A stretch of 64,000 nt of DNA from Pseudidiomarina aestuarii (GTDB lineage Bacteria; Pseudomonadota; Gammaproteobacteria; Enterobacterales; Alteromonadaceae). The position numbers and the translations under genes are program-made. The stretch lies in NCBI RefSeq assembly GCF_003987355.1, contig NZ_PIPR01000001.1, positions 558,001 through 622,000 on the forward strand, read 5' to 3'. Positions 1 to 64,000 of the stretch are shown here, piece by piece. The notes beneath the pieces were generated by a model that was given only the letters and a program-made list of their open reading frames with translations, had not been told where the DNA came from and made no database searches. Each line of letters begins with the position of its first letter. Position 1 is the first letter of the stretch.

Positions 1-189
1 CTGACACAATACATGCATAGTGCCAAACACATACGAGGGCTGTTCGAGATTATTCCCCTCTACCTTATAGAGCAACGAAGCTTGGCTAGCTCCTGAGAGT
101 AGAGCAAGAGGACTCAACAAAGTGCTCAGTAGAGCCGCATTACAGAACGTTCGGACTGTTTTTCGATTGGATTTTTTGCAGACTGACAT
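1..189 (-). CDS. TraB/GumN family protein (5' part only, cut by window edge)
   Basis: Only the first 63 codons are in the window. The gene runs off the left edge. The start ATG at 187-189 has an AAGGAAA ribosome binding site just upstream on the minus strand. The protein opens with a basic n-region and a hydrophobic stretch (about residues 10-40) that reads as a signal peptide. It then reaches SYVFGTMHVLCQ, which resembles the N-terminal motif of TraB/GumN proteins, where G-T-x-H is conserved. Family members are exported or membrane-associated and are proposed to be metal-dependent hydrolases. Their substrates are mostly unknown. The assignment rests on one motif plus the export signal. Confidence 0.6.
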   Translation of the reverse strand, partial: MSVCKKSNRKTVRTFCNAALLSTLLSPLALLSGASQASLLYKVEGNNLEQPSYVFGTMHVLCQ

Positions 190-285
190 AACCGTTTCCT
201 TATTAACTGGTATAACACTGTTATTTACGCAGTGAATCGACTGACTCACCGTCAGCACTCATATTAGGTTGAGGAGGGCGTTCGA

Positions 286-421
286 GTGACGACAGTTTAC
301 CGCCTGTCGCCTGTAATGTCGTATCTGTCACTTTGGTGTCAGACACTGGCTTACTGGAAAAGATACGACAGGGACATGACAATTGCGACATTTTCTATGA
401 CAGACGGTAAACTGTCGTCAC
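286..421. repeat. 136-bp inverted-repeat element, MITE-like
   Basis: The 321-nt gap between the TraB-like gene and the gene at 511 holds no ORF but is highly structured. Arms 286-308 and 399-421 are inverted copies of each other with one mismatch in 23 (outer part GTGACGACAGTTTACCG). A second inverted pair lies inside (GTCGTATCT at 318-326 with AGATACGAC at 361-369), around a central palindrome GTGTCAGACAC at 336-346. TGTCG or its complement occurs six times. Two smaller hairpins precede it (217-235 and 241-255). No target-site duplication is evident. A non-autonomous transposon remnant is my preferred reading. A regulatory hairpin or operator cluster for the flanking genes is the alternative. 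Confidence 0.55.
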
Positions 422-510
422 AGCAAGCTAAAAAACCGAACTAGAGTAGGTCCTGACAACGAGTTACCGAACTCATTTTCACACAAACCATACTCAAGTA
501 AGGAACAATT

Positions 511-942
511 ATGTCACCCAGTAAAAGTATCGATTCTAAAAGTGTCAGTATGATGAACGCTTTACGTCAGGGCTTTTGGTTCTATTGCAACCACAATGGT
601 CATCATATCGCTGCACATGCTTCTGGAGTAAGTGGCCGCGAAACCATTTATGTCGACGATACCAAAGTCTCCACGAAAATTTCTTGGCGTTTTGTCAGTA
701 GCCAAGAATTCAACATAGATGGGGTTCAGTATCGGGTTGAATTTCATGTGACGAGCATATGGCAGGGCCGCATCGTCTGTCGGTTTTATGCCGATGATGT
801 GCTTATTGAAGAAACCGAAAATGCGATGGCTGTTGGCGGCTCCAAGTTAAGTTGGAAAACCTTTGCGATTTTCTTCTTGGCCGGTGCGGTATTTGGCTAT
901 GTATTCGCAAAAGCCATTATTGAGCTCTTTGTGGGAGCATAA
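511..942 (+). CDS. Small membrane-anchored protein of unknown function
   Basis: This protein has 143 residues and an AAGGAACA ribosome binding site before the ATG. I do not recognise the family. The first 110 residues look soluble and mostly beta-rich. Residues about 113-140 are a strongly hydrophobic segment (FAIFFLAGAVFGYVFAKAI), so the protein is probably tail-anchored with a cytoplasmic N-terminus. Its stop codon is adjacent to the GTG start of the next gene, which suggests translational coupling with the XRE regulator. The context suggests a sensor or partner for that regulator, but nothing in the sequence shows a ligand or an activity. Confidence 0.7.
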   Translation: MSPSKSIDSKSVSMMNALRQGFWFYCNHNGHHIAAHASGVSGRETIYVDDTKVSTKISWRFVSSQEFNIDGVQYRVEFHVTSIWQGRIVCRFYADDVLIEETENAMAVGGSKLSWKTFAIFFLAGAVFGYVFAKAIIELFVGA

Positions 943-943
943 T

Positions 944-1258
944 GTGGATATTCAAGCTGAACAAGTCCGCTATTTGCGCGCACAAAAAGGATGGACTCAG
1001 CAGCACCTGGCCGAAGCCTGTGCAGTGAGTTTACGAACCATTCAACGCGTTGAAAAAGACGGTAATGCTGCGAATGAAACCGTTGCAGCTCTCTGCGCTG
1101 TTTTTGAGGTTGAGCGCGAAGAGTTATTGGTCGTACCGAGGTTACAACCGGGTGAACTTAAACCCGCACAAATGCGCGACCAAAACATTAAGTTTTTGAT
1201 CGCGCTCAGTATCGGTTTTGCACTAGGTGTTGCGGTGATGCTTATTGCCAGCTACTAG
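944..1258 (+). CDS. XRE-family regulator with C-terminal membrane anchor
   Basis: This is a 104-residue protein. I chose GTG 944 as the start because it follows the previous stop (940-942) by one base, has GGGAG upstream, and begins directly at the helix-turn-helix domain. The in-frame sequence further upstream overlaps the previous gene. Residues about 4-60 form a Cro/C1-type HTH (LRAQKGWTQQHLAEACAVS, then RTIQRVEKDGNA). Residues about 82-103 are a single hydrophobic helix (IKFLIALSIGFALGVAVML). It therefore looks like a membrane-tethered DNA-binding protein, co-expressed with the small membrane protein at 511. Its stop codon overlaps that of the convergent DoxX gene. Confidence 0.8.
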   Translation: MDIQAEQVRYLRAQKGWTQQHLAEACAVSLRTIQRVEKDGNAANETVAALCAVFEVEREELLVVPRLQPGELKPAQMRDQNIKFLIALSIGFALGVAVMLIASY

Positions 1259-1680
1259 CTGGCTTTAAGCGTCCATTGGGTATCAAGATCCCGCAACAGA
1301 TACAAAGCAATACAGGCTGCCCACATTGGCCATGCAGCAAAGAACAATAGATTGTTAAATGCATCAAAATAGAGCGGAAGTGGCGTGAGCGTCGACACAC
1401 CATGCAATATTGCGATTAAGCCGTAAGTCGCTCGCTTCCAAACTCCACTCACGAACGCTAGAACCAACGCCAGTTGCAGAACTCCTAGGACGATGAATAC
1501 GTTGCCTTCAAGCCCAGGAATGAAATAGAAAGTCTCAAAAACTGCTGCAGAGTGAGCTGGATTGACGAATTTATCAAGGGTCCACACCAACATCACAATA
1601 AATACGCCTATACGCATTAATAAGAGAGACCAGCGAATACGCGGCAAATAAGCATCTAAAGATGAGCTAGGGGTCGTCAT
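1255..1680 (-). CDS. DoxX-like integral membrane protein
   Basis: This is a 141-residue protein. The start at 1680 is preceded by AGGAGAAA. A longer frame to 1728 would run into the operator region and has no such site. Four hydrophobic segments are visible (roughly residues 14-33, 54-72, 78-95 and 105-130), with an early LMRIGVFIVMLVWTLDKF of the kind seen in DoxX/DoxD-like proteins. The function is not established for this type, and members are often linked to redox or stress responses. It is divergent from a TetR regulator with operator-like palindromes between them, so it is probably that regulator's target. It shares the palindrome CTAG, which holds both stop codons, with the convergent XRE gene. 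Confidence 0.7.
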   Translation of the reverse strand: MTTPSSSLDAYLPRIRWSLLLMRIGVFIVMLVWTLDKFVNPAHSAAVFETFYFIPGLEGNVFIVLGVLQLALVLAFVSGVWKRATYGLIAILHGVSTLTPLPLYFDAFNNLLFFAAWPMWAACIALYLLRDLDTQWTLKAS

Positions 1681-1711
1681 AGTATTTCTCCTGTAGATAG
1701 CGACTGTATTT

Positions 1712-1729
1712 ATTGAGTGTTTGCTCAAT
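1712..1729. promoter_or_regulatory. Operator-like palindrome 1 in the DoxX/TetR divergent promoter
   Basis: ATTGAG-N6-CTCAAT is a perfect 6-bp inverted repeat with a 6-bp centre. It lies 31 bp upstream of the DoxX start and 59 bp upstream of the TetR start. A related palindrome lies exactly 40 bp further on. This is the usual arrangement for a divergently placed TetR repressor controlling itself and its neighbour. Binding by the adjacent TetR is inferred. Confidence 0.55.
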
Positions 1730-1751
1730 TATAGCAATGACTGTAGACTTT

Positions 1752-1769
1752 ATTGAGCAATCATTCAAG
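1752..1769. promoter_or_regulatory. Operator-like palindrome 2, close to the TetR start
   Basis: ATTGAGCAATCATTCAAG is an imperfect copy of the palindrome at 1712-1729, keeping the TTGA...TCAA ends. It ends 19 bp before the TetR start codon. The two centres are 40 bp apart, close to four helical turns, so two repressor dimers could bind the same face of the DNA. Confidence 0.45.
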
Positions 1770-1788
1770 AAAGAGAAGTCATTGTATT

Positions 1789-2388
1789 ATGCCTAGACCA
1801 GCTAAGTTTATTCGGACCGAGGCAATCGCAAGCGCGCTGCAGGTCTTCTGGCAGCGCGGCTACCATGCGACATCGTTGAAAGACCTAGAAACTGCATTAA
1901 GTATGCGGCCAGGTAGTATTTACGCGGCCTTTGGCAGTAAAGAGGGGCTTTTTGATGAAGTCCTATCCCATTATGCGGAGCGGTCCCTAACTTCGTTGCG
2001 AGAAAAACTACTGAATCGTCCCAGTGCCATGCAAGGGCTGCGAGAATACCTGTATTCATTGGCAAACTTAGGCGAGCGTGAGCCCGCTGAGCGCGCCTGC
2101 ATGCTCGTTAAAACGCTGCTCGAGCTTGCGACGACAGAGCCGCAATTGAGCGCACGAGCGGACGCTTATTTAGCCTCGATGGAAAACCTATTCTGCGAAG
2201 TCTTTATGGCTGCTATGCAGCAAAATGAGCTTGAAAAAGGTGCGGATCCACGATTTTTAGCGCAACAATTGCAGGTCGCAATTTTTGGACTGAGAATTTT
2301 TTCGCAAAGACAAACAAGTCCATTAAGGGTGCGGTTATTAACAGAGCAAATTGCGAATCAGTTTACACGGGTTGATAAAATAGCATGA
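1789..2388 (+). CDS. TetR/AcrR family transcriptional regulator
   Basis: This is a 199-residue protein. ATG 1789 starts MPRPAKF, the typical beginning of this subfamily, and is preceded by AAGAGAAG. An earlier in-frame TTG at 1753 falls inside an operator. Residues about 8-55 are the TetR helix-turn-helix (ALQVFWQRGYHATSLKDLE, then RPGSIYAAFGSKEGLF). The rest is the helical ligand and dimer domain, resembling the TetR_C_16 group. It probably represses the divergent DoxX gene and its own operon through the palindromes at 1712 and 1752. Its stop codon overlaps the start of the DUF547 gene (ATGA), so the two are co-transcribed. The inducer is unknown. Confidence 0.9.
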   Translation: MPRPAKFIRTEAIASALQVFWQRGYHATSLKDLETALSMRPGSIYAAFGSKEGLFDEVLSHYAERSLTSLREKLLNRPSAMQGLREYLYSLANLGEREPAERACMLVKTLLELATTEPQLSARADAYLASMENLFCEVFMAAMQQNELEKGADPRFLAQQLQVAIFGLRIFSQRQTSPLRVRLLTEQIANQFTRVDKIA

Positions 2389-3227
2389 ATAAATATGGCA
2401 TAAGTCACATAGTTTTCGCCTTTTTTCTGTCCATTCTATTGGTTCTTTTTCCTGCCAGTGCAACAGCAGCCGAATCGTTTGATCATCAGCATAAACGGTG
2501 GGCCCAAGTCCTTGCTGATAACATAGTCGTGAAGCAACAGGGCGCTTGGACACGAGTCAATTATCAACAACTGGCCGCTAATCCCGAGGCATTACAGGAC
2601 TATTTAGTGCAGCTCACTGCTGTAGAGGCAACAACTTTTGAGACATGGAGCCAAGCTGAACAGCTGAGTTTCCTCATCAATGCCTATAATGCGTTCACGC
2701 TTGAGCTTATTCGTAGCCGTTACGATGAATTCGCTGCAGGTGAAGCAGAGTCCATACGTGATCTTGGTACCTGGTTCACAAGTCCTTGGGAACGTGAGTT
2801 TTTTACGTTATTCGGTGAACGTCGCACGCTCGATTGGCTTGAGCATGAGGTGATTCGTCCGAATTACGCAGAGCCGAGGATTCATGCAGCTTTGGTGTGC
2901 GCAGCTGTCAGTTGTCCGCCATTACTCAACACCGCTTACACAGCAGACCAATTGGATAGTCAGCTAGAAGGTCAAATGACCATGTTCCTCAATGACGCAA
3001 ACAATAACCGCTTTGATGCATCTACAAACACGTTGTATTTGTCATCTATTTTTAAATGGTACGGCGACGACTTTCTAAAGGATAAATCCTATTCATCATT
3101 AACCGATGTAGCAGCGCGCTACATGCAAAATCCGGCACTCGCACAAGCATTGTCTGCATCGAGAGACATAGCAATACGCTTCAACCAATATAACTGGGAT
3201 CTCAACAGCGCCAATTCCCGAGATTAA
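2385..3227 (+). CDS. DUF547 domain protein, exported
   Basis: This is a 280-residue protein that begins inside the TetR stop (ATGA overlap). Residues 1-28 form a signal peptide ending at ASATAAES. The DUF547 hallmarks follow in order: FLINAYNAFTLELI, then IHAALVCAAVSCPPLL, then LSSIFKWYGDDF. DUF547 proteins are periplasmic or lipoprotein-like and have no settled enzymatic role. A conserved cysteine and histidine suggest some relation to papain-like folds, but this is unproven. Here the gene belongs to the TetR transcription unit, so its expression probably follows the same signal as the DoxX-like protein. Confidence 0.85.
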   Translation: MNKYGISHIVFAFFLSILLVLFPASATAAESFDHQHKRWAQVLADNIVVKQQGAWTRVNYQQLAANPEALQDYLVQLTAVEATTFETWSQAEQLSFLINAYNAFTLELIRSRYDEFAAGEAESIRDLGTWFTSPWEREFFTLFGERRTLDWLEHEVIRPNYAEPRIHAALVCAAVSCPPLLNTAYTADQLDSQLEGQMTMFLNDANNNRFDASTNTLYLSSIFKWYGDDFLKDKSYSSLTDVAARYMQNPALAQALSASRDIAIRFNQYNWDLNSANSRD

Positions 3228-3283
3228 CGATATTATTTAATTGCGCATAATGTATATTATGTTAAATAAACTATTAATAAGAT

Positions 3284-3320
3284 AAGCTAGCAACAGTGAT
3301 TGCTCACACTATGCTAGCTT
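3284..3320. terminator. Stem-loop between convergent genes
   Basis: AAGCTAGCA (3284-3292) pairs with TGCTAGCTT (3312-3320). An inner GTGA/TCAC stem closes a TTGC loop. It sits in the 158-nt gap between the convergent DUF547 and SRPBCC genes. There is no long T-run on either side, so termination is plausible but not certain. Downstream a small GGCG/CGCC hairpin and AT-rich sequence fill the rest of the gap. Confidence 0.4.
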
Positions 3321-3385
3321 TCTCAGGCGTTTCTACGCCAAATCTGTCGTGTAATCTGTACTCTAGTCCTACAGAATTTAAATTC

Positions 3386-3961
3386 TTAATTCGCTTCTAC
3401 AAATGTTTGCATCGCTCTCATTTGTTGTTGCAACACAGTTGCGACTGGCGCTGCCCACGCTGACAAATCATTCGGTGAATAACCGCCAACACGATAAGAC
3501 ACTCTGAGTGTCACCAGGTCTTCAGAGGTTGATTGAATCTGCCAATCCATCACTCCTGATAATCCTTCACCTTGTAACGGACCCAAACCGCCAGACAATC
3601 GAATCAATTGATTCGGCTCGACCTTCACAACACGCATATGCTCTGTTTCACGACCCTCGGCCGCAATTTCACAGAAGCACCCGCCAGCTTTCGCTGCGAG
3701 CGTCATATTCGCTGATGAGCCATACCAAGTGTGTGCGGCTAGCCACCACTGCCCAATATCTTGGGTTAATGCCTGGTAAACCTGTTTCGGTGTTGCTTGA
3801 ATGGTTTGTTCAAATTGGATACTAAAGCCGTTCGGGGCTGCATCCAGCACTGGACTAGCCTCTGCTGCCGTTGTATTCGCAGAAACGGCCTGATCACTGA
3901 ATGTTAGTGCAATAAAAACGCCGGCAAGAGCCAGCGTTTTTGTCGTATTTCTGAGGTTCAT
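3386..3961 (-). CDS. Exported SRPBCC (START-like) domain protein
   Basis: This is a 191-residue protein. I place the start at ATG 3961 (MNLRNTTKTLALAG) because a clean signal peptide follows and GGGAAGTG lies upstream. An ATG 7 codons earlier, nearly abutting the RND stop, is possible. After cleavage near SANTTAA the protein has the SRPBCC pattern: an N-terminal beta segment (FSIQFEQTIQATPKQVYQALT), the DIGQWWLAAHTWYG motif, a central GGCFCEI and a C-terminal amphipathic helix. Such domains bind hydrophobic ligands. It follows the RND transporter by about 24 nt in the same direction, so it is probably the third gene of the efflux operon. A periplasmic ligand-binding role is inferred. Confidence 0.75.
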   Translation of the reverse strand: MNLRNTTKTLALAGVFIALTFSDQAVSANTTAAEASPVLDAAPNGFSIQFEQTIQATPKQVYQALTQDIGQWWLAAHTWYGSSANMTLAAKAGGCFCEIAAEGRETEHMRVVKVEPNQLIRLSGGLGPLQGEGLSGVMDWQIQSTSEDLVTLRVSYRVGGYSPNDLSAWAAPVATVLQQQMRAMQTFVEAN

Positions 3962-3985
3962 CGGTTCACTTCCCAAGACCATTCG

Positions 3986-6900
3986 TTAATCTGGAAACTC
4001 ACTTGCTGATTCCATTTCACGTTCCAAACGTTGTGATTCATCAGCGCGCGGCTTCGTGAATCGTGCTAGCGCTAAGTATAGTACAGGCGCAAGATACAAG
4101 GTAAAGAGGATCGCAAACGCGAGTCCACCGAACACAACCCAACCGATCGCATTACGAGCCTCAGCTCCAGCGCCAATCGAAATAATCAGAGGTACCGAGC
4201 CCAGCAAGGTTGAGATTAATGTCATCATTATAGGACGTAGGCGAATTTGAGCAGCCTGCTCTACTGCATCTCGAACCGACTTACCTTGGTCGCGTAATTG
4301 ATCGGCAAACTCAACGAGTAGAATTGAGTTCTTCGCAATCAGACCAATCAACATCACCAGTCCGATCTGCGAGAAGATATTGATGGAGGTTCCGGTCACG
4401 AACAGCGCAAAGAAAGCTGCTGCAATGCCGAACGGCACAGTCGCCATTACTACCACCGCTGAATTCACGCTCTCAAACTGTGCAGCGAGTACCAAGAAGA
4501 CAATCACGAAAGCTAGCACATACGTTAGCATGACTTCGCGCGCAGTTTCCTCATAGGCTTCAGCTTCTCCAAGTAGAACCATGCCGACATTATCTGGTAA
4601 CTCGCGGTCGGCTATTTCGCGCAATTTCTCAACTGCATCCTCAATAGCGAGTTCCTCTGGTAGCGACATGTCAATTTCAATAGCACGGCGCTGGGCGCGA
4701 CGCTCGAGTTCAGCCGCAACGCCTTCTTCTGTAATAGAAGCCAACGATGACAGCGGTACTAGCTCACCGGTACTTGAACCTACATATAGGTTAGCTAAAT
4801 CAGAGGGATCATTAACCTTCTCTCGTGACGCCATCAGCATCACAGGAACAGCTTGGTCACCAATATTGAGATCGGTTATATCGTCACCATTCACGGCAGC
4901 GCGCAAGGTGGTCGATATGTCGCTAAGCGGCACACCCAGTTCTTCAGCTCGTTTCCGGTCGATATTCACCCGCAATTGCGGTTGCGTCGGCTGGAATGAA
5001 ATTCGCGGAAAGCCGACCTCAGGCATTTCTCGTTGTAAAGCTGCAGAGAATTTTTGCGCGGCCTCAAAAATTTCTTGGTAATCCTCACCGGTCAACGCAA
5101 CTTCAAGACCTCCGCCCTGTCCGCGCAAGTTCAAACTATTTGAGCCGAAGGCTCGGCCTGGAGCACCTGGAATGCGGCTGAGCGGCTCACTTATTTCATC
5201 AATAATTTCTTGCTGAGAAATGTCACGTTCTTCCCAATCGGTTAGACGAACCGTGATAAACAAGAGATTCGGGTCCCACTGGCCGACCGAGGTACTGATA
5301 CTTTCAACCGCACCTCCGTTTACGTATGGCAACAGAATATCTTCCATTTTCTGAGCTTGACGATCCATGAAGTTCAAACCAACACCATCAGGACCACGTG
5401 CGAATATACGCACCATTCCGCGGTCTTCATTTGGCATGAGCTCGTTGTCCACCGAGGTGTAGAGATAAGTCGCCGTACCCGCCACTAAAGCACTCGCGAT
5501 AAATACCCACCAAGCTTTATCGAGTGCCACATGAAGTGACTTTCTGTAACCAGCGAGGAAACGCGAACCCACCCGCGTTAGCAAGGTTTCTTTATGCTGT
5601 TTTAACGGCAAGCGAGCAGTGAGTGCGGGCACTAATGACAATGCCACAAAGGACGATATGATAACCGCAGCTGCCAAGACACCACCAAACTCACGGAATA
5701 ACCGCCCCGCTGTCGATGGCAAAAATGCAATTGGCACAAATACCGCAACTAAAACTGCTGTTGTGGCAACCACGGCAAAGAACACTTCTCGTGTACCAAT
5801 AACAGCCGCGGCCCGCGCCCCCATTCCCATAGCACGACGGCGTTGGATATTTTCCGACACCACGATGGCATCATCGACGACCAATCCAGTTGCCAGCACC
5901 AGCGCCAGTAATGTCAGTATGTTGACGGAAAAACCCAGCAACCAGATGACTGAGATAGTACCTACTAATGCTACAGGTATTGCTGCAGCAGGAATAATTG
6001 TCGCTCGTCCAGAACCGATAAAGATCCACAAAGTCGCGACCACGAGCAATATCGTTAGACCCAGTGATGTAATAACCTCTTCGACAGAACTCCGAATAAA
6101 CTTGGCATCATCCGATGTCACCTCAATATTGAGGTCGGTAAACTGCTCATCCAAGCGTTTTGCCAATGCCAATACATCATCCGATATTTCAATGGTATTT
6201 GAGCGGGCTTGCCGGATAATGCCGAGTCCTAATACAGGTTTACCATCTAAACGTTGATAAGAACGTGCATCGGCTGGAGCAAAGTAAACATCCGCAACAT
6301 CACCGACTCGGGTCGTATCATTGATCATGATATCGGCGACTTGTTGTTCCGTGACCGAGCTGGCATCCGCGCGCACAATGACTTGCTGATCGGTCGATTT
6401 CAAACTGCCTGCAGGCACATCAAACGCAGCTTGTCGAAGCACATTCGATACATCCGTAACGGCCAAACCGTAACTACTCAGACGCAGGGGATCGATGACG
6501 ACGCGCATCACGCGCCGCCGGTCTCCAGTGAGCCGCACATCTGCGACGCCGTTAATACTCAGGAAGTTGGGAGCTAAATCGACTTCCACACGCTCGGTCA
6601 GTGCTTCCAGTTCAATTTCATCACTCCAAATGGACAAGCTGACGACCGATTCAGCATCGTTATCCGCCTTTATTACCGCGACGTTTTCGACTTCTTCGGG
6701 CAATTGTCGCTGGACACGACTCACCGATTCACGTGTTTCGTTGGCGGCATTATCAAGATCAATTCCGGGCCTAAACTCGACCACGATACGGGCACTACCT
6801 TCCTCACTGGAAGCGCGAATGGATTTCACACCACTGACTCGTGCAACAGCACCTTCAAGTTGCCGAGTCACTTCCGTATCAACCGTTTCAGGCGCTGCTC

Positions 6901-7078
6901 CCGGGAAGCTTGCGCTCACAGTGATGATAGGACGGTCAACGTCAGGCAGTTCTCGAACTTCAACCCCATTAATCGCGGCCAGGCCTGCAATGATGATCAA
7001 TAAGTTTAAGACAACGATAAGTACCGGACGGCGAATCGCTGTAGAGGGTAAGTCAGTGAGTTGCGTGTTGAACTTCAT
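3986..7078 (-). CDS. RND efflux transporter, inner-membrane pump (HAE-1 type)
   Basis: This 1030-residue pump is full length for the AcrB/MexB family. It exports drugs or other amphiphiles across the envelope in exchange for protons, in complex with the adaptor at 7075 and an outer-membrane channel not encoded here. A first membrane helix at 16-36 is followed by the porter domain. Helices 2-6 lie at about 330-470, and the proton-relay motif GLVVDDAIVVSENIQRR contains the paired aspartates. A second docking/porter region and helices 8-12 (about 850-1010) complete the duplicated architecture. Its start overlaps the adaptor's stop (ATGA). It resembles the shorter MdtB/VexH-like branch more than AcrB. 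The substrate cannot be told from sequence. Confidence 0.93.
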   Translation of the reverse strand: MKFNTQLTDLPSTAIRRPVLIVVLNLLIIIAGLAAINGVEVRELPDVDRPIITVSASFPGAAPETVDTEVTRQLEGAVARVSGVKSIRASSEEGSARIVVEFRPGIDLDNAANETRESVSRVQRQLPEEVENVAVIKADNDAESVVSLSIWSDEIELEALTERVEVDLAPNFLSINGVADVRLTGDRRRVMRVVIDPLRLSSYGLAVTDVSNVLRQAAFDVPAGSLKSTDQQVIVRADASSVTEQQVADIMINDTTRVGDVADVYFAPADARSYQRLDGKPVLGLGIIRQARSNTIEISDDVLALAKRLDEQFTDLNIEVTSDDAKFIRSSVEEVITSLGLTILLVVATLWIFIGSGRATIIPAAAIPVALVGTISVIWLLGFSVNILTLLALVLATGLVVDDAIVVSENIQRRRAMGMGARAAAVIGTREVFFAVVATTAVLVAVFVPIAFLPSTAGRLFREFGGVLAAAVIISSFVALSLVPALTARLPLKQHKETLLTRVGSRFLAGYRKSLHVALDKAWWVFIASALVAGTATYLYTSVDNELMPNEDRGMVRIFARGPDGVGLNFMDRQAQKMEDILLPYVNGGAVESISTSVGQWDPNLLFITVRLTDWEERDISQQEIIDEISEPLSRIPGAPGRAFGSNSLNLRGQGGGLEVALTGEDYQEIFEAAQKFSAALQREMPEVGFPRISFQPTQPQLRVNIDRKRAEELGVPLSDISTTLRAAVNGDDITDLNIGDQAVPVMLMASREKVNDPSDLANLYVGSSTGELVPLSSLASITEEGVAAELERRAQRRAIEIDMSLPEELAIEDAVEKLREIADRELPDNVGMVLLGEAEAYEETAREVMLTYVLAFVIVFLVLAAQFESVNSAVVVMATVPFGIAAAFFALFVTGTSINIFSQIGLVMLIGLIAKNSILLVEFADQLRDQGKSVRDAVEQAAQIRLRPIMMTLISTLLGSVPLIISIGAGAEARNAIGWVVFGGLAFAILFTLYLAPVLYLALARFTKPRADESQRLEREMESASEFPD

Positions 7079-8118
7079 GGCGTTTGCTCCGCCGATAAAA
7101 CTTCAATATTTTGGCCTTGGCGCAACTGCTGTACGCCTTCGATAACCAATTCGTCACCAAGCTGAATTTCGCCTGCCACTAAAATACGGCCCTGGAGGCG
7201 TTGTTTAATTTGTACATTGACACGAAATGCTCGACCATCACGATTTAGCCACACGTATGCGCCCTCTGCGGCCCACATCAAAGCAGCCTCAGGTACAACA
7301 GCATAACTGTCACCCTCTATCATTAAATTCACCCGGAAGCTCATACCGGGACGAAACCGGTCATCATCATTATCCAGTATTGCACGCACTCCGATGGTTC
7401 GGGTTTGGGTATCGATGCGAGAATCAACATCCACTAACTTGGCCTGATATGCTGCGCTTTGATCGTTCCACGGCCTCACCGTGAGGGTTGGTTCTTGTTG
7501 CAGCAAACCTAGCGCCACCTCAGGGGCGTCAAAGCGAACGTACAATTGATCCCGTTGGTCGATGCTCGTGATCATGGTTTGTGTCGTTACGCGGTCGCCC
7601 GCTTCAATTTCTGTCAATCCGACGATTCCATCAAACGGCGCCCGGACTTTGCGATCCTCAACTTCGACTTCGGCTTCACGAACCGCAACTTTCAATAGGT
7701 CTCGATTTGTAATAGCGTTATCTAATTCACTCTGCGGAATTGCACCCTGCTCACGACTGGTTCGCAATCGTTCCACTGTTCGCTCTGCATCGGCTAATTG
7801 AATTTTCGCGCGTTGTAATGCTGTTTGCTGACGGCGGTCATCCAATTGCACTAAGACATCGCCTTCGTTCACGGAATCACCGGGAGCAAAATTGACAGCT
7901 AACACTTCATCACCAACGGCAGGATACAGATCCACTGAGCGCAATGCCTGTGCGTATCCAACGACGTCAACTCGTGTCGTTGTGCGCTCAAAACCTGCAG
8001 GCTGTGTAATCACCAATGCAGCCTGCTCACCACCCCAGCGCTGAGCAACAGCTTGTGGAGCTTGAGCAACGACAAACAAACAGAGACATCCAGCGATAAA
8101 ACGACCGCTATACTTCAT
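7075..8118 (-). CDS. RND efflux periplasmic adaptor (HlyD/MFP family)
   Basis: This is a 347-residue protein. ATG 8118 has AAGGAAGC at good spacing and starts a signal peptide (MKYSGRFIAGCLCLFVVA...QAVAQ). A frame extending 30 codons upstream has no such support. The biotinyl/lipoyl-like half motif (PGDSVNEGDVLVQLDD) is followed by an alpha-hairpin rich in Q, R and E (about 95-150), then by the second lipoyl half VRAPFDGIVGLTEIEAGD, a beta-barrel, and a C-terminal membrane-proximal domain. It bridges the inner-membrane pump to an outer-membrane factor. The pump gene follows with a 4-nt overlap. No local regulator gene accompanies the operon. Confidence 0.92.
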   Translation of the reverse strand: MKYSGRFIAGCLCLFVVAQAPQAVAQRWGGEQAALVITQPAGFERTTTRVDVVGYAQALRSVDLYPAVGDEVLAVNFAPGDSVNEGDVLVQLDDRRQQTALQRAKIQLADAERTVERLRTSREQGAIPQSELDNAITNRDLLKVAVREAEVEVEDRKVRAPFDGIVGLTEIEAGDRVTTQTMITSIDQRDQLYVRFDAPEVALGLLQQEPTLTVRPWNDQSAAYQAKLVDVDSRIDTQTRTIGVRAILDNDDDRFRPGMSFRVNLMIEGDSYAVVPEAALMWAAEGAYVWLNRDGRAFRVNVQIKQRLQGRILVAGEIQLGDELVIEGVQQLRQGQNIEVLSAEQTP

Positions 8119-8216
8119 GAATTCAGCTTCCTTTCGGTTTCGATGGGCAACAGAGACAGGCTGCGCACTACTAATTAGGTATGACAACAAGTATGCATAT
8201 TTCATCAAACTCGATC

Positions 8217-8252
8217 AAAAAAGACCGCTCGCCTTCGACGAACGGTCTTTTT
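8217..8252 (-). terminator. Intrinsic terminator after the NfeD-SPFH operon
   Basis: The sequence AAAAAGACCG...CGGTCTTTTTC forms a hairpin with A/T tails on both sides. On the minus strand it ends in a T-run about 40 nt after the SPFH stop. It separates that operon from the RND operon and could work in either direction. Confidence 0.8.
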
Positions 8253-8292
8253 CGTACGTTAGACGCTATTTTCTATGCGTCTGATTGATTTT

Positions 8293-9231
8293 CTAGCCTT
8301 TGGTTGGCGCTTTTTTGAGGACTTCAGTTAAGCCTGCCACCGCACCACCAATATCACTGAGTTGTGCTGGCAAAATCAACGTATTGGTCTCTTTAGCTAG
8401 GCGACCGAATTCGCGGACATATTGCTCGGCTACGCGCAGGCTCACCGCTGATTCGCCGCCTGGTTCTTGAATAGCGGACGCAATCTCCCTCAGACCTTGT
8501 GCAGTAGCCGTTGCAATCATCTCAATTTCACGGGCGCGCCCCTCAGCTTCGTTGATTTGCTTTTGCTTCTCCGCCTCGGATAAATTAATAATTTCTTGTT
8601 TCTGGCCTTCTGAAACGTTGATCATTGCTTGTCGCTCACCTTCAGACTTCGCAATAGCAGCACGACGCTCACGTTCCGCGCGCATTTGTTGCTCGAGCGC
8701 ATCTTTAATCGAAGCCGGCAACTCAATATCAGATATTTCGTAACGAAGTACTTTAATACCCCAAGGTGCAGCAGCTTCATCTAAAGCCTGCACGACCACC
8801 TCGTTGATTTGCGCGCGTTCTTCAAAAGTCTTATCTAAGTCTGTTTGACCAATGACCGAACGCATGGTGGTTTGTGCGAGCTGGGATGCCGCATACCGAT
8901 AGTCATTAATGCCGTACGAGGCTTTGTGGGCATCGACAACTTGAATGTAAAGTACACCATTAATGCCAACCTGAATGTTATCGCGCGTCACGCAGGCTTG
9001 GCGCTCAACGTCGATAACTTCCTCTTTTAAGGTGTGTTGATAAGCAACCTTATCAATAAACGGAATCAGTAGGTGAAAACCTGAATCTAGGGTGCGGTTG
9101 TAACGCCCCAACCGCTCAATGACAAAATTTGAACGCTGCGGCACAATCCGTGCCGTTTTCAGAATGATTATAATAACGGCAAGTGCGAAACCTAGCGCTA
9201 AAACGGTACTGACATCGAATTCAAATGGCAT
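8293..9231 (-). CDS. qmcA: SPFH/Band 7 protein, slipin (QmcA-like)
   Basis: This is a 312-residue protein. An N-terminal membrane helix (about residues 8-27) is followed by the SPFH domain from about residue 30 (RIVPQRSNFVIERLGRY, then SGFHLLIPFIDKVAY). Next comes a long coiled-coil with repeated E-A-E-K-Q segments (about 190-255) and a C-terminal tail. This is the layout of stomatin-like paraslipins such as E. coli QmcA. These proteins oligomerise into membrane cages or microdomains. The NfeD-like gene sits 25 nt upstream in the same operon. That is a very common pairing, in which the NfeD OB-fold domain is thought to act with the SPFH partner. A terminator follows. Confidence 0.88.
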   Translation of the reverse strand: MPFEFDVSTVLALGFALAVIIIILKTARIVPQRSNFVIERLGRYNRTLDSGFHLLIPFIDKVAYQHTLKEEVIDVERQACVTRDNIQVGINGVLYIQVVDAHKASYGINDYRYAASQLAQTTMRSVIGQTDLDKTFEERAQINEVVVQALDEAAAPWGIKVLRYEISDIELPASIKDALEQQMRAERERRAAIAKSEGERQAMINVSEGQKQEIINLSEAEKQKQINEAEGRAREIEMIATATAQGLREIASAIQEPGGESAVSLRVAEQYVREFGRLAKETNTLILPAQLSDIGGAVAGLTEVLKKAPTKG

Positions 9232-9256
9232 CGAATTTTTCCTCTCTCTAATTTAA

Positions 9257-9712
9257 TTATTCCGCTGCAGGTGGCTGGACTCGACTGACAGTTAGCTGTA
9301 TTCCTTCATTGGATACCACCCACGCCGTCTCACCTGCTTTCAATTCGTCCTCTGAATAGGCAGACCAGCGCACACCATTTAAAGTGACTCGACCGGTACC
9401 ATTCACAAAATCGTTAACAACGGTCACACGGGAGCCAATGTCTTTCTGAAAATTAGGTTTCCCTTCATCATCATCAGCTGTATACCCCATAAACCACTTT
9501 TTGATACGACCACGAGCCAGGAGCAATAAAATCAAACTAACGATTCCGAAAACCGCAAACTGACTTGCTGAACTTTCAATTACGCCCCAGTTCAGCAGAA
9601 GCCCTGTTACTATCGCGCCAATACCTAAAAATACTGCTATCACACTAGTCAGCAATAATTCAGATAAAATCAGCAGTACCCCAATAATGATCCAAATAAG
9701 CGCGACGCTCAT
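9257..9712 (-). CDS. NfeD-like membrane protein
   Basis: This is a 151-residue protein. It has two or three N-terminal hydrophobic segments (about residues 5-25, 28-45 and 52-68). A soluble C-terminal OB-fold domain follows, with G-S-R-V-T-V-V-N-D-F and G-R-V-T-L-N-G-V-R-W-S-A (residues about 90-118), the hallmark of NfeD C-terminal domains. It lacks the ClpP-like protease domain of long NfeD proteins, so it is the short form (YbbK/YuaF type). It is co-transcribed with the SPFH gene just downstream and is presumably its partner in membrane organisation. Confidence 0.88.
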   Translation of the reverse strand: MSVALIWIIIGVLLILSELLLTSVIAVFLGIGAIVTGLLLNWGVIESSASQFAVFGIVSLILLLLARGRIKKWFMGYTADDDEGKPNFQKDIGSRVTVVNDFVNGTGRVTLNGVRWSAYSEDELKAGETAWVVSNEGIQLTVSRVQPPAAE

Positions 9713-9798
9713 GGCAGCTCCTAATTGTTATGCTTATGTAATGAAACGACTATAGCACGTCACTTCCCGCAATCGAGAGCGATAATTGTATCAATTTG

Positions 9799-10230
9799 CT
9801 ACTCGGTAACGTCGCTGAGATAGGTCACCAATGGAAAGAACAGTAACTCTTGACCCTGCGGTGTTTGCAAGGGCACGCGCAGTTGCCACTCCATCTCAGA
9901 CTCTGCACAAGCGCCAACCTGCAACGTCGTATGCCACACGCCAGCAGTGTCATCATCGGCTTGCCAAATCACGGGTAGACTCCCCATATACATCGTAATT
10001 GCCACCAGTTGACTAGGTTGAGGTTGCCATTCAGTCGGTAACGTCAGTTGAATGAAAATAGGATGCTCGGGCTGCGGGCGCGCTGGAGTGATCGAAAATT
10101 TCACCGCAGCGGTATCCATGTCTGCAGCTTGCATTTGGCGCGCTTGCTGATGCTCAGTTGTAGGTTCAGAGCAGCCCCACAAGTGAGCAAGAATGAGAAC
10201 TGTAATCATTCCACGTAGCCAACTGTTCAT
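9799..10230 (-). CDS. Putative lipoprotein of unknown function
   Basis: This is a 143-residue protein. It has a short signal sequence and a lipobox-like LWGC with Cys 20, so it is predicted to be lipid-anchored. The remaining sequence is beta-rich and low in charge, and I do not recognise a family. Residues 42-110 faintly resemble the periplasmic domain of FixH-like proteins (PEHPIFIQLTLPTEW), which could be coincidental. It is divergent from ccoN across a 195-nt gap, so it may share regulation with the cbb3 oxidase. An accessory role is only a guess. The gap holds no recognisable FNR box. Confidence 0.6.
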   Translation of the reverse strand: MNSWLRGMITVLILAHLWGCSEPTTEHQQARQMQAADMDTAAVKFSITPARPQPEHPIFIQLTLPTEWQPQPSQLVAITMYMGSLPVIWQADDDTAGVWHTTLQVGACAESEMEWQLRVPLQTPQGQELLFFPLVTYLSDVTE

Positions 10231-10425
10231 TTGTTCAGTTTCCTATACAAATTACTGTCGAATAATTCAGCAAACACTTGCCGTCACGAGGAAAAACAAG
10301 GCTTTTGAACTGTATTTTTTAGTCTTTTCAGCTTAGTATATAAGAGCTTCCTGAACTATGAGTGAAGTACCACTTATTGTCACGTATCACTGTCGCCTTT
10401 GTGCGATCAGACGCGGAAACCAATG

Positions 10426-11886
10426 ATGAGTCATACGAGTCCACAACAAATGGAATATAACCTCAAAGTCGTACGGCAGTTTGCTGTAATGACTGTCGTT
10501 TGGGGGATTATTGGCATGGGTCTAGGCGTGTTCATCGCTGCCCAGCTAATTTGGCCCGAATTAAATTTTGATACCCCTTGGTTAACCTATTCACGGTTAC
10601 GCCCGCTGCACACGAATGCTGTTATCTTTGCATTCAGTACCTCAGCGCTGATGGGAACGTCTTTTTATATCGTGCAGAAGACCTGTCGCACCAATCTTTT
10701 TTCCGACAAGTTAGCTGCTTTCGTTTTCTGGTCTTGGCAAACGGTTATCGTACTCGCAGTGATCACGTTGCCGCTCGGCTTTACCTCGAGTAAAGAATAC
10801 GCTGAGTTGGAATGGCCGATCGATATCTTGATTGCACTATCCTGGATTGCCTACGTCATCGTATTCTTCGGCACCTTGATGAAGCGCAATACCTCACATA
10901 TTTACGTTGCGAACTGGTTTTATGGCGGCTTTATCGTCACCATCGCAGTGCTGCACATTGTGAATAGTATGGCGATACCCGTATCGTTCACCAAGTCATA
11001 CAGCCTCTATGCAGGTGCTGTCGATGCCATGGTGCAATGGTGGTATGGTCACAATGCAGTTGGGTTCCTGCTGACAGCCGGCTTCCTGGGTATGATGTAT
11101 TACTTCGTACCGAAACAAGCGGAACGGCCAGTGTACTCATACCGACTCTCAGTTGTGCATTTTTGGGCTCTGATATCACTCTATATCTGGGCAGGTCCTC
11201 ACCATCTGCATTACACCGCTCTACCGGACTGGACTCAGTCACTGGGTATGGTGATGTCGGTCATTCTCTTCGTACCGTCTTGGGGCGGTATGATCAATGG
11301 TATTATGACCTTGTCTGGTGCGTGGCATAAACTGAAAACCGACCCAATTTTGCGGTTCTTGATTGTCTCGTTGTCGTTCTACGGTATGTCAACGTTCGAA
11401 GGCCCAATGATGGCAATCAAATCGGTTAACGCGTTGTCGCATTACACAGACTGGACCATTGGTCACGTGCACTCAGGCGCACTTGGCTGGGTAGCAATGA
11501 TTACCATTGGCTCCATGTACTACTTGATTCCACGTTTATACAATCAAACGTCAATGTACAACGTGCGCTGGATCAACACGCATTTCTGGTTACATACCAT
11601 CGGTGTCGTACTCTACATTGTTGCGCTCTGGATCTCGGGTGTCATGCAAGGTTTGATGTGGCGCGCGGTAAACGCCGAAGACGGCACCCTGACTTACAGT
11701 TTCATAGAGAGTGTTGAAGCCTCTTATCCGTTCTGGTTCATCCGTTTTGTCGGTGGCCTGTTCATCGTTGCAGGTATGCTGCTGATGGCATACAACACCT
11801 TCCGGACTATCCGTCAAGGTAGCCCGACCGTGGAGTATGTCGATCTACCAGCGAAAGCAACTAAACCAGCGGAACAGCCAGCGTAA
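10426..11886 (+). CDS. ccoN: cbb3-type cytochrome c oxidase subunit I
   Basis: This is a protein of about 486 residues, the catalytic subunit that reduces O2 to water at a heme b3-CuB centre with high oxygen affinity and pumps protons. ATG ATG at 10423/10426 follows CGGAAA, and I chose the second for spacing. Twelve or more membrane helices are visible. The conserved histidines appear in order: [10 protein letters not shown], a [10 protein letters not shown] segment (CuB ligand region), the [11 protein letters not shown] pair, and HVHSGALGW near the heme ligands. A short charged tail ends the protein. It is the first gene of ccoNOQP. Confidence 0.97.
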
Positions 11887-11897
11887 GGAGTCGAAAG

Positions 11898-12521
11898 ATG
11901 AGCAAAAATTGGAAACACGACTTTGTTGAAAAACGCATTGGCTTGTTCGCGATTTTGACAATTGTCGCCATTTCAATCGGTGGATTAGTCGAGATCACAC
12001 CGCTACTGTTTCAAAAGCAAACGAATGAGCCGGTGATTGGATTGAAGCCATATACAGCTCTGGAGATGGAAGGACGAGACATCTACATTCGCGAGGGCTG
12101 TAACAACTGTCATAGCCAGATGATTCGTCCATTCCGCGCAGAGAGCGAACGTTATGGCCATTATTCTCTGGCCGGTGAACATGTATGGGAGCGCCCTTTT
12201 TTGTGGGGGTCTAAACGTACTGGTCCTGACTTAGCGCGCGTTGGTGGACGATATTCAGACGAGTGGCATTATGTGCACCTCATGAATCCGCGTGACGTGG
12301 TGCCAGAATCCAACATGCCTGGATTTCCATGGTTAGCCGAAGCAGAACTGGATGGCGAATTGACCGCCAAGAAATTAGCGACCTTCAGAACCTTCGGTGT
12401 GCCTTATACCGATGAAGACATCGCCGGCGCCAAAGCTGCTGTGCAAGGCAAAACCGAGATGGAAGCCCTGATTGCTTATCTGCAAGCTTTGGGTACCGGA
12501 TTACAACAGCAGGCTAATTAA
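11898..12521 (+). CDS. ccoO: cbb3 oxidase subunit II, mono-heme cytochrome c
   Basis: This is a 207-residue protein. An N-terminal anchor helix (about residues 15-36) holds a periplasmic cytochrome c domain with the heme motif CNNCH at 68-72, followed by SQMIRPF, which is typical of CcoO. A methionine ligand is likely in SNMPGFPWL. It passes electrons from CcoP or soluble cytochrome c to CcoN. It begins 11 nt after ccoN with AAGGAG and is followed directly by ccoQ. Confidence 0.97.
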
Positions 12522-12522
12522 G

Positions 12523-12714
12523 ATGGACTACATCACTTGGCGTGCGTTTTATACAGTATTAGTTTTTGTTTTGTTTATTGGTGTCGTGCTGTGGGCATAC
12601 AGCAAAGGAAGCAAGAAAAACTTTGATGAAGCCGCCCGTTCTATCTTCGAAGAAGACGAACTGAAAGCTGCGGACCAGAACAAAACTAAACAGGAGTCGA
12701 AGAACCATGAGTAG
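12523..12714 (+). CDS. ccoQ: cbb3 oxidase small subunit CcoQ
   Basis: This is a 63-residue protein starting at ATG 12523, just after the ccoO stop (TAAG-ATG). It has one membrane helix (residues 7-25, FYTVLVFVLFIGVVLWAYS), followed by SKGSKKNFDEAARSIFEED. That pattern matches the CcoQ/FixQ family, which stabilises the assembled oxidase. Its 3' end overlaps the start of ccoP by 8 nt, which implies coupled translation. Confidence 0.9.
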   Translation: MDYITWRAFYTVLVFVLFIGVVLWAYSKGSKKNFDEAARSIFEEDELKAADQNKTKQESKNHE

Positions 12715-13660
12715 CTTCTGGAGTGCATGGATAATAGTCCTCACCCTCGCCTTTTTAGTGGCCATTATTTGGCTACTTCGCTGGAATATGAAAAATTACA
12801 CCGGCATTAAAGAAGGCGAATTAATGGACCACGAGTTCGATGGTATTGTCGAGTACAACAATCCAATGCCAACGTGGTGGACCTATTTATTTTGGGTTTG
12901 TATTGTTTGGGGCTTCCTTTACTTAGCTCTGTACCCGGGTTTGGGTAACTTTGCAGGGTTGTTAGGCTGGACGAGTTCCAACCAAGAGGTGTTATCACTC
13001 GAGGAATCAGAGCAAGCAACCGCTGCAGCGCGTGAAGCAGGATTGATTGTGCAATACGATCGTGAAATGCAGCAAGCGGAAGAAGTATTCGGACCTATCT
13101 TCAAAGCTTATGCCGAGCGCCCTATCAAAGAACTCGCGCAAGATCCCGAGGCACTGAAAATTGGGCAACGTTTATTTTTGCAGAATTGTGCTCAGTGTCA
13201 TGGCTCGAATGCGCAAGGCGGTAACGGGTTTCCTAACCTGACCGACGATGATTGGCTGTATGGTGGCGAGCCAGAGGATATCGTCTACAGCCTCGTTAAC
13301 GGGCGTCGTGGTCAAATGCCTGGCTGGAAGGAACAATTTTCCGAAGAGCAGATCACGGAACTTGCTGTGTACGTACTGAGTTTATCGGGTCGTAAAGTCG
13401 ATCCCGAGTTAGCCAACGCTGGTAAACAAAACTACGCAGTATGTGCTGCTTGTCATGGTCAAGATGGCAAAGGGAATCAGCAGATTGGCGCGCCGAACTT
13501 GACTGATAACATTTGGTTGTATGGCGGTGGTTCGCAGGCGTCGATTGAAGAAACTTTGCGCAATGGCCGTAATGGCGTGATGCCAGCTTGGGATGACATT
13601 CTCGGCGAGGATAAAATCCACATTATCAGCGCTTATGTCTACGGGCTATCGCAAGAGTAA
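12707..13660 (+). CDS. ccoP: cbb3 oxidase subunit III, di-heme cytochrome c
   Basis: This is a 317-residue protein. Two N-terminal membrane segments (about residues 7-26 and 57-77) flank HEFDGIVEYNNPMPTWW, the signature of gammaproteobacterial CcoP. Two cytochrome c domains follow, with CAQCH at 161-165 and CAACH at 246-250, and with methionine ligand candidates in RGQMPGW and NGVMPAW. It accepts electrons from the cytochrome c pool and delivers them to CcoO. It is the last oxidase structural gene before a strong terminator. Confidence 0.97.
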   Translation: MSSFWSAWIIVLTLAFLVAIIWLLRWNMKNYTGIKEGELMDHEFDGIVEYNNPMPTWWTYLFWVCIVWGFLYLALYPGLGNFAGLLGWTSSNQEVLSLEESEQATAAAREAGLIVQYDREMQQAEEVFGPIFKAYAERPIKELAQDPEALKIGQRLFLQNCAQCHGSNAQGGNGFPNLTDDDWLYGGEPEDIVYSLVNGRRGQMPGWKEQFSEEQITELAVYVLSLSGRKVDPELANAGKQNYAVCAACHGQDGKGNQQIGAPNLTDNIWLYGGGSQASIEETLRNGRNGVMPAWDDILGEDKIHIISAYVYGLSQE

Positions 13661-13665
13661 TGCTG

Positions 13666-13690
13666 AAACCCCGCTCCGGCGGGGTTTTTT
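13666..13690 (+). terminator. Intrinsic terminator after ccoP
   Basis: CCCCGC (13669-13674), a TCCG loop and GCGGGG (13679-13684) are followed by six T residues, starting 8 nt after the ccoP stop. It separates the structural genes from the assembly genes fixH-ccoI-ccoS. Readthrough would still feed those genes, because only 18 nt separate the T-run from the fixH start. Confidence 0.9.
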
Positions 13691-13708
13691 CTAATTGATG
13701 GAGAGTCT

Positions 13709-14209
13709 ATGACAATCAAACCTTGGTACAAGCAGTTCTGGCCGTGGTTTTTGATGGGTCTGCCCTTTTCGGTCATAATCGCCATGATCATCACACTGAC
13801 TATCGCGAGCCAGTACGGTGATAACCCAATGGTGGTTGATGATTACTACAAGAAAGGTCGCGGCATTAATGTGCAAGTTGAGAAGGTTCAAGTAGCCCAG
13901 CAATTGAACATCAGTTTTACTTTTCAGCACACGCCCGAACAATTCACGCTTGCTTATGCGTCTGGAGCGCCAACGGAGCTCACTGCGCTGCGCGTAAGCT
14001 TCTATCACAGTACCTTGTCACAACGTGATTTTGAGCAAGTGATAACGGCTGATGCTAACGGCGTTTTTCGCGGTCAGCTACCGGCAGAGCTCGAAGGCAA
14101 ATGGACAGTGACCGTGACTCCATTTAACAACGCTTGGCGGCTGTCGCAAAGCATTCAGCTACCCACCGTGAGAGCGCTCACGTTAAAGCCTCTGACTTAC
14201 GGAGTTTAA
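13709..14209 (+). CDS. fixH: cbb3 oxidase assembly protein FixH (CcoH)
   Basis: This is a 166-residue protein. It has one N-terminal membrane helix (about residues 10-34, PWFLMGLPFSVIIAMIITLT), then the FixH-typical NPMVVDDYYKKGRGIN, then a periplasmic beta domain. FixH is needed for maturation or stability of the cbb3 complex. It is one base from ccoI and probably translationally coupled to it. The gene ccoG, often located between ccoP and fixH, is absent here. Confidence 0.92.
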   Translation: MTIKPWYKQFWPWFLMGLPFSVIIAMIITLTIASQYGDNPMVVDDYYKKGRGINVQVEKVQVAQQLNISFTFQHTPEQFTLAYASGAPTELTALRVSFYHSTLSQRDFEQVITADANGVFRGQLPAELEGKWTVTVTPFNNAWRLSQSIQLPTVRALTLKPLTYGV

Positions 14210-14210
14210 G

Positions 14211-16652
14211 ATGAGCAAGCAGTTGCCAGCAGTTGCATCTGGACTGTGTTACCACTGCTTGCAAACCCTCCCGCACGAAGGTGCTATTACGCACTCGTTA
14301 GCGGGGCAAACTGTGGAATTGTGTTGCTACGGCTGTCAGGCTGTCGCCAGTACCATTGAAGAGCACAACCTGCTGCACTTTTATCAATTCCGGGATACAT
14401 CCAATCCACTCCAAGTTCCATTGCTGCCCGAAGAGTTACAAGAACTCAAAGCCTATGATGATGAGCGGTTGCAAGAACAACTCAGCCATTCGGTAGAAGA
14501 TGGTCGCGAAATAACACTCTCTGTTGAAGGTATGACGTGCTCCGCTTGCGCCTGGCTGATTGAACGCGAGCTTGAACATCTCTCTGGGCTGCATTCCGTG
14601 CGTGTCAACGCAACGACTGAACGCGTGACAGTTCACTGGTCTCCCGAGCGCATTCGATTGAGCGAGATCTTACAAACCATCGCTGGACTTGGTTACCGGG
14701 CATTGCCGTTTCAAGCTGCACAGCAAGAATCGGATTTTAAAAAACGCCGTCGCTATTTCGTCAATCGACTCGGCGTGGCGGGTCTTGCAACGATGCAAAT
14801 CATGATGATTGCGATTGCACTTTACTTTGGTGTGGTCAGCGATCTCGACGATTCGCTGCGTCAGTTCATGTGGTGGATTAGTCTGTTTTTTGCCACACCT
14901 GTGTTGCTCTACTCGGCGCAACCCTTCTACTTGAGCGCACTACGCAGTATTCAAGCACGACAACCCAACATGGACGTACCGGTCAGTCTTGCGCTGCTCG
15001 GTGCCTACGGTGCGAGCGCTTATGCCACACTCACCAATCAGGGTGAGGTTTATTTTGAATCGGTTAGCATGTTCACTTTTTTCCTGTTGGCAGGCAGATA
15101 TTTAGAATTGCTCGCAAAACAAAAAGCGATGAGCCATGCCGCAAATTTGATTAAGTTACTGCCAGCAATAGCCAATCGTGAACGAGCCGATGGAAGTTAT
15201 GAAGCCGTGCCCGTGCATCAATTAACGCTGGGTGATGTCATTCAAATTCCAGCTGGGAATACCATTCCAGTAGATGGTGAGTTGCTCGACGAAATCGCTC
15301 AGGTCAACGAGAGTTTGCTAACTGGAGAAAGCCGACTGCAGACCAAAACGCATCACGAAACGATGCTGGCCGGCAGTATTCCACCGCTGCAAAGTATTCG
15401 GATCCGCGTGACCGCAAGTCAACAGCAAACGGTGCTCGCTAGTATTATCGCGTTGCAAGATACCGCGTTGTCGCGCAAACCGAAATTGGCAGCAACGGCG
15501 GAAGCGCTTGCGAACAAATTTGTGATTCGGCTGCTTGTTTTGGCAGGTGCGACTTTCTTTGCATGGTCATTTATTGATCCGCAGCAGGCGTTCTGGATTA
15601 CCCTCGCAGTATTGGTTGCCACCTGCCCTTGTGCGTTGGCCTTAGCAGCTCCAACTGCTGTGACGGGCGCAATTCACCGGCTCAATCGCGCTGGCATTAT
15701 CGTTCGGAATGCCGATGTCTTTGCTCGTGTTGAAGAAACTAAGACGTTATTGATCGACAAAACCGGGACACTGACTACAGGTAACTTCCGAGTCGTGAAG
15801 TGGCACAATCATCAACCAACATCGTATTCTGATAGCGAAATACAGCAGCGGATTCGTGAGCTTGAACGTGACGCCGTGCATCCGTACGCACAATGCTTAA
15901 AACAGTGGGCATCTGAGTACGCTCAACCAGCTCACGAGCGTTTGTGGCAGCGTTTAGAGCAAGTGCATGGCGCCGGTGTCAGTACATCGGCGGCGAAACC
16001 TGAATATTGCTATCGACTGGGTTCTTTAAGCTGGATCCAAGAATGGCATCCGGATTTCGTTCCAACGCATGCGCAGAGTCAAGTATTTTTAGCCAATCAA
16101 CGAGCAGTGCTGGCTGAAGTGGAACTACAAGACGAGTTAAGACCAGAAATTGAAAGTACCCTTGCTGCATTAAAGGCAAGCGGTGTGCAGTTGGTGATGC
16201 TAACTGGTGACCGTGATGTCTATGCTCAACCTGTGGCTAATCGGTTGGGCATTGATATCGTACACGCACAGTGCATGCCTGCTGATAAGTTACGTTGGCT
16301 CGAACATTATCAGTCGCAAGGCTCTGTGATGATGATTGGCGATGGCTTGAATGACGGCCCTGTGCTCGCGCAAGCCGATATTGCCATTACCTTCAGTCAG
16401 GCTGCAGATTTAGCTCGCATCGCAGCCGATGTCATTCTGATCAATCAAAGCGGTGATGGTATTTCAACATTTCGTACCACCGCGCTGCGCTGTCGAAATA
16501 TCATGAATCAAAATATTCGTTGGGCATTGCTCTATAATGTCATCATTATTCCAGTTGCAGTCGCTGGGTTTCTTACCCCATACATGGCCGCAATTGGGAT
16601 GTCCGCCAGTTCGCTACTGGTGTTGTTGAATTCACTCAGGCTCTATCGCTAA
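14211..16652 (+). CDS. ccoI: Cu(+)-translocating P-type ATPase for cbb3 assembly
   Basis: This is an 813-residue FixI/CcoI-type pump that moves copper across the inner membrane to supply the CuB centre of the oxidase. An N-terminal cysteine-rich region (C13-Y-H-C16 and C38-C-x-x-C) is typical of CcoI. It is followed by a heavy-metal-associated domain with GMTCSAC at 107-113. Membrane helices flank the metal-binding CPC at 472-474. The phosphorylation motif DKTGT is at 516-520 and the hinge GDGLNDGPVL is near 705. Its stop codon overlaps the start of ccoS (TAATG). Confidence 0.95.
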   Translation: MSKQLPAVASGLCYHCLQTLPHEGAITHSLAGQTVELCCYGCQAVASTIEEHNLLHFYQFRDTSNPLQVPLLPEELQELKAYDDERLQEQLSHSVEDGREITLSVEGMTCSACAWLIERELEHLSGLHSVRVNATTERVTVHWSPERIRLSEILQTIAGLGYRALPFQAAQQESDFKKRRRYFVNRLGVAGLATMQIMMIAIALYFGVVSDLDDSLRQFMWWISLFFATPVLLYSAQPFYLSALRSIQARQPNMDVPVSLALLGAYGASAYATLTNQGEVYFESVSMFTFFLLAGRYLELLAKQKAMSHAANLIKLLPAIANRERADGSYEAVPVHQLTLGDVIQIPAGNTIPVDGELLDEIAQVNESLLTGESRLQTKTHHETMLAGSIPPLQSIRIRVTASQQQTVLASIIALQDTALSRKPKLAATAEALANKFVIRLLVLAGATFFAWSFIDPQQAFWITLAVLVATCPCALALAAPTAVTGAIHRLNRAGIIVRNADVFARVEETKTLLIDKTGTLTTGNFRVVKWHNHQPTSYSDSEIQQRIRELERDAVHPYAQCLKQWASEYAQPAHERLWQRLEQVHGAGVSTSAAKPEYCYRLGSLSWIQEWHPDFVPTHAQSQVFLANQRAVLAEVELQDELRPEIESTLAALKASGVQLVMLTGDRDVYAQPVANRLGIDIVHAQCMPADKLRWLEHYQSQGSVMMIGDGLNDGPVLAQADIAITFSQAADLARIAADVILINQSGDGISTFRTTALRCRNIMNQNIRWALLYNVIIIPVAVAGFLTPYMAAIGMSASSLLVLLNSLRLYR

Positions 16653-16828
16653 TGGAAAGTTTGTATATTCTGATTCCAATTGCTCTATTTTTCGTGGTTT
16701 TAGCTGTCGGGATTTTCCTGTGGGCGGTTCGCTCTGACCAGTTTGAAGATCTCGAACGCAAAGGCATGGATGTCTTACTTGACGATAAACCAGTACAGAA
16801 GCGACAGCAGGATGACGATGCTGGATAG
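16652..16828 (+). CDS. ccoS: cbb3 oxidase maturation protein CcoS
   Basis: This is a 58-residue protein. The ATG at 16652 overlaps the ccoI stop. A single membrane helix (residues 4-26) is followed by RSDQFEDLERKGMDVLLDD, which is the conserved CcoS pattern (W-A-x-R-x-x-Q-F-D-D-L-x). CcoS is required for heme b and copper insertion into the oxidase. Its 3' end overlaps the start of the TauE-like gene. Confidence 0.92.
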   Translation: MESLYILIPIALFFVVLAVGIFLWAVRSDQFEDLERKGMDVLLDDKPVQKRQQDDDAG

Positions 16829-17474
16829 TTTCGCCGCTTTGCTGATGGGGCTAGCCGGCGCGGGTCATTGCATCATGATGTGTGGTGGAATCGCCGGTGC
16901 ATTTGGTCAATCCATATCGACCGCAACGCTATTGGTCTACAATTTAGGCCGCATTACCTCTTATTGTATCGCTGGCGCACTGGTTGGCTATGCAGCAAGT
17001 GTGCTGACTTTACTGATGCCAGATGTACTTCTGATACTGCGTTTCGTTGCCGGGCTTCTACTCATTTTACTCGGACTCTATTTAACCGGCTGGTGGATGG
17101 TGTTACGCCGACTCGAACGTCTCGGCACGCCTTTTTGGCGTAGCCTCCAGCCCTTTGCGCAGCGTTTTAGACAGAGCCAACAGCTGCCCTCCATATTTGG
17201 TGCTGGGATGTTATGGGGCTGGCTACCCTGCGGCTTAGTATACAGTGCACTGAGTTGGGCAGCGTTAAGCGGCTCAGCAAGCCAAGGAGTCTGGCTCATG
17301 CTGATGTTTGGTCTCGGCACCTTACCTGCAATGTTTGCCTTGGGCTGGTTCAGTAAAGCAATACAAAGTGTTCTGAAGTCTCAAGGCTTCCGTCAAGCCA
17401 TGGGAATCATTATGATTTTCTACGGAGTTTGGGTCATTCAAATAGCGTTACGACAAATGTCACTTTTCAGCTAG
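16818..17474 (+). CDS. Sulfite exporter TauE/SafE-like membrane protein of the cco cluster
   Basis: This is a 218-residue protein. ATG 16818 (MLDSFAALLMGLAGAGHC) has AGGA upstream and matches the usual N-terminus of this group. ATG 16812 is also possible. Six hydrophobic segments are seen. The motif GLAGAGHCIMMCGGIAGA near the N-terminus and GMLWGWLPCGLVYS in the middle are characteristic, and their cysteines may bind metal. These proteins regularly accompany ccoI-ccoS and resemble CcoA-like or CcdA-like helpers. A role in copper or redox supply to the oxidase is plausible but unproven. In many relatives fnr follows next. Here uspE does. Confidence 0.85.
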   Translation: MLDSFAALLMGLAGAGHCIMMCGGIAGAFGQSISTATLLVYNLGRITSYCIAGALVGYAASVLTLLMPDVLLILRFVAGLLLILLGLYLTGWWMVLRRLERLGTPFWRSLQPFAQRFRQSQQLPSIFGAGMLWGWLPCGLVYSALSWAALSGSASQGVWLMLMFGLGTLPAMFALGWFSKAIQSVLKSQGFRQAMGIIMIFYGVWVIQIALRQMSLFS

Positions 17475-17521
17475 CTTGAACTACACTAGATCATGTTGTG
17501 GTTTAGGTTTGGAGGTGAAAA

Positions 17522-18451
17522 ATGAGCTGCGTCAACAATATCTTAGTTGTGCTTGATCCTGAAGGTACCGAACAAAAGGCGCTCAACCGCGCGCTACAAC
17601 TCGCCCGTATTTCTGGCGCGAAACTCACGCTGTTGCTCTCCATTTATGACTTTTCATACGAAATGACAACCATGTTAGCCGCTGAGGAACGTGACCTCAT
17701 GCGTGATAGTTTGATCGAGGATCGACGCGTGTGGATCCGTGATCTATTGGAGGATTACAATACTCGTGACCTCCAAATCAACATCCAAGTGGTTTGGCAC
17801 AACCGTCCTTTCGAAGCCATTATTGAAGCGGCCATAACAGGGAAGCATGACATCATCGTGAAAGGCACGAAACAACGTGAGGGTCTTGCCGCGCTCCTAT
17901 TTACCCCGACCGACTGGCATTTGCTGCGCAAAGCACCCTGTCTCGTCTTATTGGTTAAGGAACATGATTGGCCAGAGGGGGGCCAAATTTTGGCTGCTAT
18001 TCACACCACAGGTGAGAACAATCAGCATCAGGAACTTAACCAGCGAATTACCGAACAGGCGCTGCGCTTTGCCCAATGTTTAAGTAGCACGGTGCACCTC
18101 GTCAATGCCTACCCAGGAGCACCCTTGACTATCGCTGCCGAGATACCCGAATTTGACACCGGTAATTATCGCGAAAGCATCGCAGAGAACCATCGTCAGG
18201 CTTTGGCTGAGCATGCAAAACCTTTTGCTATTCCTGCTGCTCAACAACACGTTCAAGAAGGGTTGCCCGAGCAGGTCATTCCAGCCTTAGCGAAAGAGCT
18301 CGATGCAGAACTCGTGGTCTTGGGAACCATGGGGCGAACTGGCTTCAGCGCGGCACTTTTGGGCAACACCGCTGAGCATGTCATTGAACAGCTCAATTGT
18401 GATTTGCTCGCAGTAAAACCTGCGGGATTTCAATCGCCGGTTAAGGTATAA
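17522..18451 (+). CDS. uspE: Tandem universal stress protein UspE
   Basis: This is a 309-residue protein with two Usp domains: residues about 3-145 ([24 protein letters not shown]) and about 155-305. The second domain keeps the nucleotide-binding pattern G-T-M-G-R-T-G-F-x9-G-N-T. The first ends with [10 protein letters not shown] strong GGAGGTGA ribosome binding site precedes the ATG. UspE contributes to survival under DNA-damaging, osmotic or oxidative stress, with details unclear. In enterics the gene lies beside fnr, but no fnr is present here. Confidence 0.92.
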
Positions 18452-18483
18452 TCGCGCCGTTTTTTCATCAAGCGGTAGTGAAT

Positions 18484-19431
18484 ATGTCGACAGCAGAAAC
18501 AATAGCCAACTTAGGTCCTGCGGCCAAAAAGCAGAAATACGCATTGAATAAGTTACAAAAACGTCTCCGTCGTGACGTCGGGCGCGCTATTGAAGATTTT
18601 AATATGATCGAAGACGGTGATCGCGTGATGGTCTGTTTGTCAGGCGGCAAGGACAGCTACACACTGCTCGACATATTGCGGTTTCTGCAGCGTATTGCTC
18701 CGATCAAATTTGACATCATTGCGGTGAATCTGGACCAGAAACAACCGGGGTTTCCAGAGCATATTTTACCTGAGTATCTTACCCGTGAAGGCGTCGACTT
18801 CCGCATTATTGAAGAAGATACCTACTCAATCGTGAAAGAAAAGATTCCTGAAGGGAAAACCACCTGCTCGCTTTGTTCGCGTCTACGGCGCGGCATTCTT
18901 TATCGCGTCGCCAACGAGCTCGGAGCGACCAAGATCGCGCTCGGTCACCATCGCGACGACATGTTGGAAACCTTGTTATTGAATATGTTTTACGGTGGCA
19001 CCATGAAATCAATGCCGCCCAAATTAGTCAGTGACAATGGTCAACATGTTGTCATTCGTCCACTTGCTTACGCTCGTGAAAAAGATATCGCGAAGTACGC
19101 CGAGGCATGTCAGTTCCCTATTATCCCTTGCAACCTCTGCGGTTCGCAGGAAAATTTACAGCGAAAAGTCATCAAAGACATGCTGAAACAATGGGATCGC
19201 AGTCATCCTGGCCGTATCGAAAGTATGTTTTCGGCACTACAAAACGTCGTTCCATCGCATCTGGCCGATGCAAGTTTATTCGGATTTAAGTCGATAACCG
19301 CAACTGGACAAGAGAATCCGGATGGCGATACGGCGTTCGATCACGCTACGCCGACCACCTTTCTAAACTTCCGCGATGAAGACGACCAAGCGGACGAGAT
19401 TACTCCGATCCAGGTGCTGAATTTAAGTTAG
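18484..19431 (+). CDS. ttcA: tRNA 2-thiocytidine-32 synthetase TtcA
   Basis: This protein of about 315 residues thiolates cytidine 32 in certain tRNAs, using ATP and an Fe-S cluster. ATG 18484 is preferred. A GTG two codons earlier (18478) is possible. The PP-loop SGGKDS is at 53-58. The cluster cysteines are visible as C128-S-L-C131 and C216-N-L-C219, and GHHRDDM sits between them. The gene follows uspE by 32 nt. Its last 32 nt overlap the convergent Bax-like gene, so both proteins' C-termini are encoded by the same DNA on opposite strands. Confidence 0.95.
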
Positions 19432-20287
19432 ATTCAGCATCTGAGTTTGCGTCCGACTCAATCACATCGACAATAATCGGGCGGTTGACTCGAATCATTG
19501 AGTTGAGCTCGTCAATATAGTCTTCGCCTCGCTCAGAATAACTCATCAGACCCGGCGTTAGGTCGAGTGCCCTTATGTCGGCACCTTCTAGGCGTCTCTG
19601 CTCTCGTAACACACGCAAATCTAAATAAGCCGGATGCGTGTTGATGTTTCGCAAATAACTACGCACCGACGCATTGACCGAAGCGAATCTCTGTACCTCG
19701 TGATTCGCACCTTCTGGGCGCGAATCTGGCACAATGCCGCACCCCTCGCTGAAGCACCATTGGCCAAAGAAATTTAATCCGTCACGTGCAAATCGAGACG
19801 TACCCCAACCGGATTCATTAGCCGCCTGCACCAGAACCAGAGCCTCAGGGACGACGTCAACACGCCGTAATAACAGGTCAAACTGTGTACCCAACTCAAC
19901 ATCATCAGTTTTAACTCGATAGAGACTTGCTAACTGCTTGAGCCATGCCAGCTCTCCAGCTTTTAATGCGTTGGAATCAACTTGCCAACGTTCATACAGA
20001 CGCAACAATCGATCGCGTTGGACCTCAATCCGGCTATTTTCGGCTTGAACTAGAGGTGCCAGGAAAGCAAAGAATGCCTGCTTTTTATCTCGCGTATCTG
20101 TATAGGTTGTAAAGTCAGGAACTTCCTTATGAATTGGCGCTTCCACCAGTACAGCTGGTTCGCCAGGACGCAGCTCTGGCGCGTCTGAATGTGTATTCTG
20201 CAGTTGGGTGGGAATATAGACGCTTAGCGCAACCGCACTAAGCGTTATGACCAATAGACTACTGTGCCAAATTTTTTGATTTTGCAT
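19400..20287 (-). CDS. Bax-like glucosaminidase-domain protein
   Basis: This is a 295-residue protein. ATG 20287 has AGAGGATC upstream and starts a signal/anchor helix (residues 8-26). The Bax/FlgJ-type glucosaminidase fold is seen in [26 protein letters not shown], whose Glu is the expected catalytic acid, and [15 protein letters not shown] follows. Residues after about 270 are acidic and look disordered. It probably cuts peptidoglycan in the periplasm. E. coli Bax is the nearest known relative. It begins 8 nt after the upstream membrane protein's stop, so the two form an operon. Confidence 0.87.
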
Positions 20288-20294
20288 AGATCCT

Positions 20295-21128
20295 CTATTC
20301 GTTTGGAGTATCTTTATTGATTGGTGAAGAGGCCTCGACCTGCTCTTCCGCAAACACTGGTTCAGCTTCTTGCGTATCACGATCGCCGAGCAAGGCGATG
20401 TAGAGAACGCCGGTCACATTAAATAGGAGCGGCAACGTAAACAACAAACCGAGCAATAACGGTAATGCACTAATAATTATGATGATAACCATGATAATCA
20501 TTAAGCCCAACGCCCGCCAGAAATAACGGCGAAGGACCAACACTGAACCCATAATCGATTTGAATACACTGGTTTGACGATGTACGACCAGCGGTATAGC
20601 CAACATAAATGTAATGTTGATGATAATCAGTGCAATCAGACTAACCGCACCGGCGGCTGGCGGACTAAAAAGACCGATACTCACAAATGCCAAAAATGTG
20701 ATCAGAGCGGGTAAAGCAAGCTTAACGAAAGTCACCGCCATGACAGGAATCGAGCGCTGTAATACCGAAAACGCGGCCGAAAACGTGATTTTTTCATCAT
20801 TGGCGTTAAGGATGCCAATGAGCGTCAGACCGCCCCATAGAGGCGCAAGAATGATTTGAGTGACAATCCCAGTCCAATCGTTGTCACTTTTCAATTCAGG
20901 ATCCAGCATGACATCGAACATTGTCATTCCCTCGGGAATCGTTAGGAACAAACTATTCAACACCATGGCAATCACAATATAAGCAATCATCAACGGCAGC
21001 ATAACCGGCAAGCTACGTACTGTAATCTCCCAGGCACGCTGCAAGACTTCGCCTATGACAAGTGGTTCTTCACCCCGTAACGCTCTGCTGAAATTGCCTT
21101 GTCGTTTCACTAGTTTGTCATCACTCAT
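20295..21128 (-). CDS. Polytopic membrane protein of unknown function (YciC-like)
   Basis: This is a 277-residue protein with about six hydrophobic segments between residues 36 and 255, an N-terminal cytoplasmic region starting DDKLVKRQGNF, and a charged C-terminal tail. The repeated arrangement and the G-E-V-L-Q-R-A-W entry into the first helix resemble YciC/BPSS1780-type proteins, whose function is unknown. The start has TGGAAC upstream. It is the first gene of a two-gene operon with the Bax-like protein, and it is divergent from rluE across 157 nt in which I see nothing else. Confidence 0.6.
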   Translation of the reverse strand: MSDDKLVKRQGNFSRALRGEEPLVIGEVLQRAWEITVRSLPVMLPLMIAYIVIAMVLNSLFLTIPEGMTMFDVMLDPELKSDNDWTGIVTQIILAPLWGGLTLIGILNANDEKITFSAAFSVLQRSIPVMAVTFVKLALPALITFLAFVSIGLFSPPAAGAVSLIALIIINITFMLAIPLVVHRQTSVFKSIMGSVLVLRRYFWRALGLMIIMVIIIIISALPLLLGLLFTLPLLFNVTGVLYIALLGDRDTQEAEPVFAEEQVEASSPINKDTPNE

Positions 21129-21285
21129 GTCGGTTCCATTCTATTTTTTAACTGTTTAATCATCGACATTGTTGCACTGAAATGCGCGAGTCGCTACGAA
21201 ATAGTTTATCATTGTCGCCTCACAAGCGCACTTGCCGCTGCTCGGCTGGACCTAACAGTTCTGCGCTATTTATTGGAGAGGAATT

Positions 21286-21906
21286 ATGCCCGCCCCACAA
21301 CGCCGCCGTTCACGTGTTCGCTCACCAGCCAAAGACGCGATGAAAGTTCGTCCCGCCAACCCCAAAATCGTATTGTTGAACAAACCTTTTGGCGTGTTAA
21401 CGCAATTTTCGGGGGACGACTCTGAGCACACATTAAAATCATTGGTTCCGTTCAAAGATGTTTATCCTGCCGGCCGCCTTGATAAAGATAGTGAGGGACT
21501 TTTGGTGCTGACCAATGACGGTGTGATTCAGCACAAGATCACCGATCCCAAATATAAAATGCCGAAACTCTACTGGGCACAAGTTGAAGGTATCCCGACC
21601 ACCGAAGCACTAAAGGCGTTGCGTGATGGCGTTGAATTGAATGACGGCGTAACAGCGCCCGCCGAAGTATTCCTGATGGACGAACCTGCGGAATTATGGC
21701 CACGAGTCCCCCCGATTCGCGAACGCCAAGCCATTCCTACAACGTGGTTGTGTTTGCGAATTACCGAAGGACGCAATCGACAAGTACGCCGGATGACGGC
21801 AGCGGTAGGTTACCCCACACTACGTTTAATTCGAGCTGGGGTCGGACCTTGGACATTACGTGGAATGCAGCCTGGCGAGTGGCGTGAAGAACCCTCTGTG
21901 TGGTAG
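21286..21906 (+). CDS. rluE: 23S rRNA pseudouridine synthase E
   Basis: This is a 206-residue protein of the RsuA/RluB/RluE family that makes pseudouridine 2457 in 23S rRNA. The catalytic motif GRLDKDSEGLLVLTNDG places the active Asp at 66. A basic N-terminus replaces the S4 domain found in RsuA/RluB, as in RluE. The C-terminal ITEGRNRQVRRMTAAVGYPTL... segment is also typical. A GGAGAGGAA ribosome binding site precedes the ATG. mnmA follows after 38 nt in the same direction. Confidence 0.94.
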   Translation: MPAPQRRRSRVRSPAKDAMKVRPANPKIVLLNKPFGVLTQFSGDDSEHTLKSLVPFKDVYPAGRLDKDSEGLLVLTNDGVIQHKITDPKYKMPKLYWAQVEGIPTTEALKALRDGVELNDGVTAPAEVFLMDEPAELWPRVPPIRERQAIPTTWLCLRITEGRNRQVRRMTAAVGYPTLRLIRAGVGPWTLRGMQPGEWREEPSVW

Positions 21907-21944
21907 AATTCGCCGCCATAAAGGTAAGCGTCAATTGAGTAGTT

Positions 21945-23083
21945 ATGAGCACAGAAAAACACGACAATTCGCACAAAAAAGTCATCGTCGGCATGTCCGG
22001 CGGGGTTGATTCATCGGTATCCGCATACTTACTTCTGCAACAAGGCTATCAAGTTGAAGGCTTGTTCATGAAAAACTGGGAAGAAGACGATACCGACGAA
22101 TATTGTGCAGCAGCAACGGATCTTGCCGATGCTGAAGCTGTTTGTGAAAAGCTCGGGATACCATTGCACACCGTGAATTTTGCGGCGGAATATTGGGACC
22201 ACGTTTTCGAATACTTCTTGGAAGAATATCGCGCAGGTCGTACGCCGAATCCCGACATCATGTGCAATAAGGAAATCAAATTTAAAGCCTTTCTCGAATT
22301 CGCAGCCGAAGCGCTCGCTGCCGACTATATAGCTACTGGACATTACGTCCGGCGTCGTGAAGTGAATGGCAAGCACCAATTATTGCGCGGTCTAGATGAC
22401 AATAAAGACCAAAGCTATTTCCTGTATACCCTCAGTCACGAGCACATTGCGCAAACGCTTTTCCCTGTCGGAGAGCTGGAAAAGCCAGAAGTACGCCGTA
22501 TTGCTGAAGAGCAAGGTCTGGTGACAGCCTATAAAAAGGATTCAACCGGCATTTGCTTTATTGGTGAGCGGAAGTTTAAGGATTTCTTGCAGCAATATTT
22601 GCCTGCGCGTCCGGGCAGCATTGAGTCTGTCGATGGCGTGGAATTAGGCCAGCATGAAGGTTTGATGTATCACACGCTGGGGCAACGTAAAGGCCTACAC
22701 ATCGGGGGTGTTGCCACTGCGGGGGATGAGCCTTGGTATGTGGTCGACAAAGATCTCGAGCGCAATGTTTTGATCGTTGCTCAAGGAGCGCAACATCCGC
22801 GTCTGATGTCAACCGGCCTGATTGCAGGTCAGTTACATTGGGTAAACCGCGCCACACCAGCAGACACCTTCACCGCAGTGGTGAAGACGCGTTATCGTCA
22901 ACACGACATCTCATGTCGGGTGAAACGCCTCGACGATGGCCGCGTAGAAGTACAGTTTGACTCCCCCGTCGCCGCAGTAACCCCTGGGCAGTCTGCTGTT
23001 TTCTATCAAGACGAAGTGTGTCTCGGTGGTGGCATCATTGAACAACGCTTAGCGAGTCACCTATCACCTACCGAGGTACTGCT

Positions 23084-23087
<4 letters not shown>
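21945..23087 (+). CDS. mnmA: tRNA-specific 2-thiouridylase MnmA
   Basis: This 380-residue enzyme adds sulfur to uridine 34 of tRNA-Lys, -Glu and -Gln, taking persulfide sulfur from the Tus/IscS relay. The PP-loop GMSGGVDSS is at 16-24. The catalytic cysteine is C107 ([11 protein letters not shown]) and the persulfide cysteine is C204 ([12 protein letters not shown]). The central RNA-binding region and C-terminal beta-barrel are complete. Its TGA stop overlaps the GTG start of hflD, matching the mnmA-hflD-purB order known in gammaproteobacteria. Confidence 0.97.
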
Positions 23088-25131
<2,044 letters not shown>

Positions 25132-25132
25132 C

Positions 25133-26284
25133 ATGACTGTGCATCTAAAGCTCGATACGCAAAATTTTTTGCAACAGTATTGGCAACGCCAACCACTGTT
25201 GATTCGCGGTGCGTTTGCGGATTTTAACGATCCCATCGAACCCGAGTTGCTTGCCGGTCTCGCTATGGAAGATGGCGTCGACTCGCGAGTCATCGAGAAT
25301 CATCAGGGTCAGTGGAATGTTCAGCACGGTCCGTTTAGCGACTACGAAGCTTTTGGTGAGAGCGGTTGGACTTTGTTAGTTCAATCTGTGAATGAGTGGT
25401 TCCCAGCGGTGCAGAGTCTGCTCCAACCATTTCGGTTTTTACCGGATTGGCGAACCGATGATGTCATGGTCAGTTTTGCTACCGAACACGGCGGTGTCGG
25501 GCCTCACTTGGATCAATACGACGTGTTTATTATTCAAGGCACAGGTACACGTCATTGGCGCGTTGGTGAGCGCTTAACTGGTGCTGCAGAACACTGCCCA
25601 CATCCTGACCTAAAACAACTTCAGAGTGATTTTGTCGCCACTATTGACACGGTTTTGGAACCTGGTGATATGCTTTATATTCCGGCTGGATGTCCGCATG
25701 AAGGCGTTGCACTCGAGCCAAGTCTCAATTACTCCATTGGTTTTCGAGCCCCCAACAGTGCAGAGTTTATTGCTGCTCTTGCTGACGTCTTACATCAAAC
25801 TGAACAACACTATCCACGCTACCGTGACCCGGCAGCTCTTCAAGCTGGAACTGCGTTTCGCGTCGATTCGGAACAATTGAATGCGGTGAAGTCGTTTGTC
25901 CAGCATGGTTTGAGTGAAGCACAACTCGATATCGCGCTATTACAGGTCATGTCGCAAAGTAAGCGACCCTTACCACAACCTGATGACGTTATTTCTGAAG
26001 CAGTGTTGGCCCAAGCATTAGCTTCCGAACTACTGCTCTGCCGCACGCCGGGTTCACGTATTTTGTTGGGGCCACAAGAGGAAGCGCTTTACTTTGCTGG
26101 AGAACGTTGGCCGCTCGCACCAGAGCAGCATGACTTTGTCACACAACTGGCGCAGCAGTGGGATGATTGTGAGCTTACGGATTACGCCAGCCACCTCGCT
26201 CACGACCACAATCGCGCACTAGTGTGCGAATTATTGCAAGCTGGCGTGTTCTATCTAGTTCAAGAGGAAGGTGAGCCTAGCTAA
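25133..26284 (+). CDS. roxA: Ribosomal protein uL16 arginine hydroxylase (JmjC)
   Basis: This is a 383-residue protein matching E. coli RoxA/YcfD, a 2-oxoglutarate/Fe(II) oxygenase that hydroxylates an arginine of L16. The iron ligands are visible in the cupin: H125-L-D127 (GPHLDQYDVF) and H189 (AGCPHEG). A RQPLLIRGAF segment marks the N-terminus. The C-terminal half is the dimerisation and winged-helix part. It starts one nucleotide after purB. Its last 8 nt overlap the convergent DUF4826 gene. Confidence 0.92.
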   Translation: MTVHLKLDTQNFLQQYWQRQPLLIRGAFADFNDPIEPELLAGLAMEDGVDSRVIENHQGQWNVQHGPFSDYEAFGESGWTLLVQSVNEWFPAVQSLLQPFRFLPDWRTDDVMVSFATEHGGVGPHLDQYDVFIIQGTGTRHWRVGERLTGAAEHCPHPDLKQLQSDFVATIDTVLEPGDMLYIPAGCPHEGVALEPSLNYSIGFRAPNSAEFIAALADVLHQTEQHYPRYRDPAALQAGTAFRVDSEQLNAVKSFVQHGLSEAQLDIALLQVMSQSKRPLPQPDDVISEAVLAQALASELLLCRTPGSRILLGPQEEALYFAGERWPLAPEQHDFVTQLAQQWDDCELTDYASHLAHDHNRALVCELLQAGVFYLVQEEGEPS

Positions 26285-26708
26285 CCGGCTCATCTTTCCA
26301 TAAATCATCCTGCTCGGTCATTTCGTACAGACTCTCCGCACGACCAACTAGGAAGCTAGCATAGCGTTGCTGTTCTGGGTCTTTCGACGCTTCAGGATCT
26401 TGAACAATGCCCTCTGCACGCAGTTGCCACTGCAACGCAAAATGTTTCAACGCATCACGCGCGGTTTCAGCTACTTTCGCACTGACGACGTCACTTGGAA
26501 CATCACCGTTGATAGCCCAAATTTCTTTCTTATCTTGCGTCGTCAAACGCCAAACCGCGACCAATGGCACCAAGTAACGACACCGCTTCGTTAACACACG
26601 ATCAACGATAATACCCTGCTCTGCCAGATACTTATTTGCTTTCTGAAAATGCTCGCGGACCCATGCAGAAACATCTGCATCGTTCGGAGGCGTAGTTGCT
26701 TCAGCCAT
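26277..26708 (-). CDS. Small soluble protein, probable DUF4826
   Basis: This is a 143-residue protein. ATG 26708 has AGGTTCAC upstream. A longer frame to 26780 lacks support. It is acidic and alpha-helical and contains VREHFQKANKYLAEQGI, then a hydrophobic strand YLVPLVAVWRLT, then EIWAINGDVPSDVV. I recall this pattern from proteins annotated DUF4826 in marine gammaproteobacteria. No activity is known. It is a single-gene unit, convergent with roxA and divergent from the leucine dehydrogenase gene. Confidence 0.6.
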   Translation of the reverse strand: MAEATTPPNDADVSAWVREHFQKANKYLAEQGIIVDRVLTKRCRYLVPLVAVWRLTTQDKKEIWAINGDVPSDVVSAKVAETARDALKHFALQWQLRAEGIVQDPEASKDPEQQRYASFLVGRAESLYEMTEQDDLWKDEPVS

Positions 26709-26842
26709 AGTGAACCTATTTGTTTTAACTGGTCTATTTACCGTAATGAAGGCTGCCTCAACGAGGCGCCAAAGGGCCATTATAGTAACGCGAAAGGCTG
26801 ATTTGGCAAAGCCTAAAGCGCTGTAAACTTTGGTTGCAAAAG

Positions 26843-26858
26843 TTGACGTTTACGTAAA
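26843..26858. promoter_or_regulatory. LiuR-like operator upstream of leucine dehydrogenase
   Basis: TTGACGTTTACGTAAA is an imperfect 16-bp palindrome about 90 bp before the leucine dehydrogenase start. Its first six bases could double as a -35 element. From memory, it resembles the motif described for LiuR, a MerR-family regulator of branched-chain amino acid degradation in gammaproteobacteria. That fits the function of the downstream gene. The rest of the 238-nt gap shows nothing that I recognise. Confidence 0.45.
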
Positions 26859-26946
26859 CGAAATATTTTATCCAGTTACTAGCGAAAGCAAGAACAAAAT
26901 GGTAATGTGCGCGCACTTTATTGGGATAAACGAGGACTGATTACTC

Positions 26947-27999
26947 ATGTCTCTATTCGAGCACACAGAGTTCGACCAACACGAGCAAGTCGTGTTTTGT
27001 CATGACAAAGAAACTGGTCTTAAAGCCATTATTGCTATCCACGATACGACTCTTGGCCCCTCACTGGGTGGCACCCGTCTTTGGAATTACGCCTCCTCTG
27101 CAGAAGCTCTCACGGACGTTCTTCGTTTATCGCGGGGCATGACCTATAAAAGTGCGCTCGCTGGACTACCTTTAGGCGGCGGCAAAGCGGTTATTATTGG
27201 TGATGCTAAAACGATTAAGAGCCCAGAATTGTTCCGCGCTTATGGCCGTTTCATCAACTCACTCAGCGGTCGCTACATTACTGCTGAAGATGTGAACATC
27301 CGCACCAGCGACATCGCAATTGTAGCCGAAGAAACCACGTTTGTGGCAGGTACAGCTGAAAAAGCAGGCGACCCATCGCCGCATACCGCTCTGGGAACTT
27401 ATCTAGGTCTGAAAGCTGCGGCTAAACACAAGCTCGGTAACGAAAATTTGCAGGGCGTTAAAATTGCCGTACAAGGTTTAGGTGCTGTTGGTTACGACTT
27501 TGCCGAGTATTGCCATAAAGAAGGTGCCGAGCTCTTCGTGACCGATATCAACGAAGAAGCCTGTCAACGCGCAGCGCGTGAACTTGGTGCAACGGTGGTT
27601 GGTTTGGATGAAATCTACGGCTTAGACGTGGATGTTTATGCTCCTTGTGCGCTAGGTGCGACCATTAATGATCAAACACTCGCGGTGCTGAAAGCAAAAA
27701 TCATTGCTGGTAGCGCGAATAACCAGTTAGCAACACCTGCACACGACCAAAAAGTCATGGATCAAGGCATCTTGTATGCTCCAGACTATGTTATCAATGC
27801 CGGTGGCGTTATCCACGTCTGTAGCGAAGCTGCCAATATGTCTCGCGTTGAGACAGATAAACGTGTCCGTGACATCTATGGCACCTTAGATACCATCTTC
27901 TCTCGTTCTACTGCTGAGAATCGACCTACCGGTCAAATCGCAGATGAGCTGGCACGTGAAGTTATCGCGAAAGCCAAAGCGGCGAAAGCAAACGCCTAA
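26947..27999 (+). CDS. ldh: Leucine dehydrogenase-type amino acid dehydrogenase
   Basis: This 350-residue enzyme of the Glu/Leu/Phe/Val dehydrogenase family oxidatively deaminates branched-chain amino acids to 2-oxo acids with NAD+. The substrate region GGTRLWNY is at 41-48. The catalytic lysines are K68 (GMTYKSALAG) and K80 (PLGGGKAVI). The Rossmann motif GLGAVG lies near 179. NAGGVI occurs near 285. The length fits leucine or valine dehydrogenase better than glutamate dehydrogenase. It stands alone between a LiuR-like site and a terminator, which suggests independent control by amino acid supply. Confidence 0.9.
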   Translation: MSLFEHTEFDQHEQVVFCHDKETGLKAIIAIHDTTLGPSLGGTRLWNYASSAEALTDVLRLSRGMTYKSALAGLPLGGGKAVIIGDAKTIKSPELFRAYGRFINSLSGRYITAEDVNIRTSDIAIVAEETTFVAGTAEKAGDPSPHTALGTYLGLKAAAKHKLGNENLQGVKIAVQGLGAVGYDFAEYCHKEGAELFVTDINEEACQRAARELGATVVGLDEIYGLDVDVYAPCALGATINDQTLAVLKAKIIAGSANNQLATPAHDQKVMDQGILYAPDYVINAGGVIHVCSEAANMSRVETDKRVRDIYGTLDTIFSRSTAENRPTGQIADELAREVIAKAKAAKANA

Positions 28000-28015
28000 C
28001 TGCTTCAGTGGTCAT

Positions 28016-28046
28016 AAAAAAAGCGACGTAACAACGTCGCTTTTTT
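28016..28046 (+). terminator. Intrinsic terminator after leucine dehydrogenase
   Basis: GCGACG (28023-28028) and CGTCGC (28035-28040), with a TAACAA loop, are flanked by A-run and T-run tails. The hairpin starts 17 nt after the stop. It may also stop transcripts arriving from ydiJ on the other strand. Confidence 0.88.
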
Positions 28047-28058
28047 GTATCCACGTCC

Positions 28059-28090
28059 TTTTCACTGTTCACTTTTCACTTTCACTCACT
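28059..28090. repeat. Heptad repeat tract, AGTGAAN type, at the ydiJ stop
   Basis: Read on the minus strand this is AGTGAGTGAAAGTGAA followed by AGTGAAC and AGTGAAA units, about four copies of a 7-nt repeat. The last codons of ydiJ (S-E-S-E-K) and its TGA stop are made of these units. A similar tract ends the nitroreductase gene at 45013-45035. The unit differs from the GCTAYTR heptads found elsewhere in the window but has the same length and the same placement at gene ends. Confidence 0.65.
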
Positions 28091-31000
28091 ACACAGCGCG
28101 CTACTATTTGAATAGGATGCTCAATGGGTTGTCCAGCGAATCGTTTCACTTGTGAACGACACGAGAATCCGGTTGCCACATGCCCGACATCACTGCGCGC
28201 CAACGGCTCTTGCCAACTCATCTCAAACAGTCGCTTGCTCGTGTCTTGGTGCGTTTGTTCATGTCCAAAGGTACCAGCCATACCGCAACATCCGGTTGCG
28301 GTCACTTCGAGCTCTAAGTTCATGCGCTGAAATATCTGTTGCCAGTGTTTAGCCGACTCCGGCACCGCTGTTTGTTCAGTGCAATGCGACAGTAATTGCC
28401 AGCGGTTATGAGCCAGTGTGTGATTCGCAGATGGCGATAATTTATCACTCTGTTGCATCAACCACGCTTGGACACCATTGACAGTAAAAGTAAACGATTG
28501 GCCTACCGGCGCAAACTGCCGATATTCATCCTGAAAGCACAAAGCTGTCGAAGAATCTAAGCCCACCAGCGCCACACCAGCATCTGCTAACCGTTGCAAC
28601 TGCGGCCCCACAGTCGCCACTGTTTTCGAAAATTCGTGCAGAAAACCTTTCACATGCTGCGCCTTCCCGTTACCGATAAAGCGCAAGAGTATAGGTTCGA
28701 AGCCCATGGCTGCCGCAACGTGTCCAAATGCCTGCACGACTTTCGCGTCATAAAAGCTGGTGAATGGATCTTGTACAATCACCACCGACTGAGCTAACTG
28801 CTCCGGCGGCTTTGCCAAGATTCCATCAACGTCAGCCGTCGACCACTGCCACTGTTGGCTCAATGCGGGAGTTGATAACCGCGGCGCATCCACATAACCC
28901 ACCACTCGTTTTAAGAACCATTCAGTCACTGGATTATGCGTCAGAACGTTGCTAAAACGAGGCCATCTTGCCAGAACTGGCGCAAGACGCTCGACATCTC
29001 GAACCATTTTGTCTTTGGTCGGCCGCGCATACCGTTGGTGGTACCAGCTCAAGAACCGCGCTCGGAAATTTGGTACATCAACCTTAACTGGACATTGTGT
29101 TGCGCAGGCCTTGCACGCCAAACAGGTATCCATGGCTTGCTTCACTTCATGGTTAAAGTCATTCGGGCTAAGGCGTGGTTTAAAGCGATTCTCGAGCCAA
29201 GTTCGCTGCGGTGGTATGCCACTGACATCCATGTCTTGAACGCTATTCAGACGCAACCATTCGCGGATTAACGTCGCTCGTCCTTTCGGCGAATATTGGC
29301 GATTACCCGTTGCTTTGTATGACGGGCACATAGCCGATTCCGGGACATAGTTGAAGCACAAACCATTACCATTACAATTCATGGCTGGTTGATAGGCCTC
29401 GCGCATGGTAATCGGAATTTGCCTATCATAATGCCCGCGTAATTCAGCTTGTACGCCCTGCAACGACTCATCGCTGCCATATGGCGTCGCCAACTTACCC
29501 GGATTGAGTCGATTATCAGGATCAAACGCACGCTTCACTTTCTGAATTTCAGGATACAGCTCACCAAAAAACTTAGGCGCATACTCTGAGCGGTAGCCCT
29601 TACCATGCTCGCCCCACATCAGGCCGTTGTATTTAGCTGTTAGTTCAGCCACTTGATCGCTAATGGTTCGAACGAGTGCTTCATCAATTGGATCCGCCAT
29701 ATCCAGCGCTGGGCGCACGTGCAAAACTCCTGCGTCGACGTGACCAAACATACCATAATGAAGTTGGTGGCTATCCAGGACAGCGCGAAACTCAAGAATA
29801 AAGTCTGCTAAGTGCTCCGGCGGGACTGCCGTATCCTCAACAAAAGCAATGGGCTTGCGCTTTCCTTTAGTTGCACCTAACAAACCCACGGCCTTTTTGC
29901 GCATGGCATAAATGGTTTGGATGCTCGCTGCATCGGCACAAATCTGATAGCCAATTACCCCTCTTGGATCCGCGCTGCCTAGCTGCGCATCAAGCGTGTC
30001 AATCAGTTGCTCAACTTTGGCGTCGAGTGCTGCTGAGTCCGTTGCAGTGAACTCCACCATATTAATGCCGTTCATGGTTTGCCCATCGACATCCTGCAAA
30101 TGCTCGGCAACCTGATGCCAAATGATATCTTCGCGAGCGAGATTTAAGACATTGCTATCTATAGTTTCTACCGACGTAGCTTGCGCTTTGACTAATGTCC
30201 GCGCATGCCGCAGCGCGGCTTGGAAATCACTGTACTTAACATTCACCAAGACCTTGCAACGAGGTATGCGGGTTAAATTTAACGTCGCTTCGGTCACGAT
30301 CGCTAAGGTCCCCTCAGAGCCAGCAATCAACCGCGAAAGGTCAATGGTGTCCTGCTGCGGATCATAGCAATGCTTGAGGTCATAACCGGTTAGAAAACGA
30401 TTCAGTGGAGGAAACTTTGCGTCAATAGCTGGACGTTGCTCAACACAACTTTCAATGGCCTGCCGATACAACGCAGCTTCTAAAGAATCACCTGTTGCAC
30501 GATTGCGAGCTTCCGACAACGGTACTGGAGCCGTTTGGATAACTTCACCATTGGTTAACACTGCTGTCAAACCCAGGATGTGGTCGCTGGTTTTGCCGTA
30601 CACTAATGAGCCCTGCCCGGACGCATCCGTGTTGATCATGCCGCCAATAGTCGCGCGATTCGATGTCGATAAATCGGGAGAAAAGAAGAAACCTGATGGC
30701 TTTACACTATCATTGAGCTGATCTTTGATAACACCAGCCTGGCACACCACTTGCGCGTTCTCTGCATCGACGTTCAGTACTGCACGCATGTGCCGACTGA
30801 GATCAATCACTAACCAATGTGTCAGCGACTGCCCATTAGTGCCAGTACCACCGCCCCGCGGAGCAAAGCGAATGGGGCGAAACTCATCCGACTGTGCCAA
30901 TTGGAAAATCAGCTGAACCGCCGCTGTGGTCCGCGGATAAACGACACCTTGGGGGAGCCGTTGGTAAATACTGTTGTCGGTTGCAGCAATCAAACGCTGA

Positions 31001-31137
31001 CCGTACGTATTCTCAATGTCTCCCGCAAAGCCTTGTTGTTCAAGCTCAAGCAAAAAGCGTTGATACAGGCTGTCTGATCGCGTTTCACGGCGATCAGCCG
31101 GTGTATGTTCGGGTAACTGCTGAACCACGGACGCCAA
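28069..31137 (-). CDS. ydiJ: FAD/Fe-S D-2-hydroxyglutarate dehydrogenase-like enzyme
   Basis: This is a 1022-residue orthologue of E. coli YdiJ, which oxidises D-2-hydroxyglutarate to 2-oxoglutarate. An N-terminal FAD-binding PCMH domain (IRFAPRGGGTGTNGQSLT) is followed by an FAD-linked oxidase C-domain and then a 4Fe-4S ferredoxin region (CLACKACATQCPVKVDVP, around 650-670). A C-terminal CCG-type domain contains ATGCCGMAGTFGH. I start it at TTG 31137 because TAGGAG, overlapping the ppsA stop, lies 10 nt upstream. A GTG three codons later is an alternative. It is co-transcribed with ppsA. Its C-terminus is built from a heptad repeat. Confidence 0.9.
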   Translation of the reverse strand: MASVVQQLPEHTPADRRETRSDSLYQRFLLELEQQGFAGDIENTYGQRLIAATDNSIYQRLPQGVVYPRTTAAVQLIFQLAQSDEFRPIRFAPRGGGTGTNGQSLTHWLVIDLSRHMRAVLNVDAENAQVVCQAGVIKDQLNDSVKPSGFFFSPDLSTSNRATIGGMINTDASGQGSLVYGKTSDHILGLTAVLTNGEVIQTAPVPLSEARNRATGDSLEAALYRQAIESCVEQRPAIDAKFPPLNRFLTGYDLKHCYDPQQDTIDLSRLIAGSEGTLAIVTEATLNLTRIPRCKVLVNVKYSDFQAALRHARTLVKAQATSVETIDSNVLNLAREDIIWHQVAEHLQDVDGQTMNGINMVEFTATDSAALDAKVEQLIDTLDAQLGSADPRGVIGYQICADAASIQTIYAMRKKAVGLLGATKGKRKPIAFVEDTAVPPEHLADFILEFRAVLDSHQLHYGMFGHVDAGVLHVRPALDMADPIDEALVRTISDQVAELTAKYNGLMWGEHGKGYRSEYAPKFFGELYPEIQKVKRAFDPDNRLNPGKLATPYGSDESLQGVQAELRGHYDRQIPITMREAYQPAMNCNGNGLCFNYVPESAMCPSYKATGNRQYSPKGRATLIREWLRLNSVQDMDVSGIPPQRTWLENRFKPRLSPNDFNHEVKQAMDTCLACKACATQCPVKVDVPNFRARFLSWYHQRYARPTKDKMVRDVERLAPVLARWPRFSNVLTHNPVTEWFLKRVVGYVDAPRLSTPALSQQWQWSTADVDGILAKPPEQLAQSVVIVQDPFTSFYDAKVVQAFGHVAAAMGFEPILLRFIGNGKAQHVKGFLHEFSKTVATVGPQLQRLADAGVALVGLDSSTALCFQDEYRQFAPVGQSFTFTVNGVQAWLMQQSDKLSPSANHTLAHNRWQLLSHCTEQTAVPESAKHWQQIFQRMNLELEVTATGCCGMAGTFGHEQTHQDTSKRLFEMSWQEPLARSDVGHVATGFSCRSQVKRFAGQPIEHPIQIVARCVVSESEK

Positions 31138-31150
31138 GTTGGCTATGCTC

Positions 31151-33529
31151 CTACAACTGTTTGGCTAAATACAACCAAGTTTCGACAACGGTATCAGGAT
31201 TAAGTGATACGGAATCAATGCCTTGTTCGACCAACCAAGCAGCGAAATCAGGATGATCAGATGGACCCTGACCGCAAATACCGACGTATTTGCCCTTCTT
31301 CTTCGCAGCCTGAATAGCCATCGATAACATCGCTTTGACGGCTTCATTGCGTTCATCAAATAAGTGCGCAATCACGCCAGAGTCACGATCAAGCCCCAAG
31401 GTGAGCTGGGTTAAATCATTGGAACCAATTGAGAAACCATCAAAAATATCAAGGAATTGCTCTGCCAATAAGGCATTGGACGGCAGTTCACACATCATAA
31501 TCACGCGTAAACCGTTCTCGCCTTGGTAGAGGCCTTGCTCACGCAACAACTCGATCACTTGACGGCCTTCGTCAAGCGTTCGTACAAACGGAATCATAAT
31601 TTCAATATTGCGCAACCCCATGTCGTTGCGAACGCGTTTGATAGCCTCACATTCCATCGCAAAACATTCGCGGAAGTCTTCCGAAATATAGCGTGAAGCA
31701 CCACGGAAACCGAGCATCGGGTTCTCTTCATGTGGCTCGTATTGGCGACCGCCCACCAGGTTGGCATATTCGTTTGATTTAAAGTCAGACATACGCACGA
31801 TCACGCGTTCAGGCGCAAAGGCTGCACCTAACGTTGAAATTCCTTCGGCCAGTTTGCTGACATAGTATTCACGCGGACTCGAGTAACCTGCCATAAATCC
31901 GCTGATTTCTTTCTGTAGTTCCGGTGTCTGTTGATCAAAATTCAATAACGCTTTCGGATGCACACCAATCATTCGATTAATGATGAATTCGAGACGCGCC
32001 AAGCCCACACCCGCATGCGGTAAACCTGCGAAATCAAAAGCACGGTCAGGATTACCCACATTCATCATAATTTTTAGTGGCAAATCCGGCATTGCACCAA
32101 TATCCGACTGCGTGACATCAAACGATAATTCGCCGTCGTAGATGAATCCGGTATCGCCTTCAGCACAGGACACTGTAACCGCTTGGCCTGCAGCAATGCG
32201 CGCGGTCGCGTCACCACAACCCACCACGGCCGGAATGCCGAGTTCACGCGCAATAATGGCCGCGTGACAGGTTCGCCCACCACGATTCGTCACAATGGCG
32301 GCAGCCCGCTTCATGATAGGTTCCCAATCCGGGTCCGTCATATCAGTCACGAGTACATCGCCTGGCTGAACTTGATCCATCTCTGAGATATCGTTGAGAA
32401 CTCGAGCCACACCAGCACCGATGCGTTGACCGATAGCACGACCGGTTGCCACCACTGCGGTCTTTTCTTGTAGCGCATAGCGCTCAACTGATTGGCCTGA
32501 CTTATTGGACTGAACGGTCTCTGGACGTGCCTGGACAATGTATAACTTGCCATCGATGCCGTCTTTCGCCCACTCGATGTCCATAGGACGACCATAATGC
32601 TTCTCAATAATGACTGCTTGTTTCGCTAATTCTTGGACTTCATCATCGGTAATGGAGAACGTTTGACTTAATGCGGGGTCAATATCGACAATCGCCGTTT
32701 GCTGACCATGCTTTTGGCTATCGGCATAGATCATTTGAATCTTTTTACTGCCGAGATTACGGCGTAATACTGCTGGTTTTTTGCGCGCGAGTGTCGGTTT
32801 ATGGACGTAGAATTCATCCGGATTTACGGCTCCCTGCACCACCATTTCACCAAGCCCGAATGATGAGGTAATAAATACCACATCTTCAAAGCCGGATTCA
32901 GTATCAATAGTAAACAGCACGCCAGACGCAGCAATGTCACTGCGGACCATACGCTGGATGCCAGCCGACAGCGCTACGCCTCGATGGTCATAACCTTGAT
33001 GGACACGATATGAAATAGCGCGATCATTGAATAAAGATGCGAAGACATGCTTAATCGCTTCCATAATGGCGTCAATACCACGCACATTCAGGAATGTCTC
33101 TTGTTGTCCTGCAAATGAGGCATCCGGCATATCTTCAGCCGTCGCGGAGCTGCGAACAGCAAAGCTCACTTCAGCATTGCCATCGCTGAGTTTTTGATAA
33201 GCAGCACGGATCGCTTGATCCAATTCAGGTTGAAAAGGCGTCTCAATGACCCACTGCCGAATTTGTTTACCCGCTTCGGCCAGTGCTTTTACATCGTTGG
33301 TATCGAGGGTGTCGAGCAATGCGTAGATACGGTCATTGACACCACTTTGCTCGAGAAATTCGTTAAACGCATCCGCAGTGGTGGCAAAGCCATTTGGAAC
33401 CGATACGCCGACTCCGGCCAGATTACTAATCATCTCACCTAACGATGCGTTTTTCCCACCAACGCGACCGACATCATTCATCCCTAATTGATCGTACCAA
33501 AGCACATAATCTTGCACGTTATTCTGCAC
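31151..33529 (-). CDS. ppsA: Phosphoenolpyruvate synthase
   Basis: This 792-residue enzyme converts pyruvate and ATP to PEP, AMP and phosphate for gluconeogenesis, which fits growth on amino acids. The N-terminal ATP-grasp domain begins [13 protein letters not shown]. The swivelling phosphohistidine domain has [15 protein letters not shown] with the active H422. The C-terminal TIM barrel ends with [14 protein letters not shown], which carries the catalytic cysteine. It is divergent from ppsR, its own regulatory protein, across 132 nt, and is followed by ydiJ 13 nt later. Confidence 0.97.
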
Positions 33530-33661
33530 CGTAAGTTTCCTCGTGAGTTAGACTAGAGTGCGACCTCACTGCGGCCACGTCGTTGGAAAAACTGCGGTTT
33601 ATTTTACACGTTGCTATGGCACAAGTTAACATCCGAGACGAATTAACTGGGGATACTTTCT

Positions 33662-34471
33662 ATGCGCACGGTTTTTTATATTTCAGATGGCACCGCACGA
33701 ACCGCTGAGGCCTTTGGTAAAGCGATGTTATCAATGTTTCCGTTAAAGGTGGAACATCGAACGCTCGCGTTCATTGATTCACCGGAAAAAGCCGATGCTG
33801 CCGTGAAACGCATTAATTCCGCTCATCAACAAAGTGGTGAACGGCCGATTATCTTTCACACCTTTGTCAGCGTTGATATCAAGCGCATCATTACCGCGAG
33901 CCAAGGTAGCTGTTACGATTTCTTAGATTATTTTGTCGCGCCGTTGAGCCGGGAACTGGGCATTCCAGCACAACCCAAAACACATCGGACTCACGGTATT
34001 CAAGAAGATTATGATTTTCGAATTGAGGCAATCAACTACACCCTCGCTAACGATGACGGTAGTAATATCGCAGATTATGATGAAGCCGATATTATTTTAC
34101 TGGGCGTTTCACGTACCGGCAAAACACCAACCAGCCTCTATTTAGCGCTTCAATATGGTATCAAAGCTGCAAATTACCCGATTACCGATGATGATGACTT
34201 TGAACATTTGCAGTTGCCTCGGGCACTCAAACCCCATCGGCATAAAATTTTTGGTTTAACGCTCGAAGCTCAACGCTTGCATGAAATTCGCAGTAAACGC
34301 CGCGAGGGCAGCAAATATGCGTCGATGCAACAATGTCGATTTGAATTGAATGCGGTGGAGCAACTCTACCGTCGCGAGGCTATTCCATTTCTGGATAGCA
34401 CCCGCTTCTCGGTCGAAGAAATTGCAGCGAAAATACTTAACGAAACCAATCTAGAGCGGCATCGCTACTGA
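33662..34471 (+). CDS. ppsR: PEP synthase regulatory protein (kinase/pyrophosphorylase)
   Basis: This is a 269-residue DUF299 protein that inactivates PpsA by ADP-dependent phosphorylation and reactivates it by phosphorolysis. The P-loop GVSRTGKT is at 148-155, followed by the PTSLYLA typical of this family. The N-terminus [19 protein letters not shown] is conserved. Its last two codons and stop (CGCTACTGA) already form the first GCTACTG heptad of the repeat block that follows, so the protein ends in R-Y within repeat DNA. Confidence 0.95.
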
Positions 34472-34640
34472 TGAGCTACTAGCTACTGGCTACTGGCTAC
34501 TAGTTATTGGCTACTCGCAAGATCCGATCTAAGCATTTCTAGTAACCAGTAACCAATAGCTAATAACGGTTTTAGTTACTGGCTACCCGCAAGAGCAGCT
34601 CTGCGCTTTTCTAGTAACCAATAGCCAATAGCCAGTAGCG
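34464..34640. repeat. Heptad repeat block A (two inverted elements)
   Basis: The block fills the gap between the convergent ppsR and DUF1338 genes. Element 1 (34464-34567) has a left arm of GCTACTG/GCTACTA-type heptads, a core around 34516-34540 (CGCAAGATCCGATCT...), and a right arm of the complementary heptads (CTAGTAACCAGTAACC). Element 2 (34574-34640) repeats the plan with a shorter left arm and the core CGCAAGAGCAGCTCTGCGC. The arms can fold back into a long hairpin on either strand. The first heptad lies inside the end of ppsR. Confidence 0.85.
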
Positions 34641-34647
34641 CTTCGAG

Positions 34648-35445
34648 TTATTTAGCGTTCGTGCTCTCGAAGATTTTATCAGCGGAGGCAGCCACGAACC
34701 CAGTGTAGAGCTGGTTTGGAGCAATCTCGTAGCGCTTCGCGAACTCATAGAAACAACTTGGAATCACTTTTTCCATATCACTAAAACGCACGGCAGTGTG
34801 ATCCGCCAAGGTCGATGATTGTTCCAAGAATACATCGCTCGAACCTTTGATTTCGCCACCTGAGGTGTTGAGTTGGAAGCCAGCATTTTTCAATGTTTGA
34901 TTCACTTGCTCAAGCGAATCGTAATCCGGCAACTCATTCACGTTGACCGTAAAGTGGTTCGCACGGAAACCAAAGGCAGCCATCCACGCTGCATACTCAC
35001 TCTCTTCGAGCAGACGTTCATAATCTGTGCTGCTGATTTGCCAATGCGCACCGGAATACAAGAAGTCTTCCGCAGTCACCGCAGAAGCAGGAACTTGGTC
35101 GACCAAATTCTTTACAATGCGTTGCAACTCTGGGGAAAAACTTTCCACCAACAACTCACTAATGAATATTTTCGGCAGGCGCGGATCACTGTGTTCGTAG
35201 TGTTTTGCCACCAAACGCTTTTCTTCAAAAACGTAATCGCCTTTTGCTTCATAGCCCATCGCAATGAAATGCGCGGCCAGAGCCTCTAAGCCCACAGGGG
35301 CTATATTAAAAGTGCGGAAGGCGACATGGTCATTGATGATGTCGCGGCCCTTCCCTAAAACCTCATGCACTTTTGCTGCGGAGGGAGTTAACTGAATGTA
35401 ATCTTGCCAAAGGTTCTCAAAAAACTGCATCACTGATTGTGACAT
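34648..35445 (-). CDS. DUF1338 family protein, possible 2-oxoadipate dioxygenase/decarboxylase relative
   Basis: This is a 265-residue protein of the DUF1338 family, the family of P. putida HglS. HglS is an Fe(II) enzyme that turns 2-oxoadipate into D-2-hydroxyglutarate. H40 and R44 (NDHVAFRTF) and H164 (RANHFTVNVNEL) are plausible counterparts of its metal and substrate residues. A glutamate near 209 may be the third ligand. The protein is much shorter than HglS (about 460), so it belongs to a compact subgroup and its substrate may differ. A D-2-hydroxyglutarate dehydrogenase homologue (ydiJ) lies 3.5 kb away. Confidence 0.75.
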   Translation of the reverse strand: MSQSVMQFFENLWQDYIQLTPSAAKVHEVLGKGRDIINDHVAFRTFNIAPVGLEALAAHFIAMGYEAKGDYVFEEKRLVAKHYEHSDPRLPKIFISELLVESFSPELQRIVKNLVDQVPASAVTAEDFLYSGAHWQISSTDYERLLEESEYAAWMAAFGFRANHFTVNVNELPDYDSLEQVNQTLKNAGFQLNTSGGEIKGSSDVFLEQSSTLADHTAVRFSDMEKVIPSCFYEFAKRYEIAPNQLYTGFVAASADKIFESTNAK

Positions 35446-35480
35446 AGACTGCTATAACCTCGAAACTGTCGACGATAAAC

Positions 35481-36839
35481 TTAACCACGGCCATTGCGTG
35501 CATCACGCAATGAGTCCGCTACCAGAAACGCTAACTCAAGAACTTGATCTGCATTTAATCGAGGATCGCACTGCGTCTTATAGCGTTGCGTCAAATCGTG
35601 TTCGCTGATTTGATACGCCCCACCAGTGCATTCAGTGACATCCTCACCCGTCATTTCGAGATGTACGCCGCCAGGGTATGTTCCTTCGGCATGGTGTACA
35701 GCAAAAAATTCGCGTAACTCGGTATGAATGGCATCGAAGTTACGTGTTTTCAGGCCATTTTCAGCCTTCACCGTATTGCCATGCATCGGGTCGCTCGACC
35801 ACACTACATGCCGACCTTCAGCTTTGACTCGCCGTAGGATTCTCGGCAGGTTATCGGCTAGATTGTTGGCACCCATGCGAGTAATGAGAGTCATTCTTCC
35901 CGGCTCGTTGAGCGGGTTCAGAATGTCTAACAATCGAATGACGTCATCAGGTTCTGTTGTAGGGCCTATTTTAACACCAAGCGGGTTATGAATACCACGC
36001 ATAAACTCAACGTGAGCGTGGTCCGGTTGCCGTGTCCGTTCACCTATCCACACCATGTGTGCAGAGCAGTCGTAAGGCAAGCCTGTTAGTGTGTCAATCC
36101 GCGTCAGGGCTTCCTCATAGGACAGCAACAAAGCTTCGTGTGATGTAAATAATTGGGTTTCGTGAATCGTTGCATTGGTATCCGAATTAATCCCCAACAC
36201 TTCCATGAATTGCAGTGCTGATTGAATTTGTTCTGCTACCTCTAAATACTTTTCTTTCAGTGGATTCGCGGCGACAAAGCTCATATTCCACTTATGAACT
36301 TTATGCAGGTCTGCTAAACCACCCTGTGCAAATGCACGCAATAAGTTCAAGGTTGCCGCCGAGTGATGATACGCCTGTATCATCCGCTGTGGATCAGGCT
36401 GTCTAGCTGCGGAGTTAAAATCCGAACCATTGATAATGTCACCGCGATAAATAGGTAATTCAACGCCATCAATCGTCTCAGTGCCACTCGAGCGAGGTTT
36501 TGCATATTGCCCCGCCATCCTCGCTACTTTGGTGACCGGACAGGAGCCTGCAAAAGTCATAACGATTGCCATCTGTAAGATGACTTTGAACGTATCCCGA
36601 ATTTTGGGTGCATTAAAGTCTGCAAAAGACTCTGCACAATCACCACCCTGCAGCAGAAACCCTTTGCCTTGACTAACTGCCGCAAGATTTTTACGCAACG
36701 CACGAATTTCCTCCGCAAATACTAGCGGAGGAAACTGTTTCAACTGCTGCTCAACAGCTTGAAGTTCGGTTGGGGAAGCATAGTCGGGTTGTTGTAAAAT
36801 TGGCTTTTCTCGCCAACTCCGCGAGTTCCAATTAGTCAT
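35481..36839 (-). CDS. DAHP synthase, class II
   Basis: This 452-residue enzyme condenses PEP and erythrose 4-phosphate in the first step of aromatic amino acid synthesis. It belongs to the class II (plant/Mycobacterium-like) family. It begins [17 protein letters not shown] and has [16 protein letters not shown] with the metal-binding cysteine, [15 protein letters not shown], and [16 protein letters not shown]. Class II enzymes are unrelated in sequence to the AroF/G/H of enterics. In E. coli aroH occupies the comparable place near ppsA/ppsR, so the pathway position is conserved while the enzyme class differs. Confidence 0.95.
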
Positions 36840-36903
36840 GCGGTTTTCCTACTGCTTATATGAAAACACCAATGTACCGATTTACGGCGCTTGTTACAAC
36901 GCT

Positions 36904-37779
36904 TTAACGGCTATTTTCAAGCGCTTGAATACGTTTTTCGAGCGGCGGATGACTCATAAATAATTCACTGAACGAACGTTTGCTTTGTATCCCAAATGCC
37001 ATCATAGTGCCATCCAAAGTAGATTCCTGTGACCTCTGTAACCGCCGCAAAGCTGCAATCATTTTGTGTCGACCAACGAGAGCAGCGGATCCGCTGTCTG
37101 CGCGGAATTCACGTTGCCGTGAAAACCACATCACGATAATACTGGCCAAGATTCCAAAGACCACCTCAAGTACCATCACGATGCCAAAATAAGCGAAACC
37201 ACCGAGTCCCTGTCCCTCGGAATTGTTGCCACGTAATGCATTGTTAATAGCTCCAGCAATCACGCGGGCAATAAAAATCACGAAAGTATTCACTACACCT
37301 TGGATAAGCGTCAACGTGACCATATCGCCATTGGCGATGTGACTGACTTCATGCGCTAATACTGCTTCGACTTCATCTTCACTCATCGCGCGCATCAAAC
37401 CGGTGCTGACTGCCACTAACGAACTGCGTTTACTGGCTCCGGTGGCAAAAGCATTGGGCTCCGGTGAGTCGTAAATTGCCACTTCGGGCATCGGAATACC
37501 GGCTTTGCGGCTCTGTTCTTCAACTTTCCGCAGTAACCATGCTTCGGTGTTGTTACGTGGTTGCGTGATCACATGTGCACCCACTGAACGCTTTGCTAAC
37601 CATTTCGATAGAAACAGCGAGATGAATGCACCACCAAAACCAAACAGCGCAGCAAAGATCAGCAAGCCTTGGTAACCCGATGGATCCAAGCCAAAGGCCG
37701 GCATGATCAAATTCATGACTACACCAAACACCACCAAAATAGCCAAGTTTGTGGCTAAAAATAAAACAATACGCAACAT
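36904..37779 (-). CDS. htpX: Membrane protease HtpX
   Basis: This is a 291-residue zinc metalloprotease of the inner membrane, involved in quality control of membrane proteins. ATG 37779 ([17 protein letters not shown]) has GAGGACG upstream. The frame extends 18 codons further without support. Two N-terminal helices (4-25 and 38-58) precede the zinc motif H143-E-V-S-H147. Two more helices follow (about 155-190 and 195-220). The distal zinc ligand is likely in the [14 protein letters not shown] segment. The gene stands alone downstream of repeat block B. Confidence 0.95.
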
Positions 37780-37882
37780 ACTGACGTCCTCACGCAAGAC
37801 AACCGATACTGAGAGTATATATGGCGATCTCAAGATAAAAATTCAATTGGAATGAAGATATTTTGTTTCGCTTACCGGAACG

Positions 37883-38082
37883 CGCTACTAGCTAGTAGCT
37901 ACTGGCTATTGGCTATTAGCTATTGGCTATTAGCTATTGGCTATTAGCTACTGGCTATTAGCAAAACCTCGATCTGTGTTTTCGAGTAACTAGTAACTAA
38001 TAGCTAGTAGCTATTGGCAAAACCTCGATCTGTGTTTTCGAGTAACTAGTAACTAATAGCTAGTAGCGAGTAGCTAGTAACC
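37883..38082. repeat. Heptad repeat block B, with a 50-bp exact duplication
   Basis: The block lies between bioD and htpX. From about 37901 there are nine or so GCTATTG/GCTATTA/GCTACTG heptads. The core GCAAAACCTCGATCTGTG follows, and then inverted heptads (TAACTAGTAACTAATAGC). A 50-bp unit containing the core and the right arm occurs twice, identically, at 37961-38010 and 38017-38066 (period 56). The bioD stop (38060-38062) and its last codons lie inside the block. Seen on the minus strand, the core aligns with that of block C (GAAAACACAGATC). Confidence 0.88.
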
Positions 38083-38788
38083 GCAATTTTGTAGCGAGTG
38101 GCGAGAACACTGCCTGGCTTTCTTCAGGGGATTCTTGGTATGCGATTTCACCCAGCAGTGGTGCGGCAATCGACGCTTTTAGGGTCGCCAGGTTTTCGGC
38201 GTAGCGAGCCATGGGTTTCGGCTGACAGGTATTCGCCACCCAGCCCAACAATGGCACACGTCGCTGTTCGAGGCTTGCTACGGTGAGTAATGCATGATTG
38301 AGACAGCCTAGGCGCATCCCCACTACGAGCACAACGGGGACTTGATGTTCAGCAATCACGTCCGCTAACGAACGCTGTTGCAGTGGCAATAGCCAACCGC
38401 CTGCACCTTCCGCAATCAATAGACGTTGTTTTGCTTGCGCGCGCGATCGCTGCGCCAGCAGCAAGGTACTTACGCGCTGAACGGTCAACTCAACGCCCTC
38501 TTCTTGCGCCGCAATATGAGGTGCAATTGCTGCTCGCAGGCAGATAGGATTGACTTCGGAATAGGTGGCATCATCCGTACATGCTTGACGAAGCGCTACT
38601 GCGTCCTCATTGACCCAACCGTCATCGGTACGCTCGGCACCAGCGGCGATTAATTTACTGACCGCACAAGGAAGTCCCTGTCGCTCAAGCTCGCGAACCA
38701 GACCGGTGGTAACGAAAGTCTTCCCAATTTCGGTATCTGTACCTGTAACAAAAATAGAATCATACTTGAGTTTTTGTAATTCATTCAT
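38060..38788 (-). CDS. bioD: Dethiobiotin synthetase
   Basis: This 242-residue enzyme closes the ureido ring of dethiobiotin using ATP and CO2. The P-loop GTDTEIGKT is at 16-24. EGAGGWLLPL and VVGMRLGCLNHALL follow as in the family. The ribosome start overlaps the bioC stop by 8 nt, so the two are coupled. The C-terminal residues R-L-L-A-T-R-Y and the TAG stop come from repeat block B, so the original C-terminus has been replaced or extended by repeat sequence. Confidence 0.95.
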   Translation of the reverse strand: MNELQKLKYDSIFVTGTDTEIGKTFVTTGLVRELERQGLPCAVSKLIAAGAERTDDGWVNEDAVALRQACTDDATYSEVNPICLRAAIAPHIAAQEEGVELTVQRVSTLLLAQRSRAQAKQRLLIAEGAGGWLLPLQQRSLADVIAEHQVPVVLVVGMRLGCLNHALLTVASLEQRRVPLLGWVANTCQPKPMARYAENLATLKASIAAPLLGEIAYQESPEESQAVFSPLATKLRLLATRY

Positions 38789-39590
38789 CTATTTTAAATG
38801 CCTTTATAAGCCCGATATTCCATTTTAATTGAATAAAACCCCGTTCATTTCGATAGGGTTCCAATGCAGCTTCAATCGCCCTCAGCCATGCGCGTGAGCG
38901 CAGCCCACCCGCTTCTCTCGCCGTATAGTTCGCACCGATACCGCGTAAATGACCAAACATGTCTCGCGCTGAGGCGTAGCAATAATGAAAATCCTGTTGG
39001 GTAAACTGAAAGTGCGTTGATTTCAGTGAGCTTAAGGCTCGCTGCACATCATCAACTTGCAAGAAGCGATTGCTATGTTGAGCGCCATCAACCATCCGCA
39101 TTACGGTTGCCAATGGCTCGAGTGAGCCAGCAAGTACCGTGGTTGCGAGCAAACAGCCATCGGTGCAAAGTGTCCGAGTCAACTCCGCTAAGGTTTGCTC
39201 TAGGTGAGTACACCATTGCAAAGTCAAATTACTGTAGATGCAGTCTATAGATTGGTCAGGAATAGGCAGTGCATCGGCATCTGCGCAAATGAACTGATTC
39301 GCCAGTGCACGGTGATTCATGCGCGCTTGGGCTACCATGCTTGGAGCAATGTCGAGCCCAAAATAGTGTCCACAGCGCTCGGCAAGATACCCGCTGGCGA
39401 CTCCAGGACCGCAGCCAACATCAAGCACTACACTGCTCGACGCCAGTGTCAATGCGTCAAATTCCTGTTGCAGTAATGCTGCGCAGTCGCGTTGAAGATG
39501 ATTGTGCTGCTGATAGCTCTGCGCCGCCCGGTTAAAGTGCTGAGCAATGCGGCGCTTATCCAATGCAAAGGTTGCCTCGGCAGCACTCAT
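38781..39590 (-). CDS. bioC: Malonyl-ACP O-methyltransferase
   Basis: This is a 269-residue SAM-dependent methyltransferase that masks the free carboxyl of malonyl-ACP to start pimelate synthesis. ATG 39590 overlaps the bioF stop (ATGA). The open frame continues 63 codons upstream inside bioF but starts nowhere sensible. SAM motif I is VVLDVGCGPGVASGYL (54-69). IDCIYSNLTLQWC follows as in BioC. ALDKRRIAQHFNRAAQSY is the family's N-terminus. Confidence 0.93.
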   Translation of the reverse strand: MSAAEATFALDKRRIAQHFNRAAQSYQQHNHLQRDCAALLQQEFDALTLASSSVVLDVGCGPGVASGYLAERCGHYFGLDIAPSMVAQARMNHRALANQFICADADALPIPDQSIDCIYSNLTLQWCTHLEQTLAELTRTLCTDGCLLATTVLAGSLEPLATVMRMVDGAQHSNRFLQVDDVQRALSSLKSTHFQFTQQDFHYCYASARDMFGHLRGIGANYTAREAGGLRSRAWLRAIEAALEPYRNERGFIQLKWNIGLIKAFKIDE

Positions 39591-40789
39591 GAACCTAACT
39601 CCACGCGCGCAGCGCGAGCATCGATTGCGGCAGCCAACACATCCACCAAATGAATCACGTCGGATGGTTGATGTGCTGCGGTTAAGGTGATGCGTATACG
39701 CGCAGTCTGCTCTGGCACTGTCGGGGGTCGCATTCCTGTGCACCAGATACCGGCTTCGCGAAGTTGATCGGCCACCCATAATGCATCAGCATCGGCACCA
39801 ATGACTATGTGTTGAATAGCAGTGGTGCTCTCAGCGACTGCTAAACCGCGTTGTTTCGATAAACTCTGAAAGCTTTGTATCGTTTCGGCTAACCGTTGTC
39901 GTAAACCATGGCCCTCGGCACCAACAATGAGGTCCACCGCAGTGTGAATCGCCGCAGCTTGAGCTGCAGGGAACTGCGTTGAATACACTAACTCGCGACA
40001 ATAATTCGTTAAGTAGTCAGCCACCTCTCGACTAGTCGCGACTGCTGCTCCAGCAACGCCTACCGCCTTGCCAAAAGTTAACGTGAGCAACGGTACCTGC
40101 TCAGCACTGAAGGCTCCACCAATACTTAAGCCATGTTCACCTTGGGTCCCAAAACCATGAGCATCATCCAGCCAGAGGTCGCGCTGTACAGCTGGAGGAA
40201 AAGCAGCGTCCAGCAAGTCTTGCACAGGCGCTTGGTCACCATCCATACTGAACACGCTTTCCGACAATACCAAAACCGCCGCATTAGGGTTTTGTTGCCC
40301 AGCAGCTTGCCTCAAGCGTTGCTCATAAGCCCCCACATCGTTGTGTTGAAAACGCTGTAATCGCACCCCAGAAAGCCATGAGGCGTGAACTAATTTATCA
40401 GCAATAACGGCATCATAATGAGGGGCTAAAGTTTGCAAGACACCATGATTGGCGGCGAAACCCGTGGAAAACAGGAGAATTTGCTCACGGTTTAAGTACT
40501 CAGCTAAACACTTTTGTAAATTGCTATGAGGTTTAGTTAGGCCAGTGACTAAGGGCGATGCTCGACCGCCACTTCCATACGTCAGCACTGCGTCGGCAAA
40601 CGATTGCTTGACCAAAGGGTGATCACTAAGTCCCAAGTAGTCGTTGCTAGCAAAGTTTACAAACCGCCGGCCATCAGCAGTTTCCACGAATCGCGCGTCG
40701 GCACGAACGAATTGGGGCAACTGCCGCCAACGCTGCAGTTGCTCGCGTTGCTGTCGCGCTTGTTGCAACTGCGAGCGAATGGCGACCAT
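39587..40789 (-). CDS. bioF: 8-amino-7-oxononanoate synthase
   Basis: This 400-residue PLP enzyme condenses pimeloyl-ACP and alanine. The PLP lysine is K241 (LTLTFGKAVGVAGAAV). WLDDAHGFGTQGEHG holds the Asp and His that contact the cofactor. NDYLGLSDHPLV and GSGGRASPLVTG line the active site. The start is an ATG three nucleotides after the bioB stop, and the stop overlaps bioC. Confidence 0.96.
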   Translation of the reverse strand: MVAIRSQLQQARQQREQLQRWRQLPQFVRADARFVETADGRRFVNFASNDYLGLSDHPLVKQSFADAVLTYGSGGRASPLVTGLTKPHSNLQKCLAEYLNREQILLFSTGFAANHGVLQTLAPHYDAVIADKLVHASWLSGVRLQRFQHNDVGAYEQRLRQAAGQQNPNAAVLVLSESVFSMDGDQAPVQDLLDAAFPPAVQRDLWLDDAHGFGTQGEHGLSIGGAFSAEQVPLLTLTFGKAVGVAGAAVATSREVADYLTNYCRELVYSTQFPAAQAAAIHTAVDLIVGAEGHGLRQRLAETIQSFQSLSKQRGLAVAESTTAIQHIVIGADADALWVADQLREAGIWCTGMRPPTVPEQTARIRITLTAAHQPSDVIHLVDVLAAAIDARAARVELGS

Positions 40790-40792
40790 AGC

Positions 40793-41833
40793 TCAACTCA
40801 CTTCGTAGTAACGAACAGGTTGTTCTTGTTCAGCTACAGCATCGGCAATCACCGCCTCTTGAACAGCATCACTGTAATCTTCGTGTTGCAGTGCATGCAG
40901 TCCCAGCCGCTCAAACAATTGCTGATCTTTATCAGCCTCAGGGTTTGGCGTAGTGAGAAGTTTCTCACCGTAGAATATGGAATTAGCGCCGGCCATAAAG
41001 CACAGGGCTTGCAGTTCATCGTTCATGGTTTCACGCCCGGCAGACAGTCGCACGAACGACTTCGGCATCAAAATACGCGCCACCGCAATGGTACGAACGA
41101 ATTCAAACGGATCCAGATCGTCTAACTCTGCAAACGGCGTTCCTTTCACTTTCACCAACATATTGACGGGAACACTTTCCGGATGTGCTGGTAAGTTTGC
41201 CAGTTGTTGCAATAATCCAGCTCGATCACGACGACTCTCGCCCATACCGACGATACCACCAGCACAGACTTTCATACCCGCCGTACGCACGTTTTCCAAG
41301 GTCTGTAACCGGTCTTGATAGGTACGCGTCGTAATCACATCCCCATAAAATTCCGGCGACGTATCAAGATTATGGTTGTAGTAATCGAGACCAGCTTCAC
41401 GCAGTGCCTGCGCTTGATGTGGATTGAGCATACCCAGTGTCATACAGGTTTCGAGTCCTAAAGCCTTGACGCCTTTTACCATCTCAATCACATACGGCAT
41501 ATCACGATCTTTCGGATTGCGCCAAGCTGCCCCCATACAGAATCTACTTGCTCCCTGTGCTTTCGCCGCCTCAGCTTCTTCCAGCACTTTCTCAACCGCA
41601 AGCAACCGTTCTCGATCCAATCCCGTGTTATACCGCGCACTTTGCGGACAATATTTACAGTCCTCTGGGCACGCACCCGTTTTTATCGACAAGAGTGTGC
41701 TGACCTGAACGGCGTTCGGATCAAAGGTTTCACGATGAACGCTCTGTGCCCGAAATAACAAATCGTTAAATGGCAGCGCAAATAGCGCCTCTATTTCTTG
41801 GCTACTCCAGTCGTGACGAATGGCACTGGTCAT
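40793..41833 (-). CDS. bioB: Biotin synthase
   Basis: This is a 346-residue radical-SAM enzyme that inserts sulfur into dethiobiotin. The cluster motif C55-P-E-D-C59-K-Y-C62 is clear, and conserved cysteines and an arginine for the second, sulfur-donating cluster are in place. It is the first gene of bioBFCD and is divergent from bioA across 152 nt that hold a BirA-like operator. Confidence 0.97.
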
Positions 41834-41910
41834 GGGAACTCCTTGCTACGAAAAGGTGATGCGCTTCAAGCACGATTCTGAGTGGACTAGTTTAGGGGCA
41901 TTACGTACAC

Positions 41911-41941
41911 TGTCAACTTATTGAAACTCGAATTATAGACA
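41911..41941. promoter_or_regulatory. Candidate BirA operator between bioB and bioA
   Basis: TGTCAAC (41911-41917) and ATAGACA (41935-41941) form a partial inverted repeat, five of seven positions, separated by 17 bp. The size and position match the BirA operators found between divergent bioA and bioBFCD in gammaproteobacteria, where two short half-sites are 14-16 bp apart. The match is imperfect, so it stays a candidate. Confidence 0.4.
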
Positions 41942-41985
41942 TCTGTACACTTTTTAACCTATCTCATGACTAATCGGATCTCTTC

Positions 41986-43257
41986 ATGACCATGGACTTA
42001 GAATTCGACAGACACCACATTTGGCATCCATATACCTCCTTCAAGAATCCACTTCCCGCTTATCCCATCGTTGCTGCTGCCGGATGCGAACTGGAACTTG
42101 AGGATGGACGCCGATTAATTGATGGCATGTCGTCCTGGTGGGCCGCTATTCATGGTTACAACCATCCTGCCCTGAACGCAGCTGCGCACAGTCAAATTGA
42201 CCAAATGAGCCATGTCATGTTCGGTGGTATTACCCATCAGCCTGCTATAGATCTGTGTAAACAATTAGTCGCGATGACACCTGCTGACCTGAATCGGGTG
42301 TTTTTGGCCGATTCCGGCTCAGTATCCATAGAAGTGGCGATTAAAATGGCCGTGCAATATTGGTTTAGTCGCGATCGTCCGCACAAGAACCGGCTCGCAA
42401 CCATTCGCGGAGGCTATCACGGGGATACGTTCGCAGCCATGTCGGTGTGTGATCCGGTGAATGGTATGCATGCCCTCTTCCAAGGCAGCCTGCGCGAGCA
42501 ATTATTTGCACCCATTCCGCAATGCTCGCCTTCTGACGACTGGAATCCTGCAGACTTGGACGCGCTGCAGCAACTTCTCGAGTCGCACCAGCATGAACTG
42601 GCAGCATTGATACTCGAACCCATAGTCCAAGGTGCTGGGGGGATGCGCTTTTATCATCCGCAGTACTTAGCTGGAGCGCGTGCGCTTTGCGATCACTATC
42701 AAGTACTCCTGATTGCGGATGAAATAGCGACCGGATTTGGCCGAACCGGACGCCTCTTTGCGTGTGAACACGCTGCAATTACGCCTGATATTCTCTGCGT
42801 GGGTAAAGCACTAACGGGCGGCTATCTTACGCAAGCTGCGGTTATTACGACTGATACTGTTGCTCTTACCATCAGTGACGGCCCTGCTGGTGGTACTTTT
42901 ATGCACGGTCCTACATTCATGGGAAATCCACTCGCTTGTGCGATTGCCAGTGCGAACTTGCAACTGCTTACCACCGGTAATTGGCAGCAGCAAGTGGCTG
43001 CCATTGCTACTCAGCTGGAGCACGAGTTGGCACCAGCACATACCTCGAAACGCGTGGCCGATGTGCGGGTCTTTGGAGCCATAGGCGTGATTGAAATGCA
43101 TGACCCAGTAGAGGTGGCAAAAGTGCAGCGCCAGGCTGCAGAACTGGGGGTGTGGATCCGTCCATTTGGACGACTGATTTATGCAATGCCACCCTTTGTG
43201 ATTTCATCTGCACAATTGAGTCAACTTTGTCGCGCGATGGTCGCTGTTTCTGCTTGA
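41986..43257 (+). CDS. bioA: Adenosylmethionine-8-amino-7-oxononanoate aminotransferase
   Basis: This is a 423-residue class III PLP aminotransferase that transfers the amino group of S-adenosylmethionine to 7-keto-8-aminopelargonate. The PLP lysine is K274 ([12 protein letters not shown]). [18 protein letters not shown] and [22 protein letters not shown] are BioA signatures. ATG 41986 is followed by another ATG at 41992, and either could serve. Its divergence from bioB is the classical arrangement. Confidence 0.96.
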
Positions 43258-43332
43258 GTTGTGCGCAAAGCAAGGTAACATAGCCACTTCATTCGTTTTT
43301 TATCATTTATTCACTATGGAGTTGGTTGGCTA

Positions 43333-44733
43333 ATGTCCTTCGCTACTGTTGTCGATGTGTTATCGGGGAAAGTTGCCGTTGGTGATGAAGTAACCGTGCG
43401 TGGCTGGGTCCGTACCCGCCGTGATTCAAAAGCCGGTATTTCATTTATCAATGTGCACGATGGTTCGTGTTTTGATCCTATTCAGGCCGTGGTCCCCAAT
43501 ACCCTGAATAATTACGACAATGAAGTGTTGAAGCTCACCACGGGTTGTAGTGTTGCCATAACCGGAACTGTGAGTGAATCCGCTGGCAAAGGTCAGTCGT
43601 TCGAACTCCAAGCTACAGCAGTAAAAGTATTTGGTTTTGTTGAAGATCCAGATACCTACCCAATGTCACCGAAGCCCCATTCGATGGAATATTTACGTGA
43701 GTTCGCACACCTGCGTGCGCGTACGAACGTCACTGGCGCCGTCATGCGGGTACGTAACTGTCTAGCACAAGCGTTGCACCGTTTCTTTCATGAGCACGGT
43801 TATCTGTGGGTAGCAACGCCGATCATTACTGCTTCCGATGCTGAGGGCGCGGGTGAATTATTCCGGGTCTCGACACTCGACCTGATGAACCTACCGAAAA
43901 CCGACCAGAACGAAATCGATTTTTCCAAAGACTTCTTTGGCAAAGAGTCCTACTTAACGGTTTCTGGTCAGCTCAACGTCGAAACATATGCTTGTGCATT
44001 GTCGAAGGTTTATACCTTTGGACCCACATTTCGTGCAGAAAATTCGAACACCAGTCGCCATTTGGCAGAATTCTGGATGGTAGAGCCGGAAGTCGCATTT
44101 GCCTCTCTCGACGACATCGCCTATTTAGCGGAAGATATGTTGAAGTACGCCATTCGCGCGGTACTTGAAGAACGCGCCGACGATATGGCGTTTTTCCAAC
44201 AACGCATCGATAAAGAAGTCATCAACCGACTGGAACATGTTGCCAATAACAAATTTGTGCACATGGATTACACCGATGCGGTCGAAATCTTGCAGAACTG
44301 TGGGAAGAAATTTGAATACCCAGTGTCCTGGGGCACCGATTTGCAATCCGAGCATGAGCGTTACCTCGCTGAAGTGCACGTGGGCGCACCCGTAGTATTG
44401 AAGAATTACCCGAAAGGTATCAAAGCCTTCTACATGCGCCAGAACGACGATGGCAAAACAGTCGCAGCCATGGACATTTTGGCACCCGGTATCGGTGAAA
44501 TCATCGGTGGTAGTGCCCGTGAAGAACGTTTGGATGTGTTTGACGCCCGCCTCGCTGAAATGGGGCTGCCGGTAGAAGAGTATAGCTGGTATCGCGACCT
44601 TCGTCGCTACGGCACCGTTCCTCATGCTGGCTTCGGACTCGGTTTTGAGCGTTTAGTGAGCTACGTCACCGGCATGACCAACATTCGCGATGTCATCCCG
44701 TTCCCACGCGCTCCCAAATCAGCCGACTTCTAA
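43333..44733 (+). CDS. asnS: Asparaginyl-tRNA synthetase
   Basis: This is a 466-residue class IIb synthetase. An N-terminal OB-fold anticodon-binding domain (about residues 15-105, [18 protein letters not shown]) precedes the catalytic core. The core has motif 2 ([20 protein letters not shown]) split across strands and motif 3 ([15 protein letters not shown]) near the C-terminus. It charges tRNA-Asn. It is followed immediately by repeat block C, whose first heptad begins a few bases after the TAA stop. Confidence 0.97.
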
Positions 44734-44734
44734 G

Positions 44735-44993
44735 TCAGCTATTAGCTACTAGTTACTGGCTACTAGAAAGCACAGATCTACGGTTTTCTAGTAGCTAACT
44801 GCCAATAGCCAGTAACCCTCTTTCAGCTATTAGCTACTAGTGACTGGCTACTAGAAAACACGGATGTACGGTTTTCTAGTAACTAACTGCCAATAGCCAG
44901 TAACCCTCTTTCAGCTATTAGCTACTAGTGACTGGCTACTAGAAAACACGGATGTACGGTTTTCTAGTAACTAATAGCTAGTATCCGGTAACG
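44735..44993. repeat. Heptad repeat block C, three tandem 88-bp elements
   Basis: Three copies start at 44736, 44824 and 44912 with an exact period of 88 bp. The third is truncated or diverged at its right end. Each has a left arm of GCTATTA/GCTACTA/GCTACTN heptads, the core CTAGAAAACACGGATGTACG followed by GTTTTCTAG (itself a hairpin), and a right arm of complementary heptads (TAACTAACTGCCAATAGCC). The second and third copies are nearly identical, so duplication is recent. The block fills the gap between the convergent asnS and nitroreductase genes. Confidence 0.9.
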
Positions 44994-45012
44994 TTTTTGT
45001 TTTGTGTCTTTT

Positions 45013-45035
45013 CTGTTCACTATTCCCTGTTCACC
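45013..45035. repeat. Short heptad tract, AGTGAAN type, at the nitroreductase stop
   Basis: On the minus strand the sequence is GGTGAACAGGGAATAGTGAACAG, that is GTGAACA-GGGAATA-GTGAACA, three 7-nt units. The first unit supplies the TGA stop of the nitroreductase gene (45031-45033). It is the same heptad type as the tract at the ydiJ stop. Confidence 0.55.
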
Positions 45036-45579
45036 AGTGTTTTATGTTATTCGCAATGTCCTTCATCGGCTTGATCGGTGTCGGTACCGCGGGCGTGCCC
45101 ACGTACAAAAACCCGACGATTGCATCGTCGTCACCGCATCCCAGTTGTTCTTTAACCCAGTTGTCTTCAGCGAACCAACCGGTGCGCCAAATCGCGCCTA
45201 AATTTTGTGCAAAGGCCGCTTGTTGTAGCAGCAAGGTGGCACAGGCAGCGCTAGCGAACTGTTCATCGCGCGGTACTTTGTCGTGCGGTTGATACACCAT
45301 ACTCACCGCAATGACTGTGGGTGCACGCAATGGCAACTGACTTGCGGCCAACTGCTCTTCAGCTGATTTATTGCGCCGTTCAGCGGCTTGTCTAAAAATT
45401 TCGCCCAATTGCTGTCGCGCTGAGTCAGCAAATATTGCAAACTGGTACGGTGTTAATGCGACATGGTCCGGAGCTCTCGAAGCCGCTTGTAAAAGCAAGT
45501 CGAGCTGTTGTTTGGAAGGACCTGGTTCAATGAGTCGTGGCATCGATGAACGGGTGAGCAGCAATTCAAGTGCTTGCAT
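45031..45579 (-). CDS. Nitroreductase family protein (YdjA-like)
   Basis: This is a 182-residue FMN-binding protein of the minimal nitroreductase type. RSSMPRLIEPGPSKQQLDLL and APDHVALTPYQFAIF at the N-terminus, and QNLGAIWRTGWFAEDNWVKEQLG toward the C-terminus (read as two motifs), match E. coli YdjA. YdjA is an NAD(P)H-dependent oxidoreductase with an uncertain natural substrate. It is a single-gene unit, divergent from sppA. Its stop is formed by a heptad repeat. Confidence 0.87.
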   Translation of the reverse strand: MQALELLLTRSSMPRLIEPGPSKQQLDLLLQAASRAPDHVALTPYQFAIFADSARQQLGEIFRQAAERRNKSAEEQLAASQLPLRAPTVIAVSMVYQPHDKVPRDEQFASAACATLLLQQAAFAQNLGAIWRTGWFAEDNWVKEQLGCGDDDAIVGFLYVGTPAVPTPIKPMKDIANNIKHW

Positions 45580-45717
45580 GAAAACCTCGAAAGAATAAAT
45601 AAAGGACTGCGTCTAGCTTAACAAAGATCACGCTCTGTTACATTGTCGCTCTAGTCTATCGGTTTGTTCTAAAGTATGCTCGCAACGTGTAAAAAACTAA
45701 ATCTCAGGATAGTGGCC

Positions 45718-47574
45718 ATGAGCGGAATTCGTAATGTGTTTGGCAAGTTGTTTGGTTTTATCAATGGCATCAGAAAAGTCATTGTAAACCTTGTATTTTT
45801 TATCGTCCTTTTTGTCTTTGTCGGTTTCCTTATGAGCGGTGAAGACGCCATAGAAGTGCCTACTGACGGCATGCTGGTATTGAACTTAACAGGTTATATT
45901 GTTGAAGAAAAAACCTACGTCGATCCTGTTGATGAGTTCTTTAATAAAGCTTTAGGTTCGGCACCAAGCGTTCCAGAAGTCTTGTTGAGTGACGTGATTG
46001 AGAGTATCGAACTGGCAGCGAGCGACGATCGCATTAGCGGTATTTACCTCAACTTGTCCAGTTTCATGGGCGCAGGCATGAATAAGCTCGAACTGATCGG
46101 TAACGCACTCTCCGAGTTCCGTGAAAGTGGTAAACCTATTTACACCTACGGTGACTACTTTAGCCAAGCGCAATATTATCTCGCTGCGCATGCAGATGCG
46201 ATTTATCTAAATCCGCTCGGTGGCATGATGTTCGATGGTATGGGTGGAAATAACCTGTATTACAAAGATCTCCTAGATAAACTGAAAGTGTCTACCCATG
46301 TGTTTAAAGTGGGTGACTACAAGTCAGCTGTTGAGCCATATATCCGCAACGACATGTCAGACGAGGCCAAAGAAGCGAACGGCCAACTCTATGGTGAGTT
46401 GTGGGAAACCTATAAGTCACGCGTGACTGCCCTGCGCGACATCGATCCTCGGATACTGAGCGGTACTATGGCCGATTTCCAAGCTTTAGTAGCTGAGAAC
46501 AACAACGACCTAGCGAAGCTGACCGTCACCACCAACGTGGTCGATGAACTGAAAACGCGTGAAGCGTTTCGCACTCAGATGATCGAGTTAACTGGACTCG
46601 ATGACGATGAAAAATCGTGGAAACGCATTGACCACAATGCCTATTTAGCGGCTATCGAGCAAGAATCGCTCATGGCTGAAGAAAATAACGATGATGTTAA
46701 TAGCATTAAGGTCATTGTGGCTCGCGGTATTATTGTCGATGGCTACCAAAAAGCCGGCATGATTGGTGGTGATAGTACTGCCGAATTATTGCGCCGCGCA
46801 CGCCAAGATGATTCGACCAAAGCGGTCGTATTGCGTATAGATAGCCCGGGTGGCAGCGGCTTTGCCTCGGAGATTATCCGCCAAGAAGTTCTAGAGCTGC
46901 AGAAAGCCGGAATCCCAGTTATCGCATCCATGAGTTCAGTGGCTGCATCAGGTGGCTATTGGATTGCCGCTTCTGCAGATGAGATATGGGCAGCACCGAC
47001 CACAATTACTGGCTCTATCGGTGTGTTTGGAACCTTCTTCACCATCGAAGATTCGTTGGCTGAAATTGGTGTTTACAGTGATGGCGTTCGCACCACTGAA
47101 ATGCCGGTCATGGATATCACTCAGCCACTGGGCGATGATGCGAAACAAATCATCCAGTTGAGCGTCGAGAAATTCTACACCGACTTCGTTCAAATGGTTG
47201 CCGATAGTCGCGACATGTCGTATGACGAGGTCCATGCCGTAGCTCAAGGGCGCGTTTGGACTGGAACCAAAGCATTAGAGTTCGGATTGGTTGACCAATT
47301 GGGTGATTTCGAGGATGCTATTGCCGCTGCTGCTGCAAAAGCAGACTTGACTGAATTCACCGTCGAGACGCTGACCCAAGAACTGTCGCCGCGTCAACAA
47401 ATGCTGGCTAATTTCTTCGGTACTGCTCAAGCGTGGTTCCCTCAGCCTACCGTGGCTGCAAAGAACCCACTGGAAGCAGAGTTAATGCGAGTATGGTCTG
47501 ACTTGCAAATCACAACGAAATTCAATGATCCGAATGGGATCTACGCGTTGTGTGAGTTATGCCCGACGTATTGA
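45718..47574 (+). CDS. sppA: Signal peptide peptidase SppA (protease IV), long form
   Basis: This is a 618-residue inner-membrane serine protease that degrades cleaved signal peptides. ATG 45718 has AGGAT upstream and gives the usual family length. A frame reaching 14 codons further upstream lacks this. One N-terminal membrane helix (about residues 22-40) is followed by two tandem S49 domains. With this start the catalytic pair is Lys 202 (VGDYKSAVEPYIRND) and Ser 411 (VAASGGYWIAASADEIWA), close to the E. coli positions. ansA follows 36 nt downstream, as in many gammaproteobacteria. Confidence 0.95.
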   Translation: MSGIRNVFGKLFGFINGIRKVIVNLVFFIVLFVFVGFLMSGEDAIEVPTDGMLVLNLTGYIVEEKTYVDPVDEFFNKALGSAPSVPEVLLSDVIESIELAASDDRISGIYLNLSSFMGAGMNKLELIGNALSEFRESGKPIYTYGDYFSQAQYYLAAHADAIYLNPLGGMMFDGMGGNNLYYKDLLDKLKVSTHVFKVGDYKSAVEPYIRNDMSDEAKEANGQLYGELWETYKSRVTALRDIDPRILSGTMADFQALVAENNNDLAKLTVTTNVVDELKTREAFRTQMIELTGLDDDEKSWKRIDHNAYLAAIEQESLMAEENNDDVNSIKVIVARGIIVDGYQKAGMIGGDSTAELLRRARQDDSTKAVVLRIDSPGGSGFASEIIRQEVLELQKAGIPVIASMSSVAASGGYWIAASADEIWAAPTTITGSIGVFGTFFTIEDSLAEIGVYSDGVRTTEMPVMDITQPLGDDAKQIIQLSVEKFYTDFVQMVADSRDMSYDEVHAVAQGRVWTGTKALEFGLVDQLGDFEDAIAAAAAKADLTEFTVETLTQELSPRQQMLANFFGTAQAWFPQPTVAAKNPLEAELMRVWSDLQITTKFNDPNGIYALCELCPTY

Positions 47575-47610
47575 TGTTCGCGTCTGACCGCAACCGATAA
47601 GGTTAGTCGT

Positions 47611-48621
47611 TTGACCCGCAAAAAGATTTACGTCGCCTACACAGGTGGCACTATAGGTATGCGAAAATCGGCACAGGGCTATGTCCCTGTGCCCGGTTTT
47701 TTAACCGAATGTGTGCAAAAAATGCCCGAGTTCTTCCGGGATGAAATGCCTGAATTTACCATCTCAGAGTATGACCCACTGATGGATTCATCGGATATGT
47801 CGCCACAAGACTGGCAACATATTGCGGAAGATATCCAACACCATTACGACGAGTACGATGGTTTCGTGGTCCTTCACGGCACTGATACCATGGCTTACAC
47901 CGCGTCAGCGCTGTCTTTCATGTTCGAGAATCTCGGTAAACCGGTCATTATTACCGGCTCGCAGATCCCGCTCGCAGCCTTGCGCTCTGATGGTCAAACC
48001 AACCTATTGAATGCACTCTATATTGCAGCCAATTACCCGATTCATGAAGTAGGTCTGTTTTTTAATAATCAACTCTTTCGCGGTAATCGTGCGACTAAGG
48101 CCGATGCTAACGGTTTCGATGCATTTGATTCGCCCAATTTTCCACCTCTGCTCGAAGCCGGCATTCAAATTCGCCTTCAAGCGGGTGAGCTTCAACCCGT
48201 CAGTTCAGCACCTCTGCAGCTTACCTCAGTGACACCGCAAGCCATTGGCGTTGTGACACTTTACCCAGGTATTTCATCGGTCATTTTCGATAATCTGCTG
48301 CAACAACCCGTTCGTGCCTTGATCATGCAGAGCTATGGCGTAGGAAATGCGCCGCAAGACAAGCAATTGCTCGCCAGTATCGAACGTGGCATAAAAGCTG
48401 GAACGACTATTTTAAACTGCACCCAATGCTTTAAAGGGAAAGTCAATATGGGCGGCTATGCGACCGGCAATGCGCTGGCAGAAATGGGTGTGGTGAGTGG
48501 TTATGATATGACCATAGAAGCAGCATTGACTAAGCTTCACTACCTGTTATCCCAGAACTTACCGCAAGCCCAGCTTGAGCACCAACTCCAACAGAATTTA
48601 CGTGGCGAATTAACGCTGTAA
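47611..48621 (+). CDS. ansA: L-asparaginase type I, cytoplasmic
   Basis: This 336-residue enzyme hydrolyses asparagine to aspartate and ammonia. The nucleophile Thr 14 lies in YTGGTIGM, and the second catalytic triad is in LHGTDTMAYTASAL (T91, D92). It starts with TTG (47611) with TAAGG 8 nt upstream. No ATG or GTG is available near the conserved N-terminus, so the weak start codon seems real. It follows sppA in the same direction. Confidence 0.95.
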   Translation: MTRKKIYVAYTGGTIGMRKSAQGYVPVPGFLTECVQKMPEFFRDEMPEFTISEYDPLMDSSDMSPQDWQHIAEDIQHHYDEYDGFVVLHGTDTMAYTASALSFMFENLGKPVIITGSQIPLAALRSDGQTNLLNALYIAANYPIHEVGLFFNNQLFRGNRATKADANGFDAFDSPNFPPLLEAGIQIRLQAGELQPVSSAPLQLTSVTPQAIGVVTLYPGISSVIFDNLLQQPVRALIMQSYGVGNAPQDKQLLASIERGIKAGTTILNCTQCFKGKVNMGGYATGNALAEMGVVSGYDMTIEAALTKLHYLLSQNLPQAQLEHQLQQNLRGELTL

Positions 48622-48660
48622 ATGATGCTATTTTAACCTTCTTTATATGCGGTACTCACT

Positions 48661-50001
48661 ATGACAGCTACGTCACCTGCATTCTCCTCTCGACTTGGTT
48701 TTATCCTCGCCGCAGCCGGTTCCGCGGTAGGCCTCGGTAATATCTGGGGATTTCCCACACAAGCTACAAGCAATGGCGGTGGTGCCTTTGTACTCGTCTA
48801 TTTGCTCATGATCTTGGTCCTCGCCTACCCGACTTTGGTGGCTGAGCTGACCATTGGTCGTCTGCGCCAACAAAACCCAGTCGCCACCATGCGCACAATG
48901 AGTCATCAACCACTATGGCGGCGAACCGGCGTTATCGCCGCTGTTGTGGCGCTGGCGACCCTGGGATTCATCCTCGCTTTTTATGCAATTGTTGCGGGTT
49001 GGCTATTAGGCTATCTATTTGCTGCTGTGTTCAAGATCTTTGGCCAATACAGCGTCGCCGAATGGTTTGTCAGCTTCAGTATCGAACGCAATCTGCTGAT
49101 GATGGCTTTGTTTATGGTCATGACCGTCCGTGTGGTCCGCTCTGGCGTGAAAGAAGGTATCGAGCGATGGTCTAAGCGTCTAATGCCGTTACTGTTCCTG
49201 CTGCTCATTGCAATGGCTATCTACGTACTGACACTCCCGGGTGCCTGGCAAGGGTTAGTGATGTATGTGACTCCAGATTTCAGTCAAGTTACCGATCCGG
49301 AACTAGTTATTCGCGCGATGGGCCAGGCGTTTTTCAGTCTCTCCATTGGCCTTTGTTGCATGATGACGTATGGCGCATACTTATCCAAGGATGAAAATTT
49401 ACCCAAAACAGCGGGTTGGGTTGCCGGGGTCGACAGCGCAGTCGCGTTGCTTGCCGGGATGCTAATTTTACCAGCAATGTTTGCAGCACAAGACATGGGG
49501 GTCACCATCTACTCGGAGACCGGTGAACTATTGTCGGCCGATACGCTAGTCTTTACCGTGCTGCCGGCCATGTTTGATTCCATGGGACCCATTGGCAACT
49601 GGATCGCAGTCGCCTTTTTCGTGTTTATGGTGATTGCCGCGATTACCTCCTCGATTTCTATGCTAGAGGCTCCGGTAAACACTATACGTGAAGAACTCAA
49701 TATTGAACGTGCGACTGCGGCGCGCGTGTTAGGTATCGTGATCACGGGTATCGCAGCAACGATCATTTATAACTTTGAAACGCTATTTGGTTTGGTGATA
49801 ACCGTCACGACGGTGTATATGCAACCGCTAATGGCTATCATTTTCGGTTTCTTTCTCACTTGGATTTTACGTCAGCATCTGTTGTTGAAAGCACTGCAAG
49901 GCGGCTCACCGAATATCGAAAAAACGTGGTTTTGGAAGCTCTGGCCGGGCTACGTAAAATTCGTTTGCCCCGTCTTGATATTACTCGTTATTTTCGTCTG
50001 A
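48661..50001 (+). CDS. Sodium-dependent transporter, NSS/SNF family
   Basis: This is a 446-residue transporter with 11-12 membrane helices. Its first helix carries the Na+/substrate motif LAAAGSAVGLGNIWGFP, and an unwound GGG (NGGGAFVLVYLL) follows, as in LeuT-type symporters. It probably imports an amino acid or related amine with sodium. The substrate cannot be told from sequence. It follows ansA by 39 nt and may be co-transcribed, which would fit amino acid uptake and breakdown. Confidence 0.92.
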   Translation: MTATSPAFSSRLGFILAAAGSAVGLGNIWGFPTQATSNGGGAFVLVYLLMILVLAYPTLVAELTIGRLRQQNPVATMRTMSHQPLWRRTGVIAAVVALATLGFILAFYAIVAGWLLGYLFAAVFKIFGQYSVAEWFVSFSIERNLLMMALFMVMTVRVVRSGVKEGIERWSKRLMPLLFLLLIAMAIYVLTLPGAWQGLVMYVTPDFSQVTDPELVIRAMGQAFFSLSIGLCCMMTYGAYLSKDENLPKTAGWVAGVDSAVALLAGMLILPAMFAAQDMGVTIYSETGELLSADTLVFTVLPAMFDSMGPIGNWIAVAFFVFMVIAAITSSISMLEAPVNTIREELNIERATAARVLGIVITGIAATIIYNFETLFGLVITVTTVYMQPLMAIIFGFFLTWILRQHLLLKALQGGSPNIEKTWFWKLWPGYVKFVCPVLILLVIFV

Positions 50002-50031
50002 ACAGGAATTTAGTGAGCTTAAAAGCAAGAC

Positions 50032-50069
50032 AAAAAAAAGCTCGGGACGAATCCAGGATGTCCCGAGCT
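50032..50069 (-). terminator. Intrinsic terminator for the tatD transcript
   Basis: AGCTCGGGAC (50039-50048) and GTCCCGAGCT (50060-50069) form a perfect 10-bp stem with an 11-nt loop. On the minus strand it is followed by eight T residues (50032-50039). It closes the long transcription unit that runs from rluC or acpP/pabC to tatD. Confidence 0.88.
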
Positions 50070-50078
50070 CAGGGGAAT

Positions 50079-50187
50079 GGCTCAAGGGATTGAGCCGTGC
50101 GCTAACTCGATATAAGTCGAGGGTAAGATCAAGTGTAGACAATAAATAATTTATTGCTAACCATTTGCACATTTTTTGTGCATTTTT
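50079..50187 (+). other. Cluster of small hairpins between the NSS transporter and tatD
   Basis: Three further stem-loops lie in the gap between the two convergent genes: GGCTCA-AGGGAT-TGAGCC (50079-50096), CTCGA-TATAAG-TCGAG (50106-50121), and TGCAC-ATTTTTT-GTGCA followed by five T (50166-50187). The last is a weak terminator for the plus strand and overlaps the tatD stop. The first two have no obvious role. No ORF is present. Confidence 0.45.
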
Positions 50188-50965
50188 ATCGAGCGCGCTG
50201 AAATAACTGGTAAAAATTAGCCGTTGTTTGCTCAGCAACAGCCTCTACCGAAATACCTTTCACCTCAGCAACACAGCGTGCTACATCAGCGACATAGGCT
50301 GGTTGATTTTGCTTACCGCGATGAGGAACGGGCGCCAACCATGGGCTATCGGTTTCAATCAGTAGTTGGGTCAATGGAATCGCTTCAATGACAGAGCGTA
50401 ATTCATCCGCGTTACGAAAACTGGCGATACCTGAAATCGAGATGTAGAAACCCAAATCAGCAATCGCTGCCTCAGCCATGGCTAACGACTCGGTAAAGCA
50501 ATGCAGCACACCACCACACTTTTGAGCCTGCCCTTCACGTAGCATGGATAGTGTGTCTTCACGCGCGTCACGCGTGTGAATGATCAGCGGTTTGTCCAAC
50601 TCCACAGCTAGAACGATATGTTCGGCAAAGCTGCGTTGCTGAATAGCTTTCGACTCTTTGTCGTAGTAGTAATCGAGACCTGTCTCACCAATAGCGACGA
50701 CATCTGGCAGACTCGCGTACTCTCTGAGCTGTTCGCTGGCGTAGGGATTTTTGGCAACGTATAAGGGATGGGCGCCGCAAGAAATGTTGATTTGCGGGTA
50801 ATTGCGCGTTAATTCACGCATCTGCGGAAAATCTTCCAACGTCACGCCAATACACAACATGCGTTCGACTTGCGCGGCCTCAGCGTTGCGTAAGACTTGG
50901 CTGAATTGCCCATCAAATTCGGTTAAATCAAGTTTATCTAAATGACAATGTGAATCGACAAACAC
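50186..50965 (-). CDS. tatD: TatD family metal-dependent DNase/hydrolase
   Basis: This is a 259-residue TIM-barrel hydrolase. I start it at GTG 50965 (FVDSHCHLD) because the metal motif S-H-C-H belongs at the N-terminus and TGGAG lies upstream. The frame stays open further but inside unlikely sequence. Further metal ligands are in GETGLDYYY, PLIIHTRDA, VLHCFTE and ETDSPWL. TatD-type proteins have 3'-5' nuclease activity toward DNA or RNA. This member, in the tmk-holB-pilZ neighbourhood, corresponds to YcfH-type. It is the last gene before the terminator. Confidence 0.93.
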   Translation of the reverse strand: MFVDSHCHLDKLDLTEFDGQFSQVLRNAEAAQVERMLCIGVTLEDFPQMRELTRNYPQINISCGAHPLYVAKNPYASEQLREYASLPDVVAIGETGLDYYYDKESKAIQQRSFAEHIVLAVELDKPLIIHTRDAREDTLSMLREGQAQKCGGVLHCFTESLAMAEAAIADLGFYISISGIASFRNADELRSVIEAIPLTQLLIETDSPWLAPVPHRGKQNQPAYVADVARCVAEVKGISVEAVAEQTTANFYQLFQRAR

Positions 50966-50999
50966 AACGACTCCAATTTGCAGAGAAAAGAATGGCGAA

Positions 51000-51326
51000 C
51001 TACATAGTAGCGGTGGGCAACCCCGACTCACCTAAATGGCCTAGCAAGGTTTCAATGCGATTTCTTAAATGCGATTTATCGTCGATAAATTGCACGCCAA
51101 CACCCTGCTGGTCGGTTCGACCTGGCCGCGACGGGGCTAACCAGACTACTTTACCGCGAACTAACGTGTCCTCTTGGTCACGTGGTAGACGCAGCACTAG
51201 CTTCATCTCATCGCCTAGGGTGTAGGGATCTTCCGTCACGATAAACAAAGCTCCGCCCTTAATAAACGGCATGTACAAGCGTCGTAATTGTTCTTCTGAC
51301 TCTATCATGATGCGCTTGGTACTCAT
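51000..51326 (-). CDS. PilZ domain protein
   Basis: This is a 108-residue single-domain protein starting at ATG 51326, overlapping the holB stop (ATGA). It matches the type IV pilus PilZ group: a core of beta strands with LGDEMKLVLRLPRDQE, KVVWLAPSRPGRTDQQGVGVQF and a C-terminal helix. It lacks the RxxxR motif, so like P. aeruginosa PilZ it may not bind c-di-GMP but act through pilus assembly partners. The position between holB and tatD is the usual one for this group. Confidence 0.85.
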   Translation of the reverse strand: MSTKRIMIESEEQLRRLYMPFIKGGALFIVTEDPYTLGDEMKLVLRLPRDQEDTLVRGKVVWLAPSRPGRTDQQGVGVQFIDDKSHLRNRIETLLGHLGESGLPTATM

Positions 51327-52312
51327 CCTATCTGCCACTCCGCCCACAAATCTTGTAATAACAATACACCATTTAGGCCACTTTGCTCAGTAGTCCAACG
51401 GCGAATAGCATAACACGTTTGCAGCCAATCGTTGAGTTGCTGCTGATTCACATGACGCATCTGCAGCTGCCGTTGCAGCTCACTTTGGTGGTCTGGATGG
51501 TGTAACTGCACATGCGGCAATTGCAGGTAGATCCGCACTAATTCCTGAATAAAGTATTCGCTGGCGGTGAGCCACAACCGCACTTTGTTTTTATCGACGG
51601 TCGGCCAGGTACCTACCTCACAGAATGCTTGAATCAGTTGTTCAACTGCTGCATGCGCTTCGGCCTCAAATGCCGCCGCCGAATGACTCTCCACCTCACC
51701 ACGGAGTTTCGCCAGTAAAGTCAGTGGTGCATGCGCTAAGCGTTGCAGCCAAGGCTGCTCATCAGCGGTCAATGCACGCCCAAGCTGTTGCTGCAACCAA
51801 GCCTCGACTTCAATGAGTGGTGGGCTGCTCACGGTGTGTTTCTGCATGCGGCTGAGTAACGTCGGTAATAACAAGCGTGGGCGACTTGCAGAAACAATCA
51901 ATATAGTCTCTGCGGTTGGCTCTTCAAGTGTTTTTAGGAGTGCGTTCGCTGCAGCCACTGTCAATAATTCGGCATCACGTATCCAGGCGACTTTACGGCC
52001 CGCTTGGTTCGCAGTTTGTTGAAGACTCATGGTCAGACTGCGCACTGCGTCAATGCCAATCGCTTTGCCATCCTCAGAGCTGAGTTCATAGAAATCAGGA
52101 TGCGTTTTTGCTTTGCCCAATAGACAGCTCTTACAGTTCCCGCAAGCGCGTTGGGATGGCTGCAAACAGAGCAACATCTCAATCCAAGTATAAATAAAAC
52201 GATCGAGTCCCAATTCTGGTTGCCATGGAAAACAATGCGCATGGCTAAGCCGGCCACTGTGCAGATCAGTCGTGAGTTGCTGCCACAACGGGCGTAACCA
52301 AGGTAGGCTCAC
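51323..52312 (-). CDS. holB: DNA polymerase III delta' subunit
   Basis: This is a 329-residue AAA+ clamp-loader subunit. The zinc-binding cysteines are visible ([15 protein letters not shown]). The P-loop is degenerate, as expected for delta', and the sensor region [25 protein letters not shown] is split typically. It opens and loads the sliding clamp with delta and tau/gamma. Its start overlaps the tmk stop, and its stop overlaps pilZ. Confidence 0.92.
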
Positions 52313-52929
52313 CGAAATAACTCCGCTTCAACGCAAGCTAATAAATCACGATGCACGGCTTCCATACTTTGCCCACCGTCGATGACATGTATGGAGCGAT
52401 CGGCTTCTGCCAGTTCCAGATAGCGCGCACGGGTTCTTTCGAAAAAGCTCAAATCTTCTTGTTCAATTCGATCCAGAGCACCTCGCGTTCGAGCCCGCTC
52501 TAAACCAAGCTTAGGGTCGACATCAATCAACAGTGTAAGATCAGGGCCAAAGCTACCCAGTACCTGCTGTTTTAGAACTTGCAGTTTGCCATCGCCTAAC
52601 TGGCGTCCACCACCTTGATAAGCACGTGACGACAAGTCATGGCGATCCGCAATAACCCAAGTGCCTTGCTGCAACGCGGGTTTGATCACGTTCTCTACGA
52701 GTTGCACCCGACTGGCATACATAATCAGCAGTTCTGTATTGGCATGAACGGGCTCAGCCCAATCTTGCTTCACTAATTCACGTAAGGCTTCTGCTAGTGG
52801 CGTACCACCGGGTTCACGGACGGTCGTTGCGGCAATATTTTTCGCTTGTAGATGCGTGACGATGCTGGCTATCGCTGAGCTCTTCCCTGCTCCCTCGAGC
52901 CCTTCAACAACGATAAACTTCCCAGTCAT
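52309..52929 (-). CDS. tmk: Thymidylate kinase
   Basis: This 206-residue enzyme phosphorylates dTMP to dTDP. The P-loop GLEGAGKSS is at 9-17. The DR motif is in [22 protein letters not shown], and a lid region follows [21 protein letters not shown]. It is two nucleotides after mltG and overlaps holB by 4 nt, the conserved mltG-tmk-holB order. Confidence 0.95.
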
Positions 52930-52931
52930 AG

Positions 52932-53960
52932 TTAATTGATTCCCCGTTGATAGCGATTTACCGCACGGTTGTGTTCAGCCAAAGTTCGAGAAAAAATGTG
53001 TCCGCCTGAGCCATCGGCCACAAAATACAAGTAATCGGTTGTTTCCGGATTTGCTGCTGCTACTAAACTCGCCTTACTCGGCATCGCAATAGGCGTCGGT
53101 GGTAAAGCCGGAATGCGATACGTATTATACGGCGTCTCAGTGCGTAAATGTGCACGTGTTAGATTACCGTCGAAATTCTCAATGCCGTAAATCGTAGTTG
53201 GGTCGGATTGCAACCGCATTCCTAACCGCAGTCGGTTCACAAATACCGAGCTCACCCGAGCGCGCTCCGCTTTAACACCAGTCTCTTTTTCGATAATGGA
53301 TGCCATGATAAGTAATTCATAAGGCGTTGCATAGGGTAAATCACGGTCGCGATTGGCCCATAACTCCGACAACTGCGTTTGCATCGCGACGGCAGCTTTC
53401 CGCAACACTGTCGTCGCCGATGTGTAGGCTTTATAGGTGTATGTTTCAGGAAGCAAGAGACCTTCCATTCGAGCATAGTCAGAGAGCCCGAGCTCACTTA
53501 AAATTTGCGCTTCTGATTGTTCTAATAGGCTGTGATCTAGATAGGCTGCTTGCCGCAGCACTTCCACCCACTGCGACCAATTCTGTCCCTCAATCAGCGT
53601 GACTTGAAATAAGTGTGCACGCCCTGCAGTTACTTGCGACCAGAAACTGATTAACGAGCTATGGGGTTCAATGGCGTAGACGCCAGCTTGAATTGAATCA
53701 GCGGGCGTAAACACCCGCAACGCATAATAAGCGTGCTGAACGGAACCCGGTAAATAGCCTTGTTCATGTAAGATCTGCAGAACCGATCGAAGATGTGAAC
53801 CTGCGGGAATTTCGACCAATGCAGGCTCGTCAGTGTTTACCAGCGCAGTAGGCATCACCAGCGGTTGCTGCAACGTTTTCTGTGCCCACCAATAGCCGGA
53901 CCCAGCCAAGACGAGGGCAACGCAAACTACAACGAGAACGATATTTCGGATTGCCACCAC
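52932..53960 (-). CDS. mltG: Endolytic murein transglycosylase MltG
   Basis: This is a 342-residue YceG-family enzyme that cuts nascent peptidoglycan strands at the inner membrane. An N-terminal anchor helix (about residues 5-25) is followed by a LysM-like region ([20 protein letters not shown]). The catalytic glutamate lies in [22 protein letters not shown], followed by [11 protein letters not shown]. The start is GTG 53960 (or 53957) with AGGTGTG upstream, and it overlaps the pabC end by 34 nt. Confidence 0.94.
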
Positions 53961-54727
53961 GTACTCACACCTTTTGGTAGAATCGGAGCACTAAAAAGAT
54001 GCCCCTGGAACTCAGCAACGGCACGCGGCCCCAAAACACTGTTAATCAAGAATACTTGATCCGCAGTAAATAGCACATCGGTACCAGCACGAACAATTTC
54101 AACCTTACCGAGAATGTTCTCATTCAACAACTGAGTTCGGGCGACGCCACTAATTCCCGCTTGGGCTAAACTGGGCGTAAACCATTGCTCGCCGCAACGC
54201 CAAAATAAATTACTGCTGATGCTCTCGACCAATGCCCCCGATTGATCGGTCACTACGAGTTCGTCGCAATCCCGTTGCTCCCGTTCTTGCGCCAACATCA
54301 CTTGCTCCAAACGATTTAATGTTTTTAAGCCGGCAAAAGCCGGTTGTTCGGCTAATTTCAATCGCGCAAGTTGCACTTTTAAAGGATGTGCGGGAACTTC
54401 TGGAATGGGGCTGACACTCGCATACCAAGGGGGTTCAGCTTGGCTTTGACGGGCATAGCCGCGACTTGAATCCCCTGCCGTCATCATCAGTTTAACAACA
54501 CACTGCGGCTGGGTTGATGCAATAGTTTGAAGAAATTCTGTAATTGTGGCTTGCGGGGGAAGCGGTAGTTCAAGCTTTTCTGCGGCTTGGCATAATCGCT
54601 GCCAGTGGAGAGGCCACCAGAGCACTTGGCCATGGCGAATCGTTAACGTTGTAAAGTGCCCGTCGCCGAACTGGAGTCCACGATCAAAGGCAGGTGCCGT
54701 TAGCGGTTGGCCATTTTTCCACAGCAT
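53927..54727 (-). CDS. pabC: Aminodeoxychorismate lyase
   Basis: This is a 266-residue fold-type IV PLP enzyme that releases p-aminobenzoate for folate synthesis. The PLP lysine is K135 (FAGLKTLNRLEQVMLAQE), matching the family's I-K-x-L-N-R-L-E-Q. RGLQFGDGHFTTL is the N-terminal signature. In most gammaproteobacteria fabF precedes it. Here the acpP terminator lies directly upstream, so pabC needs its own promoter or readthrough. Confidence 0.93.
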   Translation of the reverse strand: MLWKNGQPLTAPAFDRGLQFGDGHFTTLTIRHGQVLWWPLHWQRLCQAAEKLELPLPPQATITEFLQTIASTQPQCVVKLMMTAGDSSRGYARQSQAEPPWYASVSPIPEVPAHPLKVQLARLKLAEQPAFAGLKTLNRLEQVMLAQEREQRDCDELVVTDQSGALVESISSNLFWRCGEQWFTPSLAQAGISGVARTQLLNENILGKVEIVRAGTDVLFTADQVFLINSVLGPRAVAEFQGHLFSAPILPKGVSTWWQSEISFSL

Positions 54728-54741
54728 CGTCTGAGCAGAAC

Positions 54742-54768
54742 AAAAAAAGGCGGAATAAAAATTCCGCC
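54742..54768 (-). terminator. Intrinsic terminator after acpP
   Basis: ATTCCGCC and GGCGGAAT (54749-54756 and 54761-54768), with an AAAA loop, are followed on the minus strand by seven T residues (54742-54748). It sits between acpP and pabC, where fabF is normally found. It explains high, separate expression of acyl carrier protein. Confidence 0.88.
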
Positions 54769-54785
54769 CTCTTCAATTCATTCGC

Positions 54786-55025
54786 TTAGTCGTTCGCGTG
54801 ATTGGTCACGTAATCGATAGCTGATTGAACCGTTTTGATTTTCTCAGCTTCTTCGTCTGGAATTTCAGTCTCAAACTCTTCTTCCAGAGCCATCACCAAC
54901 TCAACGGTATCCAGAGAGTCTGCACCGAGGTCGTTTTCGAAAGAAGCTTCTGGTTTAACTTCTTCTTCTTTCACACCAAGTTGCTCGATGATGATTTTTT
55001 TAACGCGTTCTTCAATAGTACTCAT
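54786..55025 (-). CDS. acpP: Acyl carrier protein
   Basis: This is a 79-residue, strongly acidic four-helix protein. Ser 37 in [16 protein letters not shown] receives the 4'-phosphopantetheine arm that carries growing fatty acids. The start has AGGGAAC upstream. It is separated from fabG by 133 nt, enough for its own promoter, and is followed by a terminator. Confidence 0.97.
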
Positions 55026-55158
55026 TGTATTAAGTTCCCTTCACTTTAGGTCACGATCTAAAAATTGGGCTTAGTGTAGTGAATGCCGCTTCAATAATAA
55101 AGCAATAAATGGTACTACCACTAGCCATTACACAGTGCCAACTGTTGGCAACTGCGGG

Positions 55159-55893
55159 TTAAACCATTGCCATGCCGCCATTCACGTGAATAGTCTCGCC
55201 GGTAATGTACGCTGCCCCAGGCGACGCTAGAAACGTCACCGCGGCTGCAATTTCTTCAGGCTGCCCGAGTCGGGCCGCTGGGATATTAGCAAAAATGGCT
55301 TGTTGTTGGTCTTCTGTCAATGATTTGGTCATATCCGTATCAATAAAACCCGGTGCCACACAATTTACAGTAATTCCACGAGCAGCAATTTCCTGTGCTA
55401 GTGCTTTGGTAAAGCCAACTAAACCGGCTTTCGCCGCACAATAATTCGCCTGGCCTGGATTACCCGTTGTGCCAACCACAGATGAGATATTGATAATTCG
55501 ACCACTACGCCGTTTCATCATACCGCGCATCACGCCTTTACTCAGTCGGAAGACCGCTTTCAGATTCGTATCTAAAACGCTATCCCACTCGTCTTCTTTC
55601 ATCCGCATCAATAAATTGTCGCGAGTAATGCCCGCATTGTTGACCAAGATATCCAATTGACCATAACGCTCATCAATGTGCTTCAGCACCGCATCAATAC
55701 TGTCTGCATCGGTCACATTGAGCGCAACGCCCTCACCTTTGTCCGCTAAGTATGCGGAAATGGCATCAGCGCCCTGTTGTGTGGTAGCGGTACCTACCAC
55801 AGTGACACCTTGGGCAACAAGCGCCTCGGCAATTGCTTTACCAATGCCGCGACTAGCGCCGGTTACTAATGCTACTTGTCCTGCCATTGTCAT
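55159..55893 (-). CDS. fabG: 3-oxoacyl-ACP reductase
   Basis: This is a 244-residue short-chain dehydrogenase that reduces beta-ketoacyl-ACP with NADPH. The nucleotide motif TGASRGIGKAIAEAL is near residue 11. The catalytic Ser is in NISSVVGTTG, and Tyr and Lys are in YCAAK. ATG 55893 has GGAG at 7 nt. ATG codons at 55896 and 55887 are alternatives. It follows fabD in the fab cluster. Confidence 0.96.
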   Translation of the reverse strand: MTMAGQVALVTGASRGIGKAIAEALVAQGVTVVGTATTQQGADAISAYLADKGEGVALNVTDADSIDAVLKHIDERYGQLDILVNNAGITRDNLLMRMKEDEWDSVLDTNLKAVFRLSKGVMRGMMKRRSGRIINISSVVGTTGNPGQANYCAAKAGLVGFTKALAQEIAARGITVNCVAPGFIDTDMTKSLTEDQQQAIFANIPAARLGQPEEIAAAVTFLASPGAAYITGETIHVNGGMAMV

Positions 55894-55903
55894 CATTACA
55901 CTC

Positions 55904-56839
55904 CTACTCTGAACTCGTCGAGTTCGTTAAACTGTCCACCCCTGCCGGGGTATTGATGGCATCGACAACTGGATCATTGGCGATGCGTTTAATGAGACCT
56001 GTGAGTACTTTGCCGGGGCCAATTTCATAAAACTGAGTGACCCCTTGTTCGGCCAAAAACTCTACTGTTTCAGTCCATCGCACCGGAGAATACAACTGTC
56101 GGATCAATGCATCTTTAATAGCACCGGCATCCGTCTCGATAGCTACATCCACGTTGTTGACCACAGCCAGCGTTGGGGTGTGGAACGTGGTTTGTTCGAG
56201 TAATTGCTCAAGTCTCTCTGCCGCTGGACGCATCAATTCACAATGTGACGGCACACTCACAGGGAGTGGGAGTGCGCGTTTTGCGCCCGCCGCTTTACAA
56301 GCATCGCCGGCACGAGCAACGGCTGCTGCATGACCAGCAATCACAACCTGACCCGGCGAATTATAATTCACCGCCGCGACCACTTCAGAGCCCGCCGCTT
56401 CAGCGCAACATGCTCGCACTGCATCATCGTCAAGGCCAATAATGGCTGCCATTCCGCCAATGCCAGCAGGTACCGCAGACTGCATAAATTCACCGCGCTT
56501 CGCGACAATAGCAACGGCAGCTTCGAAATCAATCACGCCAGCGCACACGAGTGCGGAATATTCACCGAGTGAGTGCCCAGCAAGATACGCTGGCGCAGCT
56601 ACGCCCTGTTGCTGCAATAACCGATAGATAGCGACGCTGGCGGTTAATAAAGCAGGTTGCGTTCGCTGTGTTTCATTCAGTGCATCGCTCGGCCCTTGAC
56701 TGACTAGTTCCCATAAATCGTAACCCAACACCTCACTTGCCTTCGCAAAAGTAGACTGGATCAACGGGTACTGTGCCGCTAACTCCGCCGCCATGCCAAC
56801 ACTTTGGGACCCTTGTCCCGGAAAAACCATTGCTCGCAT
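55904..56839 (-). CDS. fabD: Malonyl-CoA:ACP transacylase
   Basis: This is a 311-residue enzyme. The nucleophile elbow is GHSLGEYSALVCAG (Ser 90). An Arg follows in AVAIVAKRGEFMQ, and the catalytic His is in VSVPSHCELM. FPGQGSQSVGM at the N-terminus is conserved. It loads malonate onto ACP for chain elongation. It sits between fabH and fabG, 9 nt after fabH. Confidence 0.96.
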   Translation of the reverse strand: MRAMVFPGQGSQSVGMAAELAAQYPLIQSTFAKASEVLGYDLWELVSQGPSDALNETQRTQPALLTASVAIYRLLQQQGVAAPAYLAGHSLGEYSALVCAGVIDFEAAVAIVAKRGEFMQSAVPAGIGGMAAIIGLDDDAVRACCAEAAGSEVVAAVNYNSPGQVVIAGHAAAVARAGDACKAAGAKRALPLPVSVPSHCELMRPAAERLEQLLEQTTFHTPTLAVVNNVDVAIETDAGAIKDALIRQLYSPVRWTETVEFLAEQGVTQFYEIGPGKVLTGLIKRIANDPVVDAINTPAGVDSLTNSTSSE

Positions 56840-56848
56840 CTGTTGTCC

Positions 56849-57817
56849 TTAATAATCGATAAGTGCTGAGCCCCAGGCGAATCCACCGCCAAAGGCTTCT
56901 AATAATAATTTATGACCTCGTTGTATTCTGCCATCACGCACAGCAACATCAAGCGCAATAGGTACTGAGGCGGCAGAGGTATTGCCGGTGTAACGCAACG
57001 TGGTTACCACATGTGCCATCGGCATCCGTAATTTCTTCGCTGTAGCGGTAATGATGCGCATGTTTGCTTGATGAGGGACTAGCCAATCTAACGCATCGGC
57101 CTCCAGAGCATGAGCCGCCAGCGTCTCTTGCACCAATTCACTTAGCTTTGTCACAGCCACCTTAAAGACTTCGTTGCCTTTCATATACATCCAGGCTTCG
57201 CTGAGCTCTTCAGCGCGCTCGTTCCACTGCCGATGTGCATGCTTGGCACCCAGTAAGTCAGCAAACTCACCAGCACTGTGCAAATGCGTCGATAAAATTC
57301 CGGGCGTTTCGCTGGCTTGCACCACAACTGCACCTGCGCCGTCACCAAATAAAATGATGGTGTTGCGATCATCCGGTCGACACAGGCGTGACAATACATC
57401 CGTTCCGACAACCAGAACATTCTTGTACATACCACTGCGAATATATTGATCTGCCACCGACAACGCGAAAATAAAACCTGAGCATGCGGCCGCCACATCA
57501 AAAGCGGGAATATTTTGATCAGTTAATGCAGCTTGGATTTCGCAAGCGACGCTTGGAAAGGCATTTTCACCCGATGTTGTTGCGACCACGATTAAATCGA
57601 GTGCGTCAGGCGCAATACCGGCAGCTTGAAGTGCCTGACTCGCCGCAGCAGCACCCATAGTCACTGCACTTTCTGCGGGACCTGCAATGCGTCGTTCGTG
57701 AATGCCTGTGCGCTCGACAATCCAATCGTGAGATGTGTCGACACGCCGCTCGAGGTCAGCGTTGGTCAGGCACTGGCTCGGTAAATAGTGACCAGTTCCT
57801 GCAATTCTTGAATACAT
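56849..57817 (-). CDS. fabH: Beta-ketoacyl-ACP synthase III
   Basis: This 322-residue enzyme starts fatty-acid chains from acetyl-CoA and malonyl-ACP. The active Cys 112 is in [13 protein letters not shown]. The His is in [10 protein letters not shown] and the Asn in [11 protein letters not shown]. It follows plsX by 9 nt in the conserved plsX-fabH-fabD-fabG order. Confidence 0.96.
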
Positions 57818-57826
57818 GGGTTGTTT

Positions 57827-58852
57827 TTATTCCTGCTCTAACAGTACTTGCTCAACCCGATCCTTAATTTGGTTCGGGAGCGACCGCTGTGCAGCTTCTA
57901 TGGCTTGGGCAATGGCGCTTTCGAAAGCGCGAGCATTTGCATCACCATGGCTTTTAATCACAACGCCCCGCAATCCTATCAGACTCGCGCCGTTATAGTG
58001 GTCGGGCTTCAGCCAATCCCACGAACGTTGCAGGCGTTGATAAAACAATTTGACGAACCAACGTGTCAGCCAATGCGCTTCTATATTCGCGCGAATATTC
58101 GATAACAGGAGATCTGCCAGCCCTTCGCAACTCTTCAGTGCAACATTACCGACAAACCCGTCACACACAATGACATCAGCCTTTCCAGCAAACAAATCAT
58201 CGCCTTCTAGAAAGCCGATGTAGTGAATATGCGACGATTGTTGAAACAATGCAGCTGCCGCTTTCACGACATCATTACCTTTGGTGTCTTCTTCACCAAT
58301 ATTCAGTAACGCCACACGCGGTTTTGCGATGCCCAGAACTTCCTGAGCGGCAACAGAGCCCATAACGCCAAACTGGAATAAAGTGTCCGAATCACACACC
58401 GGATTCGCGCCCAAATCGAGCACGAAGGCCGACCCCCCTTGATGTTGCGGAATAGCCGACATCAAAGCTGGACGCAACACACCAGGGAGAGTTTTCAAAG
58501 CAAAATATGCTTTAGTCATCAAAGCCCCGGTATTACCGGCACTGACGCACGCAGCTGCTTGCTCGTTTGCAACGAGTTCCAACGCCACACGCATCGATGA
58601 ATCAGGTTTAGCACGTAGAGAATAGCCAGGCTTATCCGTCATTTCCACGGTTTGGCTGGCATGAGCAATAGTCACGCGAGGATGCTCAGAAAGCTGAGCA
58701 GAACTGAGAAGAGATTGAATTTCGGCTTCGTCACCAACCACGATAAAATGAACCGTTGGATGTGTGGTGAGTGCCTTTTTCAGTGCCTCAATAACAATAG
58801 AGGGGCCGTTATCGCCCCCCATTGCATCAAGTGCCAGAGTCAGTGTGGCCAT
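57827..58852 (-). CDS. plsX: Phosphate acyltransferase PlsX
   Basis: This is a 341-residue enzyme that makes acyl-phosphate from acyl-ACP for phospholipid synthesis. LALDAMGGDNGPS at the N-terminus, ACVSAGNTGALMTKAYF and VCDGFVGNVALKSCEG are family signatures. It follows rpmF by 21 nt, linking ribosome and lipid synthesis as in most proteobacteria. Confidence 0.96.
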   Translation of the reverse strand: MATLTLALDAMGGDNGPSIVIEALKKALTTHPTVHFIVVGDEAEIQSLLSSAQLSEHPRVTIAHASQTVEMTDKPGYSLRAKPDSSMRVALELVANEQAAACVSAGNTGALMTKAYFALKTLPGVLRPALMSAIPQHQGGSAFVLDLGANPVCDSDTLFQFGVMGSVAAQEVLGIAKPRVALLNIGEEDTKGNDVVKAAAALFQQSSHIHYIGFLEGDDLFAGKADVIVCDGFVGNVALKSCEGLADLLLSNIRANIEAHWLTRWFVKLFYQRLQRSWDWLKPDHYNGASLIGLRGVVIKSHGDANARAFESAIAQAIEAAQRSLPNQIKDRVEQVLLEQE

Positions 58853-58873
58853 AGCCTCACTTCCGCTTCTGGT

Positions 58874-59044
58874 TTACTTGTTGATTACTTTACGGCCTTT
58901 ATAAAAACCGTCAGCTGTTACATGGTGACGACGATGCGTCTCACCAGAGGTAGAGTCAACCGACAGTGTAGGGCCGCTCAGGGCATCGTGAGAGCGACGC
59001 ATATCGCGCTTCGAACGAGTTTTCCGATTCTGTTGTACAGCCAT
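58874..59044 (-). CDS. rpmF: 50S ribosomal protein L32
   Basis: This is a 56-residue, strongly basic protein: [20 protein letters not shown] at the start, then [20 protein letters not shown]. The start has AGGAGAT upstream. It lacks the zinc cysteines of some L32 forms, as in other gammaproteobacteria. It sits between yceD and plsX as expected. Confidence 0.97.
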
Positions 59045-59075
59045 TTACGCTATCTCCTAAATTTAGTGACGTAAG

Positions 59076-59600
59076 TTATTTACGCTTTAATGCTTGCAAT
59101 ACAGCGAACGGATTTTCTTGTTCGCTTAGGGTTTCATCAATTTCACCCCATTGCATCGCTTTGCTATCGATTTGACATGCTTGCTCATCGTGTTTCACGA
59201 ACGCGGGCATGGCCAATATTAATTCATCTTCCACAATTCGATGCAGATTCACTTCATTGAGCTCATCCAGCTCAATGGGCTCGTAGTCCTCAGGCATATC
59301 GTCGGCGGCCTGGCGTTTCGTCACTGGAGCGTAGATGAACGAGGTCTCTAATGTGAGCGCCATTGGCTCACCACATCGTTCACACGCAGCAACAACATCA
59401 ACAGTTGCAGAGCCTTGTATATACTTCAGTTGTTGTGGGTCAATATCAAATTGCAATTCCACATCAACATCAGGACAAGGTTCAACGAGCATTTCTTGCA
59501 ATCGCGCAAGCATATTGCCAGGAACAAGTCCCTGATAGCTCAACTGTTTGCCGGCACTTTTGACCGGATCGACCGAAATCGGAATACGAACCTTCTGCAT
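59076..59600 (-). CDS. yceD: YceD family 23S rRNA accumulation protein
   Basis: This is a 174-residue DUF177 protein. The N-terminus QKVRIPISVDPVKSAGKQLSY and VVAACERCGEPMAL in the middle (two of the conserved cysteines) match YceD, which is needed for normal 23S rRNA levels in E. coli and plants. The C-terminal FAVLQALKRK is typical. It is followed 31 nt later by rpmF. The 53 nt upstream of it could hold a promoter. Confidence 0.92.
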   Translation of the reverse strand: MQKVRIPISVDPVKSAGKQLSYQGLVPGNMLARLQEMLVEPCPDVDVELQFDIDPQQLKYIQGSATVDVVAACERCGEPMALTLETSFIYAPVTKRQAADDMPEDYEPIELDELNEVNLHRIVEDELILAMPAFVKHDEQACQIDSKAMQWGEIDETLSEQENPFAVLQALKRK

Positions 59601-59653
59601 AGGGCGCGAATGTTAATGGATTCGGGGGTTGAACACAAGTCCTTTGTAGAAAT

Positions 59654-60259
59654 TTAGCTTACTTTTGCGGGCTCTAGTAACGGGTTTACGCCCCACTCTC
59701 GCAACATCTTCAACAGTGCGATTAATGGCAACCCAATCAAGCTATTCGGATCCTGTCCCTCAAGTCGCTCAAATAAACTAATTCCGAGCGCTTCGCTCTT
59801 AAAACTACCTGCACAATTCAAGGGTTGTTCGAGACGCACATACCCCTCTATCTCGGCCTGTGTTAACGAACGAAAATGTACAGCGAACGGTTCGACGATT
59901 TGTTGCAGCGCGCCATCACTACTTCGATACACCGCCAGACCGGTCAAAAAGGTCACTGTCTTGCCACTCATTTGCATGAGTTGAGCCACGGCCCGCTCAC
60001 TCGTTCCTGGCTTGCCGAGAATTTCGCCTTCAACAACCGCTACTTGGTCGGAACCGATTAAAATATGCTGCGGATATTGGGCTGCAAGTGCTTGTGCCTT
60101 AGCAACCGCCAACCGCCCCACCAATTGCGCTGCGGTCTCTGCTGCTAGCGGGGTCTCATCAACTTCAGGCGCTGCAACCGAAAACCGTAAACCGGTTTTT
60201 TCCAGTAATGCGCGGCGATATGGTGAAGTGGAAGCGAGAATAAGAGGTAAAGAGTCCAT
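59654..60259 (-). CDS. yceF: Maf-like nucleotide pyrophosphatase (YceF type)
   Basis: This is a 201-residue Maf protein. [26 protein letters not shown] and [18 protein letters not shown] match the YceF subgroup, which hydrolyses 7-methyl-GTP to the monophosphate. [20 protein letters not shown] is also a subgroup mark. It begins 4 nt after the HAD phosphatase gene. Confidence 0.92.
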
Positions 60260-60263
60260 GCTA

Positions 60264-60956
60264 TCAACCTACAACTTGGTGAGTCAGAGACGGATTAAAC
60301 TGAGTTAAGACCGATTGTAACTCCACCCATGAATCGACTAAACACAATGCCGTTTCGTCTTGGAGTCGTTGTCGCGGATGCGCACCGAAGGTCACACCAA
60401 TGGCTGCGATGCCAGCATTTGCTGCCATTCGCAAATCATGCACGGAATCGCCAATCATAATTGCTTGCTCTGCTTGAAAACCGCTTTCGCGCAATAAGTC
60501 GTGTAACATTTTCGGATGGGGCTTCGACTCGGCTTCATCGGCACAACGCGAATAATGGAACCAAGCGTCGAGTCCAGTTTCTGCCCATACCCGTTCCAGA
60601 CCATGTCGTGCTTTGCCTGTGGCGACCGCTAATTGAAAACCTTGCGAATGCAAACTTTGGAGGACCGACTCAGCGTTGGGAAAGACCGGTGACGGGGTTT
60701 GGTCCGCATCAATATAATAATGCCGATAGACGGCAAAAAAGCGTTCTAACTGGCTTTCCGATAACGTGCCAAATAGACGATCAATCGCTGGCATTAAACT
60801 AATGCCAATAATATCCCGTACCGCCATCGCCGTTGGAACCGGTAAATCCAGATCGCGAGCCGTCAGTTGCATCGATGACACAATACGTCCCACCGAATCC
60901 ATCACAGTGCCGTCCCAATCAAAAATAATAAGAGGAGTAGTCAGTTGCGAACTCAT
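60264..60956 (-). CDS. HAD-superfamily phosphatase (Gph-like)
   Basis: This is a 230-residue HAD-IA hydrolase. Motif I is [12 protein letters not shown] (nucleophile Asp), motif II lies in [12 protein letters not shown], and motif IV is [12 protein letters not shown]. It resembles phosphoglycolate phosphatase and beta-phosphoglucomutase-like enzymes. The exact substrate is unclear. Its start overlaps the rluC stop by 4 nt (ATGA), a pairing common in Alteromonadales. Confidence 0.9.
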
Positions 60957-61906
60957 TGGCGTAAACTTTTTAAGACCTGCAGCAATGATGGCTCGAGTGG
61001 CGCGACCACCTGAATCATCTCGCCCGATTGTGGATGTTCGAAGCGTAAACTTTTCGCATGAAGGAACAAACGTTGTAATCCGCGTTCACGCATTTGCTGA
61101 TTAAACCCTTCATCACCGTATTTTGGATCTTGTGCCAATGGATGCCCTGCATGCAGCGCGTGTACGCGAATTTGGTGCGTTCGCCCGGTCAACGGTGATG
61201 CTTCGACTAAACTGCAATCCTCGAACCGCTCAACCACACGAAACTTCGTCTCGGACGGTTTCCCATCCGCATCCACACGAACCACTCGCTCACCAGATTT
61301 CAACGTATTCTTTAATAAAGGAGCGGCGACTAATTTCACATGATCCTGCCACTGCCCTCTCACCAAAGCCACATATTGCTTGTCCATGGTTTTATTGCGT
61401 AATTGCTCATGCAAATGGCGCAATGCTGAGCGTCGTTTAGAGATCAAAATACAACCACTCGTTTCGCGGTCCAGGCGATGAACAAGTTCCAAATGCTTTG
61501 CTTGTGGACGCAGTGCACGCAAGCTCTCGATTAATCCAAATTGCAAGCCCGAACCGCCGTGTACCGCCATTCCGGCAGGCTTATTCAAGACAATGAGAAT
61601 ATCATCCTCGTAGAGTACCTGTTGGTCGAGTGCTTGTACGCTACTTAAGTTGGCGCTGGGTAATGGATTTTGATCAGCCACACGAACCGGTGGAATACGA
61701 ATTAAATCACCTGCCTGTAAGCGATATTCGGGTTTTACTCGTTTTTTATTTACGCGCACTTCGCCCTTACGCAAAATTCGGTACACCAATGACTTGGGCA
61801 CCCCTTTTAATTGCGCGAGCAAATAGTTGTCGATGCGCTGGTCCGCATAGTCCGCTTCAACGGTTTGCCAACTGACGCCTTGATTTGTGGATTGGGTATC
61901 TTGCAT
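60953..61906 (-). CDS. rluC: 23S rRNA pseudouridine synthase C
   Basis: This 317-residue enzyme makes pseudouridines 955, 2504 and 2580 in 23S rRNA. An S4 RNA-binding domain (KGVPKSLVYRILRKGEVRV) precedes the catalytic domain with Asp 146 in LVHRLDRETSG. The ATG at 61906 matches the family's N-terminal length, and no other start exists before the S4 domain. No Shine-Dalgarno sequence precedes it. Instead a 12-bp stem-loop abuts the ATG, and a third copy of the stem sequence lies within codons 10-13. Translation is therefore probably regulated. Confidence 0.95.
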   Translation of the reverse strand: MQDTQSTNQGVSWQTVEADYADQRIDNYLLAQLKGVPKSLVYRILRKGEVRVNKKRVKPEYRLQAGDLIRIPPVRVADQNPLPSANLSSVQALDQQVLYEDDILIVLNKPAGMAVHGGSGLQFGLIESLRALRPQAKHLELVHRLDRETSGCILISKRRSALRHLHEQLRNKTMDKQYVALVRGQWQDHVKLVAAPLLKNTLKSGERVVRVDADGKPSETKFRVVERFEDCSLVEASPLTGRTHQIRVHALHAGHPLAQDPKYGDEGFNQQMRERGLQRLFLHAKSLRFEHPQSGEMIQVVAPLEPSLLQVLKSLRQ

Positions 61907-61936
61907 GGGCGTCAGTTTATCATGAAACTGACGCCC
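61870..61936 (-). promoter_or_regulatory. Alternative-pairing leader around the rluC start codon
   Basis: On the rluC mRNA three elements occur in order. Site 1 is GGGCGTCAGTTT (61936-61925). Site 2 is AAACTGACGCCC (61918-61907), ending directly at the ATG. Site 3 is GGCGTCAGTT (61879-61870), inside codons 10-13. Sites 1 and 2 form a perfect 12-bp stem with a 6-nt loop. Sites 2 and 3 form a 10-bp stem whose loop holds the start codon. The two pairings exclude each other. No T-run follows, so it is not a terminator. A second small hairpin (CCGC/GCGG, near 61941-61958) lies upstream. Confidence 0.6.
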
Positions 61937-61973
61937 ACTGCCGCAGAATTTTCGGCGGTTTCAATAGAAAAGA

Positions 61974-63758
61974 TTAATTCGACGTCTCAGTAGAATACAC
62001 GAATTCAAGACCACGCAAACTCAGGTCCATAGTAAGCGATGATACGGTATTCTGTCCCATAAACGACTGTAACTCCTCTGGGACGGGTTGCCCCTGTGCG
62101 GTGAATTGGGCCTCGATCAGCTCGCTGATCTTACCGTTATCCACACTCACAGCTAACAAGCCACGGTCCTCAATCGACGTTTGGTTGAGTTGCTCCCGAT
62201 ATTGCTGCGCAACAGCATCCATAGTCGCGATAGTTAGCTGATGTTCACCGCGTGACAGATTGGCGCTCATTGGAACGCCAATACCCATTGCCATGACTGG
62301 CGAAATATCAATTGTATCGCCCACGGGTGGCAAATTAACGCCTGCTAACGGTGGAAATGAAGCTTGCAGCACGCTGTAAAATGATGCGACGTCATTTAAA
62401 GAGGTGCTGACCACCACTTGTTGACCGGAAAAATCGCCTTGAGTCAGGCCATTCACGTCGATTTCGTTAACGAGGACTTGTAATCCAAGCAGGCCACTTG
62501 CCATGTTGGTCATTGCAAAAGCACCGCCGATAGGCTGCTGTTGCATACTGGCTTGCAGTTCAACCAACGGCCCACAGGAAAAGTCCGCTTGAGCTGTCGC
62601 ATTCCACAGGTCACTTGCCACTGGGCCGAGTTGACTCGCGTCGATACCCAGTGCCATAGCAACTGTGACGTCATCCATTGAACGCTGCATGAAGTTTGGT
62701 ACAACACCACGTAGCTTCTGCAGCGCACCAATTGTATTTTCCTGCACAATCGGTAGAACCATGCGAGCATCAATACGCATGTTGTCTGCCGATGTGGTGG
62801 TTACTTGCATATCCGAGAAGAAACCCGGAAAACGCTCGCTGATGGTTTGCAAGTCAGCCTGACACGAGGCATCCGTCCATTGTTTGAGCTCTGGCTCCGC
62901 AAAGGCTTCTGGAAAAATGGCCCGCAAATCGCGACCGAGTCGATTCGATTGACGATTACTCACCGCATCCGTCAGCACTTCCGATAACATCCAGCCGACG
63001 CTGCCATAGTCCAACGCATAACGCTCACGAATAGCATCAAAACTGCCATCTGCAATCACATTTTCAGGCGCTGCTTCAGCACCAATCAGCAACGCGTGAT
63101 CAGCGACTGGTGTTGCAGATGAATGTACGCTCAGTGTCGTCCAGTCATTATTCGTGCTCAACCACACCGACCACTGCTCTTCGCTGCCGGTATCAATGGC
63201 GTAGGAGCGCACGGTTTCGCCAGCTACGGTAAGAATCTCTGGCGTCACATCATAGTCATTTTCAAGGCTTTCGATGAAGGCAACAACACGGGCGCTATCA
63301 GCTGTTTCCCAGCGAATAACTGGAGCAATACCCACCATGTAGGAGAGAATTCGCGTATTTTGCGCGTAACCCATCTGTTCCTCGAGAGATACGTCACCGC
63401 CAATGACTTCTAACATGGTTTGGGCATAAGCAAACAAGAATTTCAGACGATTGATATTCGCGGTAGCTTCATTATCAGTGTTCGGTTCCGCACTATCACG
63501 CTCAGAAAGGCTATCCATCAATGTAGCGAAGTCACTTTGGAGTTGCTCCAGTAGTTCTGGAGTTAAGCCGCCCACCTGCCGCATGTATGCGACCATATCA
63601 ATGGGTTCTAAATAGGCTGACAGTACCGCCGTGTCACTCGGGACCGCGCTCAACGCAGTCGTTAACTTCGGATCGATACTCGTATCTGACTCCAGCCACT
63701 GATATCCAGCTACAACTGCTACCCCAACAACAGCAGCTCCGATGAAAAATTTACGCAT
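61974..63758 (-). CDS. Exported or anchored protein of unknown function
   Basis: This is a 594-residue protein. An N-terminal hydrophobic segment (residues 4-20, FFIGAAVVGVAVVAGYQ) looks like a signal or membrane anchor. The rest is acidic, soluble and without recognisable catalytic motifs. Three similarly built stretches (around 30-230, 240-400 and 410-590) contain hydrophobic beta strands such as AVLSAYLEPIDMVAYM. It faintly resembles DUF3352-type proteins. It is the gene just upstream of rluC, ending 67 nt before it. I cannot assign a role. Confidence 0.7.
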   Translation of the reverse strand: MRKFFIGAAVVGVAVVAGYQWLESDTSIDPKLTTALSAVPSDTAVLSAYLEPIDMVAYMRQVGGLTPELLEQLQSDFATLMDSLSERDSAEPNTDNEATANINRLKFLFAYAQTMLEVIGGDVSLEEQMGYAQNTRILSYMVGIAPVIRWETADSARVVAFIESLENDYDVTPEILTVAGETVRSYAIDTGSEEQWSVWLSTNNDWTTLSVHSSATPVADHALLIGAEAAPENVIADGSFDAIRERYALDYGSVGWMLSEVLTDAVSNRQSNRLGRDLRAIFPEAFAEPELKQWTDASCQADLQTISERFPGFFSDMQVTTTSADNMRIDARMVLPIVQENTIGALQKLRGVVPNFMQRSMDDVTVAMALGIDASQLGPVASDLWNATAQADFSCGPLVELQASMQQQPIGGAFAMTNMASGLLGLQVLVNEIDVNGLTQGDFSGQQVVVSTSLNDVASFYSVLQASFPPLAGVNLPPVGDTIDISPVMAMGIGVPMSANLSRGEHQLTIATMDAVAQQYREQLNQTSIEDRGLLAVSVDNGKISELIEAQFTAQGQPVPEELQSFMGQNTVSSLTMDLSLRGLEFVYSTETSN

Positions 63759-63840
63759 GAACCCTGTACCTTTGTTTGTTATTTGTAAATGAAGTGTATC
63801 GTAGAAATTCGGGCGTCAACAGTCTTGACAATATTGTTTC

Positions 63841-63899
63841 TTGTCATGAGAGGGCACTTCGTGGGATAATCCTGTGTCGGAAAAATCCGCACCGACACA
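63841..63899 (+). promoter_or_regulatory. Possible promoter and structured leader of a gene beyond the right edge
   Basis: TTGTCA (63841-63846) and GATAAT (63865-63870) with an 18-bp spacer resemble a sigma-70 promoter. A stem of TGTGTCGG (63873-63880) and CCGACACA (63892-63899) follows. Plus-strand sequence continues without an ORF to the window end, so a leader of more than 120 nt is implied. In related genomes rne, which has a long regulated leader, lies beside rluC. This identity is a guess. A start near 63877 would fall inside the stem's left arm, which weakens the promoter call. Confidence 0.35.
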
Positions 63900-64000
63900 A
63901 CAGAGAGCGGTAGAGACAAAGAATTTACGAGTGATTTGAGCGGTCTGAGTGGTGACAGCGAACGACACTTCCACCTCGGAATACGCACAAATGCGGGCAA

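Follow-up and report, generated by a model that had tools for sequence, protein, structure and literature searches.

Cyanobacterial STRRs are intergenic heptads that lie in direct arrays. Inverted heptads have been described in Xanthomonas, where GGGAATC heptamers form 186 arrays in X. campestris and 183 in X. axonopodis, with 70 and 75 convergent inverted pairs per genome, respectively (PMC4692102). These arrays are 89-93% intergenic, at mean distances of 28 nt from the gene upstream and 160 nt from the one downstream, and are mostly placed between the same genes in the two species, with variable sequence (PMC4692102). The TAACTGA direct repeats of Beggiatoaceae are mostly located just upstream of start codons in the Guaymas genome, with one inverted case (PMC4679880), and in Geobacter metallireducens tandem runs of four or five heptads make up dispersed elements, of which some were drawn as looped-back sites (PMC2700814). 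The spread, persistence and disappearance of REP-like repeats are poorly understood; it has been suggested that one REP class may partly replace another (PMC3686654).

Heptad palindromes in the window and the genome

The window is a stretch of 64,000 nt from a Pseudidiomarina genome of 2.64 Mb (99.5% complete), hereafter the source genome. The initial annotation described three intergenic blocks in it as inverted elements with heptad arms built on one plan, and all three are as described. It knew of no inverted-heptad family in gammaproteobacteria, a statement superseded by the convergent GGGAATC pairs published for Xanthomonas (PMC4692102). The unit in the source genome is GCTAYTR or GTTACTR and contains no G-tract. 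Two consecutive GCTAYTR units (at most two mismatches) were matched 52 times in the window, with 5 matches outside the blocks, against an expectation of 3.0 and a maximum of 8 in 100 shuffles. Rfam models at gathering scores gave no match at any of the blocks.

Block A (34464-34640) is located in a gap of 176 nt between the convergent stop codons of ppsR, encoding a kinase-PPPase, and a gene of the HGLS family; in 19 relatives the aligned protein ends at this site are 22-76 nt apart. It consists of two plus-strand elements, the first of which (34475-34567) has left heptads at 34475-34516, a core at about 34517-34539 and inverted right heptads at 34540-34567. The second (34573-34639) has a short left arm (34573-34588), a core at about 34589-34611 that scores 16/21 and a right arm at 34612-34639, and is a 72-nt unit with 79% identity to the first. 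Block B (37883-38082) has its core in minus-strand orientation; a left arm of 11 heptads, some inexact (37884-37960), and a first core (about 37961-37984) are followed by a middle arm (37985-38016), a second core (about 38017-38040) located 56 nt downstream of the first, and a right arm (38041-38081) that overlaps the last 22 nt of a bioD-like open frame. Block C (44735-44993) starts its first heptad 4 nt after the asnS stop codon and contains 2.7 repeats of an 88-nt unit on the plus strand. Copy 1 (44735-44822) has its left arm at 44738-44765, core at 44766-44788 and right arm at 44789-44816, copy 2 (44823-44910) is 94% identical to it, and copy 3 (44911-44998), with 84% identity to copy 1 and the same core as copy 2, ends about 32 nt ahead of a convergent nitroreductase gene. 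As first noted, the arms vary in heptad number and whole elements are duplicated, in units of 72 nt in A, 56 nt in B and 88 nt in C.

A search of the whole source genome for three consecutive GCTAYTR units (at most two mismatches) yielded 408 matches, and none for the reversed pattern, so that the heptads are dispersed and not confined to the three loci. These and other matches listed, including 150 scored of 1584 candidates, define at least 75 heptad clusters; four loci with no cluster of at least four units (L179, L182, L183 and L228) were left out. Both orientations are present in 71 of the 75 listed clusters and a single one in 4, and the span of the heptads around the core is 28-248 nt. 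The proposal that the cores align as one family was borne out: 47 of 72 core intervals, as compared to about 0.2 for shuffled cores, agreed with a consensus, AAAACACAGATCTGCGCTTTT, in at least 14 of its 21 places, although ten of the scored elements had served to draw this consensus by eye and are therefore not independent in this test. Core intervals are most commonly 23, 30 or 37 nt long. Over 400 kb of the source genome, picked for its many elements, intergenic self-identity was 0.305, 0.300 and 0.295 at lags of 7, 14 and 21 nt, and 0.244-0.281 at the remaining lags from 2 to 20.

The elements are intergenic and usually lie just downstream of a stop codon, within a few nucleotides. None of the 75 listed clusters is centred inside a gene called with our home-made codon scorer, and 22 overlap a gene edge by 1-41 nt. 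Among elements in tandem gaps, 30 of 38 are nearer to the upstream stop, with a median distance of 8.5 nt versus 37 nt to the next start; divergent gene pairs flank 7 of the 71 listed clusters for which both neighbours were called. In P. tainanensis and in P03SST1bin.20 the density per kb is similar in divergent, tandem and convergent gaps. By a hand count without statistics, the orientation relative to gene direction agrees, in 16 of 22 oriented tandem elements, with the strand whose transcript would contain G-U pairs. Convergent gaps at element sites (n = 4) sum to 458 nt in the source genome versus 85 nt in P. sediminum, and tandem gaps at such sites (n = 17) to 3998 versus 2854 nt, while tandem gaps with no heptad palindrome (n = 38) sum to 3957 versus 3489 nt. 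Since the P. sediminum gaps at these sites are smaller, the elements look like additions.

Palindrome families in the gaps of related species

The analyses support a dispersal of heptad palindromes over the genome and over part of the genus. Three consecutive GMTAYTR units had 255 matches in the source genome; among the 394 genomes drawn from the order, no other exceeded 12, and the remaining members of its family in this draw did not exceed 4. Of 16 genomes from outside the genus, a single one (G039) matched search pattern R1, with a sequence that looks by eye like a different palindrome. P. tainanensis has the same architecture with GATATTR heptads and the core ACTGATGTATCGGGTATTTGTGTTTTC, the latter drawn by eye; heptad and core sequences thus differ between species while the plan stays the same.

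The intergenic slots that hold these elements are common to relatives, where they are often filled by GTAG-REPs or by CGTTATT-armed palindromes. The source genome, P. tainanensis (G010), P. donghaiensis (G011) and P03SST1bin.20 (G017), each species represented by one genome, often hold elements in a common gap. We used regular expressions to assign slots between neighbouring reciprocal-best-hit genes to the classes H (heptad palindrome), R (REP) and T (CGTTATT-type palindrome), which by eye left one false R in coding sequence (348756), one H classed as empty (367136, G017) and one spurious H (369249, G011). Across 296 kb of alignment the G011 and G017 genomes have a mean identity of about 89%, and the flanks remain alignable. 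Of the slots with H in G017 (n = 25), the G011 counterparts were R (8), T (6), HT (5), RT (4), H (1) or HR (1), and never empty; H was absent from 18 of them, all of which carry a REP or a CGTTATT-type palindrome. Of the 94 G017 slots that lack H and have a gap of at least 60 nt in either genome, 70 were empty in G011. Since T palindromes are also built of heptads, some of the differences between H and T could represent turnover of the arms rather than replacement.

At the same 18 slots, P. tainanensis has H in 7, all three classes in 1, only R and/or T in 8 and no conserved gap in 2, a mixture from which it follows that the ancestral state was not uniform. When 17 slots along 60 kb of P. woesei were compared by eye among three species, 15 showed a difference of family, and not always in the same direction. 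In one G011 slot (C9:382727), a REP is nested within a CGTTAAT/CGTTATT palindrome, possibly an intermediate of family exchange. These patterns suggest that the shared gaps serve as parking places in which one repeat is swapped for another.

Alternative accounts of the filled gaps

The palindromes might function as RNA hairpins that either terminate transcription in both directions or stabilise 3' ends, with each operon end needing one and the families being interchangeable. We consider this unlikely. The closeness to stop codons and the lack of empty G011 counterparts of the G017 heptad slots are in its favour, as are predicted folds with z < -2 in 71 (plus strand) and 67 (minus strand) of the 75 listed clusters, based on 20 mononucleotide shuffles each. 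At the asnS site, where the source genome has block C, a canonical terminator (AAAAAACCAGC..GCTGGTTTTTT type) is present in 7 of 19 relatives (L098-L102, L104 and L116). Canonical terminators are also rarer in the heptad gaps of the source genome in three comparison sets (1/21, 1/18 and 0/20 versus 5/32, 5/26 and 7/34; p = 0.38, 0.38 and 0.038). However, a run of at least four T within 12 nt is present at only 19 right and 16 left ends of the 75 listed clusters, and orthologous gaps are not richer in canonical terminators in P. sediminum (2/21 versus 4/40, p = 1), P. tainanensis (1/18 versus 6/37) or P. donghaiensis (0/20 versus 5/51). Terminator replacement, suggestive at asnS, was therefore rejected as a general rule.

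Nor do the arms covary. An element's own arms pair at 17.73 of 29 positions versus 18.59 for shuffled arms, with 1998 of 2000 shuffles at or above the own value; including G-U pairs, the values were 21.22 and 21.59 (1919 of 2000), with some rows out of register in the real and shuffled sets alike. Selection on base pairing of the arms was thus rejected, the pattern being one of slight avoidance. Elements are furthermore found within the isc operon, in the hscB-hscA and hscA-fdx gaps, and between divergent genes. Accordingly, with neither a regular T-tract after the stem nor confinement to gene ends outside operons, and with arms that do not covary, the element is not a general terminator.

Interspecies homologous recombination could instead have moved whole intergenic regions together with the donor's palindrome. 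The common gaps of the four genomes are compatible with such import, and the shared gene order would supply the homology, but the swapped slots are many and separated, with flanks alignable at about 89% mean identity, so that import would need many short tracts centred on the slots. We regard it as improbable, a shade more so than the RNA hairpins.

The initial annotation proposed to look for a RAYT-type mobiliser, and such a mobiliser was not supported. The Y1_Tnp profile (PF01797) had no match in the source genome or in the heptad-rich P. marina, P. gelatinasegens and sp. 34-48-12 (the last 88% complete). That a Y1 transposase moved a diverged REP family and was then lost from the source genome is very unlikely, even though 19 of 26 genomes of the genus have a Y1_Tnp match and REPs may outlast their RAYT, as suggested for fluorescent pseudomonads and stenotrophomonads (PMC3686654). 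Where heptads and RAYTs do coexist, in P. tainanensis and P. donghaiensis, the RAYTs of about 205 aa are flanked by GTAGCCCGGCG REPs (GTAG-REPs); the longer Y1 genes of P. donghaiensis and P03SST1bin.20 have, by eye, other GC-rich repeats in their flanks. No heptads were seen next to the four Y1 genes whose flanks were read (one each in P. tainanensis and P03SST1bin.20, two in P. donghaiensis). RAYT mobilisation was hence rejected as a present driver in the source genome, and the heptad palindromes do not constitute a RAYT/REP family of the ordinary kind. A search for autonomous copies encoding a transposase in 400-kb stretches of the source genome and P. tainanensis and in 360 kb of P03SST1bin.20 was negative; these stretches contain just three distant arm pairs (338-408 nt apart), none convincing as a parent. 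Independent heptanucleotide microsatellites grown in place by slippage alone are scarcely credible: among long simple repeats, heptads are the most frequent in many bacteria (PMC4679880, reporting Mrazek 2007), arm heptad numbers vary and core intervals are mostly 23, 30 or 37 nt, but the core is conserved at dozens of loci and unrelated families occupy common slots.

Interpretation and comparison with known systems

On balance we favour, with moderate confidence, the reading of the blocks as copies of a dispersed non-coding palindrome, a REP- or MITE-like genomic parasite independent of any resident RAYT, whose slots exchange families. Copies may travel as single-stranded hairpins, the target being either a palindrome already in place or the 3' spacer of a gene, which the hairpin would enter or overwrite by copying. 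The new element would land in the loop of the old palindrome or beside it and the old arms would then be lost, so that the slot would change family and never be left empty. Each arm would grow and shrink separately by replication slippage, and near-perfect palindromes would be weeded out. Alternatively, selection on the hairpin, and not targeted insertion, could keep the slots filled. More tentatively, hairpin slots may form a genome-wide, family-neutral docking system, in which structure-driven replacement in place, with no transposase of the element's own, swaps heptad palindromes, CGTTATT palindromes and RAYT-REPs within about 10% divergence and in more than one direction. Three palindrome families trading slots among close species, one with an identified transposase, would constitute a natural experiment in which the requirement for a hairpin can be told apart from the mobility of any one repeat, and replacement is testable by resequencing.

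The elements resemble MITEs in being non-coding and dispersed with inverted termini, but no parent transposon was found in the stretches searched, nor any target-site duplication, the sites compared including no clean empty/filled pair with flanks conserved at the base level. With REP/REPIN systems they share a short palindromic form, an intergenic location, a high copy number and a frequent arrangement as inverted pairs. REPs and REPINs, however, are 20-40 bp in size with a GTAG-type foot and a cognate Y1 transposase, whereas the source genome has long heptad arms, no fixed GTAG-type foot by eye and no Y1 match, and the RAYTs read in two relatives belong to a different REP. Intergenic heptads are shared with Beggiatoaceae, in which the TAACTGA arrays are direct (PMC4679880), while the GGACCGG/GGGACCG units of G. 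metallireducens also occur inside genes and the portion of their description considered here does not mention inverted arms around a core (PMC2700814). The closest likeness is to the Xanthomonas GGGAATC arrays, with which the source genome shares tandem 7-nt units, convergent pairs and a mainly intergenic location; the Xanthomonas unit is G-rich and quadruplex-forming, in contrast to the unit found here, and the portion of that description considered here reports no conserved core, species-specific unit replacement or REP exchange (PMC4692102). Inverted heptad elements are now extended beyond Xanthomonas, and since the inverted pairs themselves are already published for that genus, the novelty lies in the apparent exchange of heptad palindromes with REPs.

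Heptad palindromes in the window and across the genome

Blocks A (34464-34640), B (37883-38082) and C (44735-44993) each consist of heptads, a core and then inverted heptads, as the initial annotation had described; the 7-nt unit is GCTAYTR, with GTTAYTR variants, and GCTAYTRx2 occurs 52 times in the window versus 3 expected. The whole-element duplication that had been claimed is seen in every block, in units of 72 nt (A), 56 nt (B) and 88 nt (C). Convergent genes flank two of the blocks: block A is bordered by the ends of a Kinase-PPPase (ppsR) gene and an HGLS-family gene, and block C by asnS and a nitroreductase gene. Block B separates two minus-strand genes, one bioD-like and one for an M48 peptidase. 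Gene names that go beyond Pfam families are our own presumptive assignments. At the block B site (37834-38059), about 790-930 nt separates the htpX-like and bioD-like genes in 18 of the 19 relatives where both neighbours were found, and on the opposite strand a further open frame begins within this spacer. The long spacer is missing from P. salinarum (96 nt) and from P. aestuarii, in which block B occupies its place. A second heptad-like wording, TTCACTR, was seen at 28058-28086 and 45010-45033 (CTTTTCACTGTTCA; TGTTCACTATTCCCTGTTCACC), either next to the main heptad family or away from it, and the SdsR/RyeB and SraC/RyeA small RNA pair at 50028-50163 exceeds the Rfam gathering scores.

The dispersed family proposed from these blocks extends across the P. 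aestuarii genome (2.64 Mb, 12 contigs, 99.5% complete), in which GCTAYTRx3 with up to 2 mismatches matches 408 times and its reversed control never. A 60-nt model of the core with two heptads on each side gave at least 161 matches, with 150 of 1584 candidates scored and both strands of palindromes counted. Among the matches listed (59 stretches and the window) there are at least 75 clusters of four or more units each, 71 of them with heptads in both orientations. None of these 75 has its midpoint inside a called gene, while 22 overlap a gene's edge by 1-41 nt; among 2685 coding windows (120 nt each) from a 400-kb stretch, a single one showed the heptad signature. The flanking genes of the listed clusters are convergent in 26 cases, co-directional in 38 and divergent in 7, the other 4 lying at a contig or locus edge. 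The upstream stop is nearer in 30 of the 38 co-directional gaps (median 8.5 nt, versus 37 nt to the next start), and a stop is no more than 30 nt away from 55 of the 64 clusters in convergent or co-directional gaps. Element density per kb is highest in convergent gaps (3.17), followed by tandem (1.11) and divergent gaps (0.83). Since orthologous gaps without an element are shorter than element-bearing ones, the heptad palindromes look like additions to gaps.

Near-identical elements, preceded by nearly the same sequence, are located close to three contig ends (loci L178:315-382, L227:148-215 and L230:148-215), probably downstream of rRNA operons. The genome also holds 12 period-6 arrays.

Copies share a core and their arms vary independently

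The initial annotation regarded the blocks as copies of one element and not independent slippage tracts. Among the matches listed, 47 of 72 core intervals agree with AAAACACAGATCTGCGCTTTT in at least 14 of 21 positions, against about 0.2 intervals expected from shuffled cores; the copies thus share a core and are not separate slippage tracts. Ten elements served to draw up the consensus and so match it by construction, which does not apply to the other matching copies. Core intervals are most often 23, 30 or 37 nt long, that is, in steps of 7. In 45 copies aligned on the core, pairing between the two arms of a copy comes to 17.73 of 29 positions versus 18.59 for shuffled partners, and arm covariation is absent, with 1998 of 2000 shuffles equalling or exceeding the own-arm pairing. 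Each arm therefore evolves on its own, and full complementarity between the two is avoided, which would be expected given the instability of long perfect palindromes.

Carriers in the genus, terminators and a candidate mobiliser

GMTAYTRx3 with at most one mismatch is present in 14 of 26 genomes of the genus (reversed control 0), with 20 to 290 matches in 11 and a single match in 3; in a set of 394 genomes from the order, P. aestuarii ranks first and the second-ranked genome has 12. Carriers are patchy on a one-gene asnS tree, on which P. aestuarii groups with the non-carrier P. mangrovi at a support (94/83) below the tool's star level. By eye, copies in P. tainanensis have GATATTR arms and the core ACTGATGTATCGGGTATTTGTGTTTTC, whose end TGTGTTTTC is common to the reverse complement of the P. 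aestuarii core. Intergenic self-identity at lag 7, measured over 400-kb stretches, shows a clear excess in P. aestuarii (0.305), a smaller one in P. tainanensis (0.289, with lags other than multiples of 7 reaching 0.280), no distinct one in P. donghaiensis (0.277, equal to lag 3) and none in P. sediminum (0.263). Despite this absence, P. sediminum has 11 period-7 arrays, 9 of CGTTATT type. With no GMTAYTRx3 matches, it carries inverted CGTTATT heptad pairs whose centre spans roughly 70-90 nt, at G005:C1:492384-492520 (L307) and 538623-538760 (L309).

A role as terminators is suggested by the asnS slot, where 7 of 19 relatives have a canonical terminator instead of block C. This case is not repeated in the orthologous gaps of P. 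sediminum (2 of 21 heptad slots versus 4 of 40 others), and T-runs follow the arms at 19/75 and 16/75 ends of the clusters among the matches listed, so we reject the reading as a general one. It is also opposed by heptad palindromes interrupting the isc operon between hscB, hscA and fdx (L254, G000:C1:1296305-1298398; genes recognised from translations), and, in P. tainanensis and P03SST1bin.20, by element densities that are similar whether the gap is divergent, tandem or convergent. The hscA-fdx gap holds REPs in P. donghaiensis and P. woesei.

A RAYT-type transposase, which the initial annotation had proposed to look for, was rejected as the present mobiliser in P. aestuarii, since PF01797 has no match there and, in P. 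tainanensis and P. donghaiensis, the RAYTs of roughly 205 aa have GTAGCCCGGCG REPs on their flanks; genomes with a match to the domain number 19 of the 26 in the genus, and three other heptad-rich genomes are without one. The stretches examined held no autonomous relative of the heptad element.

Shared slots are held by different palindrome families

We compared P. donghaiensis with P03SST1bin.20 (296 kb alignment at 89%), classing gaps by regular expression as heptad palindrome (H), CCCGGCG REP (R), CGTTATT or GCTTCGCTGTTCG palindrome (T), or none (0). H was found in 25 of 250 conserved gaps of P03SST1bin.20, and the same gaps in P. donghaiensis were R (8), T (6), HT (5), RT (4), H (1) and HR (1), with none of class 0. 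Where P03SST1bin.20 lacked H and either gap was at least 60 nt, P. donghaiensis was of class 0 in 70 of 94. At 18 of the H slots P. donghaiensis lacked H, and all 18 contained R or T; in P. tainanensis these slots were H (7), HRT (1), R and/or T (8) or not conserved (2).

In a 60-kb piece of P. woesei with 17 slots classed as occupied in either of the other two species, the palindrome family differed among the three at 15 slots by eye, the exceptions being a false call in coding sequence (348756) and a slot that is R/T-like throughout (354092). Seven were R in P. donghaiensis and P. woesei and H in P03SST1bin.20, three were H in P03SST1bin.20 and P. woesei and T in P. donghaiensis (both by eye), and the other 5 showed further patterns, including a REP inside a T palindrome. 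With P. woesei as outgroup, a position starred on the asnS tree, the simplest readings are that R became H in the P03SST1bin.20 lineage and that H became T in the P. donghaiensis lineage. At slot 336966, between near-identical outer flanks, two species carry a T palindrome on the inside and the third an H one, and at several slots the stop codon is TAG from the REP and TAA from the heptad element. The nested REP (CACCCGGCGTGAAACGCCGGGCTAC) lies within a CGTTAAT/CGTTATT heptad palindrome at G011:C9:382727 (L292), likewise in P. woesei, and is possibly an intermediate of slot exchange.

The family differences could possibly represent sorting of older variation. Under slot exchange, hairpins would spread into existing palindromes or 3' spacers, the previous occupant would then be lost, and the heptads may slip. 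It has been suggested that old REP variants may partly give way to new ones (PMC3686654). Our literature search, weak for this genus, brought up no description of these Pseudidiomarina elements among the papers listed, and a term search of PMC3733652 and PMC12306157 found no mention of Idiomarina. The closest known system is the GGGAATC repeats of Xanthomonas (PMC4692102), which are intergenic inverted heptad pairs near upstream gene ends, most of them flanked by the same pair of genes in two species and with extensive sequence variation.
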